DNA from: Lachnospiraceae bacterium
Lineage (GTDB): Bacteria > Bacillota > Clostridia > Lachnospirales > Lachnospiraceae
Direction of reading: 5' to 3'
Assembly (NCBI GenBank): GCA_017480565.1
Contig: JAFVAL010000005.1
Coordinates: forward strand, 25,052-89,051
Length of the DNA: 64,000 nt
The notes under the pieces are model-generated. The model worked only from the letters and a program-made list of their open reading frames with translations. It was not told where the DNA came from and did no database searches. Numbering within the stretch: the stretch's first letter is position 1; each line of letters begins with the position of its first letter. Below, piece after piece: positions 1 to 64,000 of this stretch. Made by a program: the position numbers and the translations under genes.

Positions 1-23
1 AAATGATGGAAAGGGGGAGGATT

Positions 24-1145
24 ATGCCATTTCAGATCATTCGAGATGATATCATCCGCGTGCGGGCGGATGCGATCGTGAATACCGCAAATCCCAAACC
101 AGTGATCGGTGCAGGGACAGATGCGGCGATTTATCATGCGGCCGGGGCCGAGGAGCTGCTTGCGGCGCGGCAGAAGATTGGTGAGATTGCGCGCGGCGAG
201 GTGGCGGCGACGCCTGCATTTGCCTTGCCTGCGAGATACATTTTACACACGGTGGGACCGGTTTGGAGAGGCGGATCCGAAGGCGAATTTGCGGTCTTGG
301 CATCCTGCTACCGAAAGTCGCTTCTGCTTGCAAGGAAGCTTGGATGTGAAAGCATCGCATTTCCGCTCATTTCCTCCGGAACGTATGGATTTCCGAAGGA
401 TCAGGCGCTTCGCATTGCACTGAATGAGATTTCTGCTTTCTTAAAGGAAGATGACGCAGAGATGCAGGTGACGCTGGTTGTCTATGACAAGCGCGCGTTC
501 CAGCTCTCAGAGGAACTGGTTTCCGGCGTGCGGGCGTACATCGATGAGAATTATATCAGGGAGAAGCGAGAAGACTGGCTCCACTATGAGGAGATGGAGG
601 GGTATCAGAGGCGCAGGTGGGATGAGCTTGCCGAGTCTTCAATTCCTTATCATTCCGCGGGTTCTTCTGCCCCTTATAGTATGCCTAACATGGCGCAAAA
701 TGATGCAGCGGCCAAATCGGCGGAAAAGAAAAAACCTGCGTTTCACCTGCCAAAGCTTACGGGTAAAGCCAAAAAGCCTTCGGAGGATCCGTTTCAATTG
801 CGGGTGGGTGAGACGTTCCAGGAACGGCTGTTTCAGCTCATGAATGACCGCGGTGTCGAGGATGTGGAGGTCTATAAAAGAGCCAATCTTGACCGCAAAT
901 TGTTCTCAAAGATCCGCAGCAATCGCTTTTATAAGCCGGGGAAGCGCACGGCGGTATCGCTTGCGATCGCACTGGAGTTAAATCTGGATGAGACCGTGGA
1001 TCTGCTCTCCCGGGCAGAGCTTGCATTTTCCCCGAGCAGCAAGTTCGACTTGATTATCCGGTATTGCATCGAGCATGAGATCTATGACATGTATGAAATC
1101 AATGCGATTTTATTTGAGTACGATGAGATGCTTTTAGGTGCGTAA
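24..1145 (+). CDS. Macro-domain protein with C-terminal helical (HTH-like) domain
   Basis: 373 aa. Residues 1-170 are a macro domain, a fold that binds or hydrolyses ADP-ribose derivatives. The NTAN loop, the GAGTDAAI stretch and the second ligand loop LISSGTYGFP are visible. A low-complexity linker (about 200-255, Lys/Pro/Ser-rich) joins it to a helical C-terminal domain (about 260-373) with a repressor-like look (LDRKLFSKIRSN, KRTAVSLAIALELN). The start is the ATG at 24, 4 nt after AGGGGGAGG; an in-frame ATG at 3 lacks such a site. A VWA-domain gene follows. The ADP-ribose role is family knowledge and the HTH reading is inference. Confidence 0.85.
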   Translation: MPFQIIRDDIIRVRADAIVNTANPKPVIGAGTDAAIYHAAGAEELLAARQKIGEIARGEVAATPAFALPARYILHTVGPVWRGGSEGEFAVLASCYRKSLLLARKLGCESIAFPLISSGTYGFPKDQALRIALNEISAFLKEDDAEMQVTLVVYDKRAFQLSEELVSGVRAYIDENYIREKREDWLHYEEMEGYQRRRWDELAESSIPYHSAGSSAPYSMPNMAQNDAAAKSAEKKKPAFHLPKLTGKAKKPSEDPFQLRVGETFQERLFQLMNDRGVEDVEVYKRANLDRKLFSKIRSNRFYKPGKRTAVSLAIALELNLDETVDLLSRAELAFSPSSKFDLIIRYCIEHEIYDMYEINAILFEYDEMLLGA

Positions 1146-1210
1146 AATGCATTTTTGGCCTTTTTGAAAATGTCGCCTGACAAGCGACCATATCGAATTT
1201 GTTTTCTGTT

Positions 1211-1245
1211 AAGCTTGGTTCATCAGATGAAACCAAGCTTTTCTT
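1211..1245 (+). terminator. Hairpin terminator or attenuator between macro and VWA genes
   Basis: A perfect 10-bp inverted repeat, AAGCTTGGTT (1211-1220) and AACCAAGCTT (1231-1240), with a 10-nt loop, followed by TTCTT. It lies just upstream of the VWA ribosome site, so it may end the first transcript or reduce read-through. Confidence 0.55.
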
Positions 1246-1265
1246 AATGAAAGGAGAAAACGAAG

Positions 1266-1916
1266 ATGAAGAAGAATTTAACAGAACTTGTGATGATTTT
1301 AGACCGCAGCGGTTCGATGAGAGGACTGGAAGCCGACACGATTGGCGGATATAACGGGATGCTGGAGCAGCAGAAGAAGGAGAACGGGGAGGTGCTCGTC
1401 TCGACCTTGCTGTTTGATGACCGGATGGAAGTGATTCATGACCGCGTGCCGATCGATAAAGTGAAGCCGATCACGGAGCATGAGTACTACGTGCGTGGGT
1501 GCACGGCGCTTTTGGACGCGGTGGGCGGAGCCATCCATCACATCGGGAATGTACACAAGTATGCGAGGGAGGAAGATGTCCCGGAGAAGACCATCTTTAT
1601 CATCACAACCGATGGATATGAGAATGCGAGCCGTCAGTACACCTATGAGAAGGTGAAGCAGATGGTGGAGCATGAGAAGGAGAAGTACGGCTGGGAGTTC
1701 ATTTTCCTCGGTGCGAACATCGATGCGATCCAGACCGCGGCGCGTTTTGGTATCCATGAAGACCGCGCGGTGGATTATGTCTGCGACAGTGAGGGAACGG
1801 CGCTCAATTATGAGGTGATTTCTGAGACCGTGGCCGAGATGAGAAGGGCGCAGGCACCGATCGGAAGAAGCTGGAAGAGACGCATTGAGGCGGATCACAA
1901 GGCGAGAAAGAGATAA
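1266..1916 (+). CDS. VWA-domain protein
   Basis: 216 aa, almost wholly one von Willebrand factor A domain. The MIDAS metal site DRSGSM (DxSxS, D13/S15/S17) sits near the N-terminus, and the later site residues are a Thr in GCTALLDAV and an Asp in ITTDGYENAS. There is no signal peptide or membrane segment, so it is probably cytoplasmic. AAAGGAG precedes the ATG. Stand-alone VWA proteins of this size serve as metal-dependent protein-interaction modules. The tail is basic (RSWKRRIEADHKARKR). Pairing with the upstream macro-domain gene suggests a shared, still undefined role. Confidence 0.85.
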   Translation: MKKNLTELVMILDRSGSMRGLEADTIGGYNGMLEQQKKENGEVLVSTLLFDDRMEVIHDRVPIDKVKPITEHEYYVRGCTALLDAVGGAIHHIGNVHKYAREEDVPEKTIFIITTDGYENASRQYTYEKVKQMVEHEKEKYGWEFIFLGANIDAIQTAARFGIHEDRAVDYVCDSEGTALNYEVISETVAEMRRAQAPIGRSWKRRIEADHKARKR

Positions 1917-1972
1917 GTGCGAGAGTCTTCGGTGCTGCGTCTGTTTGTGAAAAGTTGATGAATTTTGTGCCG

Positions 1973-1994
1973 GGACCGTCTTTTCGGGCGGTCC
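1973..1994 (+). terminator. Hairpin downstream of VWA gene
   Basis: GGACCGTC (1973-1980) pairs with GGCGGTCC (1987-1994) around TTTTCG, 8 bp with one T-G pair. The U-tract is poor (TGTTCACGTTT), so termination strength is uncertain. Confidence 0.4.
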
Positions 1995-2079
1995 TGTTCA
2001 CGTTTCGCACACATTTCCTGCGTACAATGAGGACGTTGAATGTGAGGGGTGTTCTGATGAAGACGGAGGAGATAGAAAC

Positions 2080-4248
2080 GTGAAGAAGAGATGGATGACT
2101 GTGGTGCTCATTGCAGTGCTGGTACTTTCCGGGTGTGGCAAAACAAAGCTTCCGGCTACGGGCGAGGATGTGGCAAAGACGGAGACAACCACACAGAAGC
2201 AGACGACAGAGCAGGAAGTGACGACGCTTGCGGATCCTTCTGCGGGACAGAGCGTCTCGACCGGTGATTTTATGATCAGCGGTGGGACTGTGAGTGTGGA
2301 TGGCTCTACATTTACGATCACATCAGCGGGTGAATATACGCTGACAGGGACGCTCACAGACGGTCAGGTGATCGTGAAGGCAGGAGAGGATGACAAGGTC
2401 GTCCTGGTGCTTGACGGCGCGAGCATCACGTCTGCGGCGGGTGCACCGATTCTTTCCGTCAGTGCGGATACGGTGGAAGTGTCTGCGGCAGAAGGAAGCT
2501 ACAATGAGGTGACAGATGCCAGAGATGCATCCGTGGCCGATGCAGAGAATTATGACGGGGCGATCTATGCGGATTGCGACCTGAAACTCACCGGAGCAGG
2601 GACGCTGGTGGTAACGAGTAGTTATGAGAACGGTGTGAAGTCCAAGGACGATGTCACGATCAAGGATCTGACACTGAAGGTGACCGCACCTGGCAATGCG
2701 GTGAAGGGAAATGATTCCGTGAAGATCAAGTCCGGCAAGGTGATCTTGGTTTCCACGGGTTCCGATGCGATTAAGACCTCCAATTCGGATGTGTCTAAAA
2801 AAGGAAATCAGAAGGGGAGCATCACGATCGAGGGCGGACAAGTGGATCTCTATGCAGCCTGCGACGGGATCGACGCGGCTTATGATGTCAACGTGAGCGG
2901 AGAAGATACCGCCCTCAACATCTTTACAGCGAGCTACTCTTCGGAGAGTGGAGAGGTCTCCGTCGGGGAAGACTTTTATCTTGTGATTCCAAAGAGTCTC
3001 TATTCTGATCAATATGACTATTATGCTTATTTCTATCATGATTCTGATGGCACATGGATAAAAAGCACTTATGAGACAATGGTCTACAGCGGTAGAAATG
3101 CAAGCTACTATGGCATGGCCTTAAAGAAGCCGGCAGGCTATGCTTCCCTTGCGGTTTATGCAGTCAAGAGTGGTGAGGAACCTAGTTTTGAGAGCTTTAT
3201 TGCAAGCACCGAAGGCGAGACGATCAATGCCTCAATGAATGCATTTGTCATCACGGGGCAGTCCGGGGATACATTTTCCGGAGACTGGGCACAGCTGACG
3301 AATGATGACGAACGCGGCGGCTCAAGTTCGAATAAGACATCGTACTCTTCGAAAGGCATCAAAGCTGCGAACGAGGTACTGCTCTGCGGAGGAACCATCA
3401 CGATCTATGCGATGGATGACGGTGTGCATGCGAATGAGGGGGATGCCCTCGATAACGGTGAGAAAGGCGCGGGCAATGTCACGGTATCTGGCACGACGAA
3501 ACTGCAAGTGACGGCTGCGGACGATGGCATTCACGCGGACAATACACTCACGATTGATCTTGCGCAGAGCGGATCTTTAAAGATCGTGGATTCTCACGAG
3601 GGCCTTGAGGCAAATGTAATTCACATCGTGGATGGCATGGTAAGTGTCTACGGAGATGACGACGGGATGAATGCGTGTGCCGGGGATAGCAGGCCACTCA
3701 TTCAGATCGATGGCGGTACCGTGACCGTGAGGACGCCTTCCGGGGATACGGACGCGATCGATTCGAACGGGAATTTCGTAATGACCGGTGGAGATGTGCT
3801 GGTGTTAGGCGGCTCTTCTTCCGGCAATATGGCGGGCTCTGTCGATGTGGACGGGACGATTCAGGTAACCGGTGGTACGATCGTTGCACTGGGAGGAATC
3901 TGCGAGACGCCGGAGAGCGGCTCGGTCAATACCTATGTAAGCAGCGGAACGCAGTTTGCTGCGGGTAGTTATGCCCTAGTCGATAGCAACAATCAAGTAC
4001 TTTGGGTGTTTACAACGGAGGAAACTTACAGCTCGATTTGGATCGCCTCGGATCAGCTTACACTGGGTGATTTTTATGCAGTAACTTATAATGGAAGTGA
4101 GTTGCTATCCTGGACGCAGAGCTCATCACTGGAAGGCTCTTCCGGCAACTGGGGAGGCGGTTTTGGCGGCCCCGGCGGAGGAATGCCCGGAGGTGTGGGA
4201 GGTAATCCCGGTGGCATGGGCCGTCCTGGCGGAGGGCACAGACCGTAA
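2080..4248 (+). CDS. Carbohydrate-binding-domain lipoprotein (DUF4353-like)
   Basis: 722 aa, starting at a GTG 10 nt after GGAGG. The N-terminus is a lipoprotein signal with lipobox LSGC, so the mature protein begins at Cys19 and is anchored outside the membrane. A Thr/Glu linker follows. Most of the chain is repeated short beta strands of the GG-x-V/I-x-V/I-T/S type with DGI/DGM/DGV turns, as in parallel beta-helix proteins annotated as carbohydrate-binding domain-containing. The last 40 residues are Gly/Pro-rich (GGGFGGPGGGMPGG), common in this family. Sugar binding at the cell surface is family-level inference; no catalytic motif was recognised. Confidence 0.75.
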   Translation: MKKRWMTVVLIAVLVLSGCGKTKLPATGEDVAKTETTTQKQTTEQEVTTLADPSAGQSVSTGDFMISGGTVSVDGSTFTITSAGEYTLTGTLTDGQVIVKAGEDDKVVLVLDGASITSAAGAPILSVSADTVEVSAAEGSYNEVTDARDASVADAENYDGAIYADCDLKLTGAGTLVVTSSYENGVKSKDDVTIKDLTLKVTAPGNAVKGNDSVKIKSGKVILVSTGSDAIKTSNSDVSKKGNQKGSITIEGGQVDLYAACDGIDAAYDVNVSGEDTALNIFTASYSSESGEVSVGEDFYLVIPKSLYSDQYDYYAYFYHDSDGTWIKSTYETMVYSGRNASYYGMALKKPAGYASLAVYAVKSGEEPSFESFIASTEGETINASMNAFVITGQSGDTFSGDWAQLTNDDERGGSSSNKTSYSSKGIKAANEVLLCGGTITIYAMDDGVHANEGDALDNGEKGAGNVTVSGTTKLQVTAADDGIHADNTLTIDLAQSGSLKIVDSHEGLEANVIHIVDGMVSVYGDDDGMNACAGDSRPLIQIDGGTVTVRTPSGDTDAIDSNGNFVMTGGDVLVLGGSSSGNMAGSVDVDGTIQVTGGTIVALGGICETPESGSVNTYVSSGTQFAAGSYALVDSNNQVLWVFTTEETYSSIWIASDQLTLGDFYAVTYNGSELLSWTQSSSLEGSSGNWGGGFGGPGGGMPGGVGGNPGGMGRPGGGHRP

Positions 4249-4257
4249 TGAATCATA

Positions 4258-4291
4258 AAGGGCACGAAGTGCAGATGCGCTCCGTGCCCTT
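4258..4291. terminator. Bidirectional terminator between convergent genes
   Basis: AAGGGCACG (4258-4266) pairs with CGTGCCCTT (4283-4291). It lies between the plus-strand lipoprotein gene and the minus-strand gene ending at 4485. T-rich sequence flanks both sides. Confidence 0.65.
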
Positions 4292-4484
4292 CCTGCTTCT
4301 TAACCGAACTTTTCGCAGGGAAAGTTTTTTCAGCCATGTTTCCGATCACAGAAACTAGATCACCCTTGTCTGACCTTGGACTTTTTATCATAACCGATAA
4401 CAGATAGAATAACAAATAACGGACAATCCTTGGACAAAACTTCGAAAAAAGCGATGGCAAACAAGGCTGACGGAATGAATTCCA

Positions 4485-4985
4485 TTACAGGTCAATCTCC
4501 ATCAGTTCCGTCTGGTTCAGCTTATCAAGCGCAAGCTGTGCGCGGTTTAACTCATCGGATACCGCCGCGAGGTCTGCCTTGACCTTCTCCGGATCGTAGT
4601 TGGTGTATTCGTACTCGATCAGGGCACCGCCGTTGGTAGAAAGACGGTTCTTCGGGAGTACATTTGCCATGTAGGCGAGACGATTCTTGCATTCGGAAAG
4701 CTGAGGAATGTAGACAAGCATCTGATCGACGGTCAGATCAAAGCCTTCTACCACGTGTGTGGTGTTAAAGACGTTGATCGCGTGCTTGATCTTGCGCACT
4801 TTAGCCTGCAGATCACGAAGTGCCTGTTGTGTCTGATCATAGTCGTAGGCAGGACGCGCGCTCTCAAGATCCTCGTTGGTCGCAGCGATAAAAGTGCGGC
4901 TCATGGATTCATTTGCCACCAGAAGGCGGTAGTCTTCCTGCAGCTGTTTTAATAGTTTATTTGCCTGAGCAGATGTATATAACAT
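4485..4985 (-). CDS. Hypothetical coiled-coil protein (DIP1984/DUF6847-like)
   Basis: 166 aa, soluble and mostly helical, with no signal peptide. The central INVFNTTH segment and the surrounding helices recall the small DIP1984/septicolysin-like proteins (INRTN motif), but this is a weak memory-based match. Two helical hairpins (about 1-60 and 125-160) could form coiled coils. GGAGG lies just upstream of the ATG on the minus strand. No functional residue could be named and the neighbours give no clear clue. Confidence 0.65.
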   Translation of the reverse strand: MLYTSAQANKLLKQLQEDYRLLVANESMSRTFIAATNEDLESARPAYDYDQTQQALRDLQAKVRKIKHAINVFNTTHVVEGFDLTVDQMLVYIPQLSECKNRLAYMANVLPKNRLSTNGGALIEYEYTNYDPEKVKADLAAVSDELNRAQLALDKLNQTELMEIDL

Positions 4986-5086
4986 AAGTGTATTCCTCCG
5001 TAGATGATTTCTTGTTTTATCATACTCATTTGCCCGGAACTTTGCAAGAACTTGAAAGTATAATGGTGGTGCGAACGAGAGTTTTA

Positions 5087-5095
5087 TGGTATGAT
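5087..5095 (+). promoter_or_regulatory. Extended -10 promoter for nucleoside hydrolase
   Basis: TGGTATGAT is an extended -10 box (TGn plus TATGAT), 35 nt before the chosen start. No good -35 is visible, as is common for extended -10 promoters. Confidence 0.5.
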
Positions 5096-5129
5096 ATACA
5101 CTATCATAGATTTAGGAGTGAAAACCATA

Positions 5130-6074
5130 ATGGAAGATAGAATCAAGATTATTCTGGACGGAGATCCCGGACACGACGATGCGGTGAACTTTATCCTGGC
5201 GTTGGGAAACCCGAAGTTTGAGGTGCTTGGCATTACCACGGTGGCGGGCAATCAGACGCTTGAGAACACCACGAGAAATGCGCTCAATATTGTACAGTAT
5301 CTGGATGTGGATACGAAGGTGTACCGCGGCTGTGCGCAGGGCATGGTCAGGAAGCACATTCCGGCGGGCGACATTCACGGGAAGAGTGGTATGGACGGTC
5401 CGGTCTTTGGGCCGTTAACACGTGCGATCGTGAGAAAACATGCGGTGAACTTTATCGTGGATACGCTGTTGGAAGCGGAGGAGCCGATCACGCTGGTGCC
5501 GACAGGACCGCTCACCAACATCGCAATGGCGATCCGGATGGAGCCGAGAATTCTGCCGAAGATCGCGCAGATCGTGCTTATGGGTGGCTGCTATCAGTTG
5601 GGCAACCGCACCCCGGCAGCGGAATTTAACATCTATGATGACCCGGAAGCCGCGCACGTTGTCTTTACCTGCCAACGCCCGGTCACGATGATCGGTCTGG
5701 ATGTTTCGCGCAAATGTCTTTGCACGCCGCAGATCATCGACCGGATGGAGAAGATCGACAACAAGGCGTCGAAGCTGTTCGTGGATCTGATGCGGTTCTT
5801 CTCAAAGACCCAGAAAGAGGTGTACGGCTGGGAAGGCGGTCCATTACATGATCCGCTGACGATCGCATATCTGATCGATCCGTCCGTGCTCACGGTCAAG
5901 CCGATGTATGTCGAGATCGACCACGGATGCTACGGACCGAGCTACGGGCGCACCAACTGTGACTTTTTCGGCAGAACCGCGAAGGGAAAAGAGCCGAATG
6001 CGGATGTTGCGATCGATGTGGATGTGGAGAAGTTCTGGAACATCATCGAGGATGGACTTCGTGCCTATTCCTAA
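5130..6074 (+). CDS. Inosine-uridine-type nucleoside hydrolase
   Basis: 314 aa. It hydrolyses the N-glycosidic bond of ribonucleosides to base plus ribose, in the cytoplasm. The calcium and ribose site DGDPGHDDAVN (D10, D12, D16, D17) is intact. So are GPLTNIA, the NIYDDPEAA segment and the C-terminal HDPLTIAYL carrying the conserved His-Asp. The length is normal for the family. AGGAG sits 11 nt before the ATG at 5130; an upstream in-frame ATG at 5091 falls on the promoter -10 and is rejected. The CcdA-TlpA gene starts 25 bp downstream and may be cotranscribed. Base preference cannot be read from the sequence. Confidence 0.93.
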   Translation: MEDRIKIILDGDPGHDDAVNFILALGNPKFEVLGITTVAGNQTLENTTRNALNIVQYLDVDTKVYRGCAQGMVRKHIPAGDIHGKSGMDGPVFGPLTRAIVRKHAVNFIVDTLLEAEEPITLVPTGPLTNIAMAIRMEPRILPKIAQIVLMGGCYQLGNRTPAAEFNIYDDPEAAHVVFTCQRPVTMIGLDVSRKCLCTPQIIDRMEKIDNKASKLFVDLMRFFSKTQKEVYGWEGGPLHDPLTIAYLIDPSVLTVKPMYVEIDHGCYGPSYGRTNCDFFGRTAKGKEPNADVAIDVDVEKFWNIIEDGLRAYS

Positions 6075-6098
6075 AGAATGGATTGAAATAGGGAAGAT

Positions 6099-7436
6099 AT
6101 GAATGGTTTAGATGTTGGTACCGGAATCTCGGTGGTTTCGGTGTTTGTACAAGGGCTTTTGAGCTTTTTCTCTCCCTGCGTGCTTCCGTTATTACCGGTT
6201 TATATCGGATATTTATCTGGTGGAACACTTTCGAGAAATGAAGAAGGAACGATGGTCTACGACCGTAGAAAAGTAATGCTAAATACATGCTTTTTCGTGC
6301 TTGGAATCGCAGCGGCCTTCTTTATTCTTGGGCTGGGATTTTCGGCTCTTGGCGTATTCTTTCGCAGCAATCAGACGTTATTTGCACGCATCGGCGGTGT
6401 GATCGTGATTCTCTTTGGGCTGTACCAGCTGGGTGTCTTTGGCACGATCGGCGCGCTCGCCGGCGAGAGGAAACTGCCGATCTCGGTGGAGAAGGCAGGC
6501 ATGTCTCCGATCACCGCGCTTTTGATGGGCTTTGCGTTTAGCTTTGGCTGGACGCCGTGCGTCGGACCGGTCTTATCGAGTGTCCTTCTGATGGCTTCGA
6601 CGGCCAAGACGAGCGCAGCAGGCTTTCTGCTTATCGGTGTCTACACCTTCGGATTTGTCCTGCCATTTCTGGCAGCAGGCTTCTTTACGACCGCAATTTT
6701 AGGCTTTTTCGGGAAGCATAAGAATGTCGTGCGCTACACCGCAAAGATTGGCGGTATCTTGTTGATCATCATGGGTCTAATGATGGTGACCGGGAAAATG
6801 AATTCGATTAGTTCGTATCTGTCGGAGATCTCCGGGAATAGTACGAAACAGGAAGTGACGACGCAGGAGACGACGACGATCCTGGAAGAAGAGACCACGA
6901 AGAGCGAAGAGACAGAGACGACACAGAGCGAAGAGACAACCACCGAGCAGGAGGCGGAGACCGAAGAAGAAACCGAAGAAGAATCGGAGGAAGCGCAGGT
7001 CTACGCTGCGCCTGAATTTTCGCTGGTGGATCAGTACGGTGTGACGCATTCCATCGCAGACTACCGGGGCAAGGTCATTTTCCTGAACTTCTGGGCGACC
7101 TGGTGCCCGCCGTGTCGGGAGGAGATGCCTTACATTCAGCAAATCTATGAGGAGATTTTAGAGTCCGGCAGAGAGGACGTGGTGATCTTAAGCGTAGCTG
7201 GCCCCGGCTGGGGAAGAGAAGTGGACACGGCAGGAGTTGCGGCGTTCATGGAGGAGAACGGCTACACCTACCCTTGCCTGATGGATGAGGAATGGACCGC
7301 GATGAATGACTATTACATCACGGCCTTCCCGACCACCTTTATGATCGATGTCGATGGCAATCTCTACGGCTATGTCACCGGAGGGATCACCAAGGACATC
7401 ATGTGGAGCATCATTGAACAGACGCTCGAGAGATAA
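6099..7436 (+). CDS. CcdA-TlpA fusion, membrane thiol redox protein
   Basis: 445 aa. The N-terminal half (about 8-235) is a CcdA-type membrane domain that moves electrons across the membrane, with the two conserved cysteine motifs SFFSPCVLPLLP and FGWTPCVGP. A Thr/Glu-rich linker (about 240-300) leads to an extracytoplasmic thioredoxin-like TlpA/ResA domain with active site WCPPC (Cys336, Cys339). In many bacteria these are separate proteins; here membrane donor and external thiol reductase are one chain. The likely role is reducing disulfides outside the membrane. The 3' end overlaps the convergent ABC-F gene by 26 bp. Confidence 0.92.
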   Translation: MNGLDVGTGISVVSVFVQGLLSFFSPCVLPLLPVYIGYLSGGTLSRNEEGTMVYDRRKVMLNTCFFVLGIAAAFFILGLGFSALGVFFRSNQTLFARIGGVIVILFGLYQLGVFGTIGALAGERKLPISVEKAGMSPITALLMGFAFSFGWTPCVGPVLSSVLLMASTAKTSAAGFLLIGVYTFGFVLPFLAAGFFTTAILGFFGKHKNVVRYTAKIGGILLIIMGLMMVTGKMNSISSYLSEISGNSTKQEVTTQETTTILEEETTKSEETETTQSEETTTEQEAETEEETEEESEEAQVYAAPEFSLVDQYGVTHSIADYRGKVIFLNFWATWCPPCREEMPYIQQIYEEILESGREDVVILSVAGPGWGREVDTAGVAAFMEENGYTYPCLMDEEWTAMNDYYITAFPTTFMIDVDGNLYGYVTGGITKDIMWSIIEQTLER

Positions 7437-8958
7437 GCCCGTTCGGGGTAAGTTCATAAATCGTATCACAGACTTCTTCGATGTATTTGCGATCATGCGA
7501 GATGCTTAGGATCGCACCGGAGAAGTCTTTTAATATGCCCCGAATCTGCGGGCCGGAGAGCGGGGAGAAGTTTCTCGTCGGCTCGTCCAAGACGAGGACA
7601 TCTGCCTCGGAGAGGCTCATTTTCAGAAGTAGGATCTTGGCTTTTTGCCCGCCGGAGAGCTCTGCGATCGGATGCAGCATCTCATCGGCCGTGTATTTCA
7701 TCGCACCGAGATAGGTGCGTACCATCGTGATCTCGTCTTTGTCGCCGGAAGGCGCGAGGTAGTCGATCGGGGTCTCGTTCATTGCCAGCAGATCCTCGTA
7801 ATTTTGCGGCATGTAGCAGACCTTTAGGTTGTCTTTCTCGTGCAAGGTTTCGACAATCTGCCTTAAAAACGTGGTTTTGCCGACCCCATTTCTTCCGATG
7901 ATGCAGACCTTCTTCGGGCCTCGCACCTGCAGGAAAATGTCTCTGGCAAGCACAGTTTTACCGTCCGGGGCGGTCAAAACCGGTTCCTGAAATTCGATGA
8001 CGGTCTTGCCTGCAGGCATCGCGATCTGGCGGTCAAAACGGATCGTGATCGCAGTTTCTTCCTCGGGATATTCGGTCATCTGCGCATGCTCGCGCTCGTA
8101 GCGTCGCTCCAGGGCAATGACCTTTGCCATGCGGCGTTTTAGGAGATAGCCGCCGTGTGGGTCACCCCGTGAGATCGTGTTTTGCTGATGCTCCACGATC
8201 TGTTCGATGCGCTGGAAGCGCTCCATCGCTTTCTTTTCTTCGCGCCTTTCGCTACCTGCTAACTGTGCCTGCTTGGCAAATGCATCCGCCCGTTCTTTGC
8301 GAAACTGCAAGAAGGGGACATTCGCGATCGTAGCCCGCGGCAGTGTTTTCCTGCGCAGTTGTTCCAACAAAATGACGCGGTTGGCCGTGCGCTCGATGAG
8401 CGTCTCATCGGGGGAGATGAAAAGCACCGCACCGGGGAAAGAAAGGATCATTTCTTCCATCCAGGAGAGCGTCTCCAGATCGATGTCGTTGGAGGGCTCA
8501 TCGAGAAGCAAGATGTCCGGGCGTGCGAGCAAAAGCGCAGCCATTTGCACCTTGATGCGTTCCCCGCCAGAGAGGGTTCCCATGCGCTGCTCAGAGTAAT
8601 AAAAGTCAGCAGGCAGACCCAGTTTTGCGGCCATCACGCGAAGTTCCGAGGCATCGCAAACCTCGAACGTCTCATGTTTTAGAAAATACTCGTAGACCGA
8701 CAAGTCTTGCTCGGAAGCCGGCAGTTCCTGCGGCAGATACGCGAGCTTCTCGCCCTGATCGGTGCGGGTCCCTTCGGCATCGATATAATCTGCAATCAGT
8801 TCCGGATCATAGATCCACTTTAAGAGCGTGGACTTTCCGTTGCCTTCCTCGCCGATGATCACGGCCTTGTCGCCTGCATTTAAAACAAAAGTAAAATCGG
8901 AGAGGATCGTCCGGAGATCCTTCCTGTGCGTTAGAGTCAAATGAGATATCTGTAACAT
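7411..8958 (-). CDS. ABC-F family ATPase (ribosome-associated, possible antibiotic protection)
   Basis: 515 aa with two ATPase cassettes and no membrane segments. Cassette 1 has GEEGNGKST, signature LSGGERIK and Walker B ILLLDEPSNDID. Cassette 2 has GRNGVGKTT, LSGGQKAKI and VLVLDEPTRNFSPLSGPQIR. A charged helical linker (about 240-300) lies between them, as in ABC-F proteins that act on the ribosome. The RNFSPLS variant is familiar from Firmicutes ABC-F proteins. The start is the ATG at 8958 after AAAGGACGG; an in-frame upstream ATG at 9015 lacks such a site. A leader of about 190 nt with a tiny SD-preceded open frame precedes it, so drug-induced expression is possible. Substrate class cannot be told from sequence alone. 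Confidence 0.88.
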   Translation of the reverse strand: MLQISHLTLTHRKDLRTILSDFTFVLNAGDKAVIIGEEGNGKSTLLKWIYDPELIADYIDAEGTRTDQGEKLAYLPQELPASEQDLSVYEYFLKHETFEVCDASELRVMAAKLGLPADFYYSEQRMGTLSGGERIKVQMAALLLARPDILLLDEPSNDIDLETLSWMEEMILSFPGAVLFISPDETLIERTANRVILLEQLRRKTLPRATIANVPFLQFRKERADAFAKQAQLAGSERREEKKAMERFQRIEQIVEHQQNTISRGDPHGGYLLKRRMAKVIALERRYEREHAQMTEYPEEETAITIRFDRQIAMPAGKTVIEFQEPVLTAPDGKTVLARDIFLQVRGPKKVCIIGRNGVGKTTFLRQIVETLHEKDNLKVCYMPQNYEDLLAMNETPIDYLAPSGDKDEITMVRTYLGAMKYTADEMLHPIAELSGGQKAKILLLKMSLSEADVLVLDEPTRNFSPLSGPQIRGILKDFSGAILSISHDRKYIEEVCDTIYELTPNGLISRASVQ

Positions 8959-9093
8959 AAAGTCACCGTCCTTTATCAAAACGCGCGCACAAAAAAAACA
9001 CCCAAGAATAGACAAAGCCTAGTCCCAGATCTCAATTCCGTGCGCACAAAGAAAACCCTGATGGGTCATAAAACTTGTTGCGTTGCGGAATGA

Positions 9094-9108
9094 TTATCTT
9101 GTGAACAT
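9094..9108 (-). CDS. Possible 4-residue leader peptide (MFTR) of ABC-F gene
   Basis: On the minus strand ATG TTC ACA AGA TAA encodes MFTR. It is preceded by AGGGG (9116-9120) at a 7-nt spacing and lies about 40 nt after the predicted transcript start, 135 nt before the ABC-F ATG. Very short leader peptides control several ABC-F and erm genes by ribosome stalling. Here this is inference from position and ribosome site only. Confidence 0.35.
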   Translation of the reverse strand: MFTR

Positions 9109-9155
9109 GGCCTTACCCCTGCACAACTGTGCCCTTTCTTTGATGTTCTTGTCTG

Positions 9156-9184
9156 ATTGTAACACGGCTTTTTCGATCGCGCAA
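9156..9184 (-). promoter_or_regulatory. Promoter of ABC-F gene
   Basis: TTGCGC (9184-9179), 17-bp spacer, TACAAT (9161-9156) with an extended TGT upstream of the -10. It reads toward the ABC-F gene and gives a leader of about 190 nt. Confidence 0.65.
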
Positions 9185-9224
9185 GGGAGAATTCTAATAT
9201 AAAAATGAATTCACAGATTGCACG

Positions 9225-9254
9225 TTGTAGAGGAGATTGCCTTTGTGATAGAAT
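9225..9254 (+). promoter_or_regulatory. Promoter of carboxylesterase gene
   Basis: TTGTAG (9225-9230), 18-bp spacer, TAGAAT (9249-9254) with an extended TGA before the -10, about 45 nt upstream of the start codon. Confidence 0.5.
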
Positions 9255-9298
9255 AAGGGAAATGAAAGGAAGCGCTGATAGGCGCAGTAGGGGTAATG

Positions 9299-11092
9299 AT
9301 GGAAAAGGAAAAGAAACAGAGGAAACAGATGGGCGTTGGTTTTTGGATCGGATTTGTGTTTGTTGTACTTTTGATGCTGGCAGTCTTGGAGTTAAATCAA
9401 AACACGATTCTAGGCTGGGCGCTGTTAATCGCAGTGTTTGCAGGGTTTGTGTGGCTCTACGCGGCAAAGATCCAGCAGGCGACGCGAGGCATGAAGTGGC
9501 TCTCCTGGCTGGGGCTCTTCGCTGCATTTGCGGTGATCTTGCTTGTGACCTGGCCGCCCGAGAAGTGTATGCCTGCAGTCTCCATGAAACATCCGGAGCA
9601 GACACAGGTCATACAGACACAGAAAGGGCCGGTGATCGGTGTTTATAACGAGGAACACACCGTGGAAGTCTTTGCGGGGATTCCTTACGCGAAGCCGCCG
9701 GTGGGCGAGCTTCGGTGGCGTCCGCCGCAGGATCCGGATGCCTGGACGGAGCCGCTGCTTTGCGATACATTTGCCCCGATGTCCATGCAGGTGAGAAATT
9801 CTACGATCTATTCTTCCCTCGCACAGATCGTCGGTTATCACGATTACAAGATCTCGATGAGCGATAATTTCAGGGAGGCTGCGAGCGAAGACAGCCTGTA
9901 CTTAAATGTCTGGAAGCCCGCGGGAGAGCAGAAAAATCTGCCGGTGTTGGTCTTTATCCACGGCGGTTCGCTGCAGACCGGACAGCCTTCCTACGGTGAT
10001 TATAACGGGGAGGCCTTTGCTGCGGATGGTGTGGTGACCGTGAACATGGGCTACCGGCTCGGTATCTTTGGTTTCTACGCGGATGAAGAGCTCCTTGCGG
10101 AGGACGGAACCACGGGCAACTATGGCCTTCTCGATCAGATCAAAGCCCTCGAATGGGTCAGGGACAATATCGAAGCGTTCGGCGGAGACCCGAACAATGT
10201 GACGATCGCGGGAGAGTCCGCGGGCTCGGCCTGCGTGGATGCGCTCTGTGTCTCGCCTCTCGCAAAAGGCCTGTTCCACCGTGCAATTCTGGAGAGCAGC
10301 ACAGTTTCGCCGGTAAAGCCGCCGCATTCGTATCGGTCGCTTGCGGATGCATTTGCTTCGGGAAATGAGCTGAAAGAAAGATACGGTGTAAGTTCCGTCA
10401 GCGAACTGCGTGCACTGCCCGCCGAGAAACTGGTGGGAGAAATGAACACGCAGCATCACATGACCGTGGATGGCTCGGTGCTTCCCGAGGATCCTTATCA
10501 ACTCAGAAGCCAGGGCGTGCACAATGAAGAAGCCCTTCTGCACGGCTACAACAAAGAGGAGAGTGGCCCGTTTATCCTCTTTAGTCACGCGAATCTGAAG
10601 AATTATGAACAGAAGGTGCGCGCGTATTTTAAAGAGTACGCGGACGAGATTCTGGCACTTTATCCGGCAACGACGGATGAGGAGGCGGACAGTTACTGGG
10701 CGCAGATCTACGGTGCGGTCTTTTTCAACTATCCGCATTATTGCTTAAATCGTCTGGCAGTAAAAGAGGAGATCCCGGCCTGGGAGTATTATTTCTCCAA
10801 AGATAACGGAAGGCTTGGCAGCTGGCACAGCGGTGAGATGATTTATGTCTTCGGCAATCTGCCGGCAAAGTCAAGGCTTTTTGACGAGGGCGATTATGCG
10901 CTGAGCGATGCAATGCATCAGGCGTGGGTGAATTTTGTAGCCTCCGGTGACCCGAATGGGGCAAATGGTGGGGCATTTTCCCAAAATGTGGATTCGACCA
11001 AGCTTTATGAGTTTGGTGCGCATGTGGGTATGATCGATGAGCCATATCTGAAACTCTATGAGATCATGGACAGGATGCAAGGATGGGAGTAA
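9299..11092 (+). CDS. Membrane-anchored type B carboxylesterase
   Basis: 597 aa. The N-terminus has two or three hydrophobic segments (about 12-75), so the enzyme is anchored in the membrane. From about 105 onward it is a type B carboxylesterase, alpha/beta hydrolase fold: GIPYAKPPVGELRWRPP, EDSLYLNVW, the oxyanion region FIHGGS, nucleophile motif GESAGS, and SWHSGEM near the C-terminus supplying the His. AGGGG lies 5 nt before the ATG at 9299; another ATG at 9296 is too close. Substrate is unknown; acylated sugars or aryl esters are typical. The glycosyltransferase gene begins 25 bp downstream. Confidence 0.88.
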   Translation: MEKEKKQRKQMGVGFWIGFVFVVLLMLAVLELNQNTILGWALLIAVFAGFVWLYAAKIQQATRGMKWLSWLGLFAAFAVILLVTWPPEKCMPAVSMKHPEQTQVIQTQKGPVIGVYNEEHTVEVFAGIPYAKPPVGELRWRPPQDPDAWTEPLLCDTFAPMSMQVRNSTIYSSLAQIVGYHDYKISMSDNFREAASEDSLYLNVWKPAGEQKNLPVLVFIHGGSLQTGQPSYGDYNGEAFAADGVVTVNMGYRLGIFGFYADEELLAEDGTTGNYGLLDQIKALEWVRDNIEAFGGDPNNVTIAGESAGSACVDALCVSPLAKGLFHRAILESSTVSPVKPPHSYRSLADAFASGNELKERYGVSSVSELRALPAEKLVGEMNTQHHMTVDGSVLPEDPYQLRSQGVHNEEALLHGYNKEESGPFILFSHANLKNYEQKVRAYFKEYADEILALYPATTDEEADSYWAQIYGAVFFNYPHYCLNRLAVKEEIPAWEYYFSKDNGRLGSWHSGEMIYVFGNLPAKSRLFDEGDYALSDAMHQAWVNFVASGDPNGANGGAFSQNVDSTKLYEFGAHVGMIDEPYLKLYEIMDRMQGWE

Positions 11093-11117
11093 CAGTTGAC
11101 TTTGGGAGGCAAAGAAG

Positions 11118-12635
11118 ATGAAGAATCAAACGATCTGTTTATTGAACGATTCATTTCCGCCGCTCATCGACGGTGTGTCAAATGTGGTCGTCAATTATGC
11201 GAAGAACATAGAGGCTGCGGGGGATCATGCGATCGTCGTGACTCCGCATGTGCCCGACGCGGATGATAGTGAATTTTCCTTCCCGGTGCTTCGGTATCCG
11301 AGCATTGATACACGGAAGATGGTCGGCTATGTGGCAGGGGTTCCGTTTGCACCGGAGACGATGGTGAGGCTTCAAAAGGAGAAGCCGGATCTATTGCATC
11401 TGCATTGTCCGATGACGTCCGCTTTCCTGGCGAGACAGGTGCGTGACGCGCTCGATCTGCCGCTGATTCTGACCTGGCATACAAAGTATGACATTGATAT
11501 CGCCAACGCGATCCACAGCAAAGTGCTGCAGGAGGAGGCGATCCGCGTCCTGATCCAGAACGTCAATGCCTGCGATGAGGTGTGGACGGTGAGCCGCGGT
11601 GCGGGCGAGAACCTGCGCTCTCTGGGATATGAAGGCGAGTATATCGTGATGGATAACGGTGTGGATCTGCCGCCTGGCCCTGCGCCGGAAGCAGATGTCG
11701 CATCCGTCTGCGCTTCCTATGACTTGCCGGAAGGCGTGCCGGTCTTTCTCTTTGTCGGCCGTTTGATGTGGTATAAAGGACTTCGGATCATTTTAGATGC
11801 TTTAAAGACGATCCAGACCAAGGGATACGTATTTCGCATGGTCTTTGTCGGCGGGGGCGGTGATGAGAAAGAAGTGCGTGCCTACACGGAAGAACTGGGG
11901 CTCTCGGGCGACGTCATTTTCACAGGCGCGGTGCGTGACCGTAATGCACTGCGTGCGTGGTATAGTCGCGCGGATCTCTTTCTGTTCCCGTCCACATTTG
12001 ACACGAATGGCCTGGTCGTGCGCGAGGCAGCTGCTTGTCATACCGCGTCCATCCTGATCGCGGACAGCTGCGCATCGGAAGGCGTGACCGATGACCGGAA
12101 CGGCTTCTTGATCGAGGAAAATGCGGACGCGATGGCCGCGAAACTGGAAGTGCTCTGCGCGCATCCGGAGAAGATGAAGGAGGTCGGAATCTGCGCTGGA
12201 TCCGAGATTTATCTCTCGTGGGAGGATGCGGTGAAACGCGCACAGGCGCGCTATGAGATCGTGATCGACAAGTTCAAGGCCGGCGAGTATCGCCACAGAC
12301 AGACGTCGCTTTCCGAGTTTGTCAAAGGCCAGGGAGCCGTCTTAGAGGCGCTCAGCCAGCTGCAAAGTGACCGTTTAGACTTCATGAATGGCGTGAAGAA
12401 GGACCGAAAGGAATTGCTTGGCAACCTGCGAAATGAGAGCGAAGCGTGGGTCAAAAACGTCAGAAATGAGAGTGAAGAATGGGCCAAGAATGTCAGAAAT
12501 GACGGCCAGGAGATGTTAAGTAATCTGGCTTCCGAGCGTGACATGTGGCTCGATGCGATCCGGATGGAGGCAGATGACTGGCGCGATATGATGCATGCGG
12601 TGCGCGATTTCGTAAAGGGTGAAATTGATCTTTAA
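11118..12635 (+). CDS. GT4-family glycosyltransferase with C-terminal 11-residue repeat tail
   Basis: 505 aa. Residues 1-375 form a GT-B glycosyltransferase of family GT4. The N-terminal DSFPPLIDGVSNVV loop resembles diacylglycerol glucosyltransferases. FVGRLMWYKGL starts the donor domain and FPSTFDTNGLVVREA is the family's nucleotide-sugar motif. From about 390 a highly charged helical tail contains near-perfect 11-residue repeats of the type KNVRNESE-x-W, likely an amphipathic helix or coiled coil. GGGAGG precedes the ATG. A product on membrane lipid is suggested by the N-terminal similarity but not proven. The tail is unusual for the family. Confidence 0.87.
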   Translation: MKNQTICLLNDSFPPLIDGVSNVVVNYAKNIEAAGDHAIVVTPHVPDADDSEFSFPVLRYPSIDTRKMVGYVAGVPFAPETMVRLQKEKPDLLHLHCPMTSAFLARQVRDALDLPLILTWHTKYDIDIANAIHSKVLQEEAIRVLIQNVNACDEVWTVSRGAGENLRSLGYEGEYIVMDNGVDLPPGPAPEADVASVCASYDLPEGVPVFLFVGRLMWYKGLRIILDALKTIQTKGYVFRMVFVGGGGDEKEVRAYTEELGLSGDVIFTGAVRDRNALRAWYSRADLFLFPSTFDTNGLVVREAAACHTASILIADSCASEGVTDDRNGFLIEENADAMAAKLEVLCAHPEKMKEVGICAGSEIYLSWEDAVKRAQARYEIVIDKFKAGEYRHRQTSLSEFVKGQGAVLEALSQLQSDRLDFMNGVKKDRKELLGNLRNESEAWVKNVRNESEEWAKNVRNDGQEMLSNLASERDMWLDAIRMEADDWRDMMHAVRDFVKGEIDL

Positions 12636-12661
12636 GGAAAATGGTTGAAGGTGTGGGACTT

Positions 12662-15094
12662 ATGAATCAGGAGATGAAAAATCCAATTTTGACAGGATTT
12701 CATGCGGATCCTTGTCTGTGCAGAAAAGGCGATGATTATTATCATGCAGTTTCCAGTTTTGAATGGTTTCCGGGCATCCCGATCTACCATTCGCGTGATA
12801 TGAAGCACTGGGAGCTGTATGCGCACGTTTTGACAGATGAAAAACGTTGTGACTTGACGAAGCTTCCGTCAGCGAAGGGCATCTGGGCACCGTGCCTGAC
12901 TTACTGTGAAGAGGAAGATCTCTTCTATGTGATCTACGGTGTGATGAATTCGATGAATGCCAGATATTTTGATGTGGACAATTATCTGGTGACAGCGAAA
13001 GACGTGCGCGGCCCGTGGAGCGAACCTGTTTATCTGCATTCTGCGGGATTTGATGCTTCGATCCTTCACGATACCGATGGGCGGAAATACATCGTTTCGC
13101 TGGAGTGGGAGACCAGAAGTGACTATGAAAAGCCGGGTCCGATCTGCTTAGTGGAATATGACCCGAAGGCAAAGAAAGTCACTGGTTATCCGAAAAGAAT
13201 CTGGCGTGGCGCAACGCAGAGAGGGTGCCTTGAGGGACCACATTTGACAAAGCGCGGCGAGTACTATTATCTAATGTGTGCGGAGGGCGGCACCGGGTAT
13301 TATCACAGTGTGACCATGGCAAGGTCGAAGAATGTCCGGGGACCTTATGAGGCGGATCCTGCAAATCCGATTGTGACGGCTGTGCCGGAAAATCACGATG
13401 AGAGAGCGGACACCGATCATTTAAAGCCGCATTATTATAATCCTGAGAATTATCTGCAGAAATGTGGCCATGGAAGTTATGTGGAGACGAGTCTGGGGGA
13501 AGTGTACCTGGCACATCTTTGTGCAAGACCTTTTATGCCGGAGCTTCGCTGCACGCTCGGACGTGAAACCGCGCTTCAGAAAATGGTCTGGACAGAGGAT
13601 GGTTGGCTTCACATTGCAGATGGCGGGAACTTGGCCAGAGCCACGTTTTCCGGGAGTGCCCTGCCAGACTGGGAAGGGATGAAATTGCCAGAGCGGGACG
13701 ACTTTGATGACGAAGAGCTCTCCATCTGCTACTATGCCCCGCGCATTTCTCCGGCATCCTTCTGCGACTTAAAAGCAAGGCCTGGCTGGCTTCGCATGCG
13801 CGGTCAGGAGTCTGGTGCGTCGCTAAATCGCGTCAGTCTCCTGGCAAGAAAGCTTACCGGTGTCAATGCAGAAGTGGTGACAAAGCTTGATTTTACACCG
13901 GAAATTCCGCAGCAGAGCGCGGGTTTGATTCTCTATTATGACAACATGAATTTTGTCTACCTGCGCAAGTTTTACAGTGAATCCATGGACGCACCGGTGC
14001 TTGGCATTCTAAGGCTTAATAACGGAGAAAAGACGGAGTTAGCTTCTACAAAAACGCTTGCGCCGAAAGGCGATGTCTTTATGAAACTGCGCGTCAAGGG
14101 CAGAGAATCGCAGTTTTCCTGGTCAACGGACGGGAAAGAGTGGATTAAGATTGGACCTGCATTTGACACGAGTGAATTCTCTGATGAATACTCCAATTAT
14201 GGAGAGTTTACCGGTACCTTTGTCGGCCTGACCTGCGCAGACCGAATGCTTCATGAGAAATGTGCGGACTTTGATTTCTTTGAATATAGAGACAAAGAGC
14301 CGGAGCTTTTGATCGGGGCAAAGACGAGCAACCGGGAAGGCGTTTACGCTGATGATATGCAGAGAGAACTTAGAAAACAGGTGCAATCTCTTCGTGCTGC
14401 TTGGCAAGATGAAGAGCGTCAGCACAACTCTTACGCGCAGGAAGTCAGAGAACAGGAGTGTGTGCGCACTGGTGACCTGGAAGGATTAAAGAAAGCGATC
14501 GAAGAGCTGGAAATGGAGAAGGTGGGAGTGTTGTCCTTAGATCCTGTGCGTAACATGCAGGATCTCGCCATCGTGGTTGTAACACTCTCTTGTCGTTCTG
14601 CAATCGCAGGAGGAGTGTCTCCAGAAGTCGCATTTTCTATGTCGGATGTATTTATACGTGAAATAGAATCGCATGATACTTACGAAGAGCTACTGGCTTT
14701 TTCCAGAAAAGCAGAATATGAGTTTTGCCTCGCTGTCAGGGAGAAGAACCGTGCAGATACAGACCATCCTCTGGTGCTAAGATGCAGAGATCTTGTCAAT
14801 AAGAAAATCCATCAGAAGATCAAAGTAACAGATCTCGCAGAGAAAATGAATGTGAGTGCAGATTATCTCTCAGAAGTGTTCTCCAGGGAGGAAGGGGTCT
14901 CACTTTCTGATTATATCAGCAGAGAAAAAGCGAGGGCAGCCGCCAGAGAAATTCTGTATACGGATAAGTCTTTTGGCGATATTGCGGCTTCTTTAAACTA
15001 TTCTTCCCAAAGTCATTTTGGGAAAAGTTTTAAGAAATGGACCGGAAGGACACCAAAACAGTACCGTGATCTTTATGGAATACATGATGAATAA
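12662..15094 (+). CDS. GH43 glycosidase fused to AraC-type DNA-binding regulator
   Basis: 810 aa in one uninterrupted frame. Residues 1-550 are a GH43 beta-xylosidase/arabinosidase-like enzyme: five-bladed propeller with base Asp16 in GFHADP, Asp131 in GFDASILHD and acid Glu191 in CLEGPH, then a beta-sandwich domain. Residues about 560-700 match the helical domain seen in Lachnospiraceae YesN-like regulators (EGLKKAIEELE, DPVRNMQDLAIVVVTL, CRSAIAGGV). Residues about 712-806 are two AraC HTH motifs ending PKQYRDLY. There is no signal peptide. AAGGTG precedes the ATG at 12662. It heads a GH5 and GPH-symporter cluster, so it probably senses or cuts the imported sugar and regulates these genes; that is inference. 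Confidence 0.9.
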   Translation: MNQEMKNPILTGFHADPCLCRKGDDYYHAVSSFEWFPGIPIYHSRDMKHWELYAHVLTDEKRCDLTKLPSAKGIWAPCLTYCEEEDLFYVIYGVMNSMNARYFDVDNYLVTAKDVRGPWSEPVYLHSAGFDASILHDTDGRKYIVSLEWETRSDYEKPGPICLVEYDPKAKKVTGYPKRIWRGATQRGCLEGPHLTKRGEYYYLMCAEGGTGYYHSVTMARSKNVRGPYEADPANPIVTAVPENHDERADTDHLKPHYYNPENYLQKCGHGSYVETSLGEVYLAHLCARPFMPELRCTLGRETALQKMVWTEDGWLHIADGGNLARATFSGSALPDWEGMKLPERDDFDDEELSICYYAPRISPASFCDLKARPGWLRMRGQESGASLNRVSLLARKLTGVNAEVVTKLDFTPEIPQQSAGLILYYDNMNFVYLRKFYSESMDAPVLGILRLNNGEKTELASTKTLAPKGDVFMKLRVKGRESQFSWSTDGKEWIKIGPAFDTSEFSDEYSNYGEFTGTFVGLTCADRMLHEKCADFDFFEYRDKEPELLIGAKTSNREGVYADDMQRELRKQVQSLRAAWQDEERQHNSYAQEVREQECVRTGDLEGLKKAIEELEMEKVGVLSLDPVRNMQDLAIVVVTLSCRSAIAGGVSPEVAFSMSDVFIREIESHDTYEELLAFSRKAEYEFCLAVREKNRADTDHPLVLRCRDLVNKKIHQKIKVTDLAEKMNVSADYLSEVFSREEGVSLSDYISREKARAAAREILYTDKSFGDIAASLNYSSQSHFGKSFKKWTGRTPKQYRDLYGIHDE

Positions 15095-15120
15095 AAAATA
15101 AAACCCGAAATTGTGTCAAG

Positions 15121-15160
15121 GGGCTCGGAATGATGATAGATTCCGGGCTTCTTTTTTTAT
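15121..15160 (+). terminator. Rho-independent terminator after GH43-AraC gene
   Basis: GCTCGGAAT (15123-15131) pairs with ATTCCGGGC (15140-15148), followed by TTCTTTTTTTAT. Strong stem and U-tract. Confidence 0.85.
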
Positions 15161-15213
15161 AAGCTGTAGCTATCAGAAACCGAAAACAATTACAAAACAG
15201 AAAGGAAGAGACT

Positions 15214-16383
15214 ATGTTTATCAAAGGTGTCAATCTTGGCAACTGGCTGGTTCTGGAGAAATGGATGAGCCCGGCTTTGTTTGACGGGACAACGGCAGAG
15301 GATGAGTATTATCTGCCAAGACAGCTTTCTCCGGAGGTCTATGAAGCACGCATCAAAGTGCACCGCAGCGAGTACATTTCCGAGAGAGACTTTGCAACCA
15401 TCAAGCGTATCGGGTTTAATACCGTGCGCATCCCGGTTCCCTACTTTATCTTCGGTGACCGCGCACCGTTCATCGGATGCATCGGTGAGTTAGACAAGGC
15501 ATTTGCGTGGGCGGAGAAGTATGGAATCCAGATCCTGATCGACCTGCATACTGCGCCGCTGAGCCAGAATGGATTTGACAACGGCGGCATCTGCGGTGTC
15601 TGCAAGTGGAGCCAGACCCCGGAGGAAGTCGAGTTCGTGTTAAATGTCCTTGAAAAGCTGGCAGAGCGTTACGGACAGAGAAAAGGGCTCTTTGGCATCA
15701 CACCGATCAACGAGCCGATCACTGAGCAGATGTGGACGATCATGAATGTCCCGGGAAGATACCCGGCAGTAGACAAAGAACTGGCGGAGGGAAGTGCACC
15801 GAACACGCTGGAGTTCTTGCGGGAATTCTACACGAATGCATATGAACGAATCCGCAGGCATGTGGCGGAAGATAAGTATGTGGTTTTCCATGACGGCTTT
15901 ATGTTAAAGGCTTGGAAAGACTTTGTCACGCAGGAGAAGTTTAAGAATGTCATGTTGGATACACACCAGTATCTGATGGTGGCGGAAGCGTTTGGCTGCG
16001 AACAAACGTTAGAAGGATATCTAAAGTACATCAAAGAACACTATGAAGCAGATCTTGCTGAGGTGCAGGCGTACGTACCGGTGGTTTGCGGTGAATGGTG
16101 CATCTTTAACTCCGCAGCTGTCGGCATAGATACCAAGGGCGGACAGACATCCTTAAACGGCATGGACTTTACCGAAACCGAAGGAATGAGCGCAGAAGAG
16201 AAGAAGTACATTTACCAGGAGATCGCAAAGGCACAGCTTGCTGCCTGGGAAAAAGGCAGCGGATACTTCTATTGGAATTACAAGCTTCTTTTGGATACCG
16301 CAAATGAGCCAAATTGGCGTGGTTGGGATTGCTGGGATGTCGCAAAGAGTGTTGACGAGGGCTGGTTCCCGGCGACCGTTTAA
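15214..16383 (+). CDS. GH5 family glucanase (cytoplasmic, exo-beta-1,3-glucanase-like)
   Basis: 389 aa. A GH5 beta/alpha barrel opens with FIKGVNLGNWLVLEKWMSP. The acid/base Glu is in ITPINEP and the nucleophile Glu in VVCGEWC. The GVNLGNWLVLE opening resembles the exo-beta-1,3-glucanase group (GH5_9) more than secreted cellulases. No signal peptide is present, so it acts in the cytoplasm on imported oligosaccharides. AAAGGAAG precedes the ATG. It sits 80 bp upstream of the sugar symporter gene and downstream of the GH43-AraC fusion, pointing to one beta-glucan or mixed hemicellulose oligosaccharide pathway. Confidence 0.85.
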   Translation: MFIKGVNLGNWLVLEKWMSPALFDGTTAEDEYYLPRQLSPEVYEARIKVHRSEYISERDFATIKRIGFNTVRIPVPYFIFGDRAPFIGCIGELDKAFAWAEKYGIQILIDLHTAPLSQNGFDNGGICGVCKWSQTPEEVEFVLNVLEKLAERYGQRKGLFGITPINEPITEQMWTIMNVPGRYPAVDKELAEGSAPNTLEFLREFYTNAYERIRRHVAEDKYVVFHDGFMLKAWKDFVTQEKFKNVMLDTHQYLMVAEAFGCEQTLEGYLKYIKEHYEADLAEVQAYVPVVCGEWCIFNSAAVGIDTKGGQTSLNGMDFTETEGMSAEEKKYIYQEIAKAQLAAWEKGSGYFYWNYKLLLDTANEPNWRGWDCWDVAKSVDEGWFPATV

Positions 16384-16463
16384 GCAGACATCACTGTCTT
16401 TTAAGAAGCCTGTAATAAAATGAATCATTATGAAAAACAGAAAGATAACTAAGGGAGATTATC

Positions 16464-17888
16464 ATGAGAAAAAATACTAATACACTTGATCCGAATGCAA
16501 AATTATCCTGGCTGGAGCGTATCGCCTACGGAATCGGCGATTATGCCGGCAACCTGGTTTATTCCGCGATTTCTGCATTCTTATTGGTTTACTATGTCAG
16601 CGTTGTCGGCCTGCCCAGTGCAACGGCAGCAGGCATTATGGCAATTTCAAAGATCTTTGACGGTGTGTCTGACCTGATCATGGGCCGCATCGTTGACAAG
16701 ACCCATACAAAGTGGGGCAAGGCGCGTCCGTGGATTTTACGTGCCAGCATTCCGCTTGCGATTTGTACTGTTTTAATGTTTACAGTGCCGGCGGGATTTA
16801 GCACAACCTTAAAGATCTGCTATGCGTTCTTAACCTACAACCTGGTATCGACCGTGTTCTATACCGCACTCAACGTTCCTTATGCGACGATGCAGGGTCT
16901 GATGACAACCAACTCCTATGAGCGTGGACTTCTCGGAAACTTCCGTATGCTCCTGGCAACCTTTGGAACGATGACCGTTAACTCTGTTGTCACGCCTCTG
17001 GTGAAATACTTTGGTGGAGATGAGTACAGCCAGAAAGGCTGGACATTAACCTTTATCGTCCTCATGGTCTGCTTTTTATTGTTAAACCTGATCATGTTCT
17101 TTGTCTGCAAGGAACGTGTCGTGGAAGAGCCGGATGAGAGTGCACAGTCTACAAAGGCACAAGGCCCTACCGTGATGGAGTGCTTAAAGAGTCTGGTTCA
17201 GAATAAGTACTGGGTTTTGATGGTTGTTTTCCTCTTCGTCCTTTACTTTATGATGTCCACGTTCTTTGGCGGCAACTACTATTTTGCACAGTATGTTCTG
17301 AAAAATGAAGGTGCTTATTCTATCCTTGCGAATGCGCTCAGCCTTTCTCAGATGGGTATGATGTTTCTCACTCCATTTATCATGAAAAAGCTCGGCAAGA
17401 GATGGACGACATTGATCGGCATGATCGCTTCTGGCGTGGCATTCATTTTAACCGCTGTGGCAGTTCCCACGGGAAGCATCGGCTTTGTTGTTGCCTGCAA
17501 CGTCTTAAAGGGTCTTGGATTTGGCTGCGGTGCAGCAACCATGTTTGGTATGCTGCAGGATGCCATCACTTATGGCCAGTGGAAGAGCAATGTGCAGGCT
17601 GCCGGTATGGGTAATGCAGCGTCTTCCTTCTGCATGAAGATCGGTTCCGGTATCGGTACTGCCGCACTTGGCTGGATCCTCTCTGCAGGTGGATTCGATG
17701 CGGATCCGACCAGTGCTGCAGCAGTTGCTTCCATCAATGTTGCAGTTATCTGGATTCCTTTGATTATCGGTGTCATCAGCGTGGTATGCCTGCTCTTGTT
17801 CGATATCGAGAAGAAATATGACAAGGTTGTTGAGGATCTCGCAGCCGGCCGTTGGGCAGGAAGCGATGCAGAAGCTGACAACAAGTAA
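16464..17888 (+). CDS. GPH-family sugar:cation symporter
   Basis: 474 aa, 12 predicted membrane segments, MFS superfamily, glycoside-pentoside-hexuronide group (MelB/XynP-like). Diagnostic features are YGIGDYAGNLVYS at the start, FDGVSDLIMGRIVDKTHTKWGKARPW with the conserved Asp and basic loop, and YGQWKSN in the tenth helix region. AAGGGAG precedes the ATG. The gene follows the GH5 enzyme, so the substrate is probably a beta-linked oligosaccharide cleaved by the neighbouring GH5 and GH43 proteins. Confidence 0.92.
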   Translation: MRKNTNTLDPNAKLSWLERIAYGIGDYAGNLVYSAISAFLLVYYVSVVGLPSATAAGIMAISKIFDGVSDLIMGRIVDKTHTKWGKARPWILRASIPLAICTVLMFTVPAGFSTTLKICYAFLTYNLVSTVFYTALNVPYATMQGLMTTNSYERGLLGNFRMLLATFGTMTVNSVVTPLVKYFGGDEYSQKGWTLTFIVLMVCFLLLNLIMFFVCKERVVEEPDESAQSTKAQGPTVMECLKSLVQNKYWVLMVVFLFVLYFMMSTFFGGNYYFAQYVLKNEGAYSILANALSLSQMGMMFLTPFIMKKLGKRWTTLIGMIASGVAFILTAVAVPTGSIGFVVACNVLKGLGFGCGAATMFGMLQDAITYGQWKSNVQAAGMGNAASSFCMKIGSGIGTAALGWILSAGGFDADPTSAAAVASINVAVIWIPLIIGVISVVCLLLFDIEKKYDKVVEDLAAGRWAGSDAEADNK

Positions 17889-17957
17889 TTGTTTTGGGTT
17901 TCCTTTTCGGAGAGGCCGTCCATGCGCAATGTCATTAAGTTAAGATGACAGAAAATA

Positions 17958-17995
17958 GAGTTCCATATCATAAGTGATATGGGACTCTTTTTTTT
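17958..17995 (+). terminator. Terminator after GPH symporter
   Basis: A 13-bp stem (17958-17970 with 17975-17987, one G-T pair), loop TAAG, followed by eight T. Strong end of the sugar cluster. Confidence 0.9.
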
Positions 17996-18028
17996 ATAAA
18001 TACACTTGACAAGCATCCTCAAATGTGC

Positions 18029-18107
18029 GGCCGCTTTCGCTACTGATTATATTTAAGAGGCAGCGAAAGCGGCCCTTGTAATTAGAAAAAAACTGATTAC
18101 AAGGAGG
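18029..18107 (+). repeat. IS4-type element left end: two inverted repeats, one covering the SD
   Basis: GGCCGCTTTCGCT (18029-18041) pairs with AGCGAAAGCGGCC (18062-18074). Immediately after, CCTTGTAAT (18074-18082) pairs with ATTACAAGG (18096-18104), whose right arm overlaps the ribosome site AAGGAGG (18101-18107) of the transposase remnant. The second hairpin would hide the ribosome site, a common way to limit transposase synthesis from outside transcripts. Confidence 0.55.
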
Positions 18108-18113
18108 CAATAC

Positions 18114-18521
18114 ATGAAACCGAAACACATTAAAGATGCGTTGTTATCTGAGATTCATGCTGTGGCAGTTAAATCCGAAGAATACTGCTACAATTCCCAG
18201 CGGGATTTCTCGCGTAAGCGAAAGCTCTCATTTGAGTCCATGTTAAAAACCATCATTGGAATGGGGAGTAAAAGCATTACAAATGAGATGATTGACTTCT
18301 TTCAGGCTTCTTCTGAGATGCCTTCAGCTTCGGCATTTGTGCAGAAACGAGCAATAATCAAACCAGAAGCGTTGAAGTCTGTTTTTGATGGGTTTACCCA
18401 AAAATTTCTGACAACGCCGTCTGATGAAATGATAATCCTGACAGTTGATGGTTCTGACATTCAGATACCAACAAATCCACAGGATGAATCATCATATTTC
18501 CAAGGCTCTTGTTATAGCTGA
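18114..18521 (+). pseudogene. IS4-type transposase, N-terminal fragment
   Basis: 135 codons. The first 127 or so match IS4-family transposases common in Lachnospiraceae (MKPKHIKDALLSEIHAVAV, FSRKRKLSFESMLKTI), reaching the first catalytic Asp in TVDGSDIQIPTNPQDES. It then leaves the family sequence at about 18505 and ends in SCYS. The remaining two thirds, with the other DDE residues, are absent. The last codons overlap the next remnant, a serine recombinase piece, so the breakpoint lies near 18505-18520. Not functional as a transposase. Confidence 0.85.
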
Positions 18522-18808
18522 CAGAGGTTAATGTCGAAGCCTTCGACGAAGAAAAAGCAAAGGCACTCATGGATGAGAAAGCAAAACTCCAGATTCAGCT
18601 TGACCGCATTGCTGATACAAAGCAAAAACGTGAAAACGCAAAATCCAGACTCGATGAGATCTTCACAATTATTGAAGCTCTGGCAAATCACCCGATCAGC
18701 TATGATGATCAGATCGTAAGACAGATTCTCGAGAGCGTGATCGTCGAATCCAAAGAGAAGATCAAGGTGGTCTTCGTCGGCGGTCTCGAAATAACTCAAA
18801 CCATGTGA
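18518..18808 (+). pseudogene. Large serine recombinase, C-terminal fragment
   Basis: About 96 codons starting inside the family sequence without a start codon of its own (LTEVNVEAFDEEKAKALM, then a helical QIQLDRIADTKQKRENA). It ends in the typical tail of large serine recombinases of integrative elements (VVFVGGLEITQTM). The catalytic N-terminal domain is missing. It is joined directly to the truncated IS4-type transposase and marks the decayed end of an integrative element. Confidence 0.75.
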
Positions 18809-18838
18809 CTGTTTCATAGAATCCCTTTCACACACATA

Positions 18839-18876
18839 CCGCCCCGCCTTATGGCTGCCGTCATAAGGCGGGGCGG
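18839..18876. repeat. 15-bp perfect inverted repeat
   Basis: CCGCCCCGCCTTATG (18839-18853) and CATAAGGCGGGGCGG (18862-18876) around an 8-nt loop. No U-tract follows. It sits just after the recombinase remnant and may be its terminator or an element end. Confidence 0.6.
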
Positions 18877-18966
18877 AAATCCCTTTTATCGAGACAAAAA
18901 AGGCTTCGAGGGTTCGAATCCATCTATCAAAAACGCAAATCCATCTTTTACGTACCCCATAGACAC

Positions 18967-19008
18967 AGCACGGTGATTTCTGAAAGAAATTGCCGTGCTT
19001 TTCTTTTT
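18967..19008 (+). terminator. Terminator ending the recombinase remnant unit
   Basis: A 15-bp stem (18967-18981 with 18985-18999, two G-T pairs), GAA loop, then TTTTCTTTTT. Its 3' half also contains the -35 box of the next promoter. Confidence 0.8.
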
Positions 19009-19018
19009 GTGGTATGAT
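18990..19018 (+). promoter_or_regulatory. Promoter of SLC1-type transporter
   Basis: TTGCCG (18990-18995), 17-bp spacer, TATGAT (19013-19018) with extended TGG. The -35 lies inside the preceding terminator stem. Confidence 0.6.
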
Positions 19019-19057
19019 GCAGACAAATCTGGATATACAGGGGGGCCTCAACCTGAC

Positions 19058-20638
19058 ATGAAACAAACAGAACTGCTTTTGAATCGCGAGGGCGTGGATG
19101 CGGCGTCGCAGGAGATGGCTGCCTGGCTCGCGGAGTTGGGCGTGCCGAGACGGGACGCAATACGCATTCGGCTGACAATGGAGGAACTGCTCCTTCGCAT
19201 CTGCGAGCATTACGACGAGAAGATTGACGTCACACTTCGCATGGGGAGCTATTTCGGCGTTTCCTTCATCAGCTTTCGTTATTCGGGGGAGGCTTTTGAT
19301 CCCATCCACGAGCAGAGTGATGAAATGAGCGGGTGGACCGAACAGATCCTTGCCAATATGGGCCTCTCTCCCGCCTGGAGCTTCCGCTTCGGGCGAAATC
19401 AGCTGATACAGACGATCAACGCGCCGAAAAAAATCTCTCAGGCTATGCTGCCCATTGCGTTTATTCTGGCTGTGCTGCTGGGGCTGGTCGGTACCGCGCT
19501 CCCGGAACCGGCGCGGGATGCGGTTTCGCAATTTGTGTTGACGCCGATCTCCGAGGTCTTCACGCGCCTGCTGAATACTTTTGTCGGGCCGATGGTGTTT
19601 CTCTCCATTGTGACCGGTATCTGCGGGATCGGAACCGCGGCGGAGTTCGGCAGAATCGGAAAGCAGATGCTCACGCGCTATCTCGGCTTCTCCTTTTTGG
19701 GGTCTGCCGTGGCGGTCATGACCCTTCCGCTGTTTTCGCTGTCGGGTACGGCAAACAGCGGCGCGGCGCAGTCCGGCGGAATTCTGGAGCTGCTGCTGAA
19801 CATCCTGCCGTCGAACCCCATCCAGCCTTTCTCCGACGGCAACACGCTGCAGATCATTTTCCTTGCGGTCTTTCTTGGTGTGATCCTTCTTGGAATGGGC
19901 GAGCGCAGTACGCGTATCAAAACGTTCTTTCAGGACTTTCACGGGCTTGTGATGCAGGCTGTGCGTGCAGTCTGCAAGCTGCTGCCGCTGTTTATCTTTT
20001 CTTCATTCACGCTTCAGATCTGGAGCAGCGGCATGGACACGATCACTTCCCTCTGGAAGCCGATCGTTATCAGCGTCGCGCTGTGTACGATCTTCCTGCT
20101 TGTGAAGCTGGTCTATGTCTGTACGCGGCTGAAGGCGCGCGCGCCGGTGCTGCTGCGCAAGATCTTTCCCGGCATGCTGGTTGGCTTCACCACAGCCTCC
20201 GGCTCTACTGCATACAGCCTCTGTGCGGAGATCAACGAGAAGCAGCTGGGAATTGCGCCGCACCTTACACGGATCGGCTATCCTATCGGAAGCCAGATGT
20301 ATAACGTGTGTCTCTCGACCCTGTTCGTTCTGACGGCCTATACCGCAGCGGAAGCCTTCGGCGTCGGCGGGGGCGCAGACTGGATTGTGATGATCTGGAT
20401 CGTCAGCACGATCGTGAGCTTTGCCGTTCCGCCCGATGCAGGCGGGTCGCTCGCCTGCATCGGCGTGCTGCTCTCCCAGCTGGGCATCCCCGGTCAGGCA
20501 CTTGGCATTGCCGGCGCACTGGGACTGATCCTGGATTTCGTCGTAACTGGCTTCGGACTCGGTATGCGGCATATGGAGCTGGTCTTGCAGGCAGAGAATC
20601 TCGGGATGCTGAACCGGGATGTGCTGCGGAGGCAATGA
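19058..20638 (+). CDS. SLC1/DAACS transporter with N-terminal HATPase-like domain
   Basis: 526 aa. Residues 1-110 resemble a GHKL/RsbW-like ATPase domain (IRLTMEELLLRICEH as N-box-like helix), lacking a clear glycine-rich ATP lid. From about 128 the chain is a dicarboxylate/amino-acid:cation symporter with about 8 membrane segments and two hairpins: FTTASGSTAYSL for hairpin 1, VPPDAGGSLACIG for hairpin 2, LILDFVVTGFGL for the last helix. The NMDGT sodium-site motif is replaced by PIGSQMYN. The start is the ATG at 19058 after AGGGGG. Codon use is more GC-rich (CTG, GCG, CGC) than neighbours and mobile-element debris flanks it, so recent acquisition is likely. Substrate unknown. Confidence 0.85.
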   Translation: MKQTELLLNREGVDAASQEMAAWLAELGVPRRDAIRIRLTMEELLLRICEHYDEKIDVTLRMGSYFGVSFISFRYSGEAFDPIHEQSDEMSGWTEQILANMGLSPAWSFRFGRNQLIQTINAPKKISQAMLPIAFILAVLLGLVGTALPEPARDAVSQFVLTPISEVFTRLLNTFVGPMVFLSIVTGICGIGTAAEFGRIGKQMLTRYLGFSFLGSAVAVMTLPLFSLSGTANSGAAQSGGILELLLNILPSNPIQPFSDGNTLQIIFLAVFLGVILLGMGERSTRIKTFFQDFHGLVMQAVRAVCKLLPLFIFSSFTLQIWSSGMDTITSLWKPIVISVALCTIFLLVKLVYVCTRLKARAPVLLRKIFPGMLVGFTTASGSTAYSLCAEINEKQLGIAPHLTRIGYPIGSQMYNVCLSTLFVLTAYTAAEAFGVGGGADWIVMIWIVSTIVSFAVPPDAGGSLACIGVLLSQLGIPGQALGIAGALGLILDFVVTGFGLGMRHMELVLQAENLGMLNRDVLRRQ

Positions 20639-20652
20639 GCGGTAGTCCATTC

Positions 20653-20684
20653 CCCTCGAAGGCGGTTGCCTTCGAGGGATTTTT
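20653..20684 (+). terminator. Terminator after SLC1-type transporter
   Basis: CCCTCGAAGGC (20653-20663), GGTT loop, GCCTTCGAGGG (20668-20678), then ATTTTT. Perfect 11-bp stem. Confidence 0.88.
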
Positions 20685-20703
20685 GGTTCATAACCTAAAA
20701 AAC

Positions 20704-20720
20704 CACCAGCTATGCTGGTG
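20704..20720 (+). repeat. IS200-type left-end hairpin
   Basis: CACCAGC, loop TAT, GCTGGTG: a 7-bp subterminal hairpin placed about 95 nt upstream of the TnpA start, as at the left end of IS200/IS605 elements. Confidence 0.5.
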
Positions 20721-20813
20721 TGTCCCCCGACCGGCTTTAAGCCCTAGATAAAAATACCTCCAGTGCTATAATGATGAGGGTCTCAAACCGCATCAAAGCG
20801 AGGAGGTAGCCAA

Positions 20814-20939
20814 ATGGCAAATAATACTTTATCACATACAACGTGGGAATGTAAGTATCACATTGTGTTTGCGCCAAAATTTCGCAGGCAAGTGATATAT
20901 GGGAAACTAAAAGCAGACATTGCAAACTACCGGAGATAG
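20814..20939 (+). pseudogene. IS200-type TnpA (Y1 transposase), N-terminal fragment
   Basis: 41 codons after AGGAGG (20801-20806). MANNTLSHTTWECKYHIVFA and PKFRRQVIYGKLKADIA are the typical N-terminus of IS200/IS605-family TnpA. The frame breaks away at about 20927 and stops, so the HUH motif and catalytic Tyr are missing. The breakpoint coincides with the end of a short minus-strand frame at 20927-21034. Confidence 0.85.
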
Positions 20940-21034
20940 GCGGCAGTGCGTTTGCCGATGTGGCAGGCGATGCGCGTCTGTTCCAAAGTCATGCACGCGG
21001 GAAAGGATTCGAACTCGGAAGGCTCATAGATCAT
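20927..21034 (-). pseudogene. Truncated small gene, unknown product
   Basis: A 35-codon minus-strand frame beginning MIYEPSEFESFPACMTLEQT, with GAGG 7 nt before its ATG, running until it hits the IS200 fragment and stops. A good ribosome site plus an abrupt end at the junction suggests the 5' piece of a lost gene. Not recognised. Confidence 0.3.
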
Positions 21035-21482
21035 AGGAATACCTCATTTCCAATAAGTATTGATTTCCAACGGGTTTTGAGGTATGCTTGGTAAAAATGT
21101 CACCGGTTCTTTCCAGAGTTCTTGCCTTGCACGTTGGCAAGAACGAAGCGGAATTTGGCAAGAAAAAGCGGTTTTTTGCCCGATTCGTACTGATTTTCAA
21201 GGGCTTCCGGATTGCCCTCGAATTGCGCAAAAAAATGAGGATTTTCAAGGCCCGGACGGTTCGACCCGGATCGGCCTCGAAAACCCTTAATGTACCAGAG
21301 CAGAAGAAGACTCGAAATCTGACTGTAAAGACTTTTCATGGCTTCTTATACAGAGTAGCATAATAGCACTGAATTGAATACATTTTTTGGCAGACTTTCG
21401 TCTGTCTTATTGTGATGTTCAGAAATAAAACAAGAGCGATTGGAAGATGTAAATGTTTCATTCGGCCTCCACAGAAAAAGAA
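20940..21482. other. Intergenic, degenerate sequence
   Basis: Apart from the 35-codon fragment entering from the left, no supported gene was seen. It contains a 9-bp hairpin (21118-21126 with 21136-21144) and a 7-bp hairpin with TTTC loop (21389-21395 with 21400-21406). Open frames here lack ribosome sites and recognisable families. Confidence 0.5.
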
Positions 21483-21510
21483 ATGACATTTGTCTTTTCT
21501 GTGTTATAAT
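21483..21510 (+). promoter_or_regulatory. Promoter of nitroreductase gene
   Basis: ATGACA (21483-21488), 16-bp spacer, TATAAT (21505-21510) with extended TGT, 50 nt before the start codon. Confidence 0.65.
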
Positions 21511-21560
21511 GAAAATGAATCTGATTTCGTAAAATATAACGTAGTGAAAGGATTAGGACA

Positions 21561-22223
21561 ATGGATATCTGGGAAGTAATGGAAGCAAGACACAGTGTGA
21601 GACAGTATGAGGACAAGCCGATCCCGGCAGAGATTCGCGCACAGCTTGACGAATGCGCAAAGGAGCTCAACGAGAAGGGCGGACTGCACATGCAGATCAT
21701 TTACGATGAGCCGGAGTGCTTTAACTCGCGGATGGCACATTACGGGAACTTTGTCAACTGCAAGAACTACATCGCGGTGGTGGGCAAGAAGTCTGCACAT
21801 CTGGATGAAGACGGCGGCTATTACGGAGAGCTTCTCGTGCTGAAAGCGCAGGAACTGGGGCTGAATACCTGTTGGGTTGCACTGACGCATGGAAAGAGCA
21901 AAGCTTCTGTGCAGCCGGGCGAGAAAGAAGTCATCATCATTGCTCTAGGCTACGGACAGACACAGGGTGCCAAGAGAAAGAGTAAAGCCGCTGAGACGGT
22001 CAGCGATATCGATGCATCTGCACCGGAGTGGTACAAGAGAGGCGTGGAGGCTGCACTTCTGGCACCGACAGCAACCAACCAGCAGAAGTTCTCCTTTGTG
22101 AGGAACGGAGAGAAGGTCAAGGCGCAGACACCGGCGATCGGCATGTATCTGAAGGTGGATCTTGGTATTGTGAAGTGTCATTTTGAGCTTGGTTCCGGAA
22201 AAGGAAGCGAGGTTTGGGCGTAA
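21561..22223 (+). CDS. Nitroreductase-family flavoprotein
   Basis: 220 aa, cytoplasmic, FMN-dependent oxidoreductase fold. The N-terminal ARHSVRQYEDKPI is the family's FMN phosphate-binding motif, ELLVLKAQELGLNTCWVAL forms the central helix, and APTATNQQKFSF near the C-terminus is the second FMN contact. AAAGGATTAGG precedes the ATG. Short members of this type reduce nitro or quinone compounds with NAD(P)H; the natural substrate is unknown. The stop lies 2 bp before the phosphatase start, so the two are probably cotranscribed. Confidence 0.88.
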   Translation: MDIWEVMEARHSVRQYEDKPIPAEIRAQLDECAKELNEKGGLHMQIIYDEPECFNSRMAHYGNFVNCKNYIAVVGKKSAHLDEDGGYYGELLVLKAQELGLNTCWVALTHGKSKASVQPGEKEVIIIALGYGQTQGAKRKSKAAETVSDIDASAPEWYKRGVEAALLAPTATNQQKFSFVRNGEKVKAQTPAIGMYLKVDLGIVKCHFELGSGKGSEVWA

Positions 22224-22225
22224 GA

Positions 22226-22693
22226 GTGATCAAAGTCTTATTTATTTGTACGGGAAATATCTGCCGGTCTCCTATGGCAGAGTTTATGCTAAAGGACATG
22301 GTCGAGAGGGTTGGAATCTCAGATCAGTTTGAGATCGCTTCCGCTGCGACGACAAGGGAGGAGATTGGAAATCCTGTCTATCCGCCCGCCCGCAGAAAAC
22401 TGAAAATTGTCGGGATTGATCCACGCGGTAAGTATGCGAGACAAGTCACGATCGCGGATTATCAAAAGTACGACTATCTGATCGTGATGGATTCTTACAA
22501 TCTGCGCAGCATGCGTTATATCATTCCGAAGGATCCACAGAAGAAGATATGCAGACTGCTAGATTTTACAGATCATCCGCGGGACATTGCAGATCCGTGG
22601 TATACGGATGATTTCGATACCGCGTACGAGGAGATCAAGGAAGGGCTGGAAGGGTTCCTGAGGCATATCGAGACATTTCCACGAAAAGTATGA
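22226..22693 (+). CDS. Low-molecular-weight protein tyrosine phosphatase
   Basis: 155 aa. It starts MIKVLFICTGNICRSPMAEF, with the catalytic P-loop CTGNICRS (nucleophile Cys8, Arg14). The general acid Asp is in IADPWYTDDF. The start is taken as GTG 22226, which gives the normal family N-terminus; a TTG at 22214 would add four residues but sits 1 nt from the ribosome site AGCGAGG. It follows the nitroreductase gene by 2 bp. In Gram-positive bacteria such enzymes remove phosphate from tyrosine or arginine residues; which applies here cannot be told. Confidence 0.93.
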   Translation: MIKVLFICTGNICRSPMAEFMLKDMVERVGISDQFEIASAATTREEIGNPVYPPARRKLKIVGIDPRGKYARQVTIADYQKYDYLIVMDSYNLRSMRYIIPKDPQKKICRLLDFTDHPRDIADPWYTDDFDTAYEEIKEGLEGFLRHIETFPRKV

Positions 22694-22698
22694 TGAAA

Positions 22699-22735
22699 AA
22701 GGCGAGAGAACCGAAATCCTCTCGCCTTGTCTTTT
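22699..22735. terminator. Bidirectional terminator
   Basis: AAGGCGAGAG (22699-22708) pairs with CTCTCGCCTT (22719-22728), followed by GTCTTTTT. It separates the convergent phosphatase and CMD-domain genes. Confidence 0.85.
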
Positions 22736-23259
22736 TATCTCTTTGTATACGGAATCAATTCTTCATCCAGATTGATCTGCAGCGACTTGTTGATGATATT
22801 CGTTGCGATCATGAGCGTTGCAAATGCGGTGATCGTGACGATCTGTTCTTCGTTCCAGAACTCTTTCATGCGGGCGAAGATCTGCGGATCGATGTGGTTT
22901 GCATCTGCGGTGATTGCGCGGCCATAGTCAACAAGGACGCGCTCTTCGTCGGTAAAATCGAATGTCGCAAAATCGATGCCGGCATCGTCTAAAATCTTTT
23001 TAAAGAAAATGGAGCAGAGCAGGCAGTCGTTGGTCGTGGAGATCGCGTAGCAGAAGAAGTTGACGGCGCGTTCTCCAAGGAACGACTCGCAGGCTTCCTC
23101 GAGAGGGAACCATTCCATGAGCGCGTGGAACGCGGGGATGGAGTGGATTAAGGTCTCCTTCATGTTGGTGAGCGGACCGTGCTCGGCGACCCAAGCATCG
23201 ATCACCTTCTTGGTTTCTTCGTTTGCATCTTCGTATTTTAACTGTGAAATGTAAGGCAT
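22735..23259 (-). CDS. Carboxymuconolactone decarboxylase-like (AhpD fold) protein
   Basis: 174 aa, helical, soluble. The CMD core contains the redox-type pair CLLC in AISTTNDCLLCSIFF, followed by the helix typical of AhpD-like proteins. Members either decarboxylate gamma-carboxymuconolactone or act as disulfide-based peroxidase partners; the CxxC favours the latter. It lies 26 bp downstream of the SDR gene on the same strand and is likely cotranscribed with it, suggesting a joint oxidation pathway. Confidence 0.83.
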   Translation of the reverse strand: MPYISQLKYEDANEETKKVIDAWVAEHGPLTNMKETLIHSIPAFHALMEWFPLEEACESFLGERAVNFFCYAISTTNDCLLCSIFFKKILDDAGIDFATFDFTDEERVLVDYGRAITADANHIDPQIFARMKEFWNEEQIVTITAFATLMIATNIINKSLQINLDEELIPYTKR

Positions 23260-23285
23260 CGTATTCTTCTCCTTTGCAAAATCAT

Positions 23286-24089
23286 TTACTTTGTAAGCAT
23301 CCCGGCATCGATCACAAATGGATAGCCGGTGACAAACCGTGCGCGGTCGCTGGCGACATACTTCAGTGCCTCGACGACATCTTCCGACTCAATCCACGGA
23401 ACCGGAAGGAGCTGTCCGCCGGAGCGGTTTGCGATGGCTTCGGGGGTTTCCCCTTCCTGCGCAGCCATCCCTTTGTTCATGTCGGTGTTGACATCGGTCG
23501 GATGGAGGGTGAGCACGCGGATGTTGTAAGGCGCGAGTTCAATCGCTTGTGATCTGGCAAGTCCGACGAGCGCATGCTTGCTCGCACTGTAGTGCGCAAG
23601 GCGCCTAACACCGCGAAGGCCTGCAATCGAGGAATTGTAAATGATCACGCCACTTTTTTGCTCGATCATGTGTGGAATGATAAAGCGCGATACGTTCCAG
23701 CTGCCGGTCAGATTGATGCCGATCATGGCTTCCCACTGGCTCGTCGGGAGCTCCCAGGAATTGCCGTAGGCGCAGATGCCGGCATTGGAAAAGAGGACAT
23801 CGATCTTGCCGAAGGCAGCGATCGCATTGTCAACGGCGAGCTTCACCGCGGCTTCGTCGCGCACATCGCCCGCACAGATGAGGCATCTTCTTCCCATCGC
23901 TTCGATCTCATCTTTTAATTTCTCAAGGTCTTCATTCGAAGAACGGTTGTAAGCCGGATAAGGGATCGGTTCGCCAAGGTCAAAAGCGACGATATCAGCC
24001 CCTTCCGCGGCAAGCCCCAGAGCGGCAGCGCGTCCCTGCCCTTTGGCGGCACCGGTGATGAAGACAACTTTATGTTCAAAATCTCCCAT
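23286..24089 (-). CDS. SDR-family oxidoreductase with insert near cofactor site
   Basis: 267 aa Rossmann-fold dehydrogenase. The cofactor motif GAAKGQGRAAA follows FIT. NNAG is replaced by SNAG. The catalytic Ser is in NSSIAG and YSASK holds Tyr and Lys. After the second beta strand (IVAFDLGEP) there is an insert of about 25 residues. Together with GQGR this recalls the mycofactocin-type nicotinoprotein SDRs that hold NAD tightly, but no mycofactocin gene is in the window. The CMD-domain gene follows. Confidence 0.88.
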   Translation of the reverse strand: MGDFEHKVVFITGAAKGQGRAAALGLAAEGADIVAFDLGEPIPYPAYNRSSNEDLEKLKDEIEAMGRRCLICAGDVRDEAAVKLAVDNAIAAFGKIDVLFSNAGICAYGNSWELPTSQWEAMIGINLTGSWNVSRFIIPHMIEQKSGVIIYNSSIAGLRGVRRLAHYSASKHALVGLARSQAIELAPYNIRVLTLHPTDVNTDMNKGMAAQEGETPEAIANRSGGQLLPVPWIESEDVVEALKYVASDRARFVTGYPFVIDAGMLTK

Positions 24090-24170
24090 AACAGTGGTAT
24101 CCTTTCTGCGCTTTTTTACTTGAATCCAAGCAAATGCATGGGTATACTGTAAGCTTTTTCTTCTGCTGTG

Positions 24171-25346
24171 TCAAATGTCATCGCGCTCTTTTTCAATGAT
24201 GCGAAGCAATGTAAGATAAGCGGTCGCGCCCAAGGCCAAAATCACCGCCATAAACCACGGATACAAACGGACCGAGATCGCATTTGCCAAAAGGCCAAAA
24301 AGCGGTGGTGCGCAGAGCGTGCCGATGTAGGCGGAGGCCATCTGCACCCCGATGAGTGCCTGGGAGCGATCGGCGCCGAACAAGGTCGGCGTGGAGTGGA
24401 TGATGCAGGGATAGACCGGTGCACAGCCAAGACCGATGACGATCAGGCCGATGATGGCGGTCAGTTTGCCGAGGGGCAGAAGCACCATCAGAATACCAAT
24501 GGCCTGGATCGCATAGCCTAGGCGAATCATTTGCGGATCATTTAGTTTCATCGTGATGAAGCCCGAGAGGAACCGGCCGACGGTGATGCCGATGTAGAAC
24601 ATACTCGCATAAGAAGCTGCAACGCTTGCATCGACCCCGTGAACGCGAACGAGAAAGCTTGCTGCCCAGAGGCCTGCCGTGCCTTCGAGTGCGCAGTAGC
24701 AGAAGAAAGCAAAGAGGATCTGCGGTGCGCCGGGAATGCGAAGAATCTGCGGCAGGGAGAGGGCTTTTGCGCCTTCTCCGGTAGCTGCTTCCTGATTCTC
24801 CGGCTTCTTCCAAAGCGGAAGGGAGAAGATTAAAATCGCGGTGAGCCCGATCTGAAGTATACTGATCGTGCGATAGCCTGTGTTCCATGTGCCTCCTGCG
24901 GTCAAGATGTGTCCCATGATGACCGGACCGGTTGCCGCGCCGACACCCCACATGCAGTGCAGCCAGCTCATGTGGCGGCTTTCATAGTGAAGGGCGACGT
25001 AGTTGTTGAGGGCTGCATCCACACTGCCTGCGCCAAGACCGTAAGGGATCGCCCAGAGCCAGAGCGCGAGAAAAGAATGGCTTGCGGAAAAGCCCCAGAG
25101 GGCTGCGGCTGTCATACCGACGCTGATGGCGGTGATCTTGCCGGCACCGAGACGCCTCGTGAGGCGATCGCTCAAAAGCGCAGAGATGATCGTTCCTGCG
25201 GAGATCGTCGCGGAGAGAATGCCCGCGTAGGAAAGCTCAGCGCCAAGTTCCTGATACATCGTCGGCCAGGCGGAGCCTAAAAGAGAGTCCGGCAGGCCTA
25301 AGCTGATAAAAGCTAGATAGATCACAATTAAAAGTAGTTGAAACAT
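24171..25346 (-). CDS. MFS transporter
   Basis: 391 aa, 12 predicted membrane segments. The loop after helix 2 reads LSDRLTRRLGAGK, the MFS motif A, and GFITMKLND in the second half is its weaker copy. The start is the ATG at 25346, 8 nt after GGGGA; the ATG at 25364 has no ribosome site. It lies 81 bp upstream of the SDR gene on the same strand, so it may carry a substrate or product of the SDR and CMD enzymes. Substrate is not readable from the sequence. Confidence 0.87.
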   Translation of the reverse strand: MFQLLLIVIYLAFISLGLPDSLLGSAWPTMYQELGAELSYAGILSATISAGTIISALLSDRLTRRLGAGKITAISVGMTAAALWGFSASHSFLALWLWAIPYGLGAGSVDAALNNYVALHYESRHMSWLHCMWGVGAATGPVIMGHILTAGGTWNTGYRTISILQIGLTAILIFSLPLWKKPENQEAATGEGAKALSLPQILRIPGAPQILFAFFCYCALEGTAGLWAASFLVRVHGVDASVAASYASMFYIGITVGRFLSGFITMKLNDPQMIRLGYAIQAIGILMVLLPLGKLTAIIGLIVIGLGCAPVYPCIIHSTPTLFGADRSQALIGVQMASAYIGTLCAPPLFGLLANAISVRLYPWFMAVILALGATAYLTLLRIIEKERDDI

Positions 25347-25522
25347 ATTAGGTTCCCCAATCATTTTCTTAAAACAACGTTTTTAAGTGTAACATATCCG
25401 ACTTAGAATCGCAATTTGGAATTGCAGAATGTTCGTTGTGGAAAGAGGGCGATTTGTGGTAAGATGGAGCAAATGAGTAAGAAGCTAGGTGTGCGACAGA
25501 CGATGCCCAGAAAGGAATATAG

Positions 25523-26695
25523 ATGGCTGAAGTACGAGCGTTTGATCCATTTGCCAATATAGAAAAACTGAATCAGGAATTAGAAGAGGGAAGTGTTCTT
25601 GCACCGGAAGAAGCGCAGAGATTGTGTGATCTTCTGGTGCGTTTTGTGCAAGATGACCCACTGCATCGTATTTTTAGTGGGCACCTGTATCAAGCGATCA
25701 TGGCTTATCTAAGAGATCTTGCACAGAGAACGATGCCGGATGAAAAGACAGATTACTTTACTTGGCGCGTCTGGGAAATCAAAGAGTTTTTCACATGGGA
25801 AGAGACCATTGAAAAAGAAAATCCCTATGAAATCGATGAGAATGATCGGTTTAGCATTTACCGTTACTGGGCTGCGCAGGAATATGAAGAGATCCCTCAC
25901 ACAGATTCGCTGCTGATCTTTCGTAATGATCAGTCCGGGCTTCTGTTATTTTATCTGCGCGAGGAAAAGGATGCTTATCTCAGTCTGGGAGGGATTCTAA
26001 GATCCTGCATCAATGAAGTCTTTCCGGCTTTATTTGTCAGAGAAGAGGTGACAAAGAGATTCCTTTCAAAGGAGCACAGAATCCTCAAAAACGATGCCGT
26101 CTGCACACCGGAACTGGCGTGGCTTTTCCTTGCAAAAGAACATTATGTCTATATAAGAAAAGCCCATGTGGCATATAACTGTAAAGTTCAGGCAACCCTG
26201 TCCGTGATCGCAAACCAAAATTCTATGTTTCAGGATGATCAGGCGCCGTTGGTGCATCTGAGCAAGGTATTATCTCAACTTGGCAAGGAGAATCCGAAGC
26301 TGTCCGAGAACTTGTTTGAACGAATTACCTATGTGTTTCGGATTGCGCCGATGGAAGAGAAACGAGCCGGGGATGAGAAGATCATAGAGATGGAAGCCAA
26401 TGCCACGTTTTCAAGTCTTGCCGCCAAGATCCATACGCTCTACGACCTGCATTTTCCTGAATGGAGCGAGTTTGCCACGGAGGATGGATCATTTCGCATC
26501 ACAAATCTCGATGATATGAGAGGAGCCACACGTGTGATTCCGAAAACAGTAGAGCGAACCATCTCTGATGCGTTGCTCTCAGATTATTTCCGGAGGAAAC
26601 GCTGCCTGATCTATCAATGGTTTTTCTTTGGAAGAGAATATTACCGGGTGGAACGGTTGGAAGTGAAGAGAAGTTACACGGCTGCGCCGGATTGA
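25523..26695 (+). CDS. Hypothetical protein, unknown family
   Basis: 390 aa, not recognised. Soluble, no signal peptide, acidic, with many aromatic residues (DYFTWRVWEIKEFFTWEE, QWFFFGREYYRVERLEV at the C-terminus). The N-terminal third looks helical; the centre has alternating hydrophobic patterns. AAAGGAA precedes the ATG at the usual distance and the codon use matches the neighbours, so it is a real gene. It stands alone between the divergent MFS gene and isocitrate dehydrogenase. No catalytic motif found. Confidence 0.8.
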   Translation: MAEVRAFDPFANIEKLNQELEEGSVLAPEEAQRLCDLLVRFVQDDPLHRIFSGHLYQAIMAYLRDLAQRTMPDEKTDYFTWRVWEIKEFFTWEETIEKENPYEIDENDRFSIYRYWAAQEYEEIPHTDSLLIFRNDQSGLLLFYLREEKDAYLSLGGILRSCINEVFPALFVREEVTKRFLSKEHRILKNDAVCTPELAWLFLAKEHYVYIRKAHVAYNCKVQATLSVIANQNSMFQDDQAPLVHLSKVLSQLGKENPKLSENLFERITYVFRIAPMEEKRAGDEKIIEMEANATFSSLAAKIHTLYDLHFPEWSEFATEDGSFRITNLDDMRGATRVIPKTVERTISDALLSDYFRRKRCLIYQWFFFGREYYRVERLEVKRSYTAAPD

Positions 26696-26705
26696 CAGGC
26701 TTATC

Positions 26706-26735
26706 TTGATAAATGAGTCTGGGTTGTGATATAGT
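26706..26735 (+). promoter_or_regulatory. Promoter of isocitrate dehydrogenase gene
   Basis: TTGATA (26706-26711), 18-bp spacer, TATAGT (26730-26735) with extended TGA. About 75 nt before the start codon. Confidence 0.6.
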
Positions 26736-26810
26736 TACTTGTGTTGTGAATAGAAACAAATGTGTCCGTGAGGAAGACATTTGCGGGTGATGATGAAATG
26801 GGAGGCATTT

Positions 26811-28025
26811 ATGGATAAGATTCGTATGACAACACCGCTTGTGGAGATGGACGGCGATGAGATGACGCGTGTGCTGTGGAAGTGGATCAAGGAGGAACTT
26901 CTTCTGCCATTTGTGGAGCTAAAGACAGAGTATTATGATCTGGGACTGCCTTACCGCGATGAGACCGACGATCAGGTGACGATCGATTCTGCGGAAGCGA
27001 CGAAGAAGTACGGGGTTGCGGTGAAGTGCGCGACTATCACGCCAAATGCAGCGCGTGTAGAAGAGTATCATCTGAAGAAAATGTACAAGAGCCCGAACGG
27101 GACGATCCGTGCGGCACTCGACGGTACGGTTTTTAGAAGCCCGATTTTGGTGGACGGAATCGAGCCTGTCGTGACGAACTGGAAGAAGCCGATCACGCTC
27201 GCAAGACATGCGTACGGTGATGTCTATAAGGCTTCCGAGATGCGTATCCCTGGTGCGGGCAAGGTGGAACTTGTCTACACCGCGGAGGATGGCACCGAGA
27301 CACGTGAACTGGTGCATACATTTGCAGGGCCCGGCGTGGTGCAAGGCATGCACAACCTGGATTCTTCGATCACAAGCTTCGCGAAGAGCTGCTTTGAGTA
27401 CGCACTGGCGACCAAGCAGGATCTGTGGTTTGCGACGAAGGACACGATCTCGAAAAAATACGATCATCATTTCAAAGATGTATTCCAGGAAATGTATGAT
27501 GAGGAGTACAAGGAGAAGTTTAAAGAGGCTGGAATCACGTATTTCTACACATTGATCGATGATGCGGTGGCACGTGTGATGAAGGTCGAGGGTGGCTTTA
27601 TCTGGGCCTGCAAGAACTACGACGGTGATGTGATGAGCGACATGGTCTCCTCCGCGTTCGGATCTCTGGCGATGATGACTTCTGTGCTCGTAAGCCCTTC
27701 TGGCGTCTACGAGTACGAGGCTGCCCACGGCACGGTACAGAGACATTATTACAAATATCTGGCGGGCGAAGAGACGTCCACGAATCCGGTGGCGACGATC
27801 TTTGCGTGGACCGGCGCTTTGGCAAAACGTGGCGAACTGGATGAAATTCCGGAACTGATTACATTTGCAAAGAAGCTTGAGAAGGCGACGATCGATACGA
27901 TCGAGTCCGGCAAGATGACGAAGGATCTAGCGCTGATCACGAAGAAGGAAAATGTGACCGTGCTTAACAGCCAGGACTTTATTCAGGCAATTCGTGCGAC
28001 AATTACTGCCGCACTGGAGGCATAA
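26811..28025 (+). CDS. icd: NADP-dependent isocitrate dehydrogenase (eukaryote-type)
   Basis: 404 aa. Converts isocitrate to 2-oxoglutarate and CO2 in the cytoplasm, supplying glutamate precursors and NADPH. It begins [18 protein letters not shown]. The isocitrate-binding [27 protein letters not shown], metal site [10 protein letters not shown] and cofactor region [14 protein letters not shown] are all present and typical of the dimeric eukaryote-like form rather than the E. coli form. The start is the ATG at 26811 with GGGAGG 7 nt upstream; an upstream ATG at 26781 has no ribosome site. Aminotripeptidase follows. Confidence 0.95.
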
Positions 28026-28053
28026 ATTTAGGGAAAATGGAGTGTTGATTTAA

Positions 28054-29274
28054 ATGAAACTGGAATCTGCAGCTGAGAAGTTTTTGCGTTATGTGGTGGT
28101 GTGGACGACGTCAGAAGAGAATGTCATGGTGATTCCCAGCACGCCGCGTCAGTGGAACCTGGCGAGACTTCTCATGAAGGAAATGCAAACCATGGGGATT
28201 TCGAATGTGACGCTTAGTGAGAACTGCTACGTCTACGGCGAGATTCCTGCCAATACAGAGGAGAAGCTGCCGGCGGTTGGCTTTGTCGCGCACATGGACA
28301 CCGCGCCGGATGCGCCTGGCTATCCTGTGAAACCTCGCATCGTGTCGAACTATGATGGCGGTGCGATTGTGCTAAATGATCACGTGACCCTGGATCCGGA
28401 GCACAGCCCGTCGATTACACGTTACATTGGGGAGGACCTGATCGTAACGGATGGCAACACGCTTTTAGGCGCGGACGATAAGGCCGGCATCGCAGAGATT
28501 CTTGCGATGGCAGAGTACATTTTGGCACATCCTGAGATCAAGCATGGCAAGATCTGCATCGGTTTTACACCGGATGAAGAGGTTGGCCGCGGCCCGGATG
28601 CGTTCGATGTGGAGACGTTTGGTGCGGACTTTGGCTACACGGTGGACGGCGGTACGATCGGTGAGATTGAGTACGAGAACTTTAACGCAGCCTCTGCGGA
28701 CGTCACGGTCAAGGGTTTTCTGATTCACCCCGGTTCTGCGAAGGACATCATGAAAAATGCATCCACGATCGCGATGGAATTTGACCGGATGATCCCGCAG
28801 TCGGAGCGGCCGGAGACCAGTGAGGGCTACGAAGGCTACTATTATCTGCAGGAGATGAGCGGCACGACGATCGAGGCGAAGCTGCACTATATTATGCGCG
28901 ACTTTGAACTCGAAGGCATGGAAGCGAGAAAAGAGCTCATGCGAAATGCCGCGAAGGTATTAAATGAGCGGTTTGGCGATTGTGTGACGGTGACATTTAA
29001 GGATAGTTACCACAACATGAAGGAAAAGATCCTGCCGCACATTGAGCTCATTGATGCGGCGAAGGCAGCGTTTACTTCCTGTGGGGTGGAATCATTTATC
29101 AATCCTTGCCGCGGCGGTACCGATGGCGCGACGTTAAGCTTCATGGGTCTTCCTTGCCCGAACCTTTCCGCAGGCGGAGAGAACATGCACAGTGTAACAG
29201 AGTATGTCAGTGTCCAGTCGCTTGAGAAGATGACGGACGTGCTGATTGCGATTGTGAAGAATCTAGCGGAGTGA
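28054..29274 (+). CDS. pepT: Peptidase T (tripeptide aminopeptidase)
   Basis: 406 aa, M20 family di-zinc aminopeptidase releasing the N-terminal residue from tripeptides in the cytoplasm. Metal motifs: FVAHMDTAPD (His, Asp), LLGADDKAGIAEI (bridging Asp), FTPDEEVGRG (catalytic Glu and ligand Glu), and the C-terminal NPCRGGTDGATLSF with the final His in GENMHSVTEYV. Length is normal. The stop codon overlaps the start of the next gene by one base (TGATG), so the two are translationally coupled. Confidence 0.95.
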   Translation: MKLESAAEKFLRYVVVWTTSEENVMVIPSTPRQWNLARLLMKEMQTMGISNVTLSENCYVYGEIPANTEEKLPAVGFVAHMDTAPDAPGYPVKPRIVSNYDGGAIVLNDHVTLDPEHSPSITRYIGEDLIVTDGNTLLGADDKAGIAEILAMAEYILAHPEIKHGKICIGFTPDEEVGRGPDAFDVETFGADFGYTVDGGTIGEIEYENFNAASADVTVKGFLIHPGSAKDIMKNASTIAMEFDRMIPQSERPETSEGYEGYYYLQEMSGTTIEAKLHYIMRDFELEGMEARKELMRNAAKVLNERFGDCVTVTFKDSYHNMKEKILPHIELIDAAKAAFTSCGVESFINPCRGGTDGATLSFMGLPCPNLSAGGENMHSVTEYVSVQSLEKMTDVLIAIVKNLAE

Positions 29275-30998
29275 TGAATCAGAAAAAATACTTGCTTTTG
29301 TTGGTCTGCTTTGGAATGATACTTCTCACCGGCTGTGGTGCGAGGGTGGTCTCGCAGACCAACTTTGATTATGGAGGCGGCGGGACCCGTGAGGTCGAGA
29401 TCTACATTTCCGACATTGTAAATGAAGTCTCGGAGAATGACCTTCAAAATATCGACGATATCTTGAAGGCAGCCGTGCCGGAAGGGATGAACTACGCGCG
29501 GTCGATTGAAGAAAATGGGGAGTTGAAATATCACTTCATGTTCTCGTTTTCTGATATCGATGACTACAATGCGAAGGTCAGCAGGTTTATTGGCAGGAAG
29601 CATGATGCAACGTGGTTTACGAACGAGAGTGTGTTCTTAAGCAACATCCAGTTCTCGGAAAAAGACTGCAGTTATGACCTGGCTTCCTGGGCGGTTAGCG
29701 CACTGCAAAACTCGAATTACAAGCGGTTTACGACCTTATTTGACAGTAAAACGGCACGCGAAAGCGTGATCAATCTGGCCGGTGAAGAGGTCTTTCGCGG
29801 AACAGGCGATCCTTCTTTTACAAAGGAGATGGCGCCGATTGTATCCTCTGCGACGATGTATACCACCTTCGATGACAAAGGCGGTGTGACGCATCAACTG
29901 GTGCTGACGGCCGAGCCGGAGAAGCTGGAGCAGATGGATTTAAAGCGTGCCAAAGCTGAGCTTTCCTTATGGTGCGAGGACACGACGATCGACCGTGGCA
30001 ACGGCGTGATCACGCTGAAGTTTTCGAATGCGGAAGCGTTTCAGGCATTTGTGCGCAAGGCAGATGCTACGTACGATGCGAAGAAATTCGTCTACATGAT
30101 GGAGACAAGCCCGTTCGCGATGCACGTGGAGCTGGCGGAAGAGTATGATCTGACCGCGTTTTATGCCGCGTTTTTGACGGATTTTCAGTATGTCAAGGAC
30201 TATCTGGCGTTGCCCGAGCTGGGGACGGCGAATGTAGAGCATCTCTCCTCGATCACGAACAACGAGGCGAAAGAGGGCTACGAGTATCAAGGCGCTTACC
30301 GGCTGGACCGTGCGTATTACCTGCACGTGACGTCGGATCAGAAGGCGACGCTTGTGTCCCTGACGGCTGAGTATGCGCTGGATCTCGGAGAGAGCGGTTC
30401 CCGCGTCGTGCGAGCAAAGTTTTTAAAGAACGGCTGCGATCTGACGAAAAAAGCACTGGAAGGCGCGATGCAGGAACGCGGGAAGACTGGGTCGGCTGCG
30501 GATTTAGGTGAGGAGATTGTCATCACATTTACCGAGCCGATCGGAGAAGAACAAGCACTTTCTTTCCATGAGTTTCAGAATTATAACCTGAAAGAAAACG
30601 CGAAAGAATTCACGGATACGATCCGTGCCGCGGAGTTCCTGCCGATGGTCGGAGACGAGGTGATTGCCTCGGACAAGGCAGAGATGTCGGTGAGTGTGAA
30701 GGTGGATTCCGACTTGCATCCGTATCTGGTGAAGCTAGGAGAAACCTCGTATGAGGATGATGCGCTTGCATCGGACGAAGGCGAAGCCGTCACATTCTCG
30801 GAAGCCTGGGACGGAGAAGAGCTTACCGTCACGGTACGAACCAGCGAGAAGTCGTATACATTTTACACGGTGCTGGCGGTGATCGCGATGGTGGTGATCG
30901 CAGTGATCTTTGGAATTGTGATCTATTATTCGAGGAAGCAAAGAAGAGAAGAAGAGCACGAAGGTGCGGAGGAAGAGGAGTCGGAGGTGTCCGACTAA
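29274..30998 (+). CDS. Lipoprotein with C-terminal membrane anchor, unknown function
   Basis: 574 aa. The N-terminus is a lipoprotein signal with lipobox LTGC (Cys21). The body is extracytoplasmic with no recognised domain; several beta-rich repeats (about 30-530) carry patterns such as REVEIYISDIVNEV and VITLKFSNAEAFQAF. A membrane helix (about 541-562, VLAVIAMVVIAVIFGIVIYY) is followed by basic RKQRRE and a very acidic tail, so the chain is anchored at both ends. It starts inside the pepT stop codon. No function can be assigned. Confidence 0.82.
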   Translation: MNQKKYLLLLVCFGMILLTGCGARVVSQTNFDYGGGGTREVEIYISDIVNEVSENDLQNIDDILKAAVPEGMNYARSIEENGELKYHFMFSFSDIDDYNAKVSRFIGRKHDATWFTNESVFLSNIQFSEKDCSYDLASWAVSALQNSNYKRFTTLFDSKTARESVINLAGEEVFRGTGDPSFTKEMAPIVSSATMYTTFDDKGGVTHQLVLTAEPEKLEQMDLKRAKAELSLWCEDTTIDRGNGVITLKFSNAEAFQAFVRKADATYDAKKFVYMMETSPFAMHVELAEEYDLTAFYAAFLTDFQYVKDYLALPELGTANVEHLSSITNNEAKEGYEYQGAYRLDRAYYLHVTSDQKATLVSLTAEYALDLGESGSRVVRAKFLKNGCDLTKKALEGAMQERGKTGSAADLGEEIVITFTEPIGEEQALSFHEFQNYNLKENAKEFTDTIRAAEFLPMVGDEVIASDKAEMSVSVKVDSDLHPYLVKLGETSYEDDALASDEGEAVTFSEAWDGEELTVTVRTSEKSYTFYTVLAVIAMVVIAVIFGIVIYYSRKQRREEEHEGAEEEESEVSD

Positions 30999-31017
30999 TT
31001 TTTGAAAACTGGTGAAT

Positions 31018-31056
31018 AAGTCGGATGGGGCGGAAAGCTCTGTCCGACTTGTTTTT
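31018..31056 (+). terminator. Terminator after lipoprotein gene
   Basis: AAGTCGGA (31018-31025) pairs with TCCGACTT (31043-31050), followed by GTTTTTTG; part of the loop can extend the stem. Confidence 0.8.
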
Positions 31057-31084
31057 TGTGTGGGTAGTTCCTCATACTCTGCAT

Positions 31085-31113
31085 TTGTAAATCTTGCCTT
31101 CTTATGTTACACT
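31085..31113 (+). promoter_or_regulatory. Promoter of methyltransferase-hslO-fruK unit
   Basis: TTGTAA (31085-31090), 17-bp spacer, TACACT (31108-31113) with extended TGT, about 38 nt before the TTG start of the methyltransferase gene. Confidence 0.6.
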
Positions 31114-31150
31114 TGAAGCTAGGAATCATAGAGAAAGGAAGCGTCATATT

Positions 31151-31918
31151 TTGGAGGCTTACACGAGTTTTGCGGAGGTGTACGACACCTTCATGGATAA
31201 TGTGGATTACGATGAGTGGGGCGGCTATTTGATTCATCTGCTGCGTACGTATGGATTGAACGAAGGCAGCATTGTGGAGCTTGGCTGTGGCACGGGCAGT
31301 GTGACGGAGCGGCTTGCGAAGGCTGGCTATGAGGTGACCGCGATTGATTTGTCGGGTGATATGTTAAGCATCGCAGCGAGAAAGCGTATGGAGCTAAAAA
31401 AGGAGATCCGCGAGCGGATTCTCTATGTGCAGCAGGACATGTGTGAGTTGGAGCTTCCGGGGACTGTGGATGCATTCGCGGCGATTGGAGACAGCTTAAA
31501 CTACATCACCGATCCAGAGGATCTGCAGACTGTTTTTTATAAAGCAAGCGAGTATCTCGATGCGGGTGGGCTGTTTATCTTCGACCTGAATACGCGGTGG
31601 AAGTATGAGACGCTTCTCGCGGAGAATACCTTCGCGGAGACGAGAGAGAATTGTGCGTTCATCTGGGAGAATTATTATGACCCCGAAGAGCGCATCAATG
31701 AATATGATCTAAATCTGTTCCTGGAAAATGGGGACCACTACGATCGTTTTGAGGAGTTTCATTATCAGCGGGCGTATGATGTGGCGGAGATTCAGGAAAT
31801 GCTTGATCTAGCTGGGTTTGAGGTGATGCGGGTATATGACTCGTTTACCGATGAAGATGCAAAAGAAGACTCGGAGCGAATTCATTTCGCGGCAAGAAAG
31901 GGTAAAAGGGAATTATAA
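31151..31918 (+). CDS. Class I SAM-dependent methyltransferase
   Basis: 255 aa, seven-strand methyltransferase fold. Motif I VELGCGTGSVTERLAKAGYEV binds the SAM methionine end, the acidic AIDLSGDML contacts ribose, and motif II/III lies in LPGTVDAFAAIGDSLNYI. The start is taken as TTG 31151 (giving MEAYTSFAEVYDTFMDN, the usual family N-terminus) with AAAGGAAG 9 nt upstream. An ATG at 31094 would lie in the promoter -10 region. Target unknown. Its stop overlaps the ATG of hslO. Confidence 0.88.
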   Translation: MEAYTSFAEVYDTFMDNVDYDEWGGYLIHLLRTYGLNEGSIVELGCGTGSVTERLAKAGYEVTAIDLSGDMLSIAARKRMELKKEIRERILYVQQDMCELELPGTVDAFAAIGDSLNYITDPEDLQTVFYKASEYLDAGGLFIFDLNTRWKYETLLAENTFAETRENCAFIWENYYDPEERINEYDLNLFLENGDHYDRFEEFHYQRAYDVAEIQEMLDLAGFEVMRVYDSFTDEDAKEDSERIHFAARKGKREL

Positions 31919-32799
31919 TGGGAGATTATATTGTACGTGCAATGGCTGGAAATGAGCAGATTCGTGCTTATGCAGCTACGACGAGAGAATTGGTGGAAGA
32001 AGCAAGACAGAGACATCAGACTTACCCGGTGGCGACGGCTGCGCTTGGGAGACTTTTAACCGCTGGTGCGATGATGGGAAGCATGATGAAGGGAGATAAG
32101 GATCTACTGACTTTGCAGATTCAGTGCTCCGGCCCGATTGGAGGACTGACCGTCACTGCGGATACCCACGGAAATGTAAAGGGATTTGTGAAGAATCCGG
32201 AGGTGGATCTGCCGCCGAGCCCGAAGGGGAAGCTGGATGTCGGCAAAGCGCTCGATATGGGCGTGCTAAGCGTCATGAGAGATCTGGGTCTGAAGGATCC
32301 TTACATCGGCCAGACACAGCTGACCACAGGTGAGATCGGAGATGATCTGACGTTTTATTTTGCAACGTCAGAGCAGACTCCGTCCTCTGTTGGCCTTGGC
32401 GTGCTGATGAATAAAGACAATACGGTCAAACAAGCGGGCGGATTCATCATCCAGCTCATGCCATTTGCGGATGATGTGACGGTGGACCGGCTGGAAAAGA
32501 AGCTCCGTGCTTGTGACCCTGTCACGACAATGCTGGATCGTGGGATGACACCGGAGGACATTCTTAAGGAGCTGCTTGGTGAGTTTGGACTGGAATTTAT
32601 CGATACGTTGGATACGAGATTTCACTGTAATTGCAGCAAGGAGCGCGTCGCGAAGGCGGTGATCAGCCTTGGAAAAAAGGAGATCGAGAGCCTGATTGCG
32701 GAAGATAAGCCGGTGGAAGTGAATTGTCATTTCTGCAATTCGCATTATTTGTTTGAGAAGGATGAGCTGAAGGAGATGCTCAAAGTCGCGAGGAGGTAA
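31918..32799 (+). CDS. hslO: Hsp33 redox-regulated chaperone
   Basis: 293 aa. A cytoplasmic holdase activated by oxidative unfolding. The N-terminal core (MGDYIVRAMAGNEQIRAYAA, LLTLQIQCSGPIGGLTV) and the linker are followed by the zinc-binding redox switch: Cys240-x-Cys242 and Cys270-x-x-Cys273, all four present. The ATG overlaps the previous stop (TAATG). Full normal length. Confidence 0.96.
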   Translation: MGDYIVRAMAGNEQIRAYAATTRELVEEARQRHQTYPVATAALGRLLTAGAMMGSMMKGDKDLLTLQIQCSGPIGGLTVTADTHGNVKGFVKNPEVDLPPSPKGKLDVGKALDMGVLSVMRDLGLKDPYIGQTQLTTGEIGDDLTFYFATSEQTPSSVGLGVLMNKDNTVKQAGGFIIQLMPFADDVTVDRLEKKLRACDPVTTMLDRGMTPEDILKELLGEFGLEFIDTLDTRFHCNCSKERVAKAVISLGKKEIESLIAEDKPVEVNCHFCNSHYLFEKDELKEMLKVARR

Positions 32800-32803
32800 A
32801 CGG

Positions 32804-33724
32804 ATGATTTACACGATTACTTTTAACCCTGCATTAGACTACAATGTTGGGATTGGAGAATTTGAGCTTGGCGGGCTGCACCGCACGAAGTTTGAGAAGA
32901 TGATTCTGGGCGGCAAGGGCATCAATGTGTCTGTGGTGCTTAAAAATCTCGGCGTGGACTCGGTGATGTCGGGCTTTCTTGCGGGTTATACCGGGGAGGA
33001 GCTGGAGCGCCGGGCAAAGCTTGCGGGCTGCGGGACGCATTTTATCTGGCTTTCTGAGGGTGCGAGCCGCATCAATGTCAAGATCAAGTCAGAGGATGAG
33101 AACGGAAAGCGGATCGAGACTGAGATTAACGGGCAGGGGCCGGACATTCCTGAGGAGAAGGTGGAAGAGCTGTTTGCGTTCCTTGAGACGCTGGTCGAGG
33201 GAGATATCCTGATTTTGTCTGGGAGCATTCCGGCGAGTCTGCCATCGGACGCGTACGAGAGAATTCTGGAGCGTTTGCAGGGGCGTGGGATCTGCTTTGT
33301 GGTGGATGCGACCCAGAAGCTTTTGGTAAATGTACTAAAGTACCAGCCGTTCTTGATCAAGCCGAATAATCACGAGCTTGCGGAGATCTTTGACGTGGAG
33401 ATCAAGGACAAGGATGATGTCGTGGTTTACGCGAAAAAGCTGCAGGAGATGGGTGCGAGAAATGTTCTCGTCTCGATGGGCGGCGACGGTGCGGTGCTGG
33501 TCGCAGAAGATGGCTCGGAGTACCGTGCGGAGGCACCGAAGGGCAAACTTGTCAATTCGGTCGGCGCGGGCGATTCGATGGTGGCCGGATTTGTCGCGGG
33601 GTATACGAAGACCGGAAACTATGAGACGGCTTTTAAGATGGGCGTTTCTGCCGGGAGTGCGAGCGCATTTTCAGAAAATCTTGCAACTGGCGAAGAAGTG
33701 ATGGCAATCTTTGAAACTTTGTGA
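32804..33724 (+). CDS. fruK: 1-phosphofructokinase-type PfkB sugar kinase
   Basis: 306 aa, ribokinase/PfkB family. It begins MIYTITFNPALDYNVGI, the hallmark of 1-phosphofructokinase and tagatose-6-phosphate kinase. LGGKGINVSVVLKNLG is signature 1 and VNSVGAGDSMVAGFVAG carries the catalytic Asp. GAGGAGG lies just before the ATG. It converts fructose-1-phosphate to fructose-1,6-bisphosphate if FruK. No fructose PTS gene is adjacent, so LacC-like activity on tagatose-6-phosphate cannot be excluded. Confidence 0.85.
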   Translation: MIYTITFNPALDYNVGIGEFELGGLHRTKFEKMILGGKGINVSVVLKNLGVDSVMSGFLAGYTGEELERRAKLAGCGTHFIWLSEGASRINVKIKSEDENGKRIETEINGQGPDIPEEKVEELFAFLETLVEGDILILSGSIPASLPSDAYERILERLQGRGICFVVDATQKLLVNVLKYQPFLIKPNNHELAEIFDVEIKDKDDVVVYAKKLQEMGARNVLVSMGGDGAVLVAEDGSEYRAEAPKGKLVNSVGAGDSMVAGFVAGYTKTGNYETAFKMGVSAGSASAFSENLATGEEVMAIFETL

Positions 33725-33730
33725 TATAGT
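33702..33730 (+). promoter_or_regulatory. Promoter of glyA
   Basis: TGGCAA (33702-33707), 17-bp spacer, TATAGT (33725-33730) with extended TGA. It overlaps the end of the sugar kinase gene. Confidence 0.5.
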
Positions 33731-33781
33731 GTCACTTGATGTAGATTGACTAAAGACATTTGTATCTGTGAGGTGGACACG

Positions 33782-35026
33782 ATGTACGATTTTGAAGAGA
33801 TTTTGAAGGTAGATCCGCAGGTTGCGCAGGCGATGGCGGATGAGATTACCCGTCAGGAGAGCCATATTGAGCTGATTGCTTCGGAGAATTTCGTGAGCAA
33901 GGCTGTGATGGCTGCGATGGGAAGCCCTTTGACCAATAAATATGCAGAAGGTTATCCGGGACACCGGTATTACGGTGGCTGCGAGTACGTGGATGTCGTC
34001 GAGGAACTGGCGAGAGAACGTGCGAAGAAGATTTTTGGTTGTACTTATGTAAATGTGCAGCCACACTCCGGCGCGCAGGCGAACATGACAGTGCAGTTTG
34101 CGCTTTTAAAGCCCGGCGATACCGTGATGGGCATGAATTTAAGCCACGGCGGACATCTTTCGCATGGCAGCCCGGTGAATTTCTCCGGAACATATTTTAA
34201 CATCGTGCCTTACGGTGTGAATGATGATGGATTTATCGATTACGATGAGGTGGAGCGGATTGCAAAGGAATGCAAGCCGAAGATGATCATCGCTGGTGCG
34301 TCCGCGTACCCGAGAGCGATTGATTTTAAGCGTTTCCGTGAGATCGCGGACGAGGTGGGCGCGTATCTGATGGCGGACATCGCGCATATCGCCGGCCTCG
34401 TGGCAGCAGGCCTTCACGAGAGCCCGATCCCCTATGCGCATGTGACGACGACGACAACGCACAAGACCCTGCGCGGCCCTCGTGGTGGTATGATTATGGC
34501 GGACGAGGCATTTGCGGTGGAGCATAAGCTCAACCGGTCTCTGTTCCCTGGCATCCAGGGCGGCCCGCTGATGCATGTGATTGCGGCGAAGGCGGTTTGC
34601 TTTGAGGAAGCGCTCAAGCCGGAATTTAAGGTTTATCAGCAGACGATTCTTGACAATGCACAGGCTTTGGCAAATGGCCTCACCTCCCGTGGCTTTGCGC
34701 TGGTCTCCGGCGGCACGGACAATCACCTGATGTTGGTGGATCTGCGCAGCAAAGGAAAGACCGGTAAGGAAGTGGAGATCGCGCTTGATGCGGCAAATAT
34801 CACCTGCAACAAGAACACAATCCCGAATGACCCCGAGAAGCCTGGTGTGACCTCTGGTGTGCGCATCGGAACGCCTGCAGTGACGTCCCGCGGCATGAAG
34901 CCTGCGGACATGGATGTGATTGCAGAGGCAATCAATCTGGTGGTGACGGATCCGGAAGGAAAGTCGGAAGAAGCGAAGGCACTGGTGAAGTCGTTGACCG
35001 ACAAGTATCCTCTGCACAAAGGCTGA
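33782..35026 (+). CDS. glyA: Serine hydroxymethyltransferase
   Basis: 414 aa, PLP enzyme interconverting serine and glycine with tetrahydrofolate, the main source of one-carbon units. [14 protein letters not shown], the [14 protein letters not shown] segment, [10 protein letters not shown] and the PLP lysine motif [11 protein letters not shown] (Lys228) are intact. The start is the ATG at 33782 with GAGGTG 7 nt upstream, giving the usual N-terminus; an upstream ATG at 33746 is not supported. ThrH lies 10 bp downstream, forming a small serine/glycine/threonine unit. Confidence 0.96.
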
Positions 35027-35036
35027 GGATGATCCG

Positions 35037-35651
35037 ATGAGCATGAAGATCGTTTGTCTGGACATGGAAGGCGTCGTGGTACCTGAGATCTGGATTGCAT
35101 TTGCAAAAGCAAGCGGTATCCCGGAGCTTACACGCACGACCCGCGATGAGCCGGATTATGATAAGCTGATGAAGTGGCGGCTTGGCATCTTAAAAGAGCA
35201 CGGACTGGGCTTAAAAGAGATCCAGGACGTGATCGCCACGATCGATCCGCTGCCGGGTGCGAAAGAGTTTTTGGATGAACTTCGCAGCAAGGCACAGGTC
35301 TTGATTTTGAGCGATACATTTACGCAGTTTGCAATTCCGCTCATGAAGAAGCTCGGATATCCGACGTTGTTTTGCAACACGTTGGAAGTCGGAGAAAACG
35401 GCGAGATCACGGGCTATCAGATGCGCTGTGCGCAGTCTAAGTTATCAACAGTGAAGGCTTTGCAGTCGATCGGATATGAGACGATTGCCGCAGGAGACAG
35501 TTTTAACGACCTGGGTATGATTAAGGCCGGCAAGCATGGATTTTTGTTTAAGAGCACCCCGCAGATCATCGCAGATCATCCGGAGATTCCAGCATTTGAG
35601 GAATTTGATGAGCTGCTTGCGGCGATCACGGCTGCCCTTGAAGAGGAATAA
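35037..35651 (+). CDS. thrH: ThrH: phosphoserine phosphatase / homoserine phosphotransferase
   Basis: 204 aa HAD-superfamily enzyme. Motif I reads LDMEGVVVPEIWIAFA, with Glu in place of the usual second Asp, as in ThrH of Pseudomonas. Motif II is LILSDTFTQF, and motif III/IV contains AGDSFNDLGMIKAG. ThrH dephosphorylates phosphoserine and can pass the phosphate to homoserine. It lies 10 bp after glyA, consistent with serine supply for GlyA. GAGGAT precedes the ATG; a second ATG at 35043 is possible. Confidence 0.9.
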   Translation: MSMKIVCLDMEGVVVPEIWIAFAKASGIPELTRTTRDEPDYDKLMKWRLGILKEHGLGLKEIQDVIATIDPLPGAKEFLDELRSKAQVLILSDTFTQFAIPLMKKLGYPTLFCNTLEVGENGEITGYQMRCAQSKLSTVKALQSIGYETIAAGDSFNDLGMIKAGKHGFLFKSTPQIIADHPEIPAFEEFDELLAAITAALEEE

Positions 35652-35684
35652 AGCGTTTAAATGAAGTGAAAGGAAGGTAGGATC

Positions 35685-36875
35685 ATGGCGTATAATTTCT
35701 TCTATTATGCACCGACAGAGGTTATTTTTGGTAAGGACACTGTGACGCGTGTCGGAGAGCTTGTGAAAAAGTACGGCGGCAAGAAGGTGCTCTTTGTGTA
35801 CGGCAGTGAGAGAATCCGCACCAACGGATTGCTCGATCAGATCGAGGCTTCGATGAAAGAGGCAGAGATTCCTTACTGGCTGCTTGGCGGCGTGGTGCCG
35901 AACCCGCACATCGAGAAGGCAAGAGAAGGCATGGAGATCGCGAAGAAGGAAGGCATCGATTTCTTCATCGGTATCGGCGGTGGTTCTGCGATTGATACCG
36001 CAAAGGCGATCGCTTACGGCATGACCGACCCGGATAAGGATGTCTGGGAGCTCTATGACGATGCGGTCAAGAGAATTCCTTCCGGTTGCTACCCGGTGGC
36101 TGCGATCTTAACCATTGCGGCGGCGGGATCTGAGACTTCCAACAGCTCCGTTTTGACCAATGCGGCGACAGGCATCAAGAGAAGTTATAACTCTGAGCTT
36201 GCACGTCCGAAGTTTGCGATCATGGATCCGACCTACACGCTGACCCTGCCCGACTGGCAGACCGAGAGCGGCTGCGCAGATATGATGATGCACACGATGG
36301 AGCGTTATTTCGTGCAGGGTGATACGATGGAAATCACCGACACGATCGCTGAAGCACTACTTCGTACGGTCATCAAGAACGCGAAGATTCTGCATAAGGA
36401 TCCGCAGAACTATGATGCGAGAGCAGAGGTGATGTGGGCTGGTTCGCTGGCACACAACGGTCTGACCGGCTGCGGCATTCACGCAGGTGACTTTGCTTGC
36501 CATTTGATCGAGCATGAGCTTGGCGGTTTGTTTGATGTCACCCATGGTGCAGGCCTGGCAGCGATCTGGAGCACCTGGGCAAGATATGTCTACAAAGACT
36601 GCCTGCCTCGTTTTGTCCGTTATGCAATCGAGGTTATGCAGGTCGAGCCTGGCGAGACCGATGAGGAGACCGCACTTCGCGGCATTGCGGCGATGGAAGA
36701 CTTCTACAAAGAGATCGGCATGCCGACCCGTATCCGTGACCTTGGCATCATGCCGACCGATGAGCAGTGCAGAGAAATGGCAAAGAGCTGCATGGTTGCT
36801 TCCGGTGGCAAGAAGGGCGAAGCGAAGGTTCTCTACGAAGAGGATGTCTACAACATTTATAAAGCGGCACTGTAA
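35685..36875 (+). CDS. Iron-containing alcohol dehydrogenase (butanol dehydrogenase-like)
   Basis: 396 aa, group III Fe-dependent, BdhA/YqhD-like. FFYYAPTEVIFGKDTV is the usual N-terminus, GIGGGSAIDTAKAIAYG binds the NAD(P) phosphates, and the iron ligands lie in GCADMMMHTMERYF (Asp, His), the HLIEHELGG His and DVTHGAGLAA His. It reduces aldehydes such as butyraldehyde during fermentation. A strong ribosome site precedes the ATG; tandem terminators follow. Confidence 0.93.
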   Translation: MAYNFFYYAPTEVIFGKDTVTRVGELVKKYGGKKVLFVYGSERIRTNGLLDQIEASMKEAEIPYWLLGGVVPNPHIEKAREGMEIAKKEGIDFFIGIGGGSAIDTAKAIAYGMTDPDKDVWELYDDAVKRIPSGCYPVAAILTIAAAGSETSNSSVLTNAATGIKRSYNSELARPKFAIMDPTYTLTLPDWQTESGCADMMMHTMERYFVQGDTMEITDTIAEALLRTVIKNAKILHKDPQNYDARAEVMWAGSLAHNGLTGCGIHAGDFACHLIEHELGGLFDVTHGAGLAAIWSTWARYVYKDCLPRFVRYAIEVMQVEPGETDEETALRGIAAMEDFYKEIGMPTRIRDLGIMPTDEQCREMAKSCMVASGGKKGEAKVLYEEDVYNIYKAAL

Positions 36876-36888
36876 AAAATGCTTATCT

Positions 36889-36913
36889 TGGCTGTCTTCG
36901 GACAGCCATTTTT
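36889..36913 (+). terminator. Terminator 1 after alcohol dehydrogenase
   Basis: TGGCTGTC (36889-36896), TTCG tetraloop, GACAGCCA (36901-36908), then five T. Confidence 0.85.
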
Positions 36914-36918
36914 CGTAT

Positions 36919-36948
36919 GGCACCTGTGGAAAAGGCAGGTGCCTTTTT
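36919..36948 (+). terminator. Terminator 2 after alcohol dehydrogenase
   Basis: GGCACCTG (36919-36926) pairs with CAGGTGCC (36936-36943), followed by five T. A tandem backup for the preceding hairpin. Confidence 0.85.
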
Positions 36949-37051
36949 CATTGCTCCCCCAAAAAATGATGTCAATAAAATGAGAATTTTGATAGAAGTT
37001 GCCTCAGAAGTTCAGATATAATGAGCTTTGTATGGAAAGGGGGTAATCCAT

Positions 37052-37807
37052 ATGCCAATCGTAAATGATAGGTTTTTAAGCTATCAGGCTGGACTGCATC
37101 TGGAACAGGATAAAGTGATTCCCAGTTTTGAAAATGAACAGCGTCTGTATTATCGCATCAAAGAAGGAGATTCTGAGGCGTTGTCTTCTTTTCGCTGCAT
37201 GTGGAAGAAGAAAAAACTCGCACCGCAGCGGGATGGATCGCTTCTTGGCGAGCAGTTTGGCGCGATCAGTGTGATCACTATGGTGTCAAGGTCGGTGATG
37301 ACCGGCGGCCTGGATGAGGGGATCGGATACGACATAGATGCTTTTTATACCGAAAAGATCAAACAGACACGTTCTCCGGAAGAAGTGGAGGAGATTCTGG
37401 CAGAGTTGGTCTCTTATTGCGTCACTTTGATGCAGGAAAACAAAGAGAAGATCAATGAAGTGTATTCTGCAAGGATCGTCAAATGTATCAACTACGTGCA
37501 CTATCATCTGCACGATAAGATCTCGTTGGCGGTGTTGGCGGAGAAATTCGAGGTGAGTCCTTCTTATCTGGCGACGCAATTTAAGAAAGAGACCGGCATG
37601 ACACTCATGGATTATGTCTCTGAGAAAAAGATGGAGAGTGCCAAGGGAATGCTGCGCTATTCGAATCTTTCGATCATTGAGATCTCGGATCTGTTTGCCT
37701 ATAGTTCGCAGAGCCATTTCACAAAAGTATTTCGGGAAACATACCATATGACGCCGAAGCAGTATCGGGATGAATTTCATGCTGCGAGCGAAATGATGGA
37801 GAGTTGA
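37052..37807 (+). CDS. AraC/YesN-like transcriptional regulator
   Basis: 251 aa. The N-terminal 150 residues form the same helical domain found in the middle of the GH43-AraC fusion at 12662-15094 (RIKEGDSEALSSFRCMWKK, AISVITMVSRSVMTGGLDEG). Residues about 155-245 hold two AraC HTH motifs ending in SSQSHFTKVF and TPKQYRDEF. The start is the ATG at 37052, 8 nt after AAAGGGGG. It lies 157 bp upstream of a sugar-binding lipoprotein gene on the same strand and is the best candidate for its regulator. Confidence 0.88.
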   Translation: MPIVNDRFLSYQAGLHLEQDKVIPSFENEQRLYYRIKEGDSEALSSFRCMWKKKKLAPQRDGSLLGEQFGAISVITMVSRSVMTGGLDEGIGYDIDAFYTEKIKQTRSPEEVEEILAELVSYCVTLMQENKEKINEVYSARIVKCINYVHYHLHDKISLAVLAEKFEVSPSYLATQFKKETGMTLMDYVSEKKMESAKGMLRYSNLSIIEISDLFAYSSQSHFTKVFRETYHMTPKQYRDEFHAASEMMES

Positions 37808-37964
37808 GAGTAAATTCTTTCTAATTTTATTATATTTTTTAACACAAGAAAAAGATCGTGATAAAAATAAAAATATAATGGGATACAAGTATATTCATTT
37901 AGTATATATTAAGAAATGCCGGCAAAACAAAACAATAAACAAGTCTCGATAGGAGAAGATTTTA

Positions 37965-39029
37965 ATGAAAAAGAGATTATTAGCTTTACTTATGGTTCTC
38001 GTTCTGTGCGTTAGCGTTGTAGCAGGCTGCGGAAGCAAAGAAGAAGATAAGCCCGCTGAGACCACAACCAAGGCAGCTGAGACCACAACCGCAAAGCCCG
38101 CTGACGATGCACAGCCTGCTGATGATGGTTTAACCGAAGAGAAGATCACTGCTGAGTATAAGTTCGCTCTTATGCTTCAGAACACCTGGAATCCTTTCTT
38201 TACTGAGATCCGCGTAGGTATCGAGGATGCTCTGACCGAGAAGGGTGTAGACGTTACCAAGCAGTTCCAGACCCTGGATGGCAACACCGATATCGCTAAG
38301 CAGATCAACGACCTTGAGGACCTGATCTCTGCTGGTACCAACGTTGTATTCCTTAACACCACAGACTCCACCGGTATCGATGCTTCTGCAAAGAAGGCAA
38401 AAGAGGCTGGTATGGTTCTGATCGCAATCGATACTCCTCAGGATAACCCGGAACCGCTCCTTTCCACCGTTGCTTCTGATAACTACGGTGCTGGCGTTCT
38501 TTGCGCAGAGAAGCTTGCTGAGGCTCTTGGCGAGACCGGCGACTGCGGCGCTTACCTTCGTTCCACTTCTAAGGTTGCAGCTCTTCGTGGCAGCGGCTTT
38601 ATGGATACCATTGAGGCAAATTATCCGAATATGGCGATCGTAAACAAGCAGGAAGGTACTGCAGGTTCTGCAGACGCAGCTCTTCCTTGCATGGAGAACA
38701 TCCTTCAGGCTAACCCTGATATCACTGGTATGTTCGCTCTGAACGATCCTTCTGCACAGGGTTGCATCTCCGCAATCAAGTCCGCAGGTAAGATCGAGCA
38801 GATCAAGGTTGTTGCAGTTGATGGTTCCAAGGAAGCGAAGCAGCTGGTTCTGGCTGGTGAGCAGCTTGGTTCTTCCGCTCAGTTCCCTGGCGAGATGGGA
38901 AGACTTTCTGTTGAGTCTGCTTACACCTTCTTACTTGGTGGTACTGTAGACGCTGAGCAGTTGATCCCGACCCAGTGGATGAACATCGACAACGCAGCTA
39001 CAATGAAGAACTATGACTATGACAACTAA
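37965..39029 (+). CDS. Sugar ABC transporter substrate-binding lipoprotein (RbsB-like)
   Basis: 354 aa. Lipoprotein signal with lipobox VAGC (Cys22), then a Thr/Ala/Glu linker and a type I periplasmic binding fold (about 55-350) as in ribose- or xylose-binding proteins: FALMLQNTWNPFFTEI, DGNTDIAKQINDLEDLI, FLNTTDSTGID, AIDTPQDNPEP, ALNDPSAQG, VVAVDGSKEA. AGGAG precedes the ATG. Its codons favour GCT, GGT, ACC and CTT more than its neighbours, the look of a highly expressed gene. No permease or ATPase gene is nearby, so it is an orphan or uses a distant transporter. Confidence 0.93.
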   Translation: MKKRLLALLMVLVLCVSVVAGCGSKEEDKPAETTTKAAETTTAKPADDAQPADDGLTEEKITAEYKFALMLQNTWNPFFTEIRVGIEDALTEKGVDVTKQFQTLDGNTDIAKQINDLEDLISAGTNVVFLNTTDSTGIDASAKKAKEAGMVLIAIDTPQDNPEPLLSTVASDNYGAGVLCAEKLAEALGETGDCGAYLRSTSKVAALRGSGFMDTIEANYPNMAIVNKQEGTAGSADAALPCMENILQANPDITGMFALNDPSAQGCISAIKSAGKIEQIKVVAVDGSKEAKQLVLAGEQLGSSAQFPGEMGRLSVESAYTFLLGGTVDAEQLIPTQWMNIDNAATMKNYDYDN

Positions 39030-39098
39030 TTCGTAAGAACTAGTTTCATAATCAGTTAAATTTGCTGTTAAGTTTTCATAAGATATCTTTTCGGAGAG

Positions 39099-39136
39099 AT
39101 CCTCGGGTTGCTTGTCCCGGGGATTTTCTCTTTTTA
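39099..39136 (+). terminator. Terminator after sugar-binding lipoprotein
   Basis: ATCCTCGGG (39099-39107) pairs with CCCGGGGAT (39116-39124), followed by TTTCTCTTTTT. Confidence 0.82.
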
Positions 39137-39165
39137 AGGGAAATGTTTTGTTAATTATATAACGC

Positions 39166-39195
39166 TTGTCTTTTACAGATGGGCTATGTTATAAT
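39166..39195 (+). promoter_or_regulatory. Promoter of riboswitch-transporter transcript
   Basis: TTGTCT (39166-39171), 18-bp spacer, TATAAT (39190-39195) with extended TGT, placing the start just before the riboswitch. Confidence 0.7.
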
Positions 39196-39220
39196 CATTT
39201 TCGGCGCAAGGCGCGCCTGG

Positions 39221-39352
39221 AAATCGATAACAGGGAGTAACCAATCACCCGCGAGGGTGGATTTGTGATCGTCAGTACGGCTTTTGCCCGGTGCAAATGA
39301 GATGGTGAGACTTTTATCGCAGTAGGAAACTGCGGTAGGAGTCTCTTTTTTT
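39221..39352 (+). ncRNA. yybP-ykoY (Mn2+) riboswitch with transcription terminator
   Basis: The conserved pieces of the yybP-ykoY class are present in order: AGGGAGTAA (39232-39240), ATCGTCAGTACG (39268-39279) and GGTGAGAC (39304-39311). P1 closes by CGATAA (39225-39230) with TTATCG (39314-39319). The 3' P1 strand also forms the left arm of a 17-bp terminator stem (39307-39323 with 39329-39345), followed by seven T. Ligand-bound P1 would therefore prevent termination and switch the gene on, as known for Mn2+ sensing by this class. The downstream gene is an SLC13/ArsB-like transporter. Confidence 0.85.
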
Positions 39353-39406
39353 ATCGAAAAGAGACTTCCCGCAGCGCTAACTTTTTGAAAGGATGGAACA
39401 TTTATC

Positions 39407-40675
39407 ATGAAACTCTTTGCCCTCGTGTTGTTTCTCATCACGTATGTGCTTCTGGTGGCGATCCCAGGAAAACGTGTCTACACAGCCCTAATCTCGGCGG
39501 CGATTTTCTTGATTGTAGGGATTGTCACACCGTTGGAGGCCTGGAGTGCAATCAACTGGAACGTGCTTTTGATGATTGCGGGCACGATGATTACCGTCGT
39601 CTACTTTATCGACTCGAAGATGCCGGATCGGATCGCCGATTTGCTGCTTCAAAAGGCGCCTAATGTGATGTGGGTGATCATTTTTATGTCTCTGTTTTCC
39701 GGTGTTGTCTCAGCATTTATGGACAATGTGGCGACTGTTTTGATGCTTGCGCCGGTCGGCTTATCCGTGGCGAAAAAGCTTAAGATTTCTCCTGTTCCGA
39801 TGCTGGTCTGTATCTCGGTTTCTTCGAACCTTCAGGGTGCTGCGACGTTGGTCGGTGATACCACTTCGATTATGCTCGGCGGCTACGCGGGTATGGACTT
39901 TACGGATTTCTTCTGGATGCTAGGAAAGCCTGGTATCTTCTGGGCAGTGGAGCTCGGCGCAATCGGAACCGTGTTTGTGATGATGTATCTGTTCCGCAAG
40001 GAGAAGCAAAAAGTCGATGCAGGGAAACTTACGGAAGTCAAAGATTATGTCCCCAGCTACCTGCTTCTAGGAACCGTGCTCGCCTTGATTTTTGCTTCGT
40101 TTTTCCAGGGAAAGCCTGCCCTGACCAACGGCATCATTTGCATGATCTTCGCACTCATCGGCGCGATCTATACCTGGATCAAGGATCGCTCACCGGAAGA
40201 AGCAAAGCATGCTCTGGCAGGCGTTGATTTCGAGACGCTTGGACTTCTGCTTGGACTCTTTATTGTGATTGAAGGCCTAACGCAGGCGGGCATTGTAAAT
40301 GATATCGCAAACCTGATCGTGAAGCTTGGCGGAGACAACTTGTTTGTGCTTTATACCTTGATTGTGTGGCTCTCTGTCGCAGCCTCTGCCTTTATCGATA
40401 ATATCCCTTATGTGGCGACGATGCTCCCGGTTGTGGCAGGCGTGGCAAGCATTCTGGGCACCTCCCCGTACCTGCTGTTCTTCGGACTCTTAACCGGTGC
40501 AACACTGGGCGGTAACATCACGCCGATCGGCGCTTCCGCGAACATCACGATGCTCGGCATTCTTAAAAAAGAAGGCTACGAGGTGAAAGCAGGAGAGTTT
40601 ATGAAGATCAGCGTACCGTTTACACTCGTGGCGGTGGTTGCAGGATATGTGTTCCTGTGGCTTGTGTGGGCGTGA
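39407..40675 (+). CDS. SLC13/ArsB/NhaD-like ion transporter under Mn2+ riboswitch
   Basis: 422 aa, about 11 membrane segments, ion transporter superfamily. FMDNVATVLMLAPVGLSVA in the first half and FIDNIPYVATMLPVVAGV in the second are the paired re-entrant motifs of ArsB/NhaD/CitMHS proteins. GAATLVGDTTSIMLGGYAG and GGNITPIGASANITMLGI are the matching substrate-site loops. AAAGGATGG precedes the ATG. Placement behind a yybP-ykoY riboswitch suggests a role in manganese or linked metal or pH homeostasis, possibly export. That is inference; the family as a whole moves arsenite, sodium, citrate or other ions. Confidence 0.88.
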   Translation: MKLFALVLFLITYVLLVAIPGKRVYTALISAAIFLIVGIVTPLEAWSAINWNVLLMIAGTMITVVYFIDSKMPDRIADLLLQKAPNVMWVIIFMSLFSGVVSAFMDNVATVLMLAPVGLSVAKKLKISPVPMLVCISVSSNLQGAATLVGDTTSIMLGGYAGMDFTDFFWMLGKPGIFWAVELGAIGTVFVMMYLFRKEKQKVDAGKLTEVKDYVPSYLLLGTVLALIFASFFQGKPALTNGIICMIFALIGAIYTWIKDRSPEEAKHALAGVDFETLGLLLGLFIVIEGLTQAGIVNDIANLIVKLGGDNLFVLYTLIVWLSVAASAFIDNIPYVATMLPVVAGVASILGTSPYLLFFGLLTGATLGGNITPIGASANITMLGILKKEGYEVKAGEFMKISVPFTLVAVVAGYVFLWLVWA

Positions 40676-40697
40676 AAAATGATATAGACCAATGTTA

Positions 40698-40724
40698 TTA
40701 GCACTCGTATCAAACGAGTGCTAA
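40698..40724 (+). promoter_or_regulatory. CIRCE element (HrcA operator) upstream of htpG
   Basis: TTAGCACTC (40698-40706), 9-nt spacer, GAGTGCTAA (40716-40724): an exact match to the CIRCE consensus bound by the heat-shock repressor HrcA. It lies 7 bp upstream of the -35 box of the htpG promoter. Confidence 0.95.
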
Positions 40725-40731
40725 TTTTTCG

Positions 40732-40760
40732 TTGACATTTCCCTGTCACCGGAGTACAAT
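40732..40760 (+). promoter_or_regulatory. Sigma-A promoter of htpG
   Basis: TTGACA (40732-40737), 17-bp spacer, TACAAT (40755-40760); near-consensus, directly after the CIRCE element. Confidence 0.88.
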
Positions 40761-40817
40761 GTTCTTTGTGAAAAATGGTGCCGCTCTGGCACATGCAATA
40801 GAGAAGGAGTTGATAGT

Positions 40818-42791
40818 ATGGCAAGTAAGAATGGCAATCTGTCGATCAACAGCGAGAACATTTTCCCGATCATTAAGAAGTGGCTGTATTCCGACAGTGA
40901 TATCTTTTACCGTGAGTTGATTAGTAATGGCTGCGATGCGATTACGAAGTTAAAGAAGCTGGAGGCGGTCGGCGAGTATGAGTTCGCTGACGGCTATCAG
41001 CCGAGGATTCTGGTGACGACGGACGCGGAGAAGAAGACGATCACCGTGGAGGATAACGGTATCGGTATGACCTTCGAGGAAGTGGATAAGTTCATCAATC
41101 AGATCGCATTTTCTGGCGCTGCGGATTTCCTTGATAAGTATAAAGACAAGACGAATGATGACCAGATCATCGGACATTTCGGCCTCGGCTTTTATTCCGC
41201 GTTTATGGTCGCGGATGAGGTGGAGATCGATACGTTATCGTATCTGCCGGATGCGACGCCGGTGCACTGGAACTGTGACGGCGGTACCGAGTTTGCGATG
41301 AAGGAAGGCACGCGGACTGAGGTTGGTACGAAGATCACCCTGCATCTTGCAGAGGATGAGACGAAGTTCTGCAATGAATGGGAAGCACGCCGGATTATCG
41401 AGAAGTATTGCTCGTTCATGCCTGTTGAGATTTATCTGAACTACGAGCAGGAAGCGGAGCGCCTTTCGAAGGATTATGAGGAGAAGAAGGCGAAGGCAAA
41501 AGAGGACGAGGAAGTCACGTTAGAGCTTCCGAAGCCGATCAACGATCCGAAGCCGCTCTGGACGAAGCATCCGAACGACTGCACGGAGGAAGAGTATAAG
41601 GAGTTCTACCGGCACGTATTCCACGACTATAGAGAGCCTTTGTTCTGGATCCATCTGAACATGGATTATCCGTTTAACTTAAAGGGTATCTTGTACTTCC
41701 CGAAGATCAACATCGAGTATGAGTCCGTGGAAGGCACGATCAAGCTTTACAACAACCAGGTCTTCATCGCGGACAACATCAAGGAGGTCATTCCGGAGTA
41801 CCTGCTCTTATTAAAGGGCGTGATCGATTGTCCGGATCTTCCGTTAAATGTATCCAGAAGCGCACTGCAGAATGATGGCTTTGTCAATAAGATCTCGGAT
41901 TACATTTCCAAGAAGGTGGCGGATAAGCTCTCCGGTATGTGCAAGACCGACCGTGAGAACTACGAGAAGTACTGGGATGACATTCATCCGTTTATAAAGT
42001 ATGGCTGCATCCGCGACGGAAAGTTCTTCGACCGCATGAGCGACTTTGTGCTCTATAAGGATCTCGATGGCAAGTATCAGACGATCAAGGAACTTGCGCC
42101 AGAAGAGGAAAAGACAGAAGAGGAGAAGGCAGAGAATAATGATTCTACAGTTGTAGATGAGAATGGCGAAGAGGTCGAGACCGAGGAGAAGGAACCGGCC
42201 AACACCATCTATTATGTAACTGATGAGACGACGCAGAGCCAGTACATCAAGATGTTCAAGGATGCGGGGATGAACGCGGTGCTGATGAAGGCATCGATCG
42301 ATATTCCTTTCATGCAGAACATGGAGATGCGCAGACAGGATGTGAAGTTCCAGAGAATCGATGCAGATCTGTCGGATGTCTTTAAGGATGAGACCGTAGA
42401 AGAGGCTGGCGATATCACCGAGAAGCTGACGGAGCTCTTTAAAAAGGCTTTGGACAACGAGAACCTGAAGGTGACGGTGGATAAGTTAAAGAACGATAAA
42501 GTTGCCGCGATGGTGACGATGTCTGAAGAGAGCCGTAGAATGCAGGATATGATGATGATGTACGGCATGGGCGATGGCGGCACGAACAACCAGGATCTGA
42601 CACTTGTGCTCAACACCAATCATCCGCTGGTGCAGTATTTGACCGAACATCCGGAGAAAGAGAACAATGACTTGATCTGCAAGCAGCTTTATGATCTGGC
42701 ACTGCTTTCGCATCATCCGCTCTCTCCGGAGGAGATGAGTGCATTTGTCGAGAGAAGCAACGAAGTGCTGCAGATTTTGGCGGAGAAGTAA
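40818..42791 (+). CDS. htpG: Hsp90-family chaperone HtpG
   Basis: 657 aa, cytoplasmic ATP-dependent chaperone. The GHKL ATPase domain carries FYRELISNGCDAITKL, VEDNGIGM and GHFGLGFYSAFMVAD. The middle domain has EPLFWIHLNMDYPFNLKGILYFP and LPLNVSRSALQND with the catalytic-loop Arg. An acidic insert (about 430-465, EEEKTEEEKAENND) is longer than in most bacterial HtpG. The C-terminal dimer domain ends near the stop. AAGGAG lies 8 nt before the ATG. Control by CIRCE/HrcA is visible upstream. Confidence 0.96.
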   Translation: MASKNGNLSINSENIFPIIKKWLYSDSDIFYRELISNGCDAITKLKKLEAVGEYEFADGYQPRILVTTDAEKKTITVEDNGIGMTFEEVDKFINQIAFSGAADFLDKYKDKTNDDQIIGHFGLGFYSAFMVADEVEIDTLSYLPDATPVHWNCDGGTEFAMKEGTRTEVGTKITLHLAEDETKFCNEWEARRIIEKYCSFMPVEIYLNYEQEAERLSKDYEEKKAKAKEDEEVTLELPKPINDPKPLWTKHPNDCTEEEYKEFYRHVFHDYREPLFWIHLNMDYPFNLKGILYFPKINIEYESVEGTIKLYNNQVFIADNIKEVIPEYLLLLKGVIDCPDLPLNVSRSALQNDGFVNKISDYISKKVADKLSGMCKTDRENYEKYWDDIHPFIKYGCIRDGKFFDRMSDFVLYKDLDGKYQTIKELAPEEEKTEEEKAENNDSTVVDENGEEVETEEKEPANTIYYVTDETTQSQYIKMFKDAGMNAVLMKASIDIPFMQNMEMRRQDVKFQRIDADLSDVFKDETVEEAGDITEKLTELFKKALDNENLKVTVDKLKNDKVAAMVTMSEESRRMQDMMMMYGMGDGGTNNQDLTLVLNTNHPLVQYLTEHPEKENNDLICKQLYDLALLSHHPLSPEEMSAFVERSNEVLQILAEK

Positions 42792-42808
42792 AGAGAAAAT
42801 AGGAAATG

Positions 42809-42834
42809 ACCGGCGCTTTAGGGCGCCGGTTTTC
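42809..42834 (+). terminator. Terminator after htpG
   Basis: ACCGGCGC (42809-42816), loop TTTAGG, GCGCCGGT (42823-42830), then TTTT. It also faces the convergent toxin-like gene. Confidence 0.8.
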
Positions 42835-42836
42835 TG

Positions 42837-43496
42837 TTAGGTGGAGATATGACTCTCGAGCGAGAGGATCTGGTCTTGTAGTTGTTGATTTTCTGATTCC
42901 AGACATTTCAGCTTGGATTGATACTCAGCCAATTCCTCTGAAAGCTCATCCCGCTGCATCGTACATTTCTCATTATCGTACAAAAAAGAAGGAAAGTATT
43001 TTTTGAGAACAAGCGTCTCAATGATACGAAATGTGTCAGAATTCGGTGCAATCCTACCATTCTGTTGATAGAGAATCCGATTTATGCTGACCGTGCGAAG
43101 ATCGTTCAGTTTTAAGACGGAATCATGTGTAATAAAAGCATATTCGCTACTTTTTAATAGAAACAAATCGCTTCTTGAGGAAGGGAAGTCAACAGGATGA
43201 TATACTTCTTTATGCTTCCCAGAATCATAAGTGAAAATGGGAAGAACATAGAGAAGACGCTGCTTCACACCCAGTACTAAGCCTCGATGCTCATATGACA
43301 TCTCTGGAATATAGTTTTTCCCAAACTCAAACTGATAAACTTCTCCCTTCTTAACTCCTTTTTGCGTGAAGTTTTTTCGCCGCCCATCAACCCAGCGAAT
43401 GTCTGATTTTGAAAATCGTTGGAGTTCGTCTGGGGAGAACTGTGCAGAAAGAATTGCTTCATTTGTCCTGTTTTGTGCTTGCAGATATACGTTCAA
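42837..43496 (-). CDS. PemK/MazF-like toxin candidate with C-terminal coiled coil
   Basis: 219 aa, start TTG 43496 four bases after AGGAGGTG. Residues about 45-150 fit the PemK/MazF/ToxN beta-barrel pattern: KKGEVYQFEFGKNY at the first strand, EHRGLVLGVKQRLLYVLPI for the next strands, and LKLNDLRTVSINRIL where MazF-type proteins have the DQIRTIDxxR motif. The last 45 residues (DELSEELAEYQ to SLESHIST) are a heptad-rich coiled coil, unusual for the family. No protein antitoxin gene is adjacent; instead an array of small RNA hairpins and a terminator precede the gene, as in type III systems (ToxIN, CptIN, TenpIN). Endoribonuclease activity is inference. Confidence 0.65.
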   Translation of the reverse strand: MNVYLQAQNRTNEAILSAQFSPDELQRFSKSDIRWVDGRRKNFTQKGVKKGEVYQFEFGKNYIPEMSYEHRGLVLGVKQRLLYVLPIFTYDSGKHKEVYHPVDFPSSRSDLFLLKSSEYAFITHDSVLKLNDLRTVSINRILYQQNGRIAPNSDTFRIIETLVLKKYFPSFLYDNEKCTMQRDELSEELAEYQSKLKCLESENQQLQDQILSLESHIST

Positions 43497-43517
43497 GGGA
43501 CACCTCCTATAGAAATG

Positions 43518-43660
43518 AAAAAGGGTATAGCGCTAACCATACCCTGCTCTGGATAACCAGAGTGACCTCGTCGGTCAAACTATCATGACTTAGCGGCCTT
43601 GTCGGCCAAAAACGCCAATTGATGGCGGAAGAAATGCTGACACAAGATTCATCGAACCTT
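43518..43660 (-). ncRNA. Candidate RNA antitoxin: hairpin repeats ending in a terminator
   Basis: Reading the minus strand: hairpin CGCCA/TGGCG (43627-43613), then two 31-nt units (43610-43580 and 43579-43549) sharing TTTGRCCGACRAGGYC. Each unit holds a 4-bp stem, GGCC/GGCC in unit 1 and GACC/GGTC in unit 2, a compensatory G-C to A-T change. Unit 2 adds CTCTGG-TTAT-CCAGAG (43562-43547). The transcript then reaches the terminator AGGGTAT/ATACCCT (43545-43539 with 43528-43522) and five T, followed by the toxin ribosome site. This is the promoter, repeats, terminator, toxin order of type III antitoxin RNAs. Boundaries are estimates. Confidence 0.6.
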
Positions 43661-43666
43661 GGTTTT

Positions 43667-43694
43667 ATTATACACGGATCCACACAAAAGTCTA
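43667..43694 (-). promoter_or_regulatory. Promoter of the hairpin RNA / toxin-like gene
   Basis: TAGACT (43694-43689), 16-bp spacer, TATAAT (43672-43667) on the minus strand; the predicted start near 43660 precedes the hairpin array. Confidence 0.55.
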
Positions 43695-43786
43695 GGCTGG
43701 ATTTGTAAAGATTTTCTAAATCTGTATTTCTGTCAAATGTGTTTTCTCCTCTTGAATCGATATCCTCTTTTCTTTCCTTCATTTTC

Positions 43787-43795
43787 TGGTATAAT
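43787..43795 (+). promoter_or_regulatory. Extended -10 promoter of acyl-CoA ligase gene
   Basis: TGGTATAAT (43787-43795), 40 nt before the start codon; the -35 region is weak. Confidence 0.55.
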
Positions 43796-43835
43796 AAGAA
43801 TAGTTTTTATCAATCGGAAAGAGGCAATCAAACCT

Positions 43836-45533
43836 ATGGAAGTACCATTTCGTACACATATTGAATATCCGGAACTGACCATGGCGCAGATGGTGGAGCG
43901 TATGGCGAAGAAGTATCCGAATGAGCCGGCGTATGAGTTTTACGGCAATAAGACTTCCTATGCGAAGTTTTATGAAGATATCGAGACCACTGCGAAGGCA
44001 TTTTTTGCGATGGGCATTCGCAGGGATGACCGCGTGACGATCTGCATGCCGAACACGCCGCAGGCGATGGACTGTTTTTATGCGTTGGACCGTATCGGCG
44101 CGGTAGCTAACATGGTGCATCCGCAGTCTGCGCAGGAGGAGATCTCATTTTACTTAAATGTATCGAAGAGTAAGGCGATCCTGACCTTGGATATGTTCAC
44201 GGAGAAGGTGCAGGCGTCCTTGGCAGATGTGAATCATCCGGTGACGATTCTGGTGGCGAGAATGCAGGATAAGCTGCCGATTCATCTGGCGGCTGCGTAC
44301 ATCGCGAAGGCCGGGCGTCATTATCTGAAATTTCCGAATACGGCGAATCAGGTGCTCTGGAAGCAGTTTTTAAAAGGCGCGAAAGGCATCTCCCTTCCAG
44401 CAAATGTCTTCGACCCGGATCACACAGCGGCGATCTTATACAGTGGTGGCACAAGTGGGGTGCCCAAAGGCATTTGCCTGACCGATGCGAACATCAATGC
44501 GACCGCGCTGCAGGCGAGAGAGGCGATTCAGCAGGAGTTTCACAATGGCCTAAGCATCTTAAGCTGCATGCCGCTGTTCCACGGATTTGGCCTGGGGATT
44601 AACATCCACACCGCGTTGATTCACGGGGCTTGTTGTATTCTGATGCCGACATTTAACACGAAAAGCTATGCGCACATGTTGATCAAAAAGCATCCGAACT
44701 TTATCGCGGGGGTGCCGACGATCTTCGATGCACTTTTGCACACGCCGGAGCTGGAGCATGCGGACCTGAGCTTCTTAAAGGGTATGTTTTGCGGCGGTGA
44801 CTCGTTAACGGTCGAGTTAAAGAAGAAGATCGACACGTTCTTAAAAGAGCATGGCGCGACGATCCAGGTGCGTGAAGGCTACGGCTTGACGGAGTGTGTA
44901 ACTGCAAGCTGCCTGACCCCAAAGGACACGTACAAAGAGGGAAGCATCGGCTTGCCATTCCCGGATACGGTCTATGCGATCGTGACGCCGGACACCGATG
45001 AGGTGCTCCCGAACGGGGAAGAGGGCGAGATCATTCTTCGCGGTCCTTCGGTGATGAAGGGATATCTCGATAACGAAGAGGAGACGAACAAGACGCTTCG
45101 TAGACTCGCGGATGGCAATATCTGGCTTTACACCGGCGACCAGGGCTGGATGGATGATGACGGTTATGTGTATTTCCGCCAGAGAATCAAGAGAATGATC
45201 ATCACCAACGGCTACAACGTGTATCCGGGTCAGTTGGAAAATGTAATGGATGGCATGAAGGAAGTCGCTTACAGCTGCGTGATCGGCGTGAAGGATCCGA
45301 GGCGGATGCAGCGCGTACGCGCTTACGTTGTGCTAAATGAAGGCTATGAAGCCTCGGATGCGATGAAGGAAAAGATCATGAAGGCACTGGAGCAAAAGAT
45401 CGCGAGATACGCACTGCCGAAGGAGATCATTTTCCGGGAAGAACTGCCGAAGACCCTCGTGGGGAAGGTGGCCTTCCGTGTGCTTGAAGACGAGGCCAAC
45501 AAAGAAGGCCAGGAAGAGAATCCAAAAGGATAA
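43836..45533 (+). CDS. Acyl-CoA synthetase / AMP-forming ligase
   Basis: 565 aa, adenylate-forming ANL superfamily. It activates a carboxylic acid as acyl-AMP and usually transfers it to CoA. The phosphate loop YSGGTSGVPKG, REGYGLTE, the ATP ribose motif YTGDQGW and the hinge FRQRIKRMIITNGYNVYPGQ are intact; the C-terminal lysine is in LPKTLVGKVAFR. The start is the ATG at 43836, 11 nt after GGAAAGAGG. An E2-like acyltransferase-fold gene follows 29 bp downstream, suggesting they act on the same acyl group. Substrate not determinable. Confidence 0.9.
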   Translation: MEVPFRTHIEYPELTMAQMVERMAKKYPNEPAYEFYGNKTSYAKFYEDIETTAKAFFAMGIRRDDRVTICMPNTPQAMDCFYALDRIGAVANMVHPQSAQEEISFYLNVSKSKAILTLDMFTEKVQASLADVNHPVTILVARMQDKLPIHLAAAYIAKAGRHYLKFPNTANQVLWKQFLKGAKGISLPANVFDPDHTAAILYSGGTSGVPKGICLTDANINATALQAREAIQQEFHNGLSILSCMPLFHGFGLGINIHTALIHGACCILMPTFNTKSYAHMLIKKHPNFIAGVPTIFDALLHTPELEHADLSFLKGMFCGGDSLTVELKKKIDTFLKEHGATIQVREGYGLTECVTASCLTPKDTYKEGSIGLPFPDTVYAIVTPDTDEVLPNGEEGEIILRGPSVMKGYLDNEEETNKTLRRLADGNIWLYTGDQGWMDDDGYVYFRQRIKRMIITNGYNVYPGQLENVMDGMKEVAYSCVIGVKDPRRMQRVRAYVVLNEGYEASDAMKEKIMKALEQKIARYALPKEIIFREELPKTLVGKVAFRVLEDEANKEGQEENPKG

Positions 45534-45562
45534 CATCAGAACTGAATAGAATGGAGATTAGT

Positions 45563-46441
45563 ATGGCAGAGAAAAGAAAACGCGGGGATAGACGTGATGG
45601 CAGATGGGTAAAGGCGCCAGGCCTGCAGACGGTCATGTGTTATCTGCTGCCCAAGCGAACCGACTGTGAGGTCTACTTACACGATACGATCGATGCGACG
45701 GAGCTTGTGAAGTATCTGGAAGAGAAAAATGCGAACCAGGATTATAAGACGACCATTTTCCATGCAGCGGTGACAGGTCTTGCAAGAATGGTCAAGGAGC
45801 GGCCGTTAATGAATCGCTTTATCCAAGGCTACCGCATGTATGAGCGTGATGAGATCACGATTAGTTTCGTGGCGAAGCGCCAGTTTCAGGACGGTGCAGA
45901 GGAGTCTCTCATGGTTATCACTGCGAAGGATACGGATACCCTTTCTTCGATCAGCCGCCACATCGTCGGTGATGTGAAGGAGATGAGAAAGAGCGAGCAT
46001 GCGACGGGTGGAATCGATGAGCTTTTGGATAAGTTTGCGGCGCTTCCGCGTCTGGTGCTGATTCCGGTCATCCGCATCATCCGTTGGCTGGATTTCTGGG
46101 GTGTCAACCCGAAGTTCTTAACGGACGGGGATCCGAACTACACCACGATTCTTGCGAGCAATTTAGGCTCGATCAAGTGCCCGGCGGTGTATCATCATTT
46201 GAATAATTACGGGACCAATTCGATCATGATTACGATCGGTACGCTGCACAAGGAAGAAGTGCTGATGCCAGATGGCACGAAGCAGATTCGCGATGTGATC
46301 GATGTCGGCGCGACGCTCGATGAAAGAATTGCGGACGGATTTTATTTTGCAAAGAGCCTCAAGCTGATCAAGTATGTATTTGCGCATCCGGAGGTGCTTG
46401 AGAAGCCTTTGGGAGAGCCGAGCGGATTTTCGTACAAGTAA
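45563..46441 (+). CDS. E2/CAT-fold acyltransferase-like protein lacking the catalytic His
   Basis: 292 aa. The fold is that of 2-oxoacid dehydrogenase acyltransferase (E2) catalytic domains and chloramphenicol acetyltransferase: DTIDATELVKYLEEKN, TIFHAAVTGLARMV, and GTNSIMITIGTL. The usual C-terminal motif DHRxxDG reads DERIADG (in VGATLDERIADGFYF), so the catalytic His is replaced by Glu. No lipoyl or subunit-binding domain is present. The start is the ATG at 45563 with GGAG 8 nt upstream. It follows the acyl-CoA ligase. It is either non-catalytic or uses another residue; the partnership is inference. Confidence 0.8.
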   Translation: MAEKRKRGDRRDGRWVKAPGLQTVMCYLLPKRTDCEVYLHDTIDATELVKYLEEKNANQDYKTTIFHAAVTGLARMVKERPLMNRFIQGYRMYERDEITISFVAKRQFQDGAEESLMVITAKDTDTLSSISRHIVGDVKEMRKSEHATGGIDELLDKFAALPRLVLIPVIRIIRWLDFWGVNPKFLTDGDPNYTTILASNLGSIKCPAVYHHLNNYGTNSIMITIGTLHKEEVLMPDGTKQIRDVIDVGATLDERIADGFYFAKSLKLIKYVFAHPEVLEKPLGEPSGFSYK

Positions 46442-46548
46442 GCAGAGAGCAGATTTTTGATAAATTTAAGGAATCCATGGTACCACAGGAGATGGATTTG
46501 TCGTATAATGGATCTAACAAACAAGTTTGTTTCACGGAGGAATGACAA

Positions 46549-47160
46549 ATGAAAGATAGTACAAAGAAATGGTTAATCGTTGGTGGATGTGTTGTGGCAG
46601 CAGTTGGTGTCGGTTATGGGGTAAAGAAGCTTCTGGACTACTGCAAGCAGAAAAAGGAAGAGAAAGAGCTGGATGAGCTCTTGGAAAGCTGGGATGATAC
46701 CGTTGTAGAGACCGATCTGGACGGTGATGGCGTTGTTGACATCAAGGAAGTGGATCATGACGGCGACGGCACGGTGGATGCGGTCTTTATGGATACCGAC
46801 GGTGATGGGTCCTTTGATACGGTTTACGTGGATTCCACGCACGACGGCGAGCTTGATACTGTGATGGTGGATACCGATGGAGATGGCGTGTACGATGAGG
46901 TGACAGACCTTGCAGAAGATCTCGAGCTTGACGAAGAAGGCGTTGACGTAGAAGAGTTTGAGCTTGATTTAGACGATGACGGTGAGATCGATGCGATCGC
47001 CGCAGATTTAGACGGTGACGGGATCCCGGATATCATCCGTGCTGATACCACCGGAGATGGCGAGATTGATACGATTTTCGTGGATACAACGGGTGACGGC
47101 GAATTCGAGACAGTGATCAAGCTGGAGAAGGAAGAAGAGGAGAAAAACGATGAAGCTTGA
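46549..47160 (+). CDS. Membrane-anchored DxDxDG-repeat protein
   Basis: 203 aa. A membrane segment (about 7-26, KWLIVGGCVVAAVGVGYGV) is followed by basic residues and then a very acidic domain made of about nine repeats of 11-17 residues with the pattern DxDGDGxxDxVxxD (DLDGDGVVDIKEVDHDGDG), like calcium-binding thrombospondin-3/dockerin loops. The basic KKLLDYCKQKKEEK after the helix suggests the repeats may face the cytoplasm, so orientation is uncertain. GGAGG precedes the ATG. Its 3' end overlaps the FGGY kinase start by 11 bp, implying translational coupling. Calcium binding is inferred from the motif. Confidence 0.83.
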   Translation: MKDSTKKWLIVGGCVVAAVGVGYGVKKLLDYCKQKKEEKELDELLESWDDTVVETDLDGDGVVDIKEVDHDGDGTVDAVFMDTDGDGSFDTVYVDSTHDGELDTVMVDTDGDGVYDEVTDLAEDLELDEEGVDVEEFELDLDDDGEIDAIAADLDGDGIPDIIRADTTGDGEIDTIFVDTTGDGEFETVIKLEKEEEEKNDEA

Positions 47161-48724
47161 TTTAAAGCAGACGGTACTTGGTCTGGAACTGGGGTCTACA
47201 AGAATTAAAGCGGTGCTTTTAGACCGCAATCATGTACCGGTAGCCGGTGGCAGCCATGAGTGGGAGAATCAGCTGGTGGACGGTGTCTGGACCTATTCGA
47301 TGGAAGCAGTGACAGAGGGAATCCAGGACTGTATCGCAGATTTAAAGCGCGACGTGAAGGAGAAGTTTGGCGAAGAGCTGACGACCGTGGGTGCGCTTGG
47401 CGTCTCTGCGATGATGCATGGCTATCTGCCTCTGGATGAAAATGAGCAGCCTCTTTCGGAGTTTCGTACCTGGCGAAACACGATGACAGGCGAAGCTGCG
47501 GAGAAGCTGACGGCTCTGTTTGGATTTAATATCCCGCAGCGCTGGAGCATCGCGCATCTGTACCAGGCAATGTTAAAGAAGGAAGAACATTTGCCACGCC
47601 TTTCTTATCTGACAACGCTTGCAGGTTACATTCACCTTCGCATGACCGGAGAGAAGGTCATGGGTGTCGGCGAAGCGTCCGGCATGTTCCCGATCGATTT
47701 TGCGACCTGCGATTACGATGCAGAGATGGCTGGGAAGTTTGATGCACTGATCGCTGAGGCTGGCTATGCGTGGAGATTGCGTGAGATTCTGCCGAAGGTT
47801 CTGCCCGCTGGCGCGCATGCAGGCGTGCTGACCGAAGAAGGTGCGAGATTCTTAGATCCGACCGGAACGCTGCAGGCAGGCATCCCGGTAGCTCCTTGTG
47901 AGGGTGATGCGGGAACCGGTATGGCAGCGACCAATTCGGTTCGTGTCCGTACGGGAAATGTCTCCGCCGGCACATCGGATTTCGCAATGGTGGTTGTGGA
48001 TCACAAGCTTGGTGTACACCGTGAGATTGATATGGTGACCACGCCTGACGGTGCGCCTGTTGCGATGGTGCATTGCAATAACTGCACGTCCGATATCAAC
48101 GCTTGGGTAAATCTGTTCGCGGAGTTTGCAGGCGCGATCGGAACGCCGGTGGACAAGGGTGCGCTCTACACGCTGCTGTTTAAAAAAGCACTGGAAGGCG
48201 ATCCGGACTGCGGTGGCCTGTTAAGTTACAATTATTTCTCCGGCGAAGGTGTGACGGATCTGGACGAGGGACGTCCGGTCTTCCTGCGCACACCGGATGC
48301 ACATTTTAGCCTGGCAAACTTCATGCGTACGCACCTGCTCTCGGCACTTGCAACGTTAAAGATCGGTCTGGATATTCTGACCGGCGAAGAGAAGGTTGCG
48401 ATCGACAAGCTTTACGGACACGGCGGCTACTTTAAGACCCCGGGCGTGGGACAGAGAATGCTTTCTGCAGCGGTCAATTCTGAGGTTTCTGTGATGACCA
48501 CCGCAGGCGAAGGCGGCCCTTACGGCATGGCACTTTTGGCGGCTTACATGCTCTGGAAAGAGGAAGGCGAGAGCCTGCCGGATTATCTGGATCAGAAGGT
48601 GTTTGCTGGAGCGACTTGTGAGACGCTGATGGCGAAGGAAGCGGATGTGGAAGGATTCAACCGGTTCTTGGCTGGGTATCAGAAGGCGTTTGGCGTAGAG
48701 AAAGAAGCAGTGAAAGGGTTTTAA
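47150..48724 (+). CDS. FGGY-family carbohydrate kinase
   Basis: 524 aa, sugar kinase of the hexokinase/actin fold. The phosphate-1 motif is GLELGSTRIKAVLLD, the sugar-binding area is VSAMMHGYLPL with an EFRTWRN segment, and the phosphate-2 motif is VRTGNVSAGTSDFAMVV. The adenosine motif is near YGHGGYFKTPGVGQRML. The lengthened C-terminal half differs from the XylB at 55716-57197. The gene starts within the end of the acidic repeat gene, 8 nt after AGGAG. It phosphorylates a pentose or pentulose, perhaps ribulose or xylulose; the exact sugar is not readable. Confidence 0.88.
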   Translation: MKLDLKQTVLGLELGSTRIKAVLLDRNHVPVAGGSHEWENQLVDGVWTYSMEAVTEGIQDCIADLKRDVKEKFGEELTTVGALGVSAMMHGYLPLDENEQPLSEFRTWRNTMTGEAAEKLTALFGFNIPQRWSIAHLYQAMLKKEEHLPRLSYLTTLAGYIHLRMTGEKVMGVGEASGMFPIDFATCDYDAEMAGKFDALIAEAGYAWRLREILPKVLPAGAHAGVLTEEGARFLDPTGTLQAGIPVAPCEGDAGTGMAATNSVRVRTGNVSAGTSDFAMVVVDHKLGVHREIDMVTTPDGAPVAMVHCNNCTSDINAWVNLFAEFAGAIGTPVDKGALYTLLFKKALEGDPDCGGLLSYNYFSGEGVTDLDEGRPVFLRTPDAHFSLANFMRTHLLSALATLKIGLDILTGEEKVAIDKLYGHGGYFKTPGVGQRMLSAAVNSEVSVMTTAGEGGPYGMALLAAYMLWKEEGESLPDYLDQKVFAGATCETLMAKEADVEGFNRFLAGYQKAFGVEKEAVKGF

Positions 48725-48777
48725 GAAAGGCCGCTAGAAAATCGCTTCTTGGCATAATGAAAATAGTTTAGAAAATT

Positions 48778-48844
48778 TATCGCCTGTTTTTTATCGCCTG
48801 TTTTTTATCGCCTGCTTTTTTGCAGGCGATAAAAACAGGCGATA
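48778..48844. terminator. Nested repeat terminator between convergent genes
   Basis: TATCGCCTG occurs three times in direct orientation (48778, 48792, 48806; period 14) and its complement CAGGCGATA twice (48823, 48836). The last two direct copies can pair with both inverted copies, giving a stem of about 25 bp with a T6 loop and T-rich flanks. It ends both the FGGY kinase and DegV transcripts. Confidence 0.8.
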
Positions 48845-48847
48845 AAT

Positions 48848-49735
48848 TTATCTTGTAAACTTCCGAATAAAGCAGCAGCCCACGGTGTTGGGACCGGTGT
48901 AGGTGCCGATGGTGACGCCAATGTGGAAGAGTGGCAGGGAGAGTTCGCGTCCGATGACTTTCTCGAGCTTGTCTTTGACATAGGCGACGTCGGGGCTGTC
49001 GAAGTCGGTGCAGTCGATGCAGAATTCATAGTCTTCGTAGTTTAAGCGATTTTCCGTGAAGAATTCTTCGACCATCTCGACTTCTTTTTTTAAGGACTTT
49101 TTGCGGCCGCGTACATTGCTGTAGGGGTTTAATTCTCCTTCGCGGACGACGATCATGGGTTTTAGGTTGAGCATATTGCCTGCGAGGGCGGTGACTTTGC
49201 CGATGCGGCCGCCTTTTTGCAGGTATTCGAGGGTGTCCACCGTGAACATGATGCGCGCGGTTTCCTTGAGCTGATGCATCTTCGGCAGGATCTCATCGAT
49301 TGTGTAGCCAGCTTCGCGCATCTTTGCAGCCTCGATGACGAGGAGGCCTTGTGCGGCGGTGACGAGGCTGGTGTTCATGACCGAGATCTGCGCCTCGGGA
49401 TAATCTTCTAAGACAATCTCTCTGGCGTTGACGGCGGAGGCGTAAGAGCCGCTGAACTTGTCCGTGATGCAAAAGCATAGGACGTCCTCGCCGTGCTCAA
49501 TGCACTGCTCGAAGCAGTCGATGTAATCCTGCACGGAGGGCAGGGACGTCTTGGGAAATGTCTTTCCTTCGTTTAAGATGCTGTAGAATTCGGTGATGCC
49601 GATCTCTTCGCTTTCTTTTAGATACACCTTCTGGTTAAATGAAACATAAAACGGTATGACGCGGATGCGATACCGAGAGACAAGCTCTTTTGGCAGGTCG
49701 CAGGCACTGTCACTGATGATCTGAAATTTTCTCAT
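48848..49735 (-). CDS. DegV-family fatty-acid-binding protein
   Basis: 295 aa. DegV/FakB-like proteins bind a fatty acid and present it to the FakA kinase. SDSACDLPKEL at the start, FPKTSLPSVQDY with the conserved Thr-Ser, and TDKFSGSYASA are the lipid head-group contacts. VDTLEYLQKGGRIGK is the second signature. The ATG follows AGGGA. A palindrome, GTGATGA-N5-TCATCAC (49751-49769), lies in its 5' region. Confidence 0.9.
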   Translation of the reverse strand: MRKFQIISDSACDLPKELVSRYRIRVIPFYVSFNQKVYLKESEEIGITEFYSILNEGKTFPKTSLPSVQDYIDCFEQCIEHGEDVLCFCITDKFSGSYASAVNAREIVLEDYPEAQISVMNTSLVTAAQGLLVIEAAKMREAGYTIDEILPKMHQLKETARIMFTVDTLEYLQKGGRIGKVTALAGNMLNLKPMIVVREGELNPYSNVRGRKKSLKKEVEMVEEFFTENRLNYEDYEFCIDCTDFDSPDVAYVKDKLEKVIGRELSLPLFHIGVTIGTYTGPNTVGCCFIRKFTR

Positions 49736-49750
49736 ATCTATCCCTATCTC

Positions 49751-49769
49751 GTGATGAAATCCTCATCAC
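49751..49769. promoter_or_regulatory. Palindrome upstream of degV, possible operator
   Basis: GTGATGA, AATCC, TCATCAC. A perfect 7-bp dyad 16 bp upstream of the degV start. It could be a repressor site or an mRNA hairpin. A half-site copy TGTGATGAAATC recurs near 49883. Confidence 0.35.
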
Positions 49770-49817
49770 AGTCTTTCCTTTTTTGAAAAACATTTGGTAA
49801 AAACCTCTACGTTCGCA

Positions 49818-49846
49818 AGTATATCATACCTTGCAAGGAATCGCCA
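49818..49846 (-). promoter_or_regulatory. Promoter of degV gene
   Basis: TGGCGA (49846-49841), 17-bp spacer, TATACT (49823-49818) with extended TGA on the minus strand. Confidence 0.45.
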
Positions 49847-49921
49847 CATTCGGTATACTTAAATTTGTATAAATCTAAGATTGTGATGAAATCGACCCGA
49901 TGGAGATAGAAGGACTTTTTT

Positions 49922-51892
49922 ATGGGAAAACAGTTATTTATTTCAGAAAAGCCGAGTGTGGCGCAGGAGTTTGCGAGGGTTTTGGGACTCACCGCGAAGC
50001 GCCAGGACGGCTATCTGGAGGGAGAGGATGCGATCGTGACCTGGTGCGTGGGACATCTGGTGACGATGAGCTATCCGGAAGCGTATGATCCGGCGCTGAA
50101 GAAATGGTCGTTTGAGACGCTGCCATTTCTGCCGAAGGAATACAAGTATGAGATCATCCCTGCGGTGAAGAAGCAGTTTGATATTGTAAGCCGGCTTTTA
50201 AACCGCGAGGATGTGGACGTGATTTATGTCTGCACCGACTCCGGGCGCGAGGGCGAATACATTTACCGATTGGTGGATCAGATGGCGAAGGTGAGTCCGA
50301 ACAAGGACAAGAGGCGTGTCTGGATCGATTCGCAGACCGAGGAGGAGATTAAGCGCGGGATTCGCGAGGCGAAGCCGCTTTCGGCCTACGATGATCTGGC
50401 AAATGCGGCCTATCTGCGTGCGAAAGAGGATTACCTGATGGGAATTAATTTCTCACGGGTGCTTTCCTTGCAGTACGGGCGGATGGTCATGGATTTTCGC
50501 GGGGATGGCAAGTGGGTGTCGATCTCGGCGGGCCGCGTGATGACCTGCGTGCTCGGTATGGTGGTGCGCAGAGAGCGCGAGATCAGAAACTTTGTAAAGA
50601 CGCCGTTTTACCGGCTGCTGGCGTCGCTTGACGCGGGCGAGGGCGGTCTGATCGAGGCGGAATGGAAGGCTGTGGAAGGTTCTAGGTACTTTAATTCGCC
50701 CCTGCTTTATAAGGAAAATGGGTTCAAAGAGGAGAAGGATGCGAGAGCGCTTGCGGATGCTTTGATGGAGAATCCGCCGGTGATGGCGCAGATTGCAGAA
50801 CTGGAGCGCAAGCAGGAGAAGAAGGCGGCACCGCTTTTATTCAACCTGGCGGAGCTACAAAATGAATGCTCCAGGCGATTTAAGATCAGCCCGGATCAGA
50901 CGCTTTCGATTGTGCAGGAATTATACGAGAAAAAGTTGGTGACTTACCCAAGAACCGATGCAAGAGTGCTTTCTACAGCTGTCGCAAAAGAAATTGCGAA
51001 AAACATCGGCGGGTTGCGCAATTACGAGCCTTGCCGTGCATTCGCAGAGACGATTCTGGAGCAGAAAAGCTACCAGGGACTTTCACGAACGCGCTATGTC
51101 AATGATAAGCAGATCACCGATCACTATGCGATCATTCCGACCGGCCAGGGCTTTGGTGCACTGGGCAGTGTGAATCGCACCGCGGCGAGCGTCTATGATG
51201 TAATTGTGCGGCGCTTCCTTAGCATCTTTTATCCGGCCGCGGTTTATCAGAAGGTCGGGATGACGGTCAAGATCAAGGAAGAGAGTTTCTTCTCAAATAC
51301 GCGTGTATTAAAAGAGCCGGGATATCTCGTCGTCGCCGGTATGCAGGAGACGAAGGAAGAGGATGCGAAGCTCTACGAGCAGCTTTCAAAGCTCAAGAAA
51401 GGCATGGAGCTGCCGGTCAATGAAATTGCGGTGAAGGAAGGCGAGACCACGCCGCCGAAGCGCTACAATTCCGGTTCGCTGATCCTGGCGATGGAGAATG
51501 CCGGGCAGCTGATCGAGGATGAAGAGCTGCGCGCGCAGATCAAAGGCAGCGGCATTGGAACGAGTGCAACGCGCGCCGAGATCATTTCCAAATTGATCAA
51601 GAACAATTACCTGGTGTTAAATAAAAAGACGCAGATTGTGACACCTTCGATGACTGGCGAGATGATCTTTGACGTGGTCAACCTCTCGATTCGTTCGCTC
51701 TTAAATCCGGAGTTGACGGCAAGCTGGGAGAAGGGGCTGACCTATGTCTCTGAGGGAAGCATCACGCCGGAGGAATATATGACGAAACTGGAAGGATTTG
51801 TTACAAGGATGACGGAAGGCGTGAAGAATGTTAACAATCAGGCGGCGGTTAGGGCATGTTTTGCCGCGATCGCCCCGTATTACAGACGTTAA
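49922..51892 (+). CDS. topB: DNA topoisomerase III (type IA)
   Basis: 656 aa. Relaxes and decatenates DNA through single-strand passage. The TOPRIM domain has LFISEKPSVAQEFA and the metal site YVCTDSGREGEYIY; the active-site tyrosine is Tyr342 in LVTYPRTDARVLS. GIGTSATRAEII is the conserved motif after it. There is no C-terminal zinc finger, and the length is close to short chromosomal or element-borne TopB. AAGGA lies 9 nt before the ATG. Short accessory genes follow on the same strand. Confidence 0.93.
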   Translation: MGKQLFISEKPSVAQEFARVLGLTAKRQDGYLEGEDAIVTWCVGHLVTMSYPEAYDPALKKWSFETLPFLPKEYKYEIIPAVKKQFDIVSRLLNREDVDVIYVCTDSGREGEYIYRLVDQMAKVSPNKDKRRVWIDSQTEEEIKRGIREAKPLSAYDDLANAAYLRAKEDYLMGINFSRVLSLQYGRMVMDFRGDGKWVSISAGRVMTCVLGMVVRREREIRNFVKTPFYRLLASLDAGEGGLIEAEWKAVEGSRYFNSPLLYKENGFKEEKDARALADALMENPPVMAQIAELERKQEKKAAPLLFNLAELQNECSRRFKISPDQTLSIVQELYEKKLVTYPRTDARVLSTAVAKEIAKNIGGLRNYEPCRAFAETILEQKSYQGLSRTRYVNDKQITDHYAIIPTGQGFGALGSVNRTAASVYDVIVRRFLSIFYPAAVYQKVGMTVKIKEESFFSNTRVLKEPGYLVVAGMQETKEEDAKLYEQLSKLKKGMELPVNEIAVKEGETTPPKRYNSGSLILAMENAGQLIEDEELRAQIKGSGIGTSATRAEIISKLIKNNYLVLNKKTQIVTPSMTGEMIFDVVNLSIRSLLNPELTASWEKGLTYVSEGSITPEEYMTKLEGFVTRMTEGVKNVNNQAAVRACFAAIAPYYRR

Positions 51893-51984
51893 ATTTGTGC
51901 TTTTCTATTGCAAATGAAAATGGTAGAATAGCAGTAACAAATGGTTGCACGGTGAACAATGGGAAAGCAAGATAGGAGACGTTT

Positions 51985-52260
51985 ATGAAGAAGATTACAC
52001 ATTTTTATATGGCTGGCTGCCCGTACTGCAGACAGGGCGAGAGAGCGCTTGCGGAGCTTTTTAGCGAGAACCCGGCGTATCAGGCGATTGAGTTTGACAA
52101 GATTGATGAGACGCTTCGCCCGGACATTGCGGATCAGTACGATTATTATCATGTGCCGACGATGTTTATCGGGGACGAGAAGCTTTATGAGGCGCATCCC
52201 GGCGAGAGCTATGAGGAGTGCAAGGAGAACATCCGCAGGGTATTAGACGCTGCGTTATGA
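51985..52260 (+). CDS. Glutaredoxin-like thiol protein
   Basis: 91 aa. One small thioredoxin-fold domain with active site CPYC in MAGCPYCRQGERAL, and the cis-Pro in HVPTMFIGDEKLYEA. It probably reduces disulfides or delivers electrons in the cytoplasm. AGGAG lies 7 nt before the ATG. The metallo-hydrolase gene follows by 22 bp. Confidence 0.9.
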   Translation: MKKITHFYMAGCPYCRQGERALAELFSENPAYQAIEFDKIDETLRPDIADQYDYYHVPTMFIGDEKLYEAHPGESYEECKENIRRVLDAAL

Positions 52261-52282
52261 GAAGGTTTGGAGGTGAATCCAG

Positions 52283-52912
52283 ATGAAGATCACTTGGTTG
52301 GGACACTCTTGTTTTATGGTTGAGAAGGACGACTATGTCATCGTGCTCGACCCCTACAGTGACGGTTCGGTGCCTGGCCTTGCGCCGGTTCATTTGCAGG
52401 CAAATAAAGTCTATTGCTCGCATGAACACGGGGATCACAACGCCAGAGGAAATGTGGAGAGGGTGGAAAAAGAGCGCAGATCGCCGTTCCATCACACGGA
52501 GATTTCGACCTACCACGACGAGGTCAAAGGTGCGAAGCGTGGTCCAAACAAGATTCATGTGCTGGAGAGCGACGGAATCCGCGTCGTGCATTTGGGCGAC
52601 CTTGGCTGCGATCTGACAGAGATGGACCGCAGGTTGATCGGACGGCCGGATGTGCTAATGATTCCGGTCGGTGGGTATTACACGATCGATGCCGCAAAGG
52701 CAAGACAGATTGCCTCCACGTTAAATCCGAAGGTGATTCTTCCGATGCATTACCGTTCGGAGCGCTTCGGGTTTGATGTGATCGGGGAGCTCTCAGAGTT
52801 TACCGACTATTATGACAATGTGGTGGTGACAGAGGGTTCCAGCTTTGCCTATCCGAATGACTTCCTGAAAGAAGGAACGGTGCTGGTGCTGACGCCTGAG
52901 ATGGCGGAATAG
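52283..52912 (+). CDS. UlaG-like metallo-beta-lactamase-fold hydrolase
   Basis: 209 aa. Begins MKITWLGHSCFMVE, the hallmark of the UlaG/YtkL-type metal-dependent hydrolases. Metal ligands: SHEHGDHN (HxHxDH), HLGDLG and the C-terminal LPMHYRSE. No substrate can be named; relatives act on phosphodiesters or lactones. GGAGGTG precedes the ATG. Confidence 0.88.
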   Translation: MKITWLGHSCFMVEKDDYVIVLDPYSDGSVPGLAPVHLQANKVYCSHEHGDHNARGNVERVEKERRSPFHHTEISTYHDEVKGAKRGPNKIHVLESDGIRVVHLGDLGCDLTEMDRRLIGRPDVLMIPVGGYYTIDAAKARQIASTLNPKVILPMHYRSERFGFDVIGELSEFTDYYDNVVVTEGSSFAYPNDFLKEGTVLVLTPEMAE

Positions 52913-52953
52913 AATAAGTGCCGCGGATACATTTGCGGCGAATGGAGAAAGAA

Positions 52954-54039
52954 ATGGCTGCTTTACTGGATTACAAGTGCCCCAATTGCGGCGCGAGGGT
53001 TGAATTTGACAGTGCCTCGCAGCGGATGAAGTGTCCATACTGCGACTCGGAATTCGATGTCGAAGCCCTCTCGGCGCATGATGAGGCTTTAAATAACACA
53101 GAGCCGGATGATATCAACTGGCAGCTGCCGGAAGAAGAATGGACGCAGAATGAGATGGAAGGGATGCGTCTGTACCGCTGCAATTCCTGCGGCGGTGAGA
53201 TCGTGGTGGATGCCACGACGGCTGCGACGGTCTGCCCGTATTGCGATAATCCGGTGGTGATGGTCGGCAACCTTGCCCAGGACTTAAAGCCGGACTATAT
53301 TGTTCCGTTTAAGCTGGATAAGGAGGCCGCGAAGTCTGCCCTGCGAAATCATTTTAAAGGCAAAAAGCTGCTTCCGAAGGTTTTTGCTTCGGAGAATCAT
53401 CTGGATGAGATCAAGGGCCTGTATGTGCCTTTCTGGCTCTTTGGCGGCGAGGCGGAGGCAGATTTAAACTTCGATGCGACGCAGGTGCGCAGCTGGCGTC
53501 AGGGTCAGTATATGGTCACGGAGACCTCGCATTTTGCGGTGGAGCGCGGCGGTACGATGGAGTTTGAGCATGTGCCTGTGGACGGTGCGTCGAAGCTTCC
53601 CGATGATATGATGGAGTCGTTAGAGCCGTATGATTTCTCTCAGGCGGTTCCGTTTATGACCGGCTACTTATCCGGTTACATGGCGGATCGCTACGACGTG
53701 AGCGCGGAAGAGAGCGTGGCGCGGGCAAATGAACGCATTAAGACCAGCACGGTGCAGGCATTTTCGGAGACGGTCATGAATTATGCGACCGCCAATCCGG
53801 TCTCGCAGCGTGTGCAGATTAAGAACGGAAAGACAAGTTACGCCTTATATCCGGTGTGGCTTCTTAACACTACCTGGCGTGGCAAGAAATATGTCTTTGC
53901 GATGAATGGTCAAACGGGCAAGTTTGTCGGTGATGAGCTGCCGACCGACAACGGTTTGTACTGGAAGTATCGGCTTTTGTACGGACTGGGGATCGGGGCT
54001 GCACTCTACGGCATCCTGTGGCTGACCACGCTGATGTAG
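52954..54039 (+). CDS. Zinc-ribbon protein with C-terminal membrane segment
   Basis: 361 aa. Two zinc ribbons open the chain: CPNCG...CPYC (about 7-29) and CNSCGG...CPYC (about 70-95), of the TFIIB-like type. The central region (DYIVPFKLDKEAAKSAL, IKGLYVPFWLFGGEAEAD) is shared by bacterial zinc-ribbon proteins linked to membrane complexes. One membrane helix ends the chain (YGLGIGAALYGILWLTTLM). The start is the ATG at 52954 with GGAG 8 nt upstream. The TPM-domain gene follows by 12 bp; such pairs are common, hinting at membrane protein quality control. Confidence 0.82.
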   Translation: MAALLDYKCPNCGARVEFDSASQRMKCPYCDSEFDVEALSAHDEALNNTEPDDINWQLPEEEWTQNEMEGMRLYRCNSCGGEIVVDATTAATVCPYCDNPVVMVGNLAQDLKPDYIVPFKLDKEAAKSALRNHFKGKKLLPKVFASENHLDEIKGLYVPFWLFGGEAEADLNFDATQVRSWRQGQYMVTETSHFAVERGGTMEFEHVPVDGASKLPDDMMESLEPYDFSQAVPFMTGYLSGYMADRYDVSAEESVARANERIKTSTVQAFSETVMNYATANPVSQRVQIKNGKTSYALYPVWLLNTTWRGKKYVFAMNGQTGKFVGDELPTDNGLYWKYRLLYGLGIGAALYGILWLTTLM

Positions 54040-54051
54040 GAGGTGCGTTTC

Positions 54052-54846
54052 ATGAAGAATTTGAAGAAGATGAAACGAATCTACAGCCTTCTGATCTGCA
54101 CGTTTTTGATCCTCGGCATCGTCATTTGCGCGGGCGGAAGCCGCGTGCAGGCGGCAAGACAATACGATCACATCTATGACGGGGCGAACCTTTTAACCGC
54201 GTCCGAGAAGAGTGAATTAGAAGCGCTGGCGGTCTCTGCGAGTGAAGAGGCAAATGCAGACATCAGTATCGTTACCGTTCTCGATATGGGCGGGAAATCT
54301 GCGATGGATTTTGCAGATGACTGGTATGATGCCTATGGATACGGTGTCGGAGACGATCGGGCCGGGATCATGCTTCTGCTTTGCATGAGTACGAGAGATT
54401 ACTGGATGACGACGTGTGGCGCAGCGTATGAGAAGTTTTCTTCGAGCGACTTAGACCGGATCGGCAGCGACATGGTGGAGTATTTAAGCTACGGTGATTA
54501 TGCCGGTGGCTTTGAAGTCTTTATTAAAGATGCGAGAAATGAGCTCGTTCCGAGAACGTATGGGCCGCTTTCCGCACTCGGCTGTCTGCTCGGCGGTTTT
54601 GTGACCGCGGGACTTCCGGTGCGTGCGATGAAGGGGAAGAATAAGAGCGTGAAACGCCAGTACGGCGCGGCAAATTATGTCAAAAAGGGCAGCATGAATG
54701 TGAGCCGGAGAGCGGATCATTTCATGTATAATACGCACACGACGGTGCGCATCGAAAGCGAGCACCACGAAGGTGGTGGCGGCGGAGGCGGTGGCCACGT
54801 CAGTTCCAGCGGTACCTTCCACGGAGGCGGCGGAGGAAAGTTTTAG
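54052..54846 (+). CDS. TPM-domain (YgcG-type) secreted/membrane protein
   Basis: 264 aa. A signal peptide (SLLICTFLILGIVICAGG, cleavage after VQAA) leads to a TPM domain (about 40-165; YDGANLLTASEKSELEALA, DISIVTV, WYDAYGYGVGDDRAGIMLLL). A second hydrophobic helix lies at about 175-195, then a basic stretch and a Gly/His-rich end. The start is the ATG at 54052, 6 nt after AGGAGGTG. TPM proteins include YgcG; one plant member has phosphatase activity. Likely works with the zinc-ribbon neighbour. Confidence 0.86.
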   Translation: MKNLKKMKRIYSLLICTFLILGIVICAGGSRVQAARQYDHIYDGANLLTASEKSELEALAVSASEEANADISIVTVLDMGGKSAMDFADDWYDAYGYGVGDDRAGIMLLLCMSTRDYWMTTCGAAYEKFSSSDLDRIGSDMVEYLSYGDYAGGFEVFIKDARNELVPRTYGPLSALGCLLGGFVTAGLPVRAMKGKNKSVKRQYGAANYVKKGSMNVSRRADHFMYNTHTTVRIESEHHEGGGGGGGGHVSSSGTFHGGGGGKF

Positions 54847-54857
54847 GAGTGAGATAG

Positions 54858-55655
54858 ATGCAGAAGAAATACTTCTTTTTCGATATTGACGGAACTTTAA
54901 CTGACCGCAGAATCAACCGGACCATTCCGTCCGCGATTGAAGCGGTTCACAAACTGCAGGAGGCAGGGCATTTTGTCTCGATTGCGACGGGACGTGCTTC
55001 TTATAAATGCATTCCATTTGCCAGAGAGAACGGATTTCGCAACATGGTCTGCAACGGCGGCCACGGCATTTACATTGACGGTGAGATGAAGGAGAACCGG
55101 CCGATCGATTACGAGAAGTCGCTAGCGATCTACCGCCAGGCACTGGAGCTTGGCTACGGTGTGCTGGTGGCAGCGGATGACTCTAAAAAGGTGTACGCGA
55201 ACAGCTTCCGGTTCTACGATCAGGTCGGCGAGCGCAAAGAGCCGACGACTTATATCATTGATTCGGATTTTGACCCGGCAAACATCGATAAGATTTACAA
55301 GATGTACGTCTCGATTCCGGAAGAGGAAGAGGAGCGGCTGACCCTGCGCGATACGGTTGGCAGACTGCGGTTTGTCAAGGAATACCTGATGTTCCAGCCG
55401 GACGACAAAAAGGGCGGAATCCTTCGGATGATGGAACTTGTGACCGGAGGCGATGATGCAGCGCTCGATCATGTGGTGGTCTTTGGCGATGACACGAACG
55501 ATATGGTCATGTTTGATCCCAGATTCTACGGCGTCGCGATGGGCAACGGAACCGATGAACTCAAAGCGATGGCAAATTATGTCACAGATGCCAGCTATGA
55601 GGACGGGATCTGGAATGCGTGTGTAAAACACGGATGGTTTGAAAAGGCAGAGTAA
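54858..55655 (+). CDS. Cof-type HAD hydrolase
   Basis: 265 aa. HAD phosphatase with motif I FFDIDGTLTD, motif II SIATGRASYK, a C2B cap, and motif IV VVFGDDTNDMVMFD. Cof-type enzymes dephosphorylate sugar phosphates or flavin-related compounds. AGGAG lies 9 nt before the ATG, and the TPM gene ends 11 bp upstream, so cotranscription is likely. Confidence 0.9.
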   Translation: MQKKYFFFDIDGTLTDRRINRTIPSAIEAVHKLQEAGHFVSIATGRASYKCIPFARENGFRNMVCNGGHGIYIDGEMKENRPIDYEKSLAIYRQALELGYGVLVAADDSKKVYANSFRFYDQVGERKEPTTYIIDSDFDPANIDKIYKMYVSIPEEEEERLTLRDTVGRLRFVKEYLMFQPDDKKGGILRMMELVTGGDDAALDHVVVFGDDTNDMVMFDPRFYGVAMGNGTDELKAMANYVTDASYEDGIWNACVKHGWFEKAE

Positions 55656-55659
55656 CTTA

Positions 55660-55684
55660 GAGGGCAGCAAAAGGCTGCCCTTTT
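55660..55684 (+). terminator. Terminator after HAD hydrolase
   Basis: AGGGCAGC (55660-55667) pairs with GCTGCCCT (55673-55680), then TTTT. It ends the upstream unit before xylB. Confidence 0.82.
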
Positions 55685-55715
55685 TGAGATGATATCGTTA
55701 GGATTGGAGAGAGTT

Positions 55716-57197
55716 ATGGCAGTTATTTTAGGAATTGATATCGGTACGACAAGCGTTAAGGCAATGCTTTTGGATGCAGAGAAGGGTGTTCTATCGGTAC
55801 ATGCGAAGGGCTACGGCGTCTCGATTCCGCAGCTTGGATTTGCCGAGCAGGATCCAAAGATGTGGTGGAGTTCGCTGCTAGAGGTGTTTGATGCGTTAAA
55901 GGCAGAGCAGGCGGAAGCATTTGCAAAGGTGGAAGCGATCGGCTTTTCCGGGCAAATGCATGGGCTGGTTCTGGTAGACGCGGCAGGGGAGCCAGTTCGC
56001 CCTGCGATTATCTGGCTCGATCAGAGGTCAAAAAAGCAGCTCGCGAAGATCTCGGAGGCGTATGATGAGAAGCAGATGGGCGAGATTTTCAGAAATCGTG
56101 TGAGTGCCGGGTTTGCTTTCCCTTCGCTTCTTTGGGTCAAGGAAGAGGAGCCAGAGGTGTTTGCGCGTGCGGCGCATGTGCTCTCCCCGAAGGATTATCT
56201 GAGGCTTCGGATTACCGGGAAAGCCGGGGCGGAAGCGGTGGATGCTTCTTCCATGGGTATGTTTGATACCGCGCATCGCGACTGGGCCTGGGAGGTGCTT
56301 GACCACTTTGGGCTTCCGAGAGAGATCTTCCCCGAAGTGAAAGAATCCTCGGATCTCGCAGGCGTTGTATGCGAAGCATGTGCAAATGAGACCGGACTGC
56401 CTGCAGGGATTCCGGTAATCTACGGTGGCGGTGATCAGCCGATTCAGGCGATCGGCAATGCAGCGGCAAGAGAAGGGTACTTGATCAGCAACATCGGTAC
56501 CGGCGGCCAGATCAGCGCGTTTGTGAAGCAGCCGATTTATGATGAGAAGCTTCGTACGAACACGTTCTGCCATGCGGTGGATCGCGGTTATACGATTTTT
56601 GGCGCGACATTAGCGGCCGGCAAGTCGATGGACTGGGCGAAGAATTATATCTTAAAGGTGGATAGCTACGCAGAGCTAAATGCGCTGGCGGACGCAGTGC
56701 CTGCCGGGTCGGAAGGGTTGATTTATTTACCTTACTTATCCGGTGAGCGCACCCCACACATGAATCTGGATGCGACAGGCATGTTCTTTGGAATGAAGCT
56801 CGGCCACGGGCGGGGACATTTCCTGCGTGCGGTCATGGAAGGTGTGACTTACAGCCTGAAGGATTGTCTTGTCCTGCTTCAAGAGCTCGGTGTGGATGCA
56901 GATCAGATCATTGCCTCCGGTGGCGGGGCAGCTTCTGAAATCTGGCTGCAGATCCAGGCGGATATCTTCGGTAAAGACGTGGTGGCCTGCGCAGAGAAAG
57001 AACAGGCGTGCCTCGGTGCGTGCCTGCTTGCCGGTGCTTCGACTGGAATTTTTGCTTCGCTTGACGAAGGCTGTGCGCGTTTCGTAAAGATGAGAGAGAA
57101 GGTCTATCATCCGATTCCGGAGCATCAGGCGGTCTATGAGGAAGGATACCGGAAGTTTAGAGAATTGTATCAGAGAACGAAGGATCTGATGGGATAA
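55716..57197 (+). CDS. xylB: Xylulokinase
   Basis: 493 aa, FGGY kinase forming xylulose-5-phosphate for the pentose phosphate pathway. The chain opens LGIDIGTTSVKAMLLD; the sugar site FSGQMHGLVLVD with IIWLDQRS is the XylB type; the phosphate-2 motif is SNIGTGGQISAF; the adenosine motif is IASGGGAASEIWLQI. The start is the ATG at 55716 after GGAGAG. It stands alone, with no xylose isomerase beside it, and is the closer XylB match of the two FGGY kinases in the window. Confidence 0.93.
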   Translation: MAVILGIDIGTTSVKAMLLDAEKGVLSVHAKGYGVSIPQLGFAEQDPKMWWSSLLEVFDALKAEQAEAFAKVEAIGFSGQMHGLVLVDAAGEPVRPAIIWLDQRSKKQLAKISEAYDEKQMGEIFRNRVSAGFAFPSLLWVKEEEPEVFARAAHVLSPKDYLRLRITGKAGAEAVDASSMGMFDTAHRDWAWEVLDHFGLPREIFPEVKESSDLAGVVCEACANETGLPAGIPVIYGGGDQPIQAIGNAAAREGYLISNIGTGGQISAFVKQPIYDEKLRTNTFCHAVDRGYTIFGATLAAGKSMDWAKNYILKVDSYAELNALADAVPAGSEGLIYLPYLSGERTPHMNLDATGMFFGMKLGHGRGHFLRAVMEGVTYSLKDCLVLLQELGVDADQIIASGGGAASEIWLQIQADIFGKDVVACAEKEQACLGACLLAGASTGIFASLDEGCARFVKMREKVYHPIPEHQAVYEEGYRKFRELYQRTKDLMG

Positions 57198-57218
57198 ATA
57201 AAAAGACTCATAAAATGA

Positions 57219-57252
57219 ACGCAGCGCTGGCATTCGTGCCAGCGCTGTGTTC
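57219..57252. terminator. Inverted repeat between convergent xylB and metY
   Basis: A 14-bp stem (57219-57232 with 57239-57252, one G-T pair) with loop ATTCGT. On the minus strand it is followed by a loose T-rich stretch, so it likely serves metY at least. Confidence 0.6.
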
Positions 57253-57266
57253 GATTCAGAGAGAGA

Positions 57267-58550
57267 TTATTTCACGGCTGCAAATCCTTTTTCGAGATCT
57301 GCAATGATATCGTCAATGTGCTCGGTTCCGATGGAGAGGCGGATCGTGTTCGGCTTGATGCCTTGATCTAACAGCTCTTCCTCGGAGAGCTGGGAATGTG
57401 TCGTAGTTGCCGGATGGATGACCAAACTCTTGACATCGGCTACATTTGCCAGAAGGGAGAAGATCTCCAATGCATCGATGAACTTATGTGCTTCTGCCTG
57501 GCCGCCCTTGATCTCAAAGGTGAAGATAGAGCCGCCGCCGTTCGGGAAATACTTCTCATAGAGCTCATGATCCGGATGATCCGGCAGGGACGGATGGTTG
57601 ACATGCTCGACCTGCGGATGATTGTTTAAGAATTCGACGACCTTCTTGGTGTTCTCTGCATGGCGATCCAGACGAAGCGAGAGCGTCTCAACGCCCTGCA
57701 GAAGCAGGAAGGCGTTAAACGGAGAGATCGCAGCGCCGGTGTCGCGAAGCAGGATTGCACGGATGTAGGTGGCAAAGGCAGCAGGGCCTGCCGCATCCAC
57801 GAAGGAAACACCGTGATAGCTCGGGTTTGCGGAAGCGATCTGCGGATAATTGCCGCTCGCCTTCCAGTCAAACTTGCCGGAATCAACGATGATACCGCCG
57901 AGGGTTGTTCCATGGCCGCCGATAAACTTCGTTGCGGAATGAACCACGATATCAGCACCGTGCTCGATCGGACGAATCAGATAAGGGGTACCGAAGGTGT
58001 TGTCGATGACGACCGGAATGCCATGCTTATGCGCGATTTCTGCGATCGCATCGATGTCCGGAATGTCAGAATTCGGATTGCCGAGCGTCTCAAGATAGAT
58101 GGCTCTCGTGTTCTCCTGAATGGCACCTTCGACCTCCTCGAGGTTGTGTGCATCCACGAAGGATGTCGTGATATTGTAGAGCGGAAGCGTGTGAGCCAGT
58201 AAGTTATAGCTGCCGCCGTAAATGGTCTTCTGAGAGACGATGTGGCCGCCGTTCGGTGCCAGCGCAAGGATCGAATAGGTGACCGCTGCCGCACCGGAAG
58301 CCAGCGCCAGAGCTGCGACGCCGCCCTCTAAGGCTGCGAGACGCTTCTCTAACACATCCTGCGTGGAGTTGGTGAGTCTTCCGTAAATGTTGCCGGGATC
58401 TTGCAGGCCGAAACGTGCTGCCGCATGTGCGGAATTGTGGAACACATACGATGTTGTCTGATAAATCGGGACAGCTCTGGAATCGGTTGCCGGGTCTGCC
58501 TGTTCCTGTCCTACGTGAAGCTGTAAGGTTTCAAATTTATAGTTAGCCAT
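57267..58550 (-). CDS. metY: O-acetylhomoserine sulfhydrylase
   Basis: 427 aa, PLP enzyme of the Cys/Met metabolism family, making homocysteine from O-acetylhomoserine and sulfide. FETLQLHVGQEQ, YGRLTNSTQDVLEKRLAALEGG and the PLP lysine in HSATKFIGGHGT are typical of MetY rather than of cystathionine enzymes. The start is the ATG at 58550 after GGAGGAAA; an in-frame ATG at 58604 would begin within the leader terminator. The mRNA leader carries a Met-rich open frame and a terminator that look like an attenuator. Confidence 0.94.
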   Translation of the reverse strand: MANYKFETLQLHVGQEQADPATDSRAVPIYQTTSYVFHNSAHAAARFGLQDPGNIYGRLTNSTQDVLEKRLAALEGGVAALALASGAAAVTYSILALAPNGGHIVSQKTIYGGSYNLLAHTLPLYNITTSFVDAHNLEEVEGAIQENTRAIYLETLGNPNSDIPDIDAIAEIAHKHGIPVVIDNTFGTPYLIRPIEHGADIVVHSATKFIGGHGTTLGGIIVDSGKFDWKASGNYPQIASANPSYHGVSFVDAAGPAAFATYIRAILLRDTGAAISPFNAFLLLQGVETLSLRLDRHAENTKKVVEFLNNHPQVEHVNHPSLPDHPDHELYEKYFPNGGGSIFTFEIKGGQAEAHKFIDALEIFSLLANVADVKSLVIHPATTTHSQLSEEELLDQGIKPNTIRLSIGTEHIDDIIADLEKGFAAVK

Positions 58551-58602
58551 GATCATTTCCTCCGAATTCTGTTTGATAAAAGTTTTGGTGATATTTGCGT
58601 AC

Positions 58603-58634
58603 AAAAAATGCCCGAGAGGTATCTCCCGGGCATT
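58603..58634 (-). terminator. Leader terminator (attenuator) of metY
   Basis: Minus strand: AATGCCCGGGAG (58634-58623), loop ATAC, CTCTCGGGCATT (58618-58607), then T run to 58603. A 12-bp stem with one G-T pair. It lies between the leader open frame and the metY start, so it ends leader transcripts unless disrupted. Its 5' arm is perfectly complementary over 11 nt to 58712-58702 inside the leader frame. Confidence 0.88.
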
Positions 58635-58657
58635 ATGGCAAGATTACATCGAACCTA

Positions 58658-58768
58658 TCAGATGACTTCACTGCATGCGAAATCTACCTGGCCATCTTCA
58701 TATGCCCGGGAGCGTCCCATGGACCATGCCATGTCAAACATTCGCATACACATCATAAACTTCGTCAT
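58658..58768 (-). CDS. Met-rich leader peptide of metY
   Basis: 36 codons, ATG 58768 with AAGGAG (58784-58779) 10 nt upstream, stop at 58660-58658. It begins MTKFMMCMRMFDMAWSM: seven Met among the first 17 residues, plus one Cys there. The codons just after the last Met (end of Arg19 to Ala22) carry CTCCCGGGCAT (58712-58702), exactly complementary to the 5' arm of the downstream terminator. It ends 23 nt before that arm. Too short and too Met-dense for an ordinary protein, it fits a leader peptide sensing charged Met-tRNA, with stalled ribosomes letting the antiterminator form. The regulatory role is inference. Confidence 0.75.
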   Translation of the reverse strand: MTKFMMCMRMFDMAWSMGRSRAYEDGQVDFACSEVI

Positions 58769-58828
58769 CTGTGCAGGTCTCCTTTCCCCAATTCTTCCAA
58801 AAACGAATCCTTTTGGTTCGTTGCGTCT

Positions 58829-58857
58829 ACGATACGCCTAAAAACCTACTTTGTCAA
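58829..58857 (-). promoter_or_regulatory. Promoter of metY leader transcript
   Basis: TTGACA (58857-58852), 17-bp spacer, TATCGT (58834-58829) on the minus strand; the predicted start lies about 50 nt before the leader peptide ATG. Confidence 0.7.
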
Positions 58858-58926
58858 TAGGTTAAATAAATTTTTCTGAAATTAGTTTTTGGGGCGTTTT
58901 TATTTTCCCAAAGGGCACTCCTGGGA

Positions 58927-58955
58927 TTGACACCATCCATTCCCAGCGTTATGAT
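58927..58955 (+). promoter_or_regulatory. Promoter of FMN riboswitch-ribU transcript
   Basis: TTGACA (58927-58932), 17-bp spacer, TATGAT (58950-58955); near-consensus sigma-A promoter 40 nt before the riboswitch. Confidence 0.85.
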
Positions 58956-58995
58956 AGGAAATGTGCAGAGGAGTTCTGCAGCCAATTGAAAAGCA

Positions 58996-59101
58996 ATCTT
59001 CAGGGCAGGGCGAAGTTCCCGACCGGCGGTATAGTCCGCGAGCCTTCGGGCCGATTTGGTGTGATTCCAAAACCGACAGTATAGTCTGGATGAGAGAAGA
59101 T
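58996..59101 (+). ncRNA. FMN riboswitch (RFN element)
   Basis: Contains the conserved RFN blocks: ATCTTCAGGGCAGGG, TTCCCGACCGGCGGTATAG, CCGCGAGCC, GGTGTGATTCC, CCGACAGTATAGTCTGGATG and the closing GAAGAT. P1 closes ATCTTC with GAAGAT. No clear terminator follows. Downstream CACCT (59139-59143) could pair with AGGTG of the ribU ribosome site (59178-59182), suggesting control of translation. FMN lowers expression of RibU in known cases. Confidence 0.96.
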
Positions 59102-59190
59102 GTGATACATGATGTGCGAAACACCGACTTGAATGTAACACCTGAAGAACGATTGTTTTTCAGAAATTGATTTAAGGAGGTGCATTTTTT

Positions 59191-59841
59191 ATGGATGCAA
59201 GAACAAAGAAAATGGTAACCCTGGCGATGATGGCCGCACTTGCGTATGTGGTGATGGTAGTGATCCGCGTGCCGGTCGTGCTCTTCTTAAAGTATGAGCC
59301 GAAGGACGTGATCATCACGATCGCGGGCTTCTTGTACGGGCCGGTTTCCTCACTGATCATCTCGATCGTTGTAGGCATTGTGGAGATGGTGACGGTCAGT
59401 GACACCGGGTGGATTGGCATGATCATGAACGTGATCTCCTCGGCGGCATTTTGCGTCACGGCAGCAGTCATTTACAAGAAAAATCATACCTTAAAAGGTG
59501 CGGTGCTCGGACTGATCTCCGGTACGGTGTTGATGACAGCCGTCATGCTTCTTTGGAATTACCTGATCACACCGATCTACATGGGGTATCCGAGAGAAGC
59601 GGTGACATCGATGCTTCTGCCGGCATTTCTGCCTTTTAACCTTGTCAAGGCAGCGCTCAATTCCGCTATCACGTTGTTGCTTTATAAGCCGGTCGTCAGC
59701 GCGCTTCGCAGATCCGGTCTCGTGGAGAAGAGTTCGGCTCAGGAAGGAAAGACGCAGCGCAATTTCGCGATGGTCGTCGGTGCGATCTTTGTGATTGCGA
59801 CCGCAGTGGTTGTGATTTTGGTGCTTTCGGGCAAGTTATAA
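59191..59841 (+). CDS. ribU: Riboflavin ECF transporter S component
   Basis: 216 aa, six membrane segments. S component of an energy-coupling-factor transporter taking up riboflavin. LAYVVMVVIRVPVVLFLKYEPKDVIITIAGFL is the RibU substrate region, with LYGPVSSLIIS following. The FMN riboswitch upstream supports the substrate. AAGGAGGTG precedes the ATG. It needs the shared EcfA/EcfT module encoded elsewhere. A barstar-like gene follows by 23 bp. Confidence 0.94.
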   Translation: MDARTKKMVTLAMMAALAYVVMVVIRVPVVLFLKYEPKDVIITIAGFLYGPVSSLIISIVVGIVEMVTVSDTGWIGMIMNVISSAAFCVTAAVIYKKNHTLKGAVLGLISGTVLMTAVMLLWNYLITPIYMGYPREAVTSMLLPAFLPFNLVKAALNSAITLLLYKPVVSALRRSGLVEKSSAQEGKTQRNFAMVVGAIFVIATAVVVILVLSGKL

Positions 59842-59864
59842 TGTAATATCTTGGAGGTTTGGCA

Positions 59865-60158
59865 ATGAAAAAGCAGGTCATTTTGGATGGTTCTCAGATG
59901 AAGGATGAGAAGGGTGCAATGCAGTATCTGGCGCGGGTGTTAAAGTTCCCGGCGGGCTACAAGGGGAAACTCGAGGAAGTCGAGGACCTTCTTTCTTCTA
60001 TCGACGTGCCGATGGACATCATCTGGCTGCATCATGAGGTGATGATGGAAAAACTGGGTGAGTTCGGTGAGGAACTGTTTGAGACCGTGATGGCGTGCGC
60101 GGAAGAGAACGATAAGATCGGTCTCTATGTCGCGAAAAGCTTGTTTGAAGAGGAATAA
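59865..60158 (+). CDS. Barstar-like RNase inhibitor
   Basis: 97 aa. Starts KKQVILDGSQMKDEKGAMQYL, continues with KFPAGYKGKLEEVEDLLSSI (the barstar YYG-x-NLDALWDCL equivalent) and ends with DKIGLYV, the layout of barstar, the inhibitor of barnase-type ribonucleases. The GG-N-LD core is partly altered (GKLEEVEDLL). The start is the ATG at 59865, 7 nt after GGAGG. No barnase-like gene is in the window, so this is an orphan immunity-type gene within the ribU unit. Confidence 0.82.
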   Translation: MKKQVILDGSQMKDEKGAMQYLARVLKFPAGYKGKLEEVEDLLSSIDVPMDIIWLHHEVMMEKLGEFGEELFETVMACAEENDKIGLYVAKSLFEEE

Positions 60159-60161
60159 GGA

Positions 60162-61175
60162 ATGAGATTTGCAACCATTGGAACCAATTTTATTACGGAT
60201 CGTCTGATTTTAAATGGACGCAAGGTGGCGGGCTTTGAGCTCGCCGCTGTCTATTCGCGCACCGAGGAGCGGGCGAGGGAATATGCCGCGAAACAAGGGG
60301 TTAGAAAGATCTATATTTCTTTAGATGATTTGGCAAATGATCCTGATATCGATGCAGTCTACATCGGTAGTCCAACCTATTGCCATGCCGGCCAGGCGAT
60401 CCAGATGTTAAACGCCGGAAAGCATGTGCTTTGCGAGAAGCCGATCTGCTCGAATCTCCAGGAACTGACGCAGATGTACGAAGCGGCAGAGCGTAATCAT
60501 GTGGTTCTTTTAGAGGCGATGCGGCCGTGGTATTGCCCGGGATTTCGGTATGTCGAAGAACTCCTTCCCAAGATCGGACCGATCCATCACGCGACCTTTT
60601 TCATGTGCCAGTATTCGAGCCGCTACAACAAGTTCAAAGCGGGGATCGTGGAAAATGCCTTCATCCGGGAGCTCTCAAACGGTGGACTGATGGATGTCGG
60701 CTGCTATGCGGTGGCAGCACTAGCGAAGCTTTTCGGCGAGCCTAAGGAAGTGAAGTCTCTCCTTCGCATCATCCCAGGGAGCATTGATTCCCACGGCGCG
60801 ATGCTCGCAGGATACGACGATATGATCGGCGAAGTGGTCTATTCCAAGGTCTCTGGTGACCATATTGCAAATGTGATCCAGGGCGAATATGCGACCGTAT
60901 CCATTTCTCCGATCGGCTCGTTTGATCATGTGGAAGTCTTCTGGCGAGATCTTGATAAGGTGTGGTTCTCTGGTCAGATCAGCGGGCAGAAGGAAATTTT
61001 GGACTTCCCAACCGTTGATTATGCGATGAACTACGAAGTGGAAGAGTTCCTTGCGATATGTGCGGGAGAGAAGTCTGTCGAGGAATACAAGGCGGGTTCC
61101 TTTGCCGCCATGAAGATGATGGATGAGATCCGCAGGCAGGGCGGCTACAGCTTCCCCGCGGATGACTGGGACTAA
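60162..61175 (+). CDS. Gfo/Idh/MocA-family oxidoreductase
   Basis: 337 aa. NAD(P)-dependent sugar oxidoreductase with Rossmann N-domain (MRFATIGTNFITDRL; glycine motif weakened to GTNFIT), VYIGSPTYCHAGQAIQML, and HVLCEKPICSN carrying the conserved Lys of the EKP motif. The C-terminal domain has LSNGGLMDVGCYAVAALAKLFG. It lies 3 bp after the barstar-like gene, so it is in the same transcript. Substrate unknown. Confidence 0.9.
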   Translation: MRFATIGTNFITDRLILNGRKVAGFELAAVYSRTEERAREYAAKQGVRKIYISLDDLANDPDIDAVYIGSPTYCHAGQAIQMLNAGKHVLCEKPICSNLQELTQMYEAAERNHVVLLEAMRPWYCPGFRYVEELLPKIGPIHHATFFMCQYSSRYNKFKAGIVENAFIRELSNGGLMDVGCYAVAALAKLFGEPKEVKSLLRIIPGSIDSHGAMLAGYDDMIGEVVYSKVSGDHIANVIQGEYATVSISPIGSFDHVEVFWRDLDKVWFSGQISGQKEILDFPTVDYAMNYEVEEFLAICAGEKSVEEYKAGSFAAMKMMDEIRRQGGYSFPADDWD

Positions 61176-61226
61176 GTGCAGGCCTAGTGCGATTTGTAAA
61201 TGAAAGAAGACAGGGGTTAAGATCGT

Positions 61227-62588
61227 ATGGCGAAAGCAGGTACGAAAGAAATATTTGAGGAGATGCCGGTGGCAAAGGCCTTGCGGGTGATGGCCGTACC
61301 GACGATTTTTAGCCAGATTATTATCTTGATTTATAATCTGGCGGACACATTTTTTATCGGTAAAACCAATAATCCGTATATGGTGGCTGGCGTGTCGCTG
61401 ATGCTGCCGATCTTTAATGTGAGCCTTGCGGTGGCAGGCTTGTCAGGTATCGGCGGAGGCACCTTGATCTCCAGACTTTTGGGAGCCGGCAAGGAAGAGG
61501 AAGCGAAGAAAGTTTCAGCCTTCTGTTTTTGGATGGGTCTCGGCATCGCCGGCCTGTTCTCGCTTGGCATGCTGTTCTTCCATGAGCCGCTCTTATACGC
61601 GCTTGGCGCAAGTGAGCAGACCTACGCATTTGCCTGGCAGTACAGCTTCTGCGTGATCGTGCTCGGCGCGATTCCGACCGTGATCTCAAACATCATGTCC
61701 AATCTTCTTCGAAGTGTCGGAATCTCGAAAGAGGCGGGATTTGGAATCGCGATGGGTGGCTGCATCAATATCGGCCTAGATCCGCTGTTCATGTTCGTGA
61801 TCATGCCCAAGGGCATGGAGATCTTAGGCGTGGGCATTGCGACCTTGCTCTCCAACTGCATCGCCTGTCTCTATTTCTTTTTCGTGATTGCAAAGAGGCA
61901 GGGGAAAGATCGAATCATTCGCCTCGGGTTTGGAAACGGCATTCCTGCGAAGGAGAGTATCAAGTCGGTCTTCTATGTCGGTGCGCCTTCTGCTGTCGGT
62001 TCCTTGCTTTTTGACCTGGATTATATCGTCATCGATAAACTCATGTCCAGCTATCACGATATCGCACTTGCCGCGATCGGTATCGTACTCAAAGCCGAGA
62101 GGCTGCCGCTCAATGTCGGTATTGGAATCTGCCAGGGCATGACACCGATCGTTGCCTACAATTACTCCGCAAAGAACTATCCTCGCATGAAGGATACGAT
62201 CCGCACGGCAAGATGGGCCGGCATCATCGTAGGTATCATCAGTATCATTCTCTATGAGATCTTTGCCGCACAGATTCTCACATTTTTCATCAACGAGCCG
62301 CAGACCGTGGAACTGGGAACTGCATTTTTAAGAGCGAGATGCCTTGCGACACCGCTCATGTTCTTAAGCTTCTTTACGCTGCACACCTTCCAGGGCTTCG
62401 GAGAAGGCGGGATCGCCTTTTTCCTCGCTGTGATGCGTTGGCTCGCATTTAACATTCCGATGCTTTTTATCATGAATGCGATCTTTGGCATGTATGGTAT
62501 CGTCTGGGCGCAGGTGACAGCAGATGTGCTGACGGTGAGTTTGTCGTTCTTTATCTTTTTCCGGTATCAGAAGAAACATTTTTCGTAA
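61227..62588 (+). CDS. MATE-family efflux transporter
   Basis: 453 aa, 12 membrane segments in two similar halves. AVPTIFSQIIILIYNLADTFFIG opens helix 1, AGLSGIGGGTLISRLLGAGKEEEAKK is the first loop, and ICQGMTPIVAYNYSAKNYPRMKDTI the matching loop of the second half. It exports cationic drugs or metabolites with sodium or protons; substrate cannot be told. AGGGG lies 10 nt before the ATG. Confidence 0.93.
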   Translation: MAKAGTKEIFEEMPVAKALRVMAVPTIFSQIIILIYNLADTFFIGKTNNPYMVAGVSLMLPIFNVSLAVAGLSGIGGGTLISRLLGAGKEEEAKKVSAFCFWMGLGIAGLFSLGMLFFHEPLLYALGASEQTYAFAWQYSFCVIVLGAIPTVISNIMSNLLRSVGISKEAGFGIAMGGCINIGLDPLFMFVIMPKGMEILGVGIATLLSNCIACLYFFFVIAKRQGKDRIIRLGFGNGIPAKESIKSVFYVGAPSAVGSLLFDLDYIVIDKLMSSYHDIALAAIGIVLKAERLPLNVGIGICQGMTPIVAYNYSAKNYPRMKDTIRTARWAGIIVGIISIILYEIFAAQILTFFINEPQTVELGTAFLRARCLATPLMFLSFFTLHTFQGFGEGGIAFFLAVMRWLAFNIPMLFIMNAIFGMYGIVWAQVTADVLTVSLSFFIFFRYQKKHFS

Positions 62589-62591
62589 GAA

Positions 62592-62617
62592 AAGAGGCCG
62601 CCAGCTGGCGGCCTCTT
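62592..62617 (-). terminator. Palindromic terminator of DUF362 gene
   Basis: A 26-nt perfect palindrome centred on AGCT (AAGAGGCCGCC mirrored), followed on the minus strand by TTTTCTTAC. It lies between the convergent MATE and DUF362 genes. Confidence 0.7.
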
Positions 62618-62625
62618 GCGTTATA

Positions 62626-63726
62626 TTATCCTCGTGAAATGTATTCTTCCAGATAAGCCAAGATCTCCGGTGTTTTCGGCGGACATCCTGCGCAGTGCGT
62701 ATCAAAGGCTCTTGTGCAGTTTCCGATTCCCGGATTCGTTCCCGATTCACCACGGTAACCCTGACCGATGCAGATCGGCGTTTTGTTAAGCCAGCCTAAA
62801 AGCCCGCGGTCGTCCAGTCTTGCGCAAGCTTGGATCAGGTTCGCGTAGCACGCGGAGCAGGCGTCTTTTTCACGGACATTCTTTGCAAGCCTTGCAACCT
62901 TGCGGGAGGAGGTCGGCTTTACTTTGGAAGTGTCCTTATTGAGCTCGATGATGTTCTCGGGTTTGAGATCGATCGAACCGACACCGATTTCATTTGCAAT
63001 GCGGATGTATGGAATGTCGGTCGGTTCGTAGCCCATCGTTTGGCAAATGTAAGTATCAACGAGCACTGGGTCGAGCCCGCAGAAGATCCGGTTCATTTGC
63101 ACGGGATTACCGCCTTCTTCAAAGTCCAGATCGCCGCAGATGCCATCGCCCAGAATAAAGTGCGCGGGGTAAATCTTGTTTAAATAAGCGATCGGCTTGT
63201 GCAGACCCATGGAGTGAAAATGGCGCTTCTCGCGGTCGGAGAGGATGCCCTTCATGTTCTTTAATGCACCCGTGACGATCGTCTGGCAGTGGCCTTTTAA
63301 GACCGGCATACTGATTAAGAAATCCAGATCGAGTGCGGTCTTTGAGATCTCCATCGTCACACCGCCGTAAGAGCGGCGCTCGTACTTATCATACTTCGTA
63401 TCAAAAAGCGAGACATTGTACTTGCGGGAGAGCTTGTCATAACCGACCACTTTGAACGCCCGTGAAGTCTGGTCACCGACCCAGGAGCCTTCGATGATCG
63501 TGATGTCCTTTTGCCCGTGTTCCTGCAGATACTGAATACAGCCTTCTAGAATCTCCGCATGCGTGGTTGCCCCGGTCTCCGGCCTTGCCGCAACAACAAG
63601 GTTCGGTTTTAAGCCAATCTTCGCCCCGGCAGGGATGCGCTCGGCAAGCTTTGCCTCTTCACAGATTTTCTTTGTCATGGCGAGGATATCCTCACCGTAA
63701 ATGACCATGATTTCGTTTCGTTCCAT
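62626..63726 (-). CDS. DUF362-domain protein with C-terminal cysteine cluster
   Basis: 366 aa. DUF362 core: IPAGAKIGLKPNLVVAARPETGATTHAEIL, the IEGSWVGDQTSRAF region, FLISMPVLKGHCQTIVTGALKNMKG, and LGDGICGDLDFEEGG. The C-terminal part has CSACYANLIQAC and THCAGCPP, cysteines spaced as for an Fe-S cluster. The start is the ATG at 63726 after GGAG; an in-frame ATG at 63789 lies upstream of the ribosome site. The reaction is unknown; relatives are annotated as Fe-S proteins. Confidence 0.85.
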   Translation of the reverse strand: MERNEIMVIYGEDILAMTKKICEEAKLAERIPAGAKIGLKPNLVVAARPETGATTHAEILEGCIQYLQEHGQKDITIIEGSWVGDQTSRAFKVVGYDKLSRKYNVSLFDTKYDKYERRSYGGVTMEISKTALDLDFLISMPVLKGHCQTIVTGALKNMKGILSDREKRHFHSMGLHKPIAYLNKIYPAHFILGDGICGDLDFEEGGNPVQMNRIFCGLDPVLVDTYICQTMGYEPTDIPYIRIANEIGVGSIDLKPENIIELNKDTSKVKPTSSRKVARLAKNVREKDACSACYANLIQACARLDDRGLLGWLNKTPICIGQGYRGESGTNPGIGNCTRAFDTHCAGCPPKTPEILAYLEEYISRG

Positions 63727-63835
63727 AGCTTTTCTCCGTAAGATATTTCTATATGCTTTTATTTTAACCTGTTTTAAAGATCGGGGCAATAGTATATCGA
63801 TCTTGTATTAATAGCTATTCTTTTTTGTAATGATA

Positions 63836-63844
63836 TGTTAAAAT
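63836..63844 (+). promoter_or_regulatory. Extended -10 promoter for the last gene
   Basis: TGTTAAAAT (TGn plus TAAAAT), 67 nt upstream of the secreted-protein start; the -35 region is not convincing. Confidence 0.4.
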
Positions 63845-63910
63845 AGTTTTGTAAACAGTTCTCTTTGCTCGTGAAGAGATTGGATCGGCTTAAAACAAAG
63901 GAGTTTTATC

Positions 63911-64000
63911 ATGAATCGTCAAGGATGGTATCGTATTATCAGCCTCTTTTTGGCTATCGTTTTGATACTTCAGCAAGTCCCTTCCAGTGCTTTTGCAGCG
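63911..64000 (+). CDS. Secreted protein, 5' end only (runs off window)
   Basis: 30 codons seen before the window ends. AAAGGAG precedes the ATG. The product opens MNRQGWYRIISLFLAIVLIL and continues QQVPSSAFAA, a Sec signal peptide with basic start, hydrophobic core and an AFA-A cleavage site. Nothing of the mature protein is visible. Such starts are common on large cell-surface proteins of Clostridia. Confidence 0.8.
   Translation, partial: MNRQGWYRIISLFLAIVLILQQVPSSAFAA

Follow-up and report, generated by a model that had tools for sequence, protein, structure and literature searches.

What controls metY in the window, the whole stretch of 64,000 nucleotides of Lachnospiraceae DNA that was analysed? 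In Firmicutes, methionine genes are usually under S-box or T-box RNA control. Directly upstream of this gene, the initial annotation had described a short Met-rich frame followed by a terminator and had read the arrangement as a leader-peptide attenuator of the trp/his layout. We consider it highly likely that the metY leader is a translation-dependent transcription attenuator which senses how much charged Met-tRNA is available and, in the family as a whole, how much Cys-tRNA. This reading is supported by the rarity of its parts in shuffled sequence, homologous leaders in relatives, covariation, a fold model, a second copy in the same genome, the sulfur genes behind the leaders and the lack of a riboswitch. 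Reading of the leader peptide would probably let the cell sense a shortage of sulfur amino acids.

The metY leader of the window

The promoter, the ribosome site, the 36-codon frame with 7 Met in 17 codons, the 12-bp terminator and the exact 11-nt complement between frame and terminator all lie on the minus strand where they had been described (Table 1). The gene behind them is metY by a TIGR01326 match of 632 bits against a cut-off of 495. Chance was estimated on Markov-shuffled copies of the region, which preserve its dinucleotide content approximately. A short frame preceded by a Shine-Dalgarno sequence and holding at least 6 non-initiator Met within 16 codons appeared in 1 of 20,000 copies, and an exact 11-nt complement in 0 of 20,000. 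Promoter-like sites average 1.3 and terminator-like sites 0.4 per shuffled region; on their own, therefore, the promoter and terminator matches are weak. The leader frame, the terminator and the antiterminator complementarity are confirmed as real and not due to chance.

Table 1. Features of the metY leader region in the window
Feature	Position	Strand	Evidence
Inverted repeat CCTATTGACAAAGTAGG over the -35 box, probable transcription-factor operator	58845..58861	-	sequence pattern
Sigma-70-type promoter TTGACA-17-TATCGT	58829..58857	-	consensus match only, 10/12 bases
Shine-Dalgarno AAAGGAG of the leader ORF	58779..58785	-	sequence
Leader peptide ORF, 36 codons, MTKFMMCMRMFDMAWSMGRSRAYEDGQVDFACSEVI	58658..58768	-	7 Met in codons 1-17; homologous frames in relatives
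Sulfur amino-acid codon run MMCMRM (codons 5-10), with a CGA-AUG pair	58739..58756	-	sequence
Met17 codon, exactly 5 nt 5' of the antiterminator arm	58718..58720	-	matches ATG of 42/42 aligned family leaders (fixed by the selection patterns in 41/42 rows, not so in the window row)
Antiterminator 5' arm CTCCCGGGCAT, inside the leader frame	58702..58712	-	exact complement of ATGCCCGGGAG
Antiterminator inner helix, 5' side ATGGC	58691..58695	-	pairing and covariation in relatives
Antiterminator inner helix, 3' side GCCAT	58635..58639	-	pairing and covariation in relatives
Antiterminator 3' arm ATGCCCGGGAG, also the terminator 5' arm	58623..58633	-	complementarity, covariation
Intrinsic terminator, 12-pair stem 58634-58607, U tract to 58603	58603..58634	-	-18.6 kcal/mol folded alone
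Shine-Dalgarno GGAGG of metY	58563-58559	-	sequence
metY, O-acetylhomoserine aminocarboxypropyltransferase	57267..58550	-	TIGR01326, PF01053

The pairing of ATGGC with GCCAT can lengthen the antiterminator of the window beyond its 11-nt arm. The MMCMRM run is also found in the relative L012, where it stands directly 5' of SDSRA; compared with this relative, the window has an extra in-frame segment of 21 nt that adds Met and Trp codons, and its ATG is still exactly 5 nt before the arm. By this extra Met segment the window copy looks tuned to methionine. A scan of five leader peptides with NCBIfam and Pfam returned nothing significant. Divergent from metY, an FMN riboswitch (RF00050, 113 bits) lies at 58992-59105 on the plus strand, and behind it a small membrane-protein-like ORF at 59191-59841.

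Leaders in relatives and the genes behind them

A MetY search over a one-genome-per-species collection gave at least 556 loci, the best 80 of which were retained. Sixteen of these best 80, selected manually, carry a homologous leader in which an in-frame ATG stands 5 nt before a CTCCCGGGC-like arm whose complement lies at a terminator. When the best 80 of at least 556 loci were scored without any alignment, 24 had a Shine-Dalgarno-preceded short frame with at least 4 Met/Cys in 8 codons; the reverse strand gave none in 80, and the Markov controls 0.22 per 80. The 24 comprise 10 of the window kind, 7 of a second kind with the peptide motif NFRfGRM (discussed below), 6 other Met/Cys-rich frames and 1 overlapping frame. 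Among loci with 90% identical MetY, the leader is present in L012 and L013 and none was seen in L015 and L016, an absence that counts against the attenuator reading. At the threshold used, the sole other genome of the genus gave no MetY match, and a search of 200 genomes with the ribosome-site sequence of the leader returned the window and one chance match (L009).

Of 396 family genomes searched with the arm pattern, 31 contained a match, 35 matches in all; the reversed control matched twice. By frame and peptide, 26 of the 35 (22 genomes) are leaders, and 9 were judged chance and excluded (L120-L123, L126, L132, L134, L140, L143). With the peptide pattern MCCRM, 19 of 392 genomes of the order yielded 21 matches, compared with 1 for the control; 14 are leaders, four of them duplicating arm-pattern loci (L175, L178, L182, L184), and 7 were excluded as chance (L164, L166, L167, L170, L172, L176, L177). 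The reversed-pattern controls understate chance in both searches, with 2 against 9 of 35 for the arm and 1 against 7 of 21 for MCCRM. Arm-pattern matches fall in 29 of the 280 genera searched, chance matches counted in. The exact arm pattern finds true leaders in only 22 of 396 family genomes, a further point against the attenuator reading; the leader is a real element, carried by a minority of the genomes to which these exact patterns were applied.

Forty-two leaders were aligned on the conserved ATG, taken as position 0, and 25 of these rows came from the arm pattern, which is blind to the codons of the Met/Cys block. Cys stands at -3 in 34/42 and at -2 in 27/42 leaders, mainly as TGT (27/34 and 26/27), Met at -4 in 20/42 and at -5 in 19/42, and each of the two residues in at most 3/42 at positions -14 to -8. 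Downstream of the conserved ATG, Met is found at +8 in 23/42, the ATG at that place belonging to the inner helix, and Cys at +14 in 14/40. The codon that precedes the conserved ATG is CGA in 41/42, in part because the selection patterns required it. In the window this codon is TCC, and Trp/Ala stand at -2/-3 where its relatives have Cys/Cys; its copy is an outlier, which counts against the attenuator reading. The suggestion that Met codons are the regulatory ones has to be widened accordingly: it suits the Met-heavy window, but the block of the family uses Cys as well as Met. The comparison of orthologous leaders, which the initial annotation had listed among the possible refutations, came out in favour of the attenuator, as they keep the frame, the Met (and Cys) codons and the complementarity, with covarying arms.

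A second leader, MNVYVSFSMADCMCCRMQNSRAYDVAGGARQSIVMP, was found on another contig of the window's own genome (G000:C15:57562). Its arm, CTCTCGAGCAT versus ATGCTCGGGAG, comes with a terminator and carries compensatory changes that keep the pairing. It was the peptide pattern that brought up this copy. When the arm was sought across the same genome with 1 mismatch allowed, there were 9 matches and, in the reversed control, 5, so that further copies could not be recognised in this way. The second leader lies upstream of HpsG, (2S)-3-sulfopropanediol dehydratase (1398 bits, cut-off 1000), which is followed in the operon (L185 1299-7311) by a glycyl-radical activase, a ThiS-family carrier, a MoeB/ThiF-like E1, a Prok-JAB protein and TusA; a sulfite-reductase-like protein, below its cut-off, is encoded there as well. 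A LysR-like gene is located upstream of this leader (L185 7-924), and the end of a similar-looking LysR-family protein was seen by eye upstream of metY in L014, L062, L073 and L075. As for metabolism, the gene run of L185 would make a route from 3-sulfopropanediol to homocysteine possible. MetY can take its sulfur from a thiocarboxylate-type carrier. For Wolinella, the accessible part of one source mentions that methionine is made by way of a protein thiocarboxylate (PMC5764234). If the carrier route holds here, both leaders of the window's genome would govern one route.

Fifteen of the 26 arm-pattern leaders lie upstream of metY; 11 lie before other genes, which counts against the attenuator reading. 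Among the genes found behind leaders are cysK (L125, above the NCBIfam cut-off), a MetY-like PLP enzyme (L133, PF01053), a cystathionine synthase/lyase-like enzyme (L173, under the NCBIfam cut-offs), NlpA/MetQ proteins (L130 and L144, above the Pfam cut-off), SBP_bac_3 proteins (L124, L141 and L153, each also with an NlpA domain, and L131 without it), a LysR-like gene with a weak match only (L174) and a PepT-like peptidase (L183). An SDR protein (L146), a GST-like protein (L151) and a protein of no family (L152) have no clear sulfur link or name and count against. MetQ (PF03180) was not found in the window's own genome. Judged by these family matches, most genes behind the leaders are sulfur amino-acid genes. 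Some gut Clostridia appear to place translated leader peptides with many Met and Cys codons before metY, cysK, cystathionine-type, NlpA/MetQ and SBP_bac_3 genes and, in the window's genome, before an operon for 3-sulfopropanediol dehydratase and sulfur carriers. The element may help to locate and annotate the sulfur regulons of uncultured gut bacteria.

Ribosome position and the proposed RNA switch

The claim that antiterminator and terminator exclude each other is borne out by their shared arm and by covariation in 41 loci. This set leaves out L135, whose peptide is identical to that of L059, and L149, where the complementary arm is visible but nearer than the lower bound (the same place as L182). 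The outer helix has 98.3% standard pairs, against 95.5% in shuffles with a maximum of 96.8%, and 9 double-change cells against a maximum of 5 in 500 shuffles; 24 of the 41 rows were picked for having CTCCCGGGC, which restricts the variation of this helix, and the shuffles ignore relatedness. For the inner helix ATGGC/GCCAT, whose register is the best among many offsets, standard pairs amount to 76.1% (shuffle maximum 71.7%) and double-change cells to 15 (shuffle maximum 10, relatedness again ignored), with ATGAC/GTCAT in L034 and GGAC/GTCC in L088 as compensatory examples.

In the fold model, the ribosome was represented by a 16-nt mask that begins at the first P-site base, and the RNA 3' of it was folded. 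In the full fold, the antiterminator prevails in 37/41 loci with the A site at -2, in 22/41 at -1 and in 1/41 at 0; in a snapshot that ends short of the terminator 3' arm, it does so in 41/41, 41/41 and 5/41, respectively. The flip at 0 varies with the footprint: a 15-nt mask leaves the antiterminator at 0 in 40/41 loci in the snapshot, and a 13-nt mask leaves it there in 22/41 in the full fold. Thus, the Met/Cys block is placed on the antitermination side and position 0 on the edge, and the model does not separate the conserved AUG as a starvation sensor from the AUG as the site from which the arm is masked. Without a ribosome, 20/41 loci are mainly antiterminator and 19/41 terminator, the window belonging to the latter. 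For the window at equilibrium, the probability of the antiterminator at stall positions -8 to -2 is 0.01, 0.12, 0.82, 0.25, 0.05, 0.53 and 0.54, so that the terminator wins at 4 of 7, a result that counts against the attenuator reading and comes from the great strength of this terminator. In the snapshot before the terminator 3' arm, the same probability is 1.00 at all positions from -8 to -2. The second copy of the genome, at equilibrium with the ribosome at -2, leans to the terminator (0.42 vs 0.55).

On this model, a ribosome halted with its A site at least 2 codons before the conserved AUG would leave the arm free, and the antiterminator would then form first as RNA polymerase advances; a ribosome at or just past the AUG would cover the arm and let the terminator win. 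A shortage of Met (or Cys) would accordingly stall ribosomes on the codon block and switch metY on, and ribosomes with ample supply would get as far as the AUG site, either to pause or to continue, and transcription would terminate. The switch point is predicted to be this fixed (CGA-)AUG site rather than the stop codon.

That prediction separates the leader from its classical counterparts. Like the trp/his attenuators of Enterobacteria, it would let ribosome position select antiterminator or terminator, and it has the features of that kind: an ORF preceded by a ribosome-binding site, concentrated codons of the pathway, an intrinsic terminator and a covarying, mutually exclusive antiterminator. 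In the trp attenuator, a ribosome that has reached the stop codon covers the arm of the antiterminator. Here the stop codon lies at 58660-58658 and the arm ends at 58702, ~40 nt upstream, so that a ribosome at the stop, with a footprint of ~15 nt on either side, falls short of the arm and cannot mask it. The trp/his layout proposed for this locus therefore stands as regards frame, codons, terminator and exclusive antiterminator, and fails as regards masking from the stop codon. Unlike the enterobacterial His_leader (RF00514), the window leader scores 18.2 bits against a threshold of 49. As read from its sequence, the window element works like the trp/his attenuators but is a variant of that kind.

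Histidine leader-peptide attenuators are in print for Firmicutes, namely for the B. cereus group, Peptostreptococcaceae such as C. difficile and Erysipelotrichales, in the portions of the sources at hand (PMC9413887, PMC2965389). Going by those portions, they share with the metY leader a short peptide with codons of the regulated amino acid, an antiterminator and an intrinsic terminator; the metY leader differs by its Met/Cys codons, its sulfur genes, the ATG-N5-arm spacing and the near-invariant CGA. A mycobacterial study by Canestrari et al. 2020, cited in PMC13236596, reportedly concerns poly-cysteine leader peptides. For Actinobacteria, the accessible text of one source describes mycobacterial poly-cysteine leader peptides without conserved hairpins that could be terminators, and in the same text no conserved RNA structures upstream of methionine operons are reported (PMC1262725). 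As far as these leaders are described there, Cys codons upstream of sulfur genes are common to both, whereas the family of the metY leader has an explicit antiterminator and terminator, and Met codons. In open-access literature, mostly titles and abstracts and without subscription papers or preprints, no Met or Met/Cys leader-peptide attenuation in Clostridia was found. What is new relative to known attenuators, on the strength of sequence comparison, is the use of the codons of two sulfur amino acids, the fixed (CGA-)AUG site, the long distance between arm and stop codon, and a regulon of sulfur genes.

The NFRfGRM form and other possible controls

A sister form of the leader, MxxxFxxLvRxNFRfGRM, precedes 26 of the best 80 of at least 556 metY loci, mostly with 16 codons before R17. 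Its NFRfGRM pattern gave 28 matches in 26 of 393 genomes of the class and 5 control matches; 24 lie before metY, 2 before NlpA/MetQ-like genes, and 2 are chance (L099, L117). Four hybrids (L013, L017, L022, L023), which are also among the sixteen loci of the window kind, join NFR[FC]GRM with the arm and terminator, and by them the two forms are linked; outside the hybrids, few terminators were seen in the NFRfGRM form. The string NFRFGRM has no account in open-access literature, again mostly titles and abstracts and without subscription papers or preprints. Tandem leaders occur upstream of metY in L057, L065 and L079, a Met/Cys-rich one coming first (MNKLYSENLNMAMWMVMYMCAMYMRF... in L065) and one of the NFRfGRM form nearer to metY.

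These leaders raise another explanation, in which not codon supply alone but the nascent peptide, on meeting a metabolite such as methionine or S-adenosylmethionine, would stop the ribosome at the fixed R(CGA)-M(AUG). In the form that bears a terminator, the held ribosome would cover the antiterminator arm and metY would be off; the window copy would have arisen from such a form by degeneration or by a change to codon sensing. In 52 leaders of the NFRfGRM form, F5 (39/52), L8 (42/52) and R10 (48/52) are retained, none of them fixed by selection, which speaks for an arrest; N12, F/Y13, R14, R17 and M18 are constant partly by construction, as the selection patterns fixed them. Arg10 and Arg14 vary over all six Arg codons, yet Arg17 is CGA in 51/52; half of the rows had CGAATG fixed, and the other 26, where any CGN was allowed and AGR was not, have CGA in 25/26. 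The nearly regular distance from start to R17, the frame that stops directly after R-M in 12/52, the four hybrids, the 5-nt spacing from ATG to arm even in the pattern-free window and the flip of the fold model at the ATG site all favour the same idea. Conservation at the level of amino acids at a fixed distance from the stall site is seen in the NFRfGRM form, where the motif was partly used for selection, and not in the window leader. In fact, NFRfGRM is absent from the window and from most leaders of its kind, whose Met/Cys codons make sense as codons, and with a footprint one nucleotide shorter, the snapshot flip at the AUG is lost. For the metY leader of the window, we hold arrest to be a doubtful explanation; the NFRfGRM form itself may be an unrecognised arrest peptide, and it may be analogous to arrest peptides such as TnaC, SecM and plant CGS1/MTO1 in its conserved residues, fixed distance and fixed site.

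Sequestration of the metY Shine-Dalgarno sequence by the RNA after CGAATG was considered for the NFRfGRM form and rejected as a general mechanism, the gain in accessibility on stalling being small. For 47 of the 52 loci (the 4 hybrids and L067, with a spacing >200 nt, were omitted), the mean gain was 0.06 against 0.00 in shuffles, with 8/47 above 0.2 and a Wilcoxon p of 0.04 for gain and 0.35 for accessibility.

Perhaps the clostridial sulfur genes are under one homologous superfamily of leader peptides built around R(CGA)-M(AUG), where the NFRfGRM branch would be a new arrest sensor for a sulfur metabolite and the window branch would have replaced the arrest sequence by Met/Cys codons and retained the site itself. 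We offer this tentatively, as a possibility that we would not call probable. If true, such a superfamily would show the interconversion of an arrest peptide and a codon-sensing attenuator. The CGA-AUG site and the NFRfGRM branch together make a directly testable candidate for a new arrest peptide.

Control of metY could also lie mainly with a DNA-binding regulator at a CCTATTGAC-N4-TAGG operator, the leader adding little or nothing. Among the best 80 of at least 556 metY genes, 35 have a CCTA-N9-TAGG repeat no more than 500 nt upstream, where shuffled sequence yields 0.3; 31 of the 35 repeats begin with CCTATTGAC. In the window, the repeat (58861-58845) overlaps the -35 box, and in several loci, e.g. 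L018, L033, L035, L036 and L038, it is seen without the leader. A regulator acting there would leave the conserved frame, the Met/Cys codons, the covarying arms and the terminator unexplained, and we judge it very unlikely as the main control. The repeat is also present at 11 of the 16 metY loci of the window kind, so that operator and leader appear as coexisting layers.

A riboswitch or T-box with a merely apparent leader frame is extremely improbable: one SAM-I and six T-box matches (three above cut-off) do occur in the window's own genome, but on other contigs, and what the leaders conserve is a residue class (Met/Cys), a start and a Shine-Dalgarno sequence. The initial annotation had seen neither S-box nor T-box in the leader, and the Rfam searches agree, with no family at the gathering threshold in the window leader (best sub-threshold NsiR1, 21 bits), no match to RF00162 (SAM-I) or RF00230 (T-box), and no riboswitch or T-box at the leaders in the metY upstream regions of 20 relatives. 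Three Rfam matches in these relatives, to tmRNA, c-di-GMP-I and tRNA, lie away from the metY leaders. The only SAM-I match of the window's genome, of 75 bits, is located at G000:C74:36012-36114 (L001).
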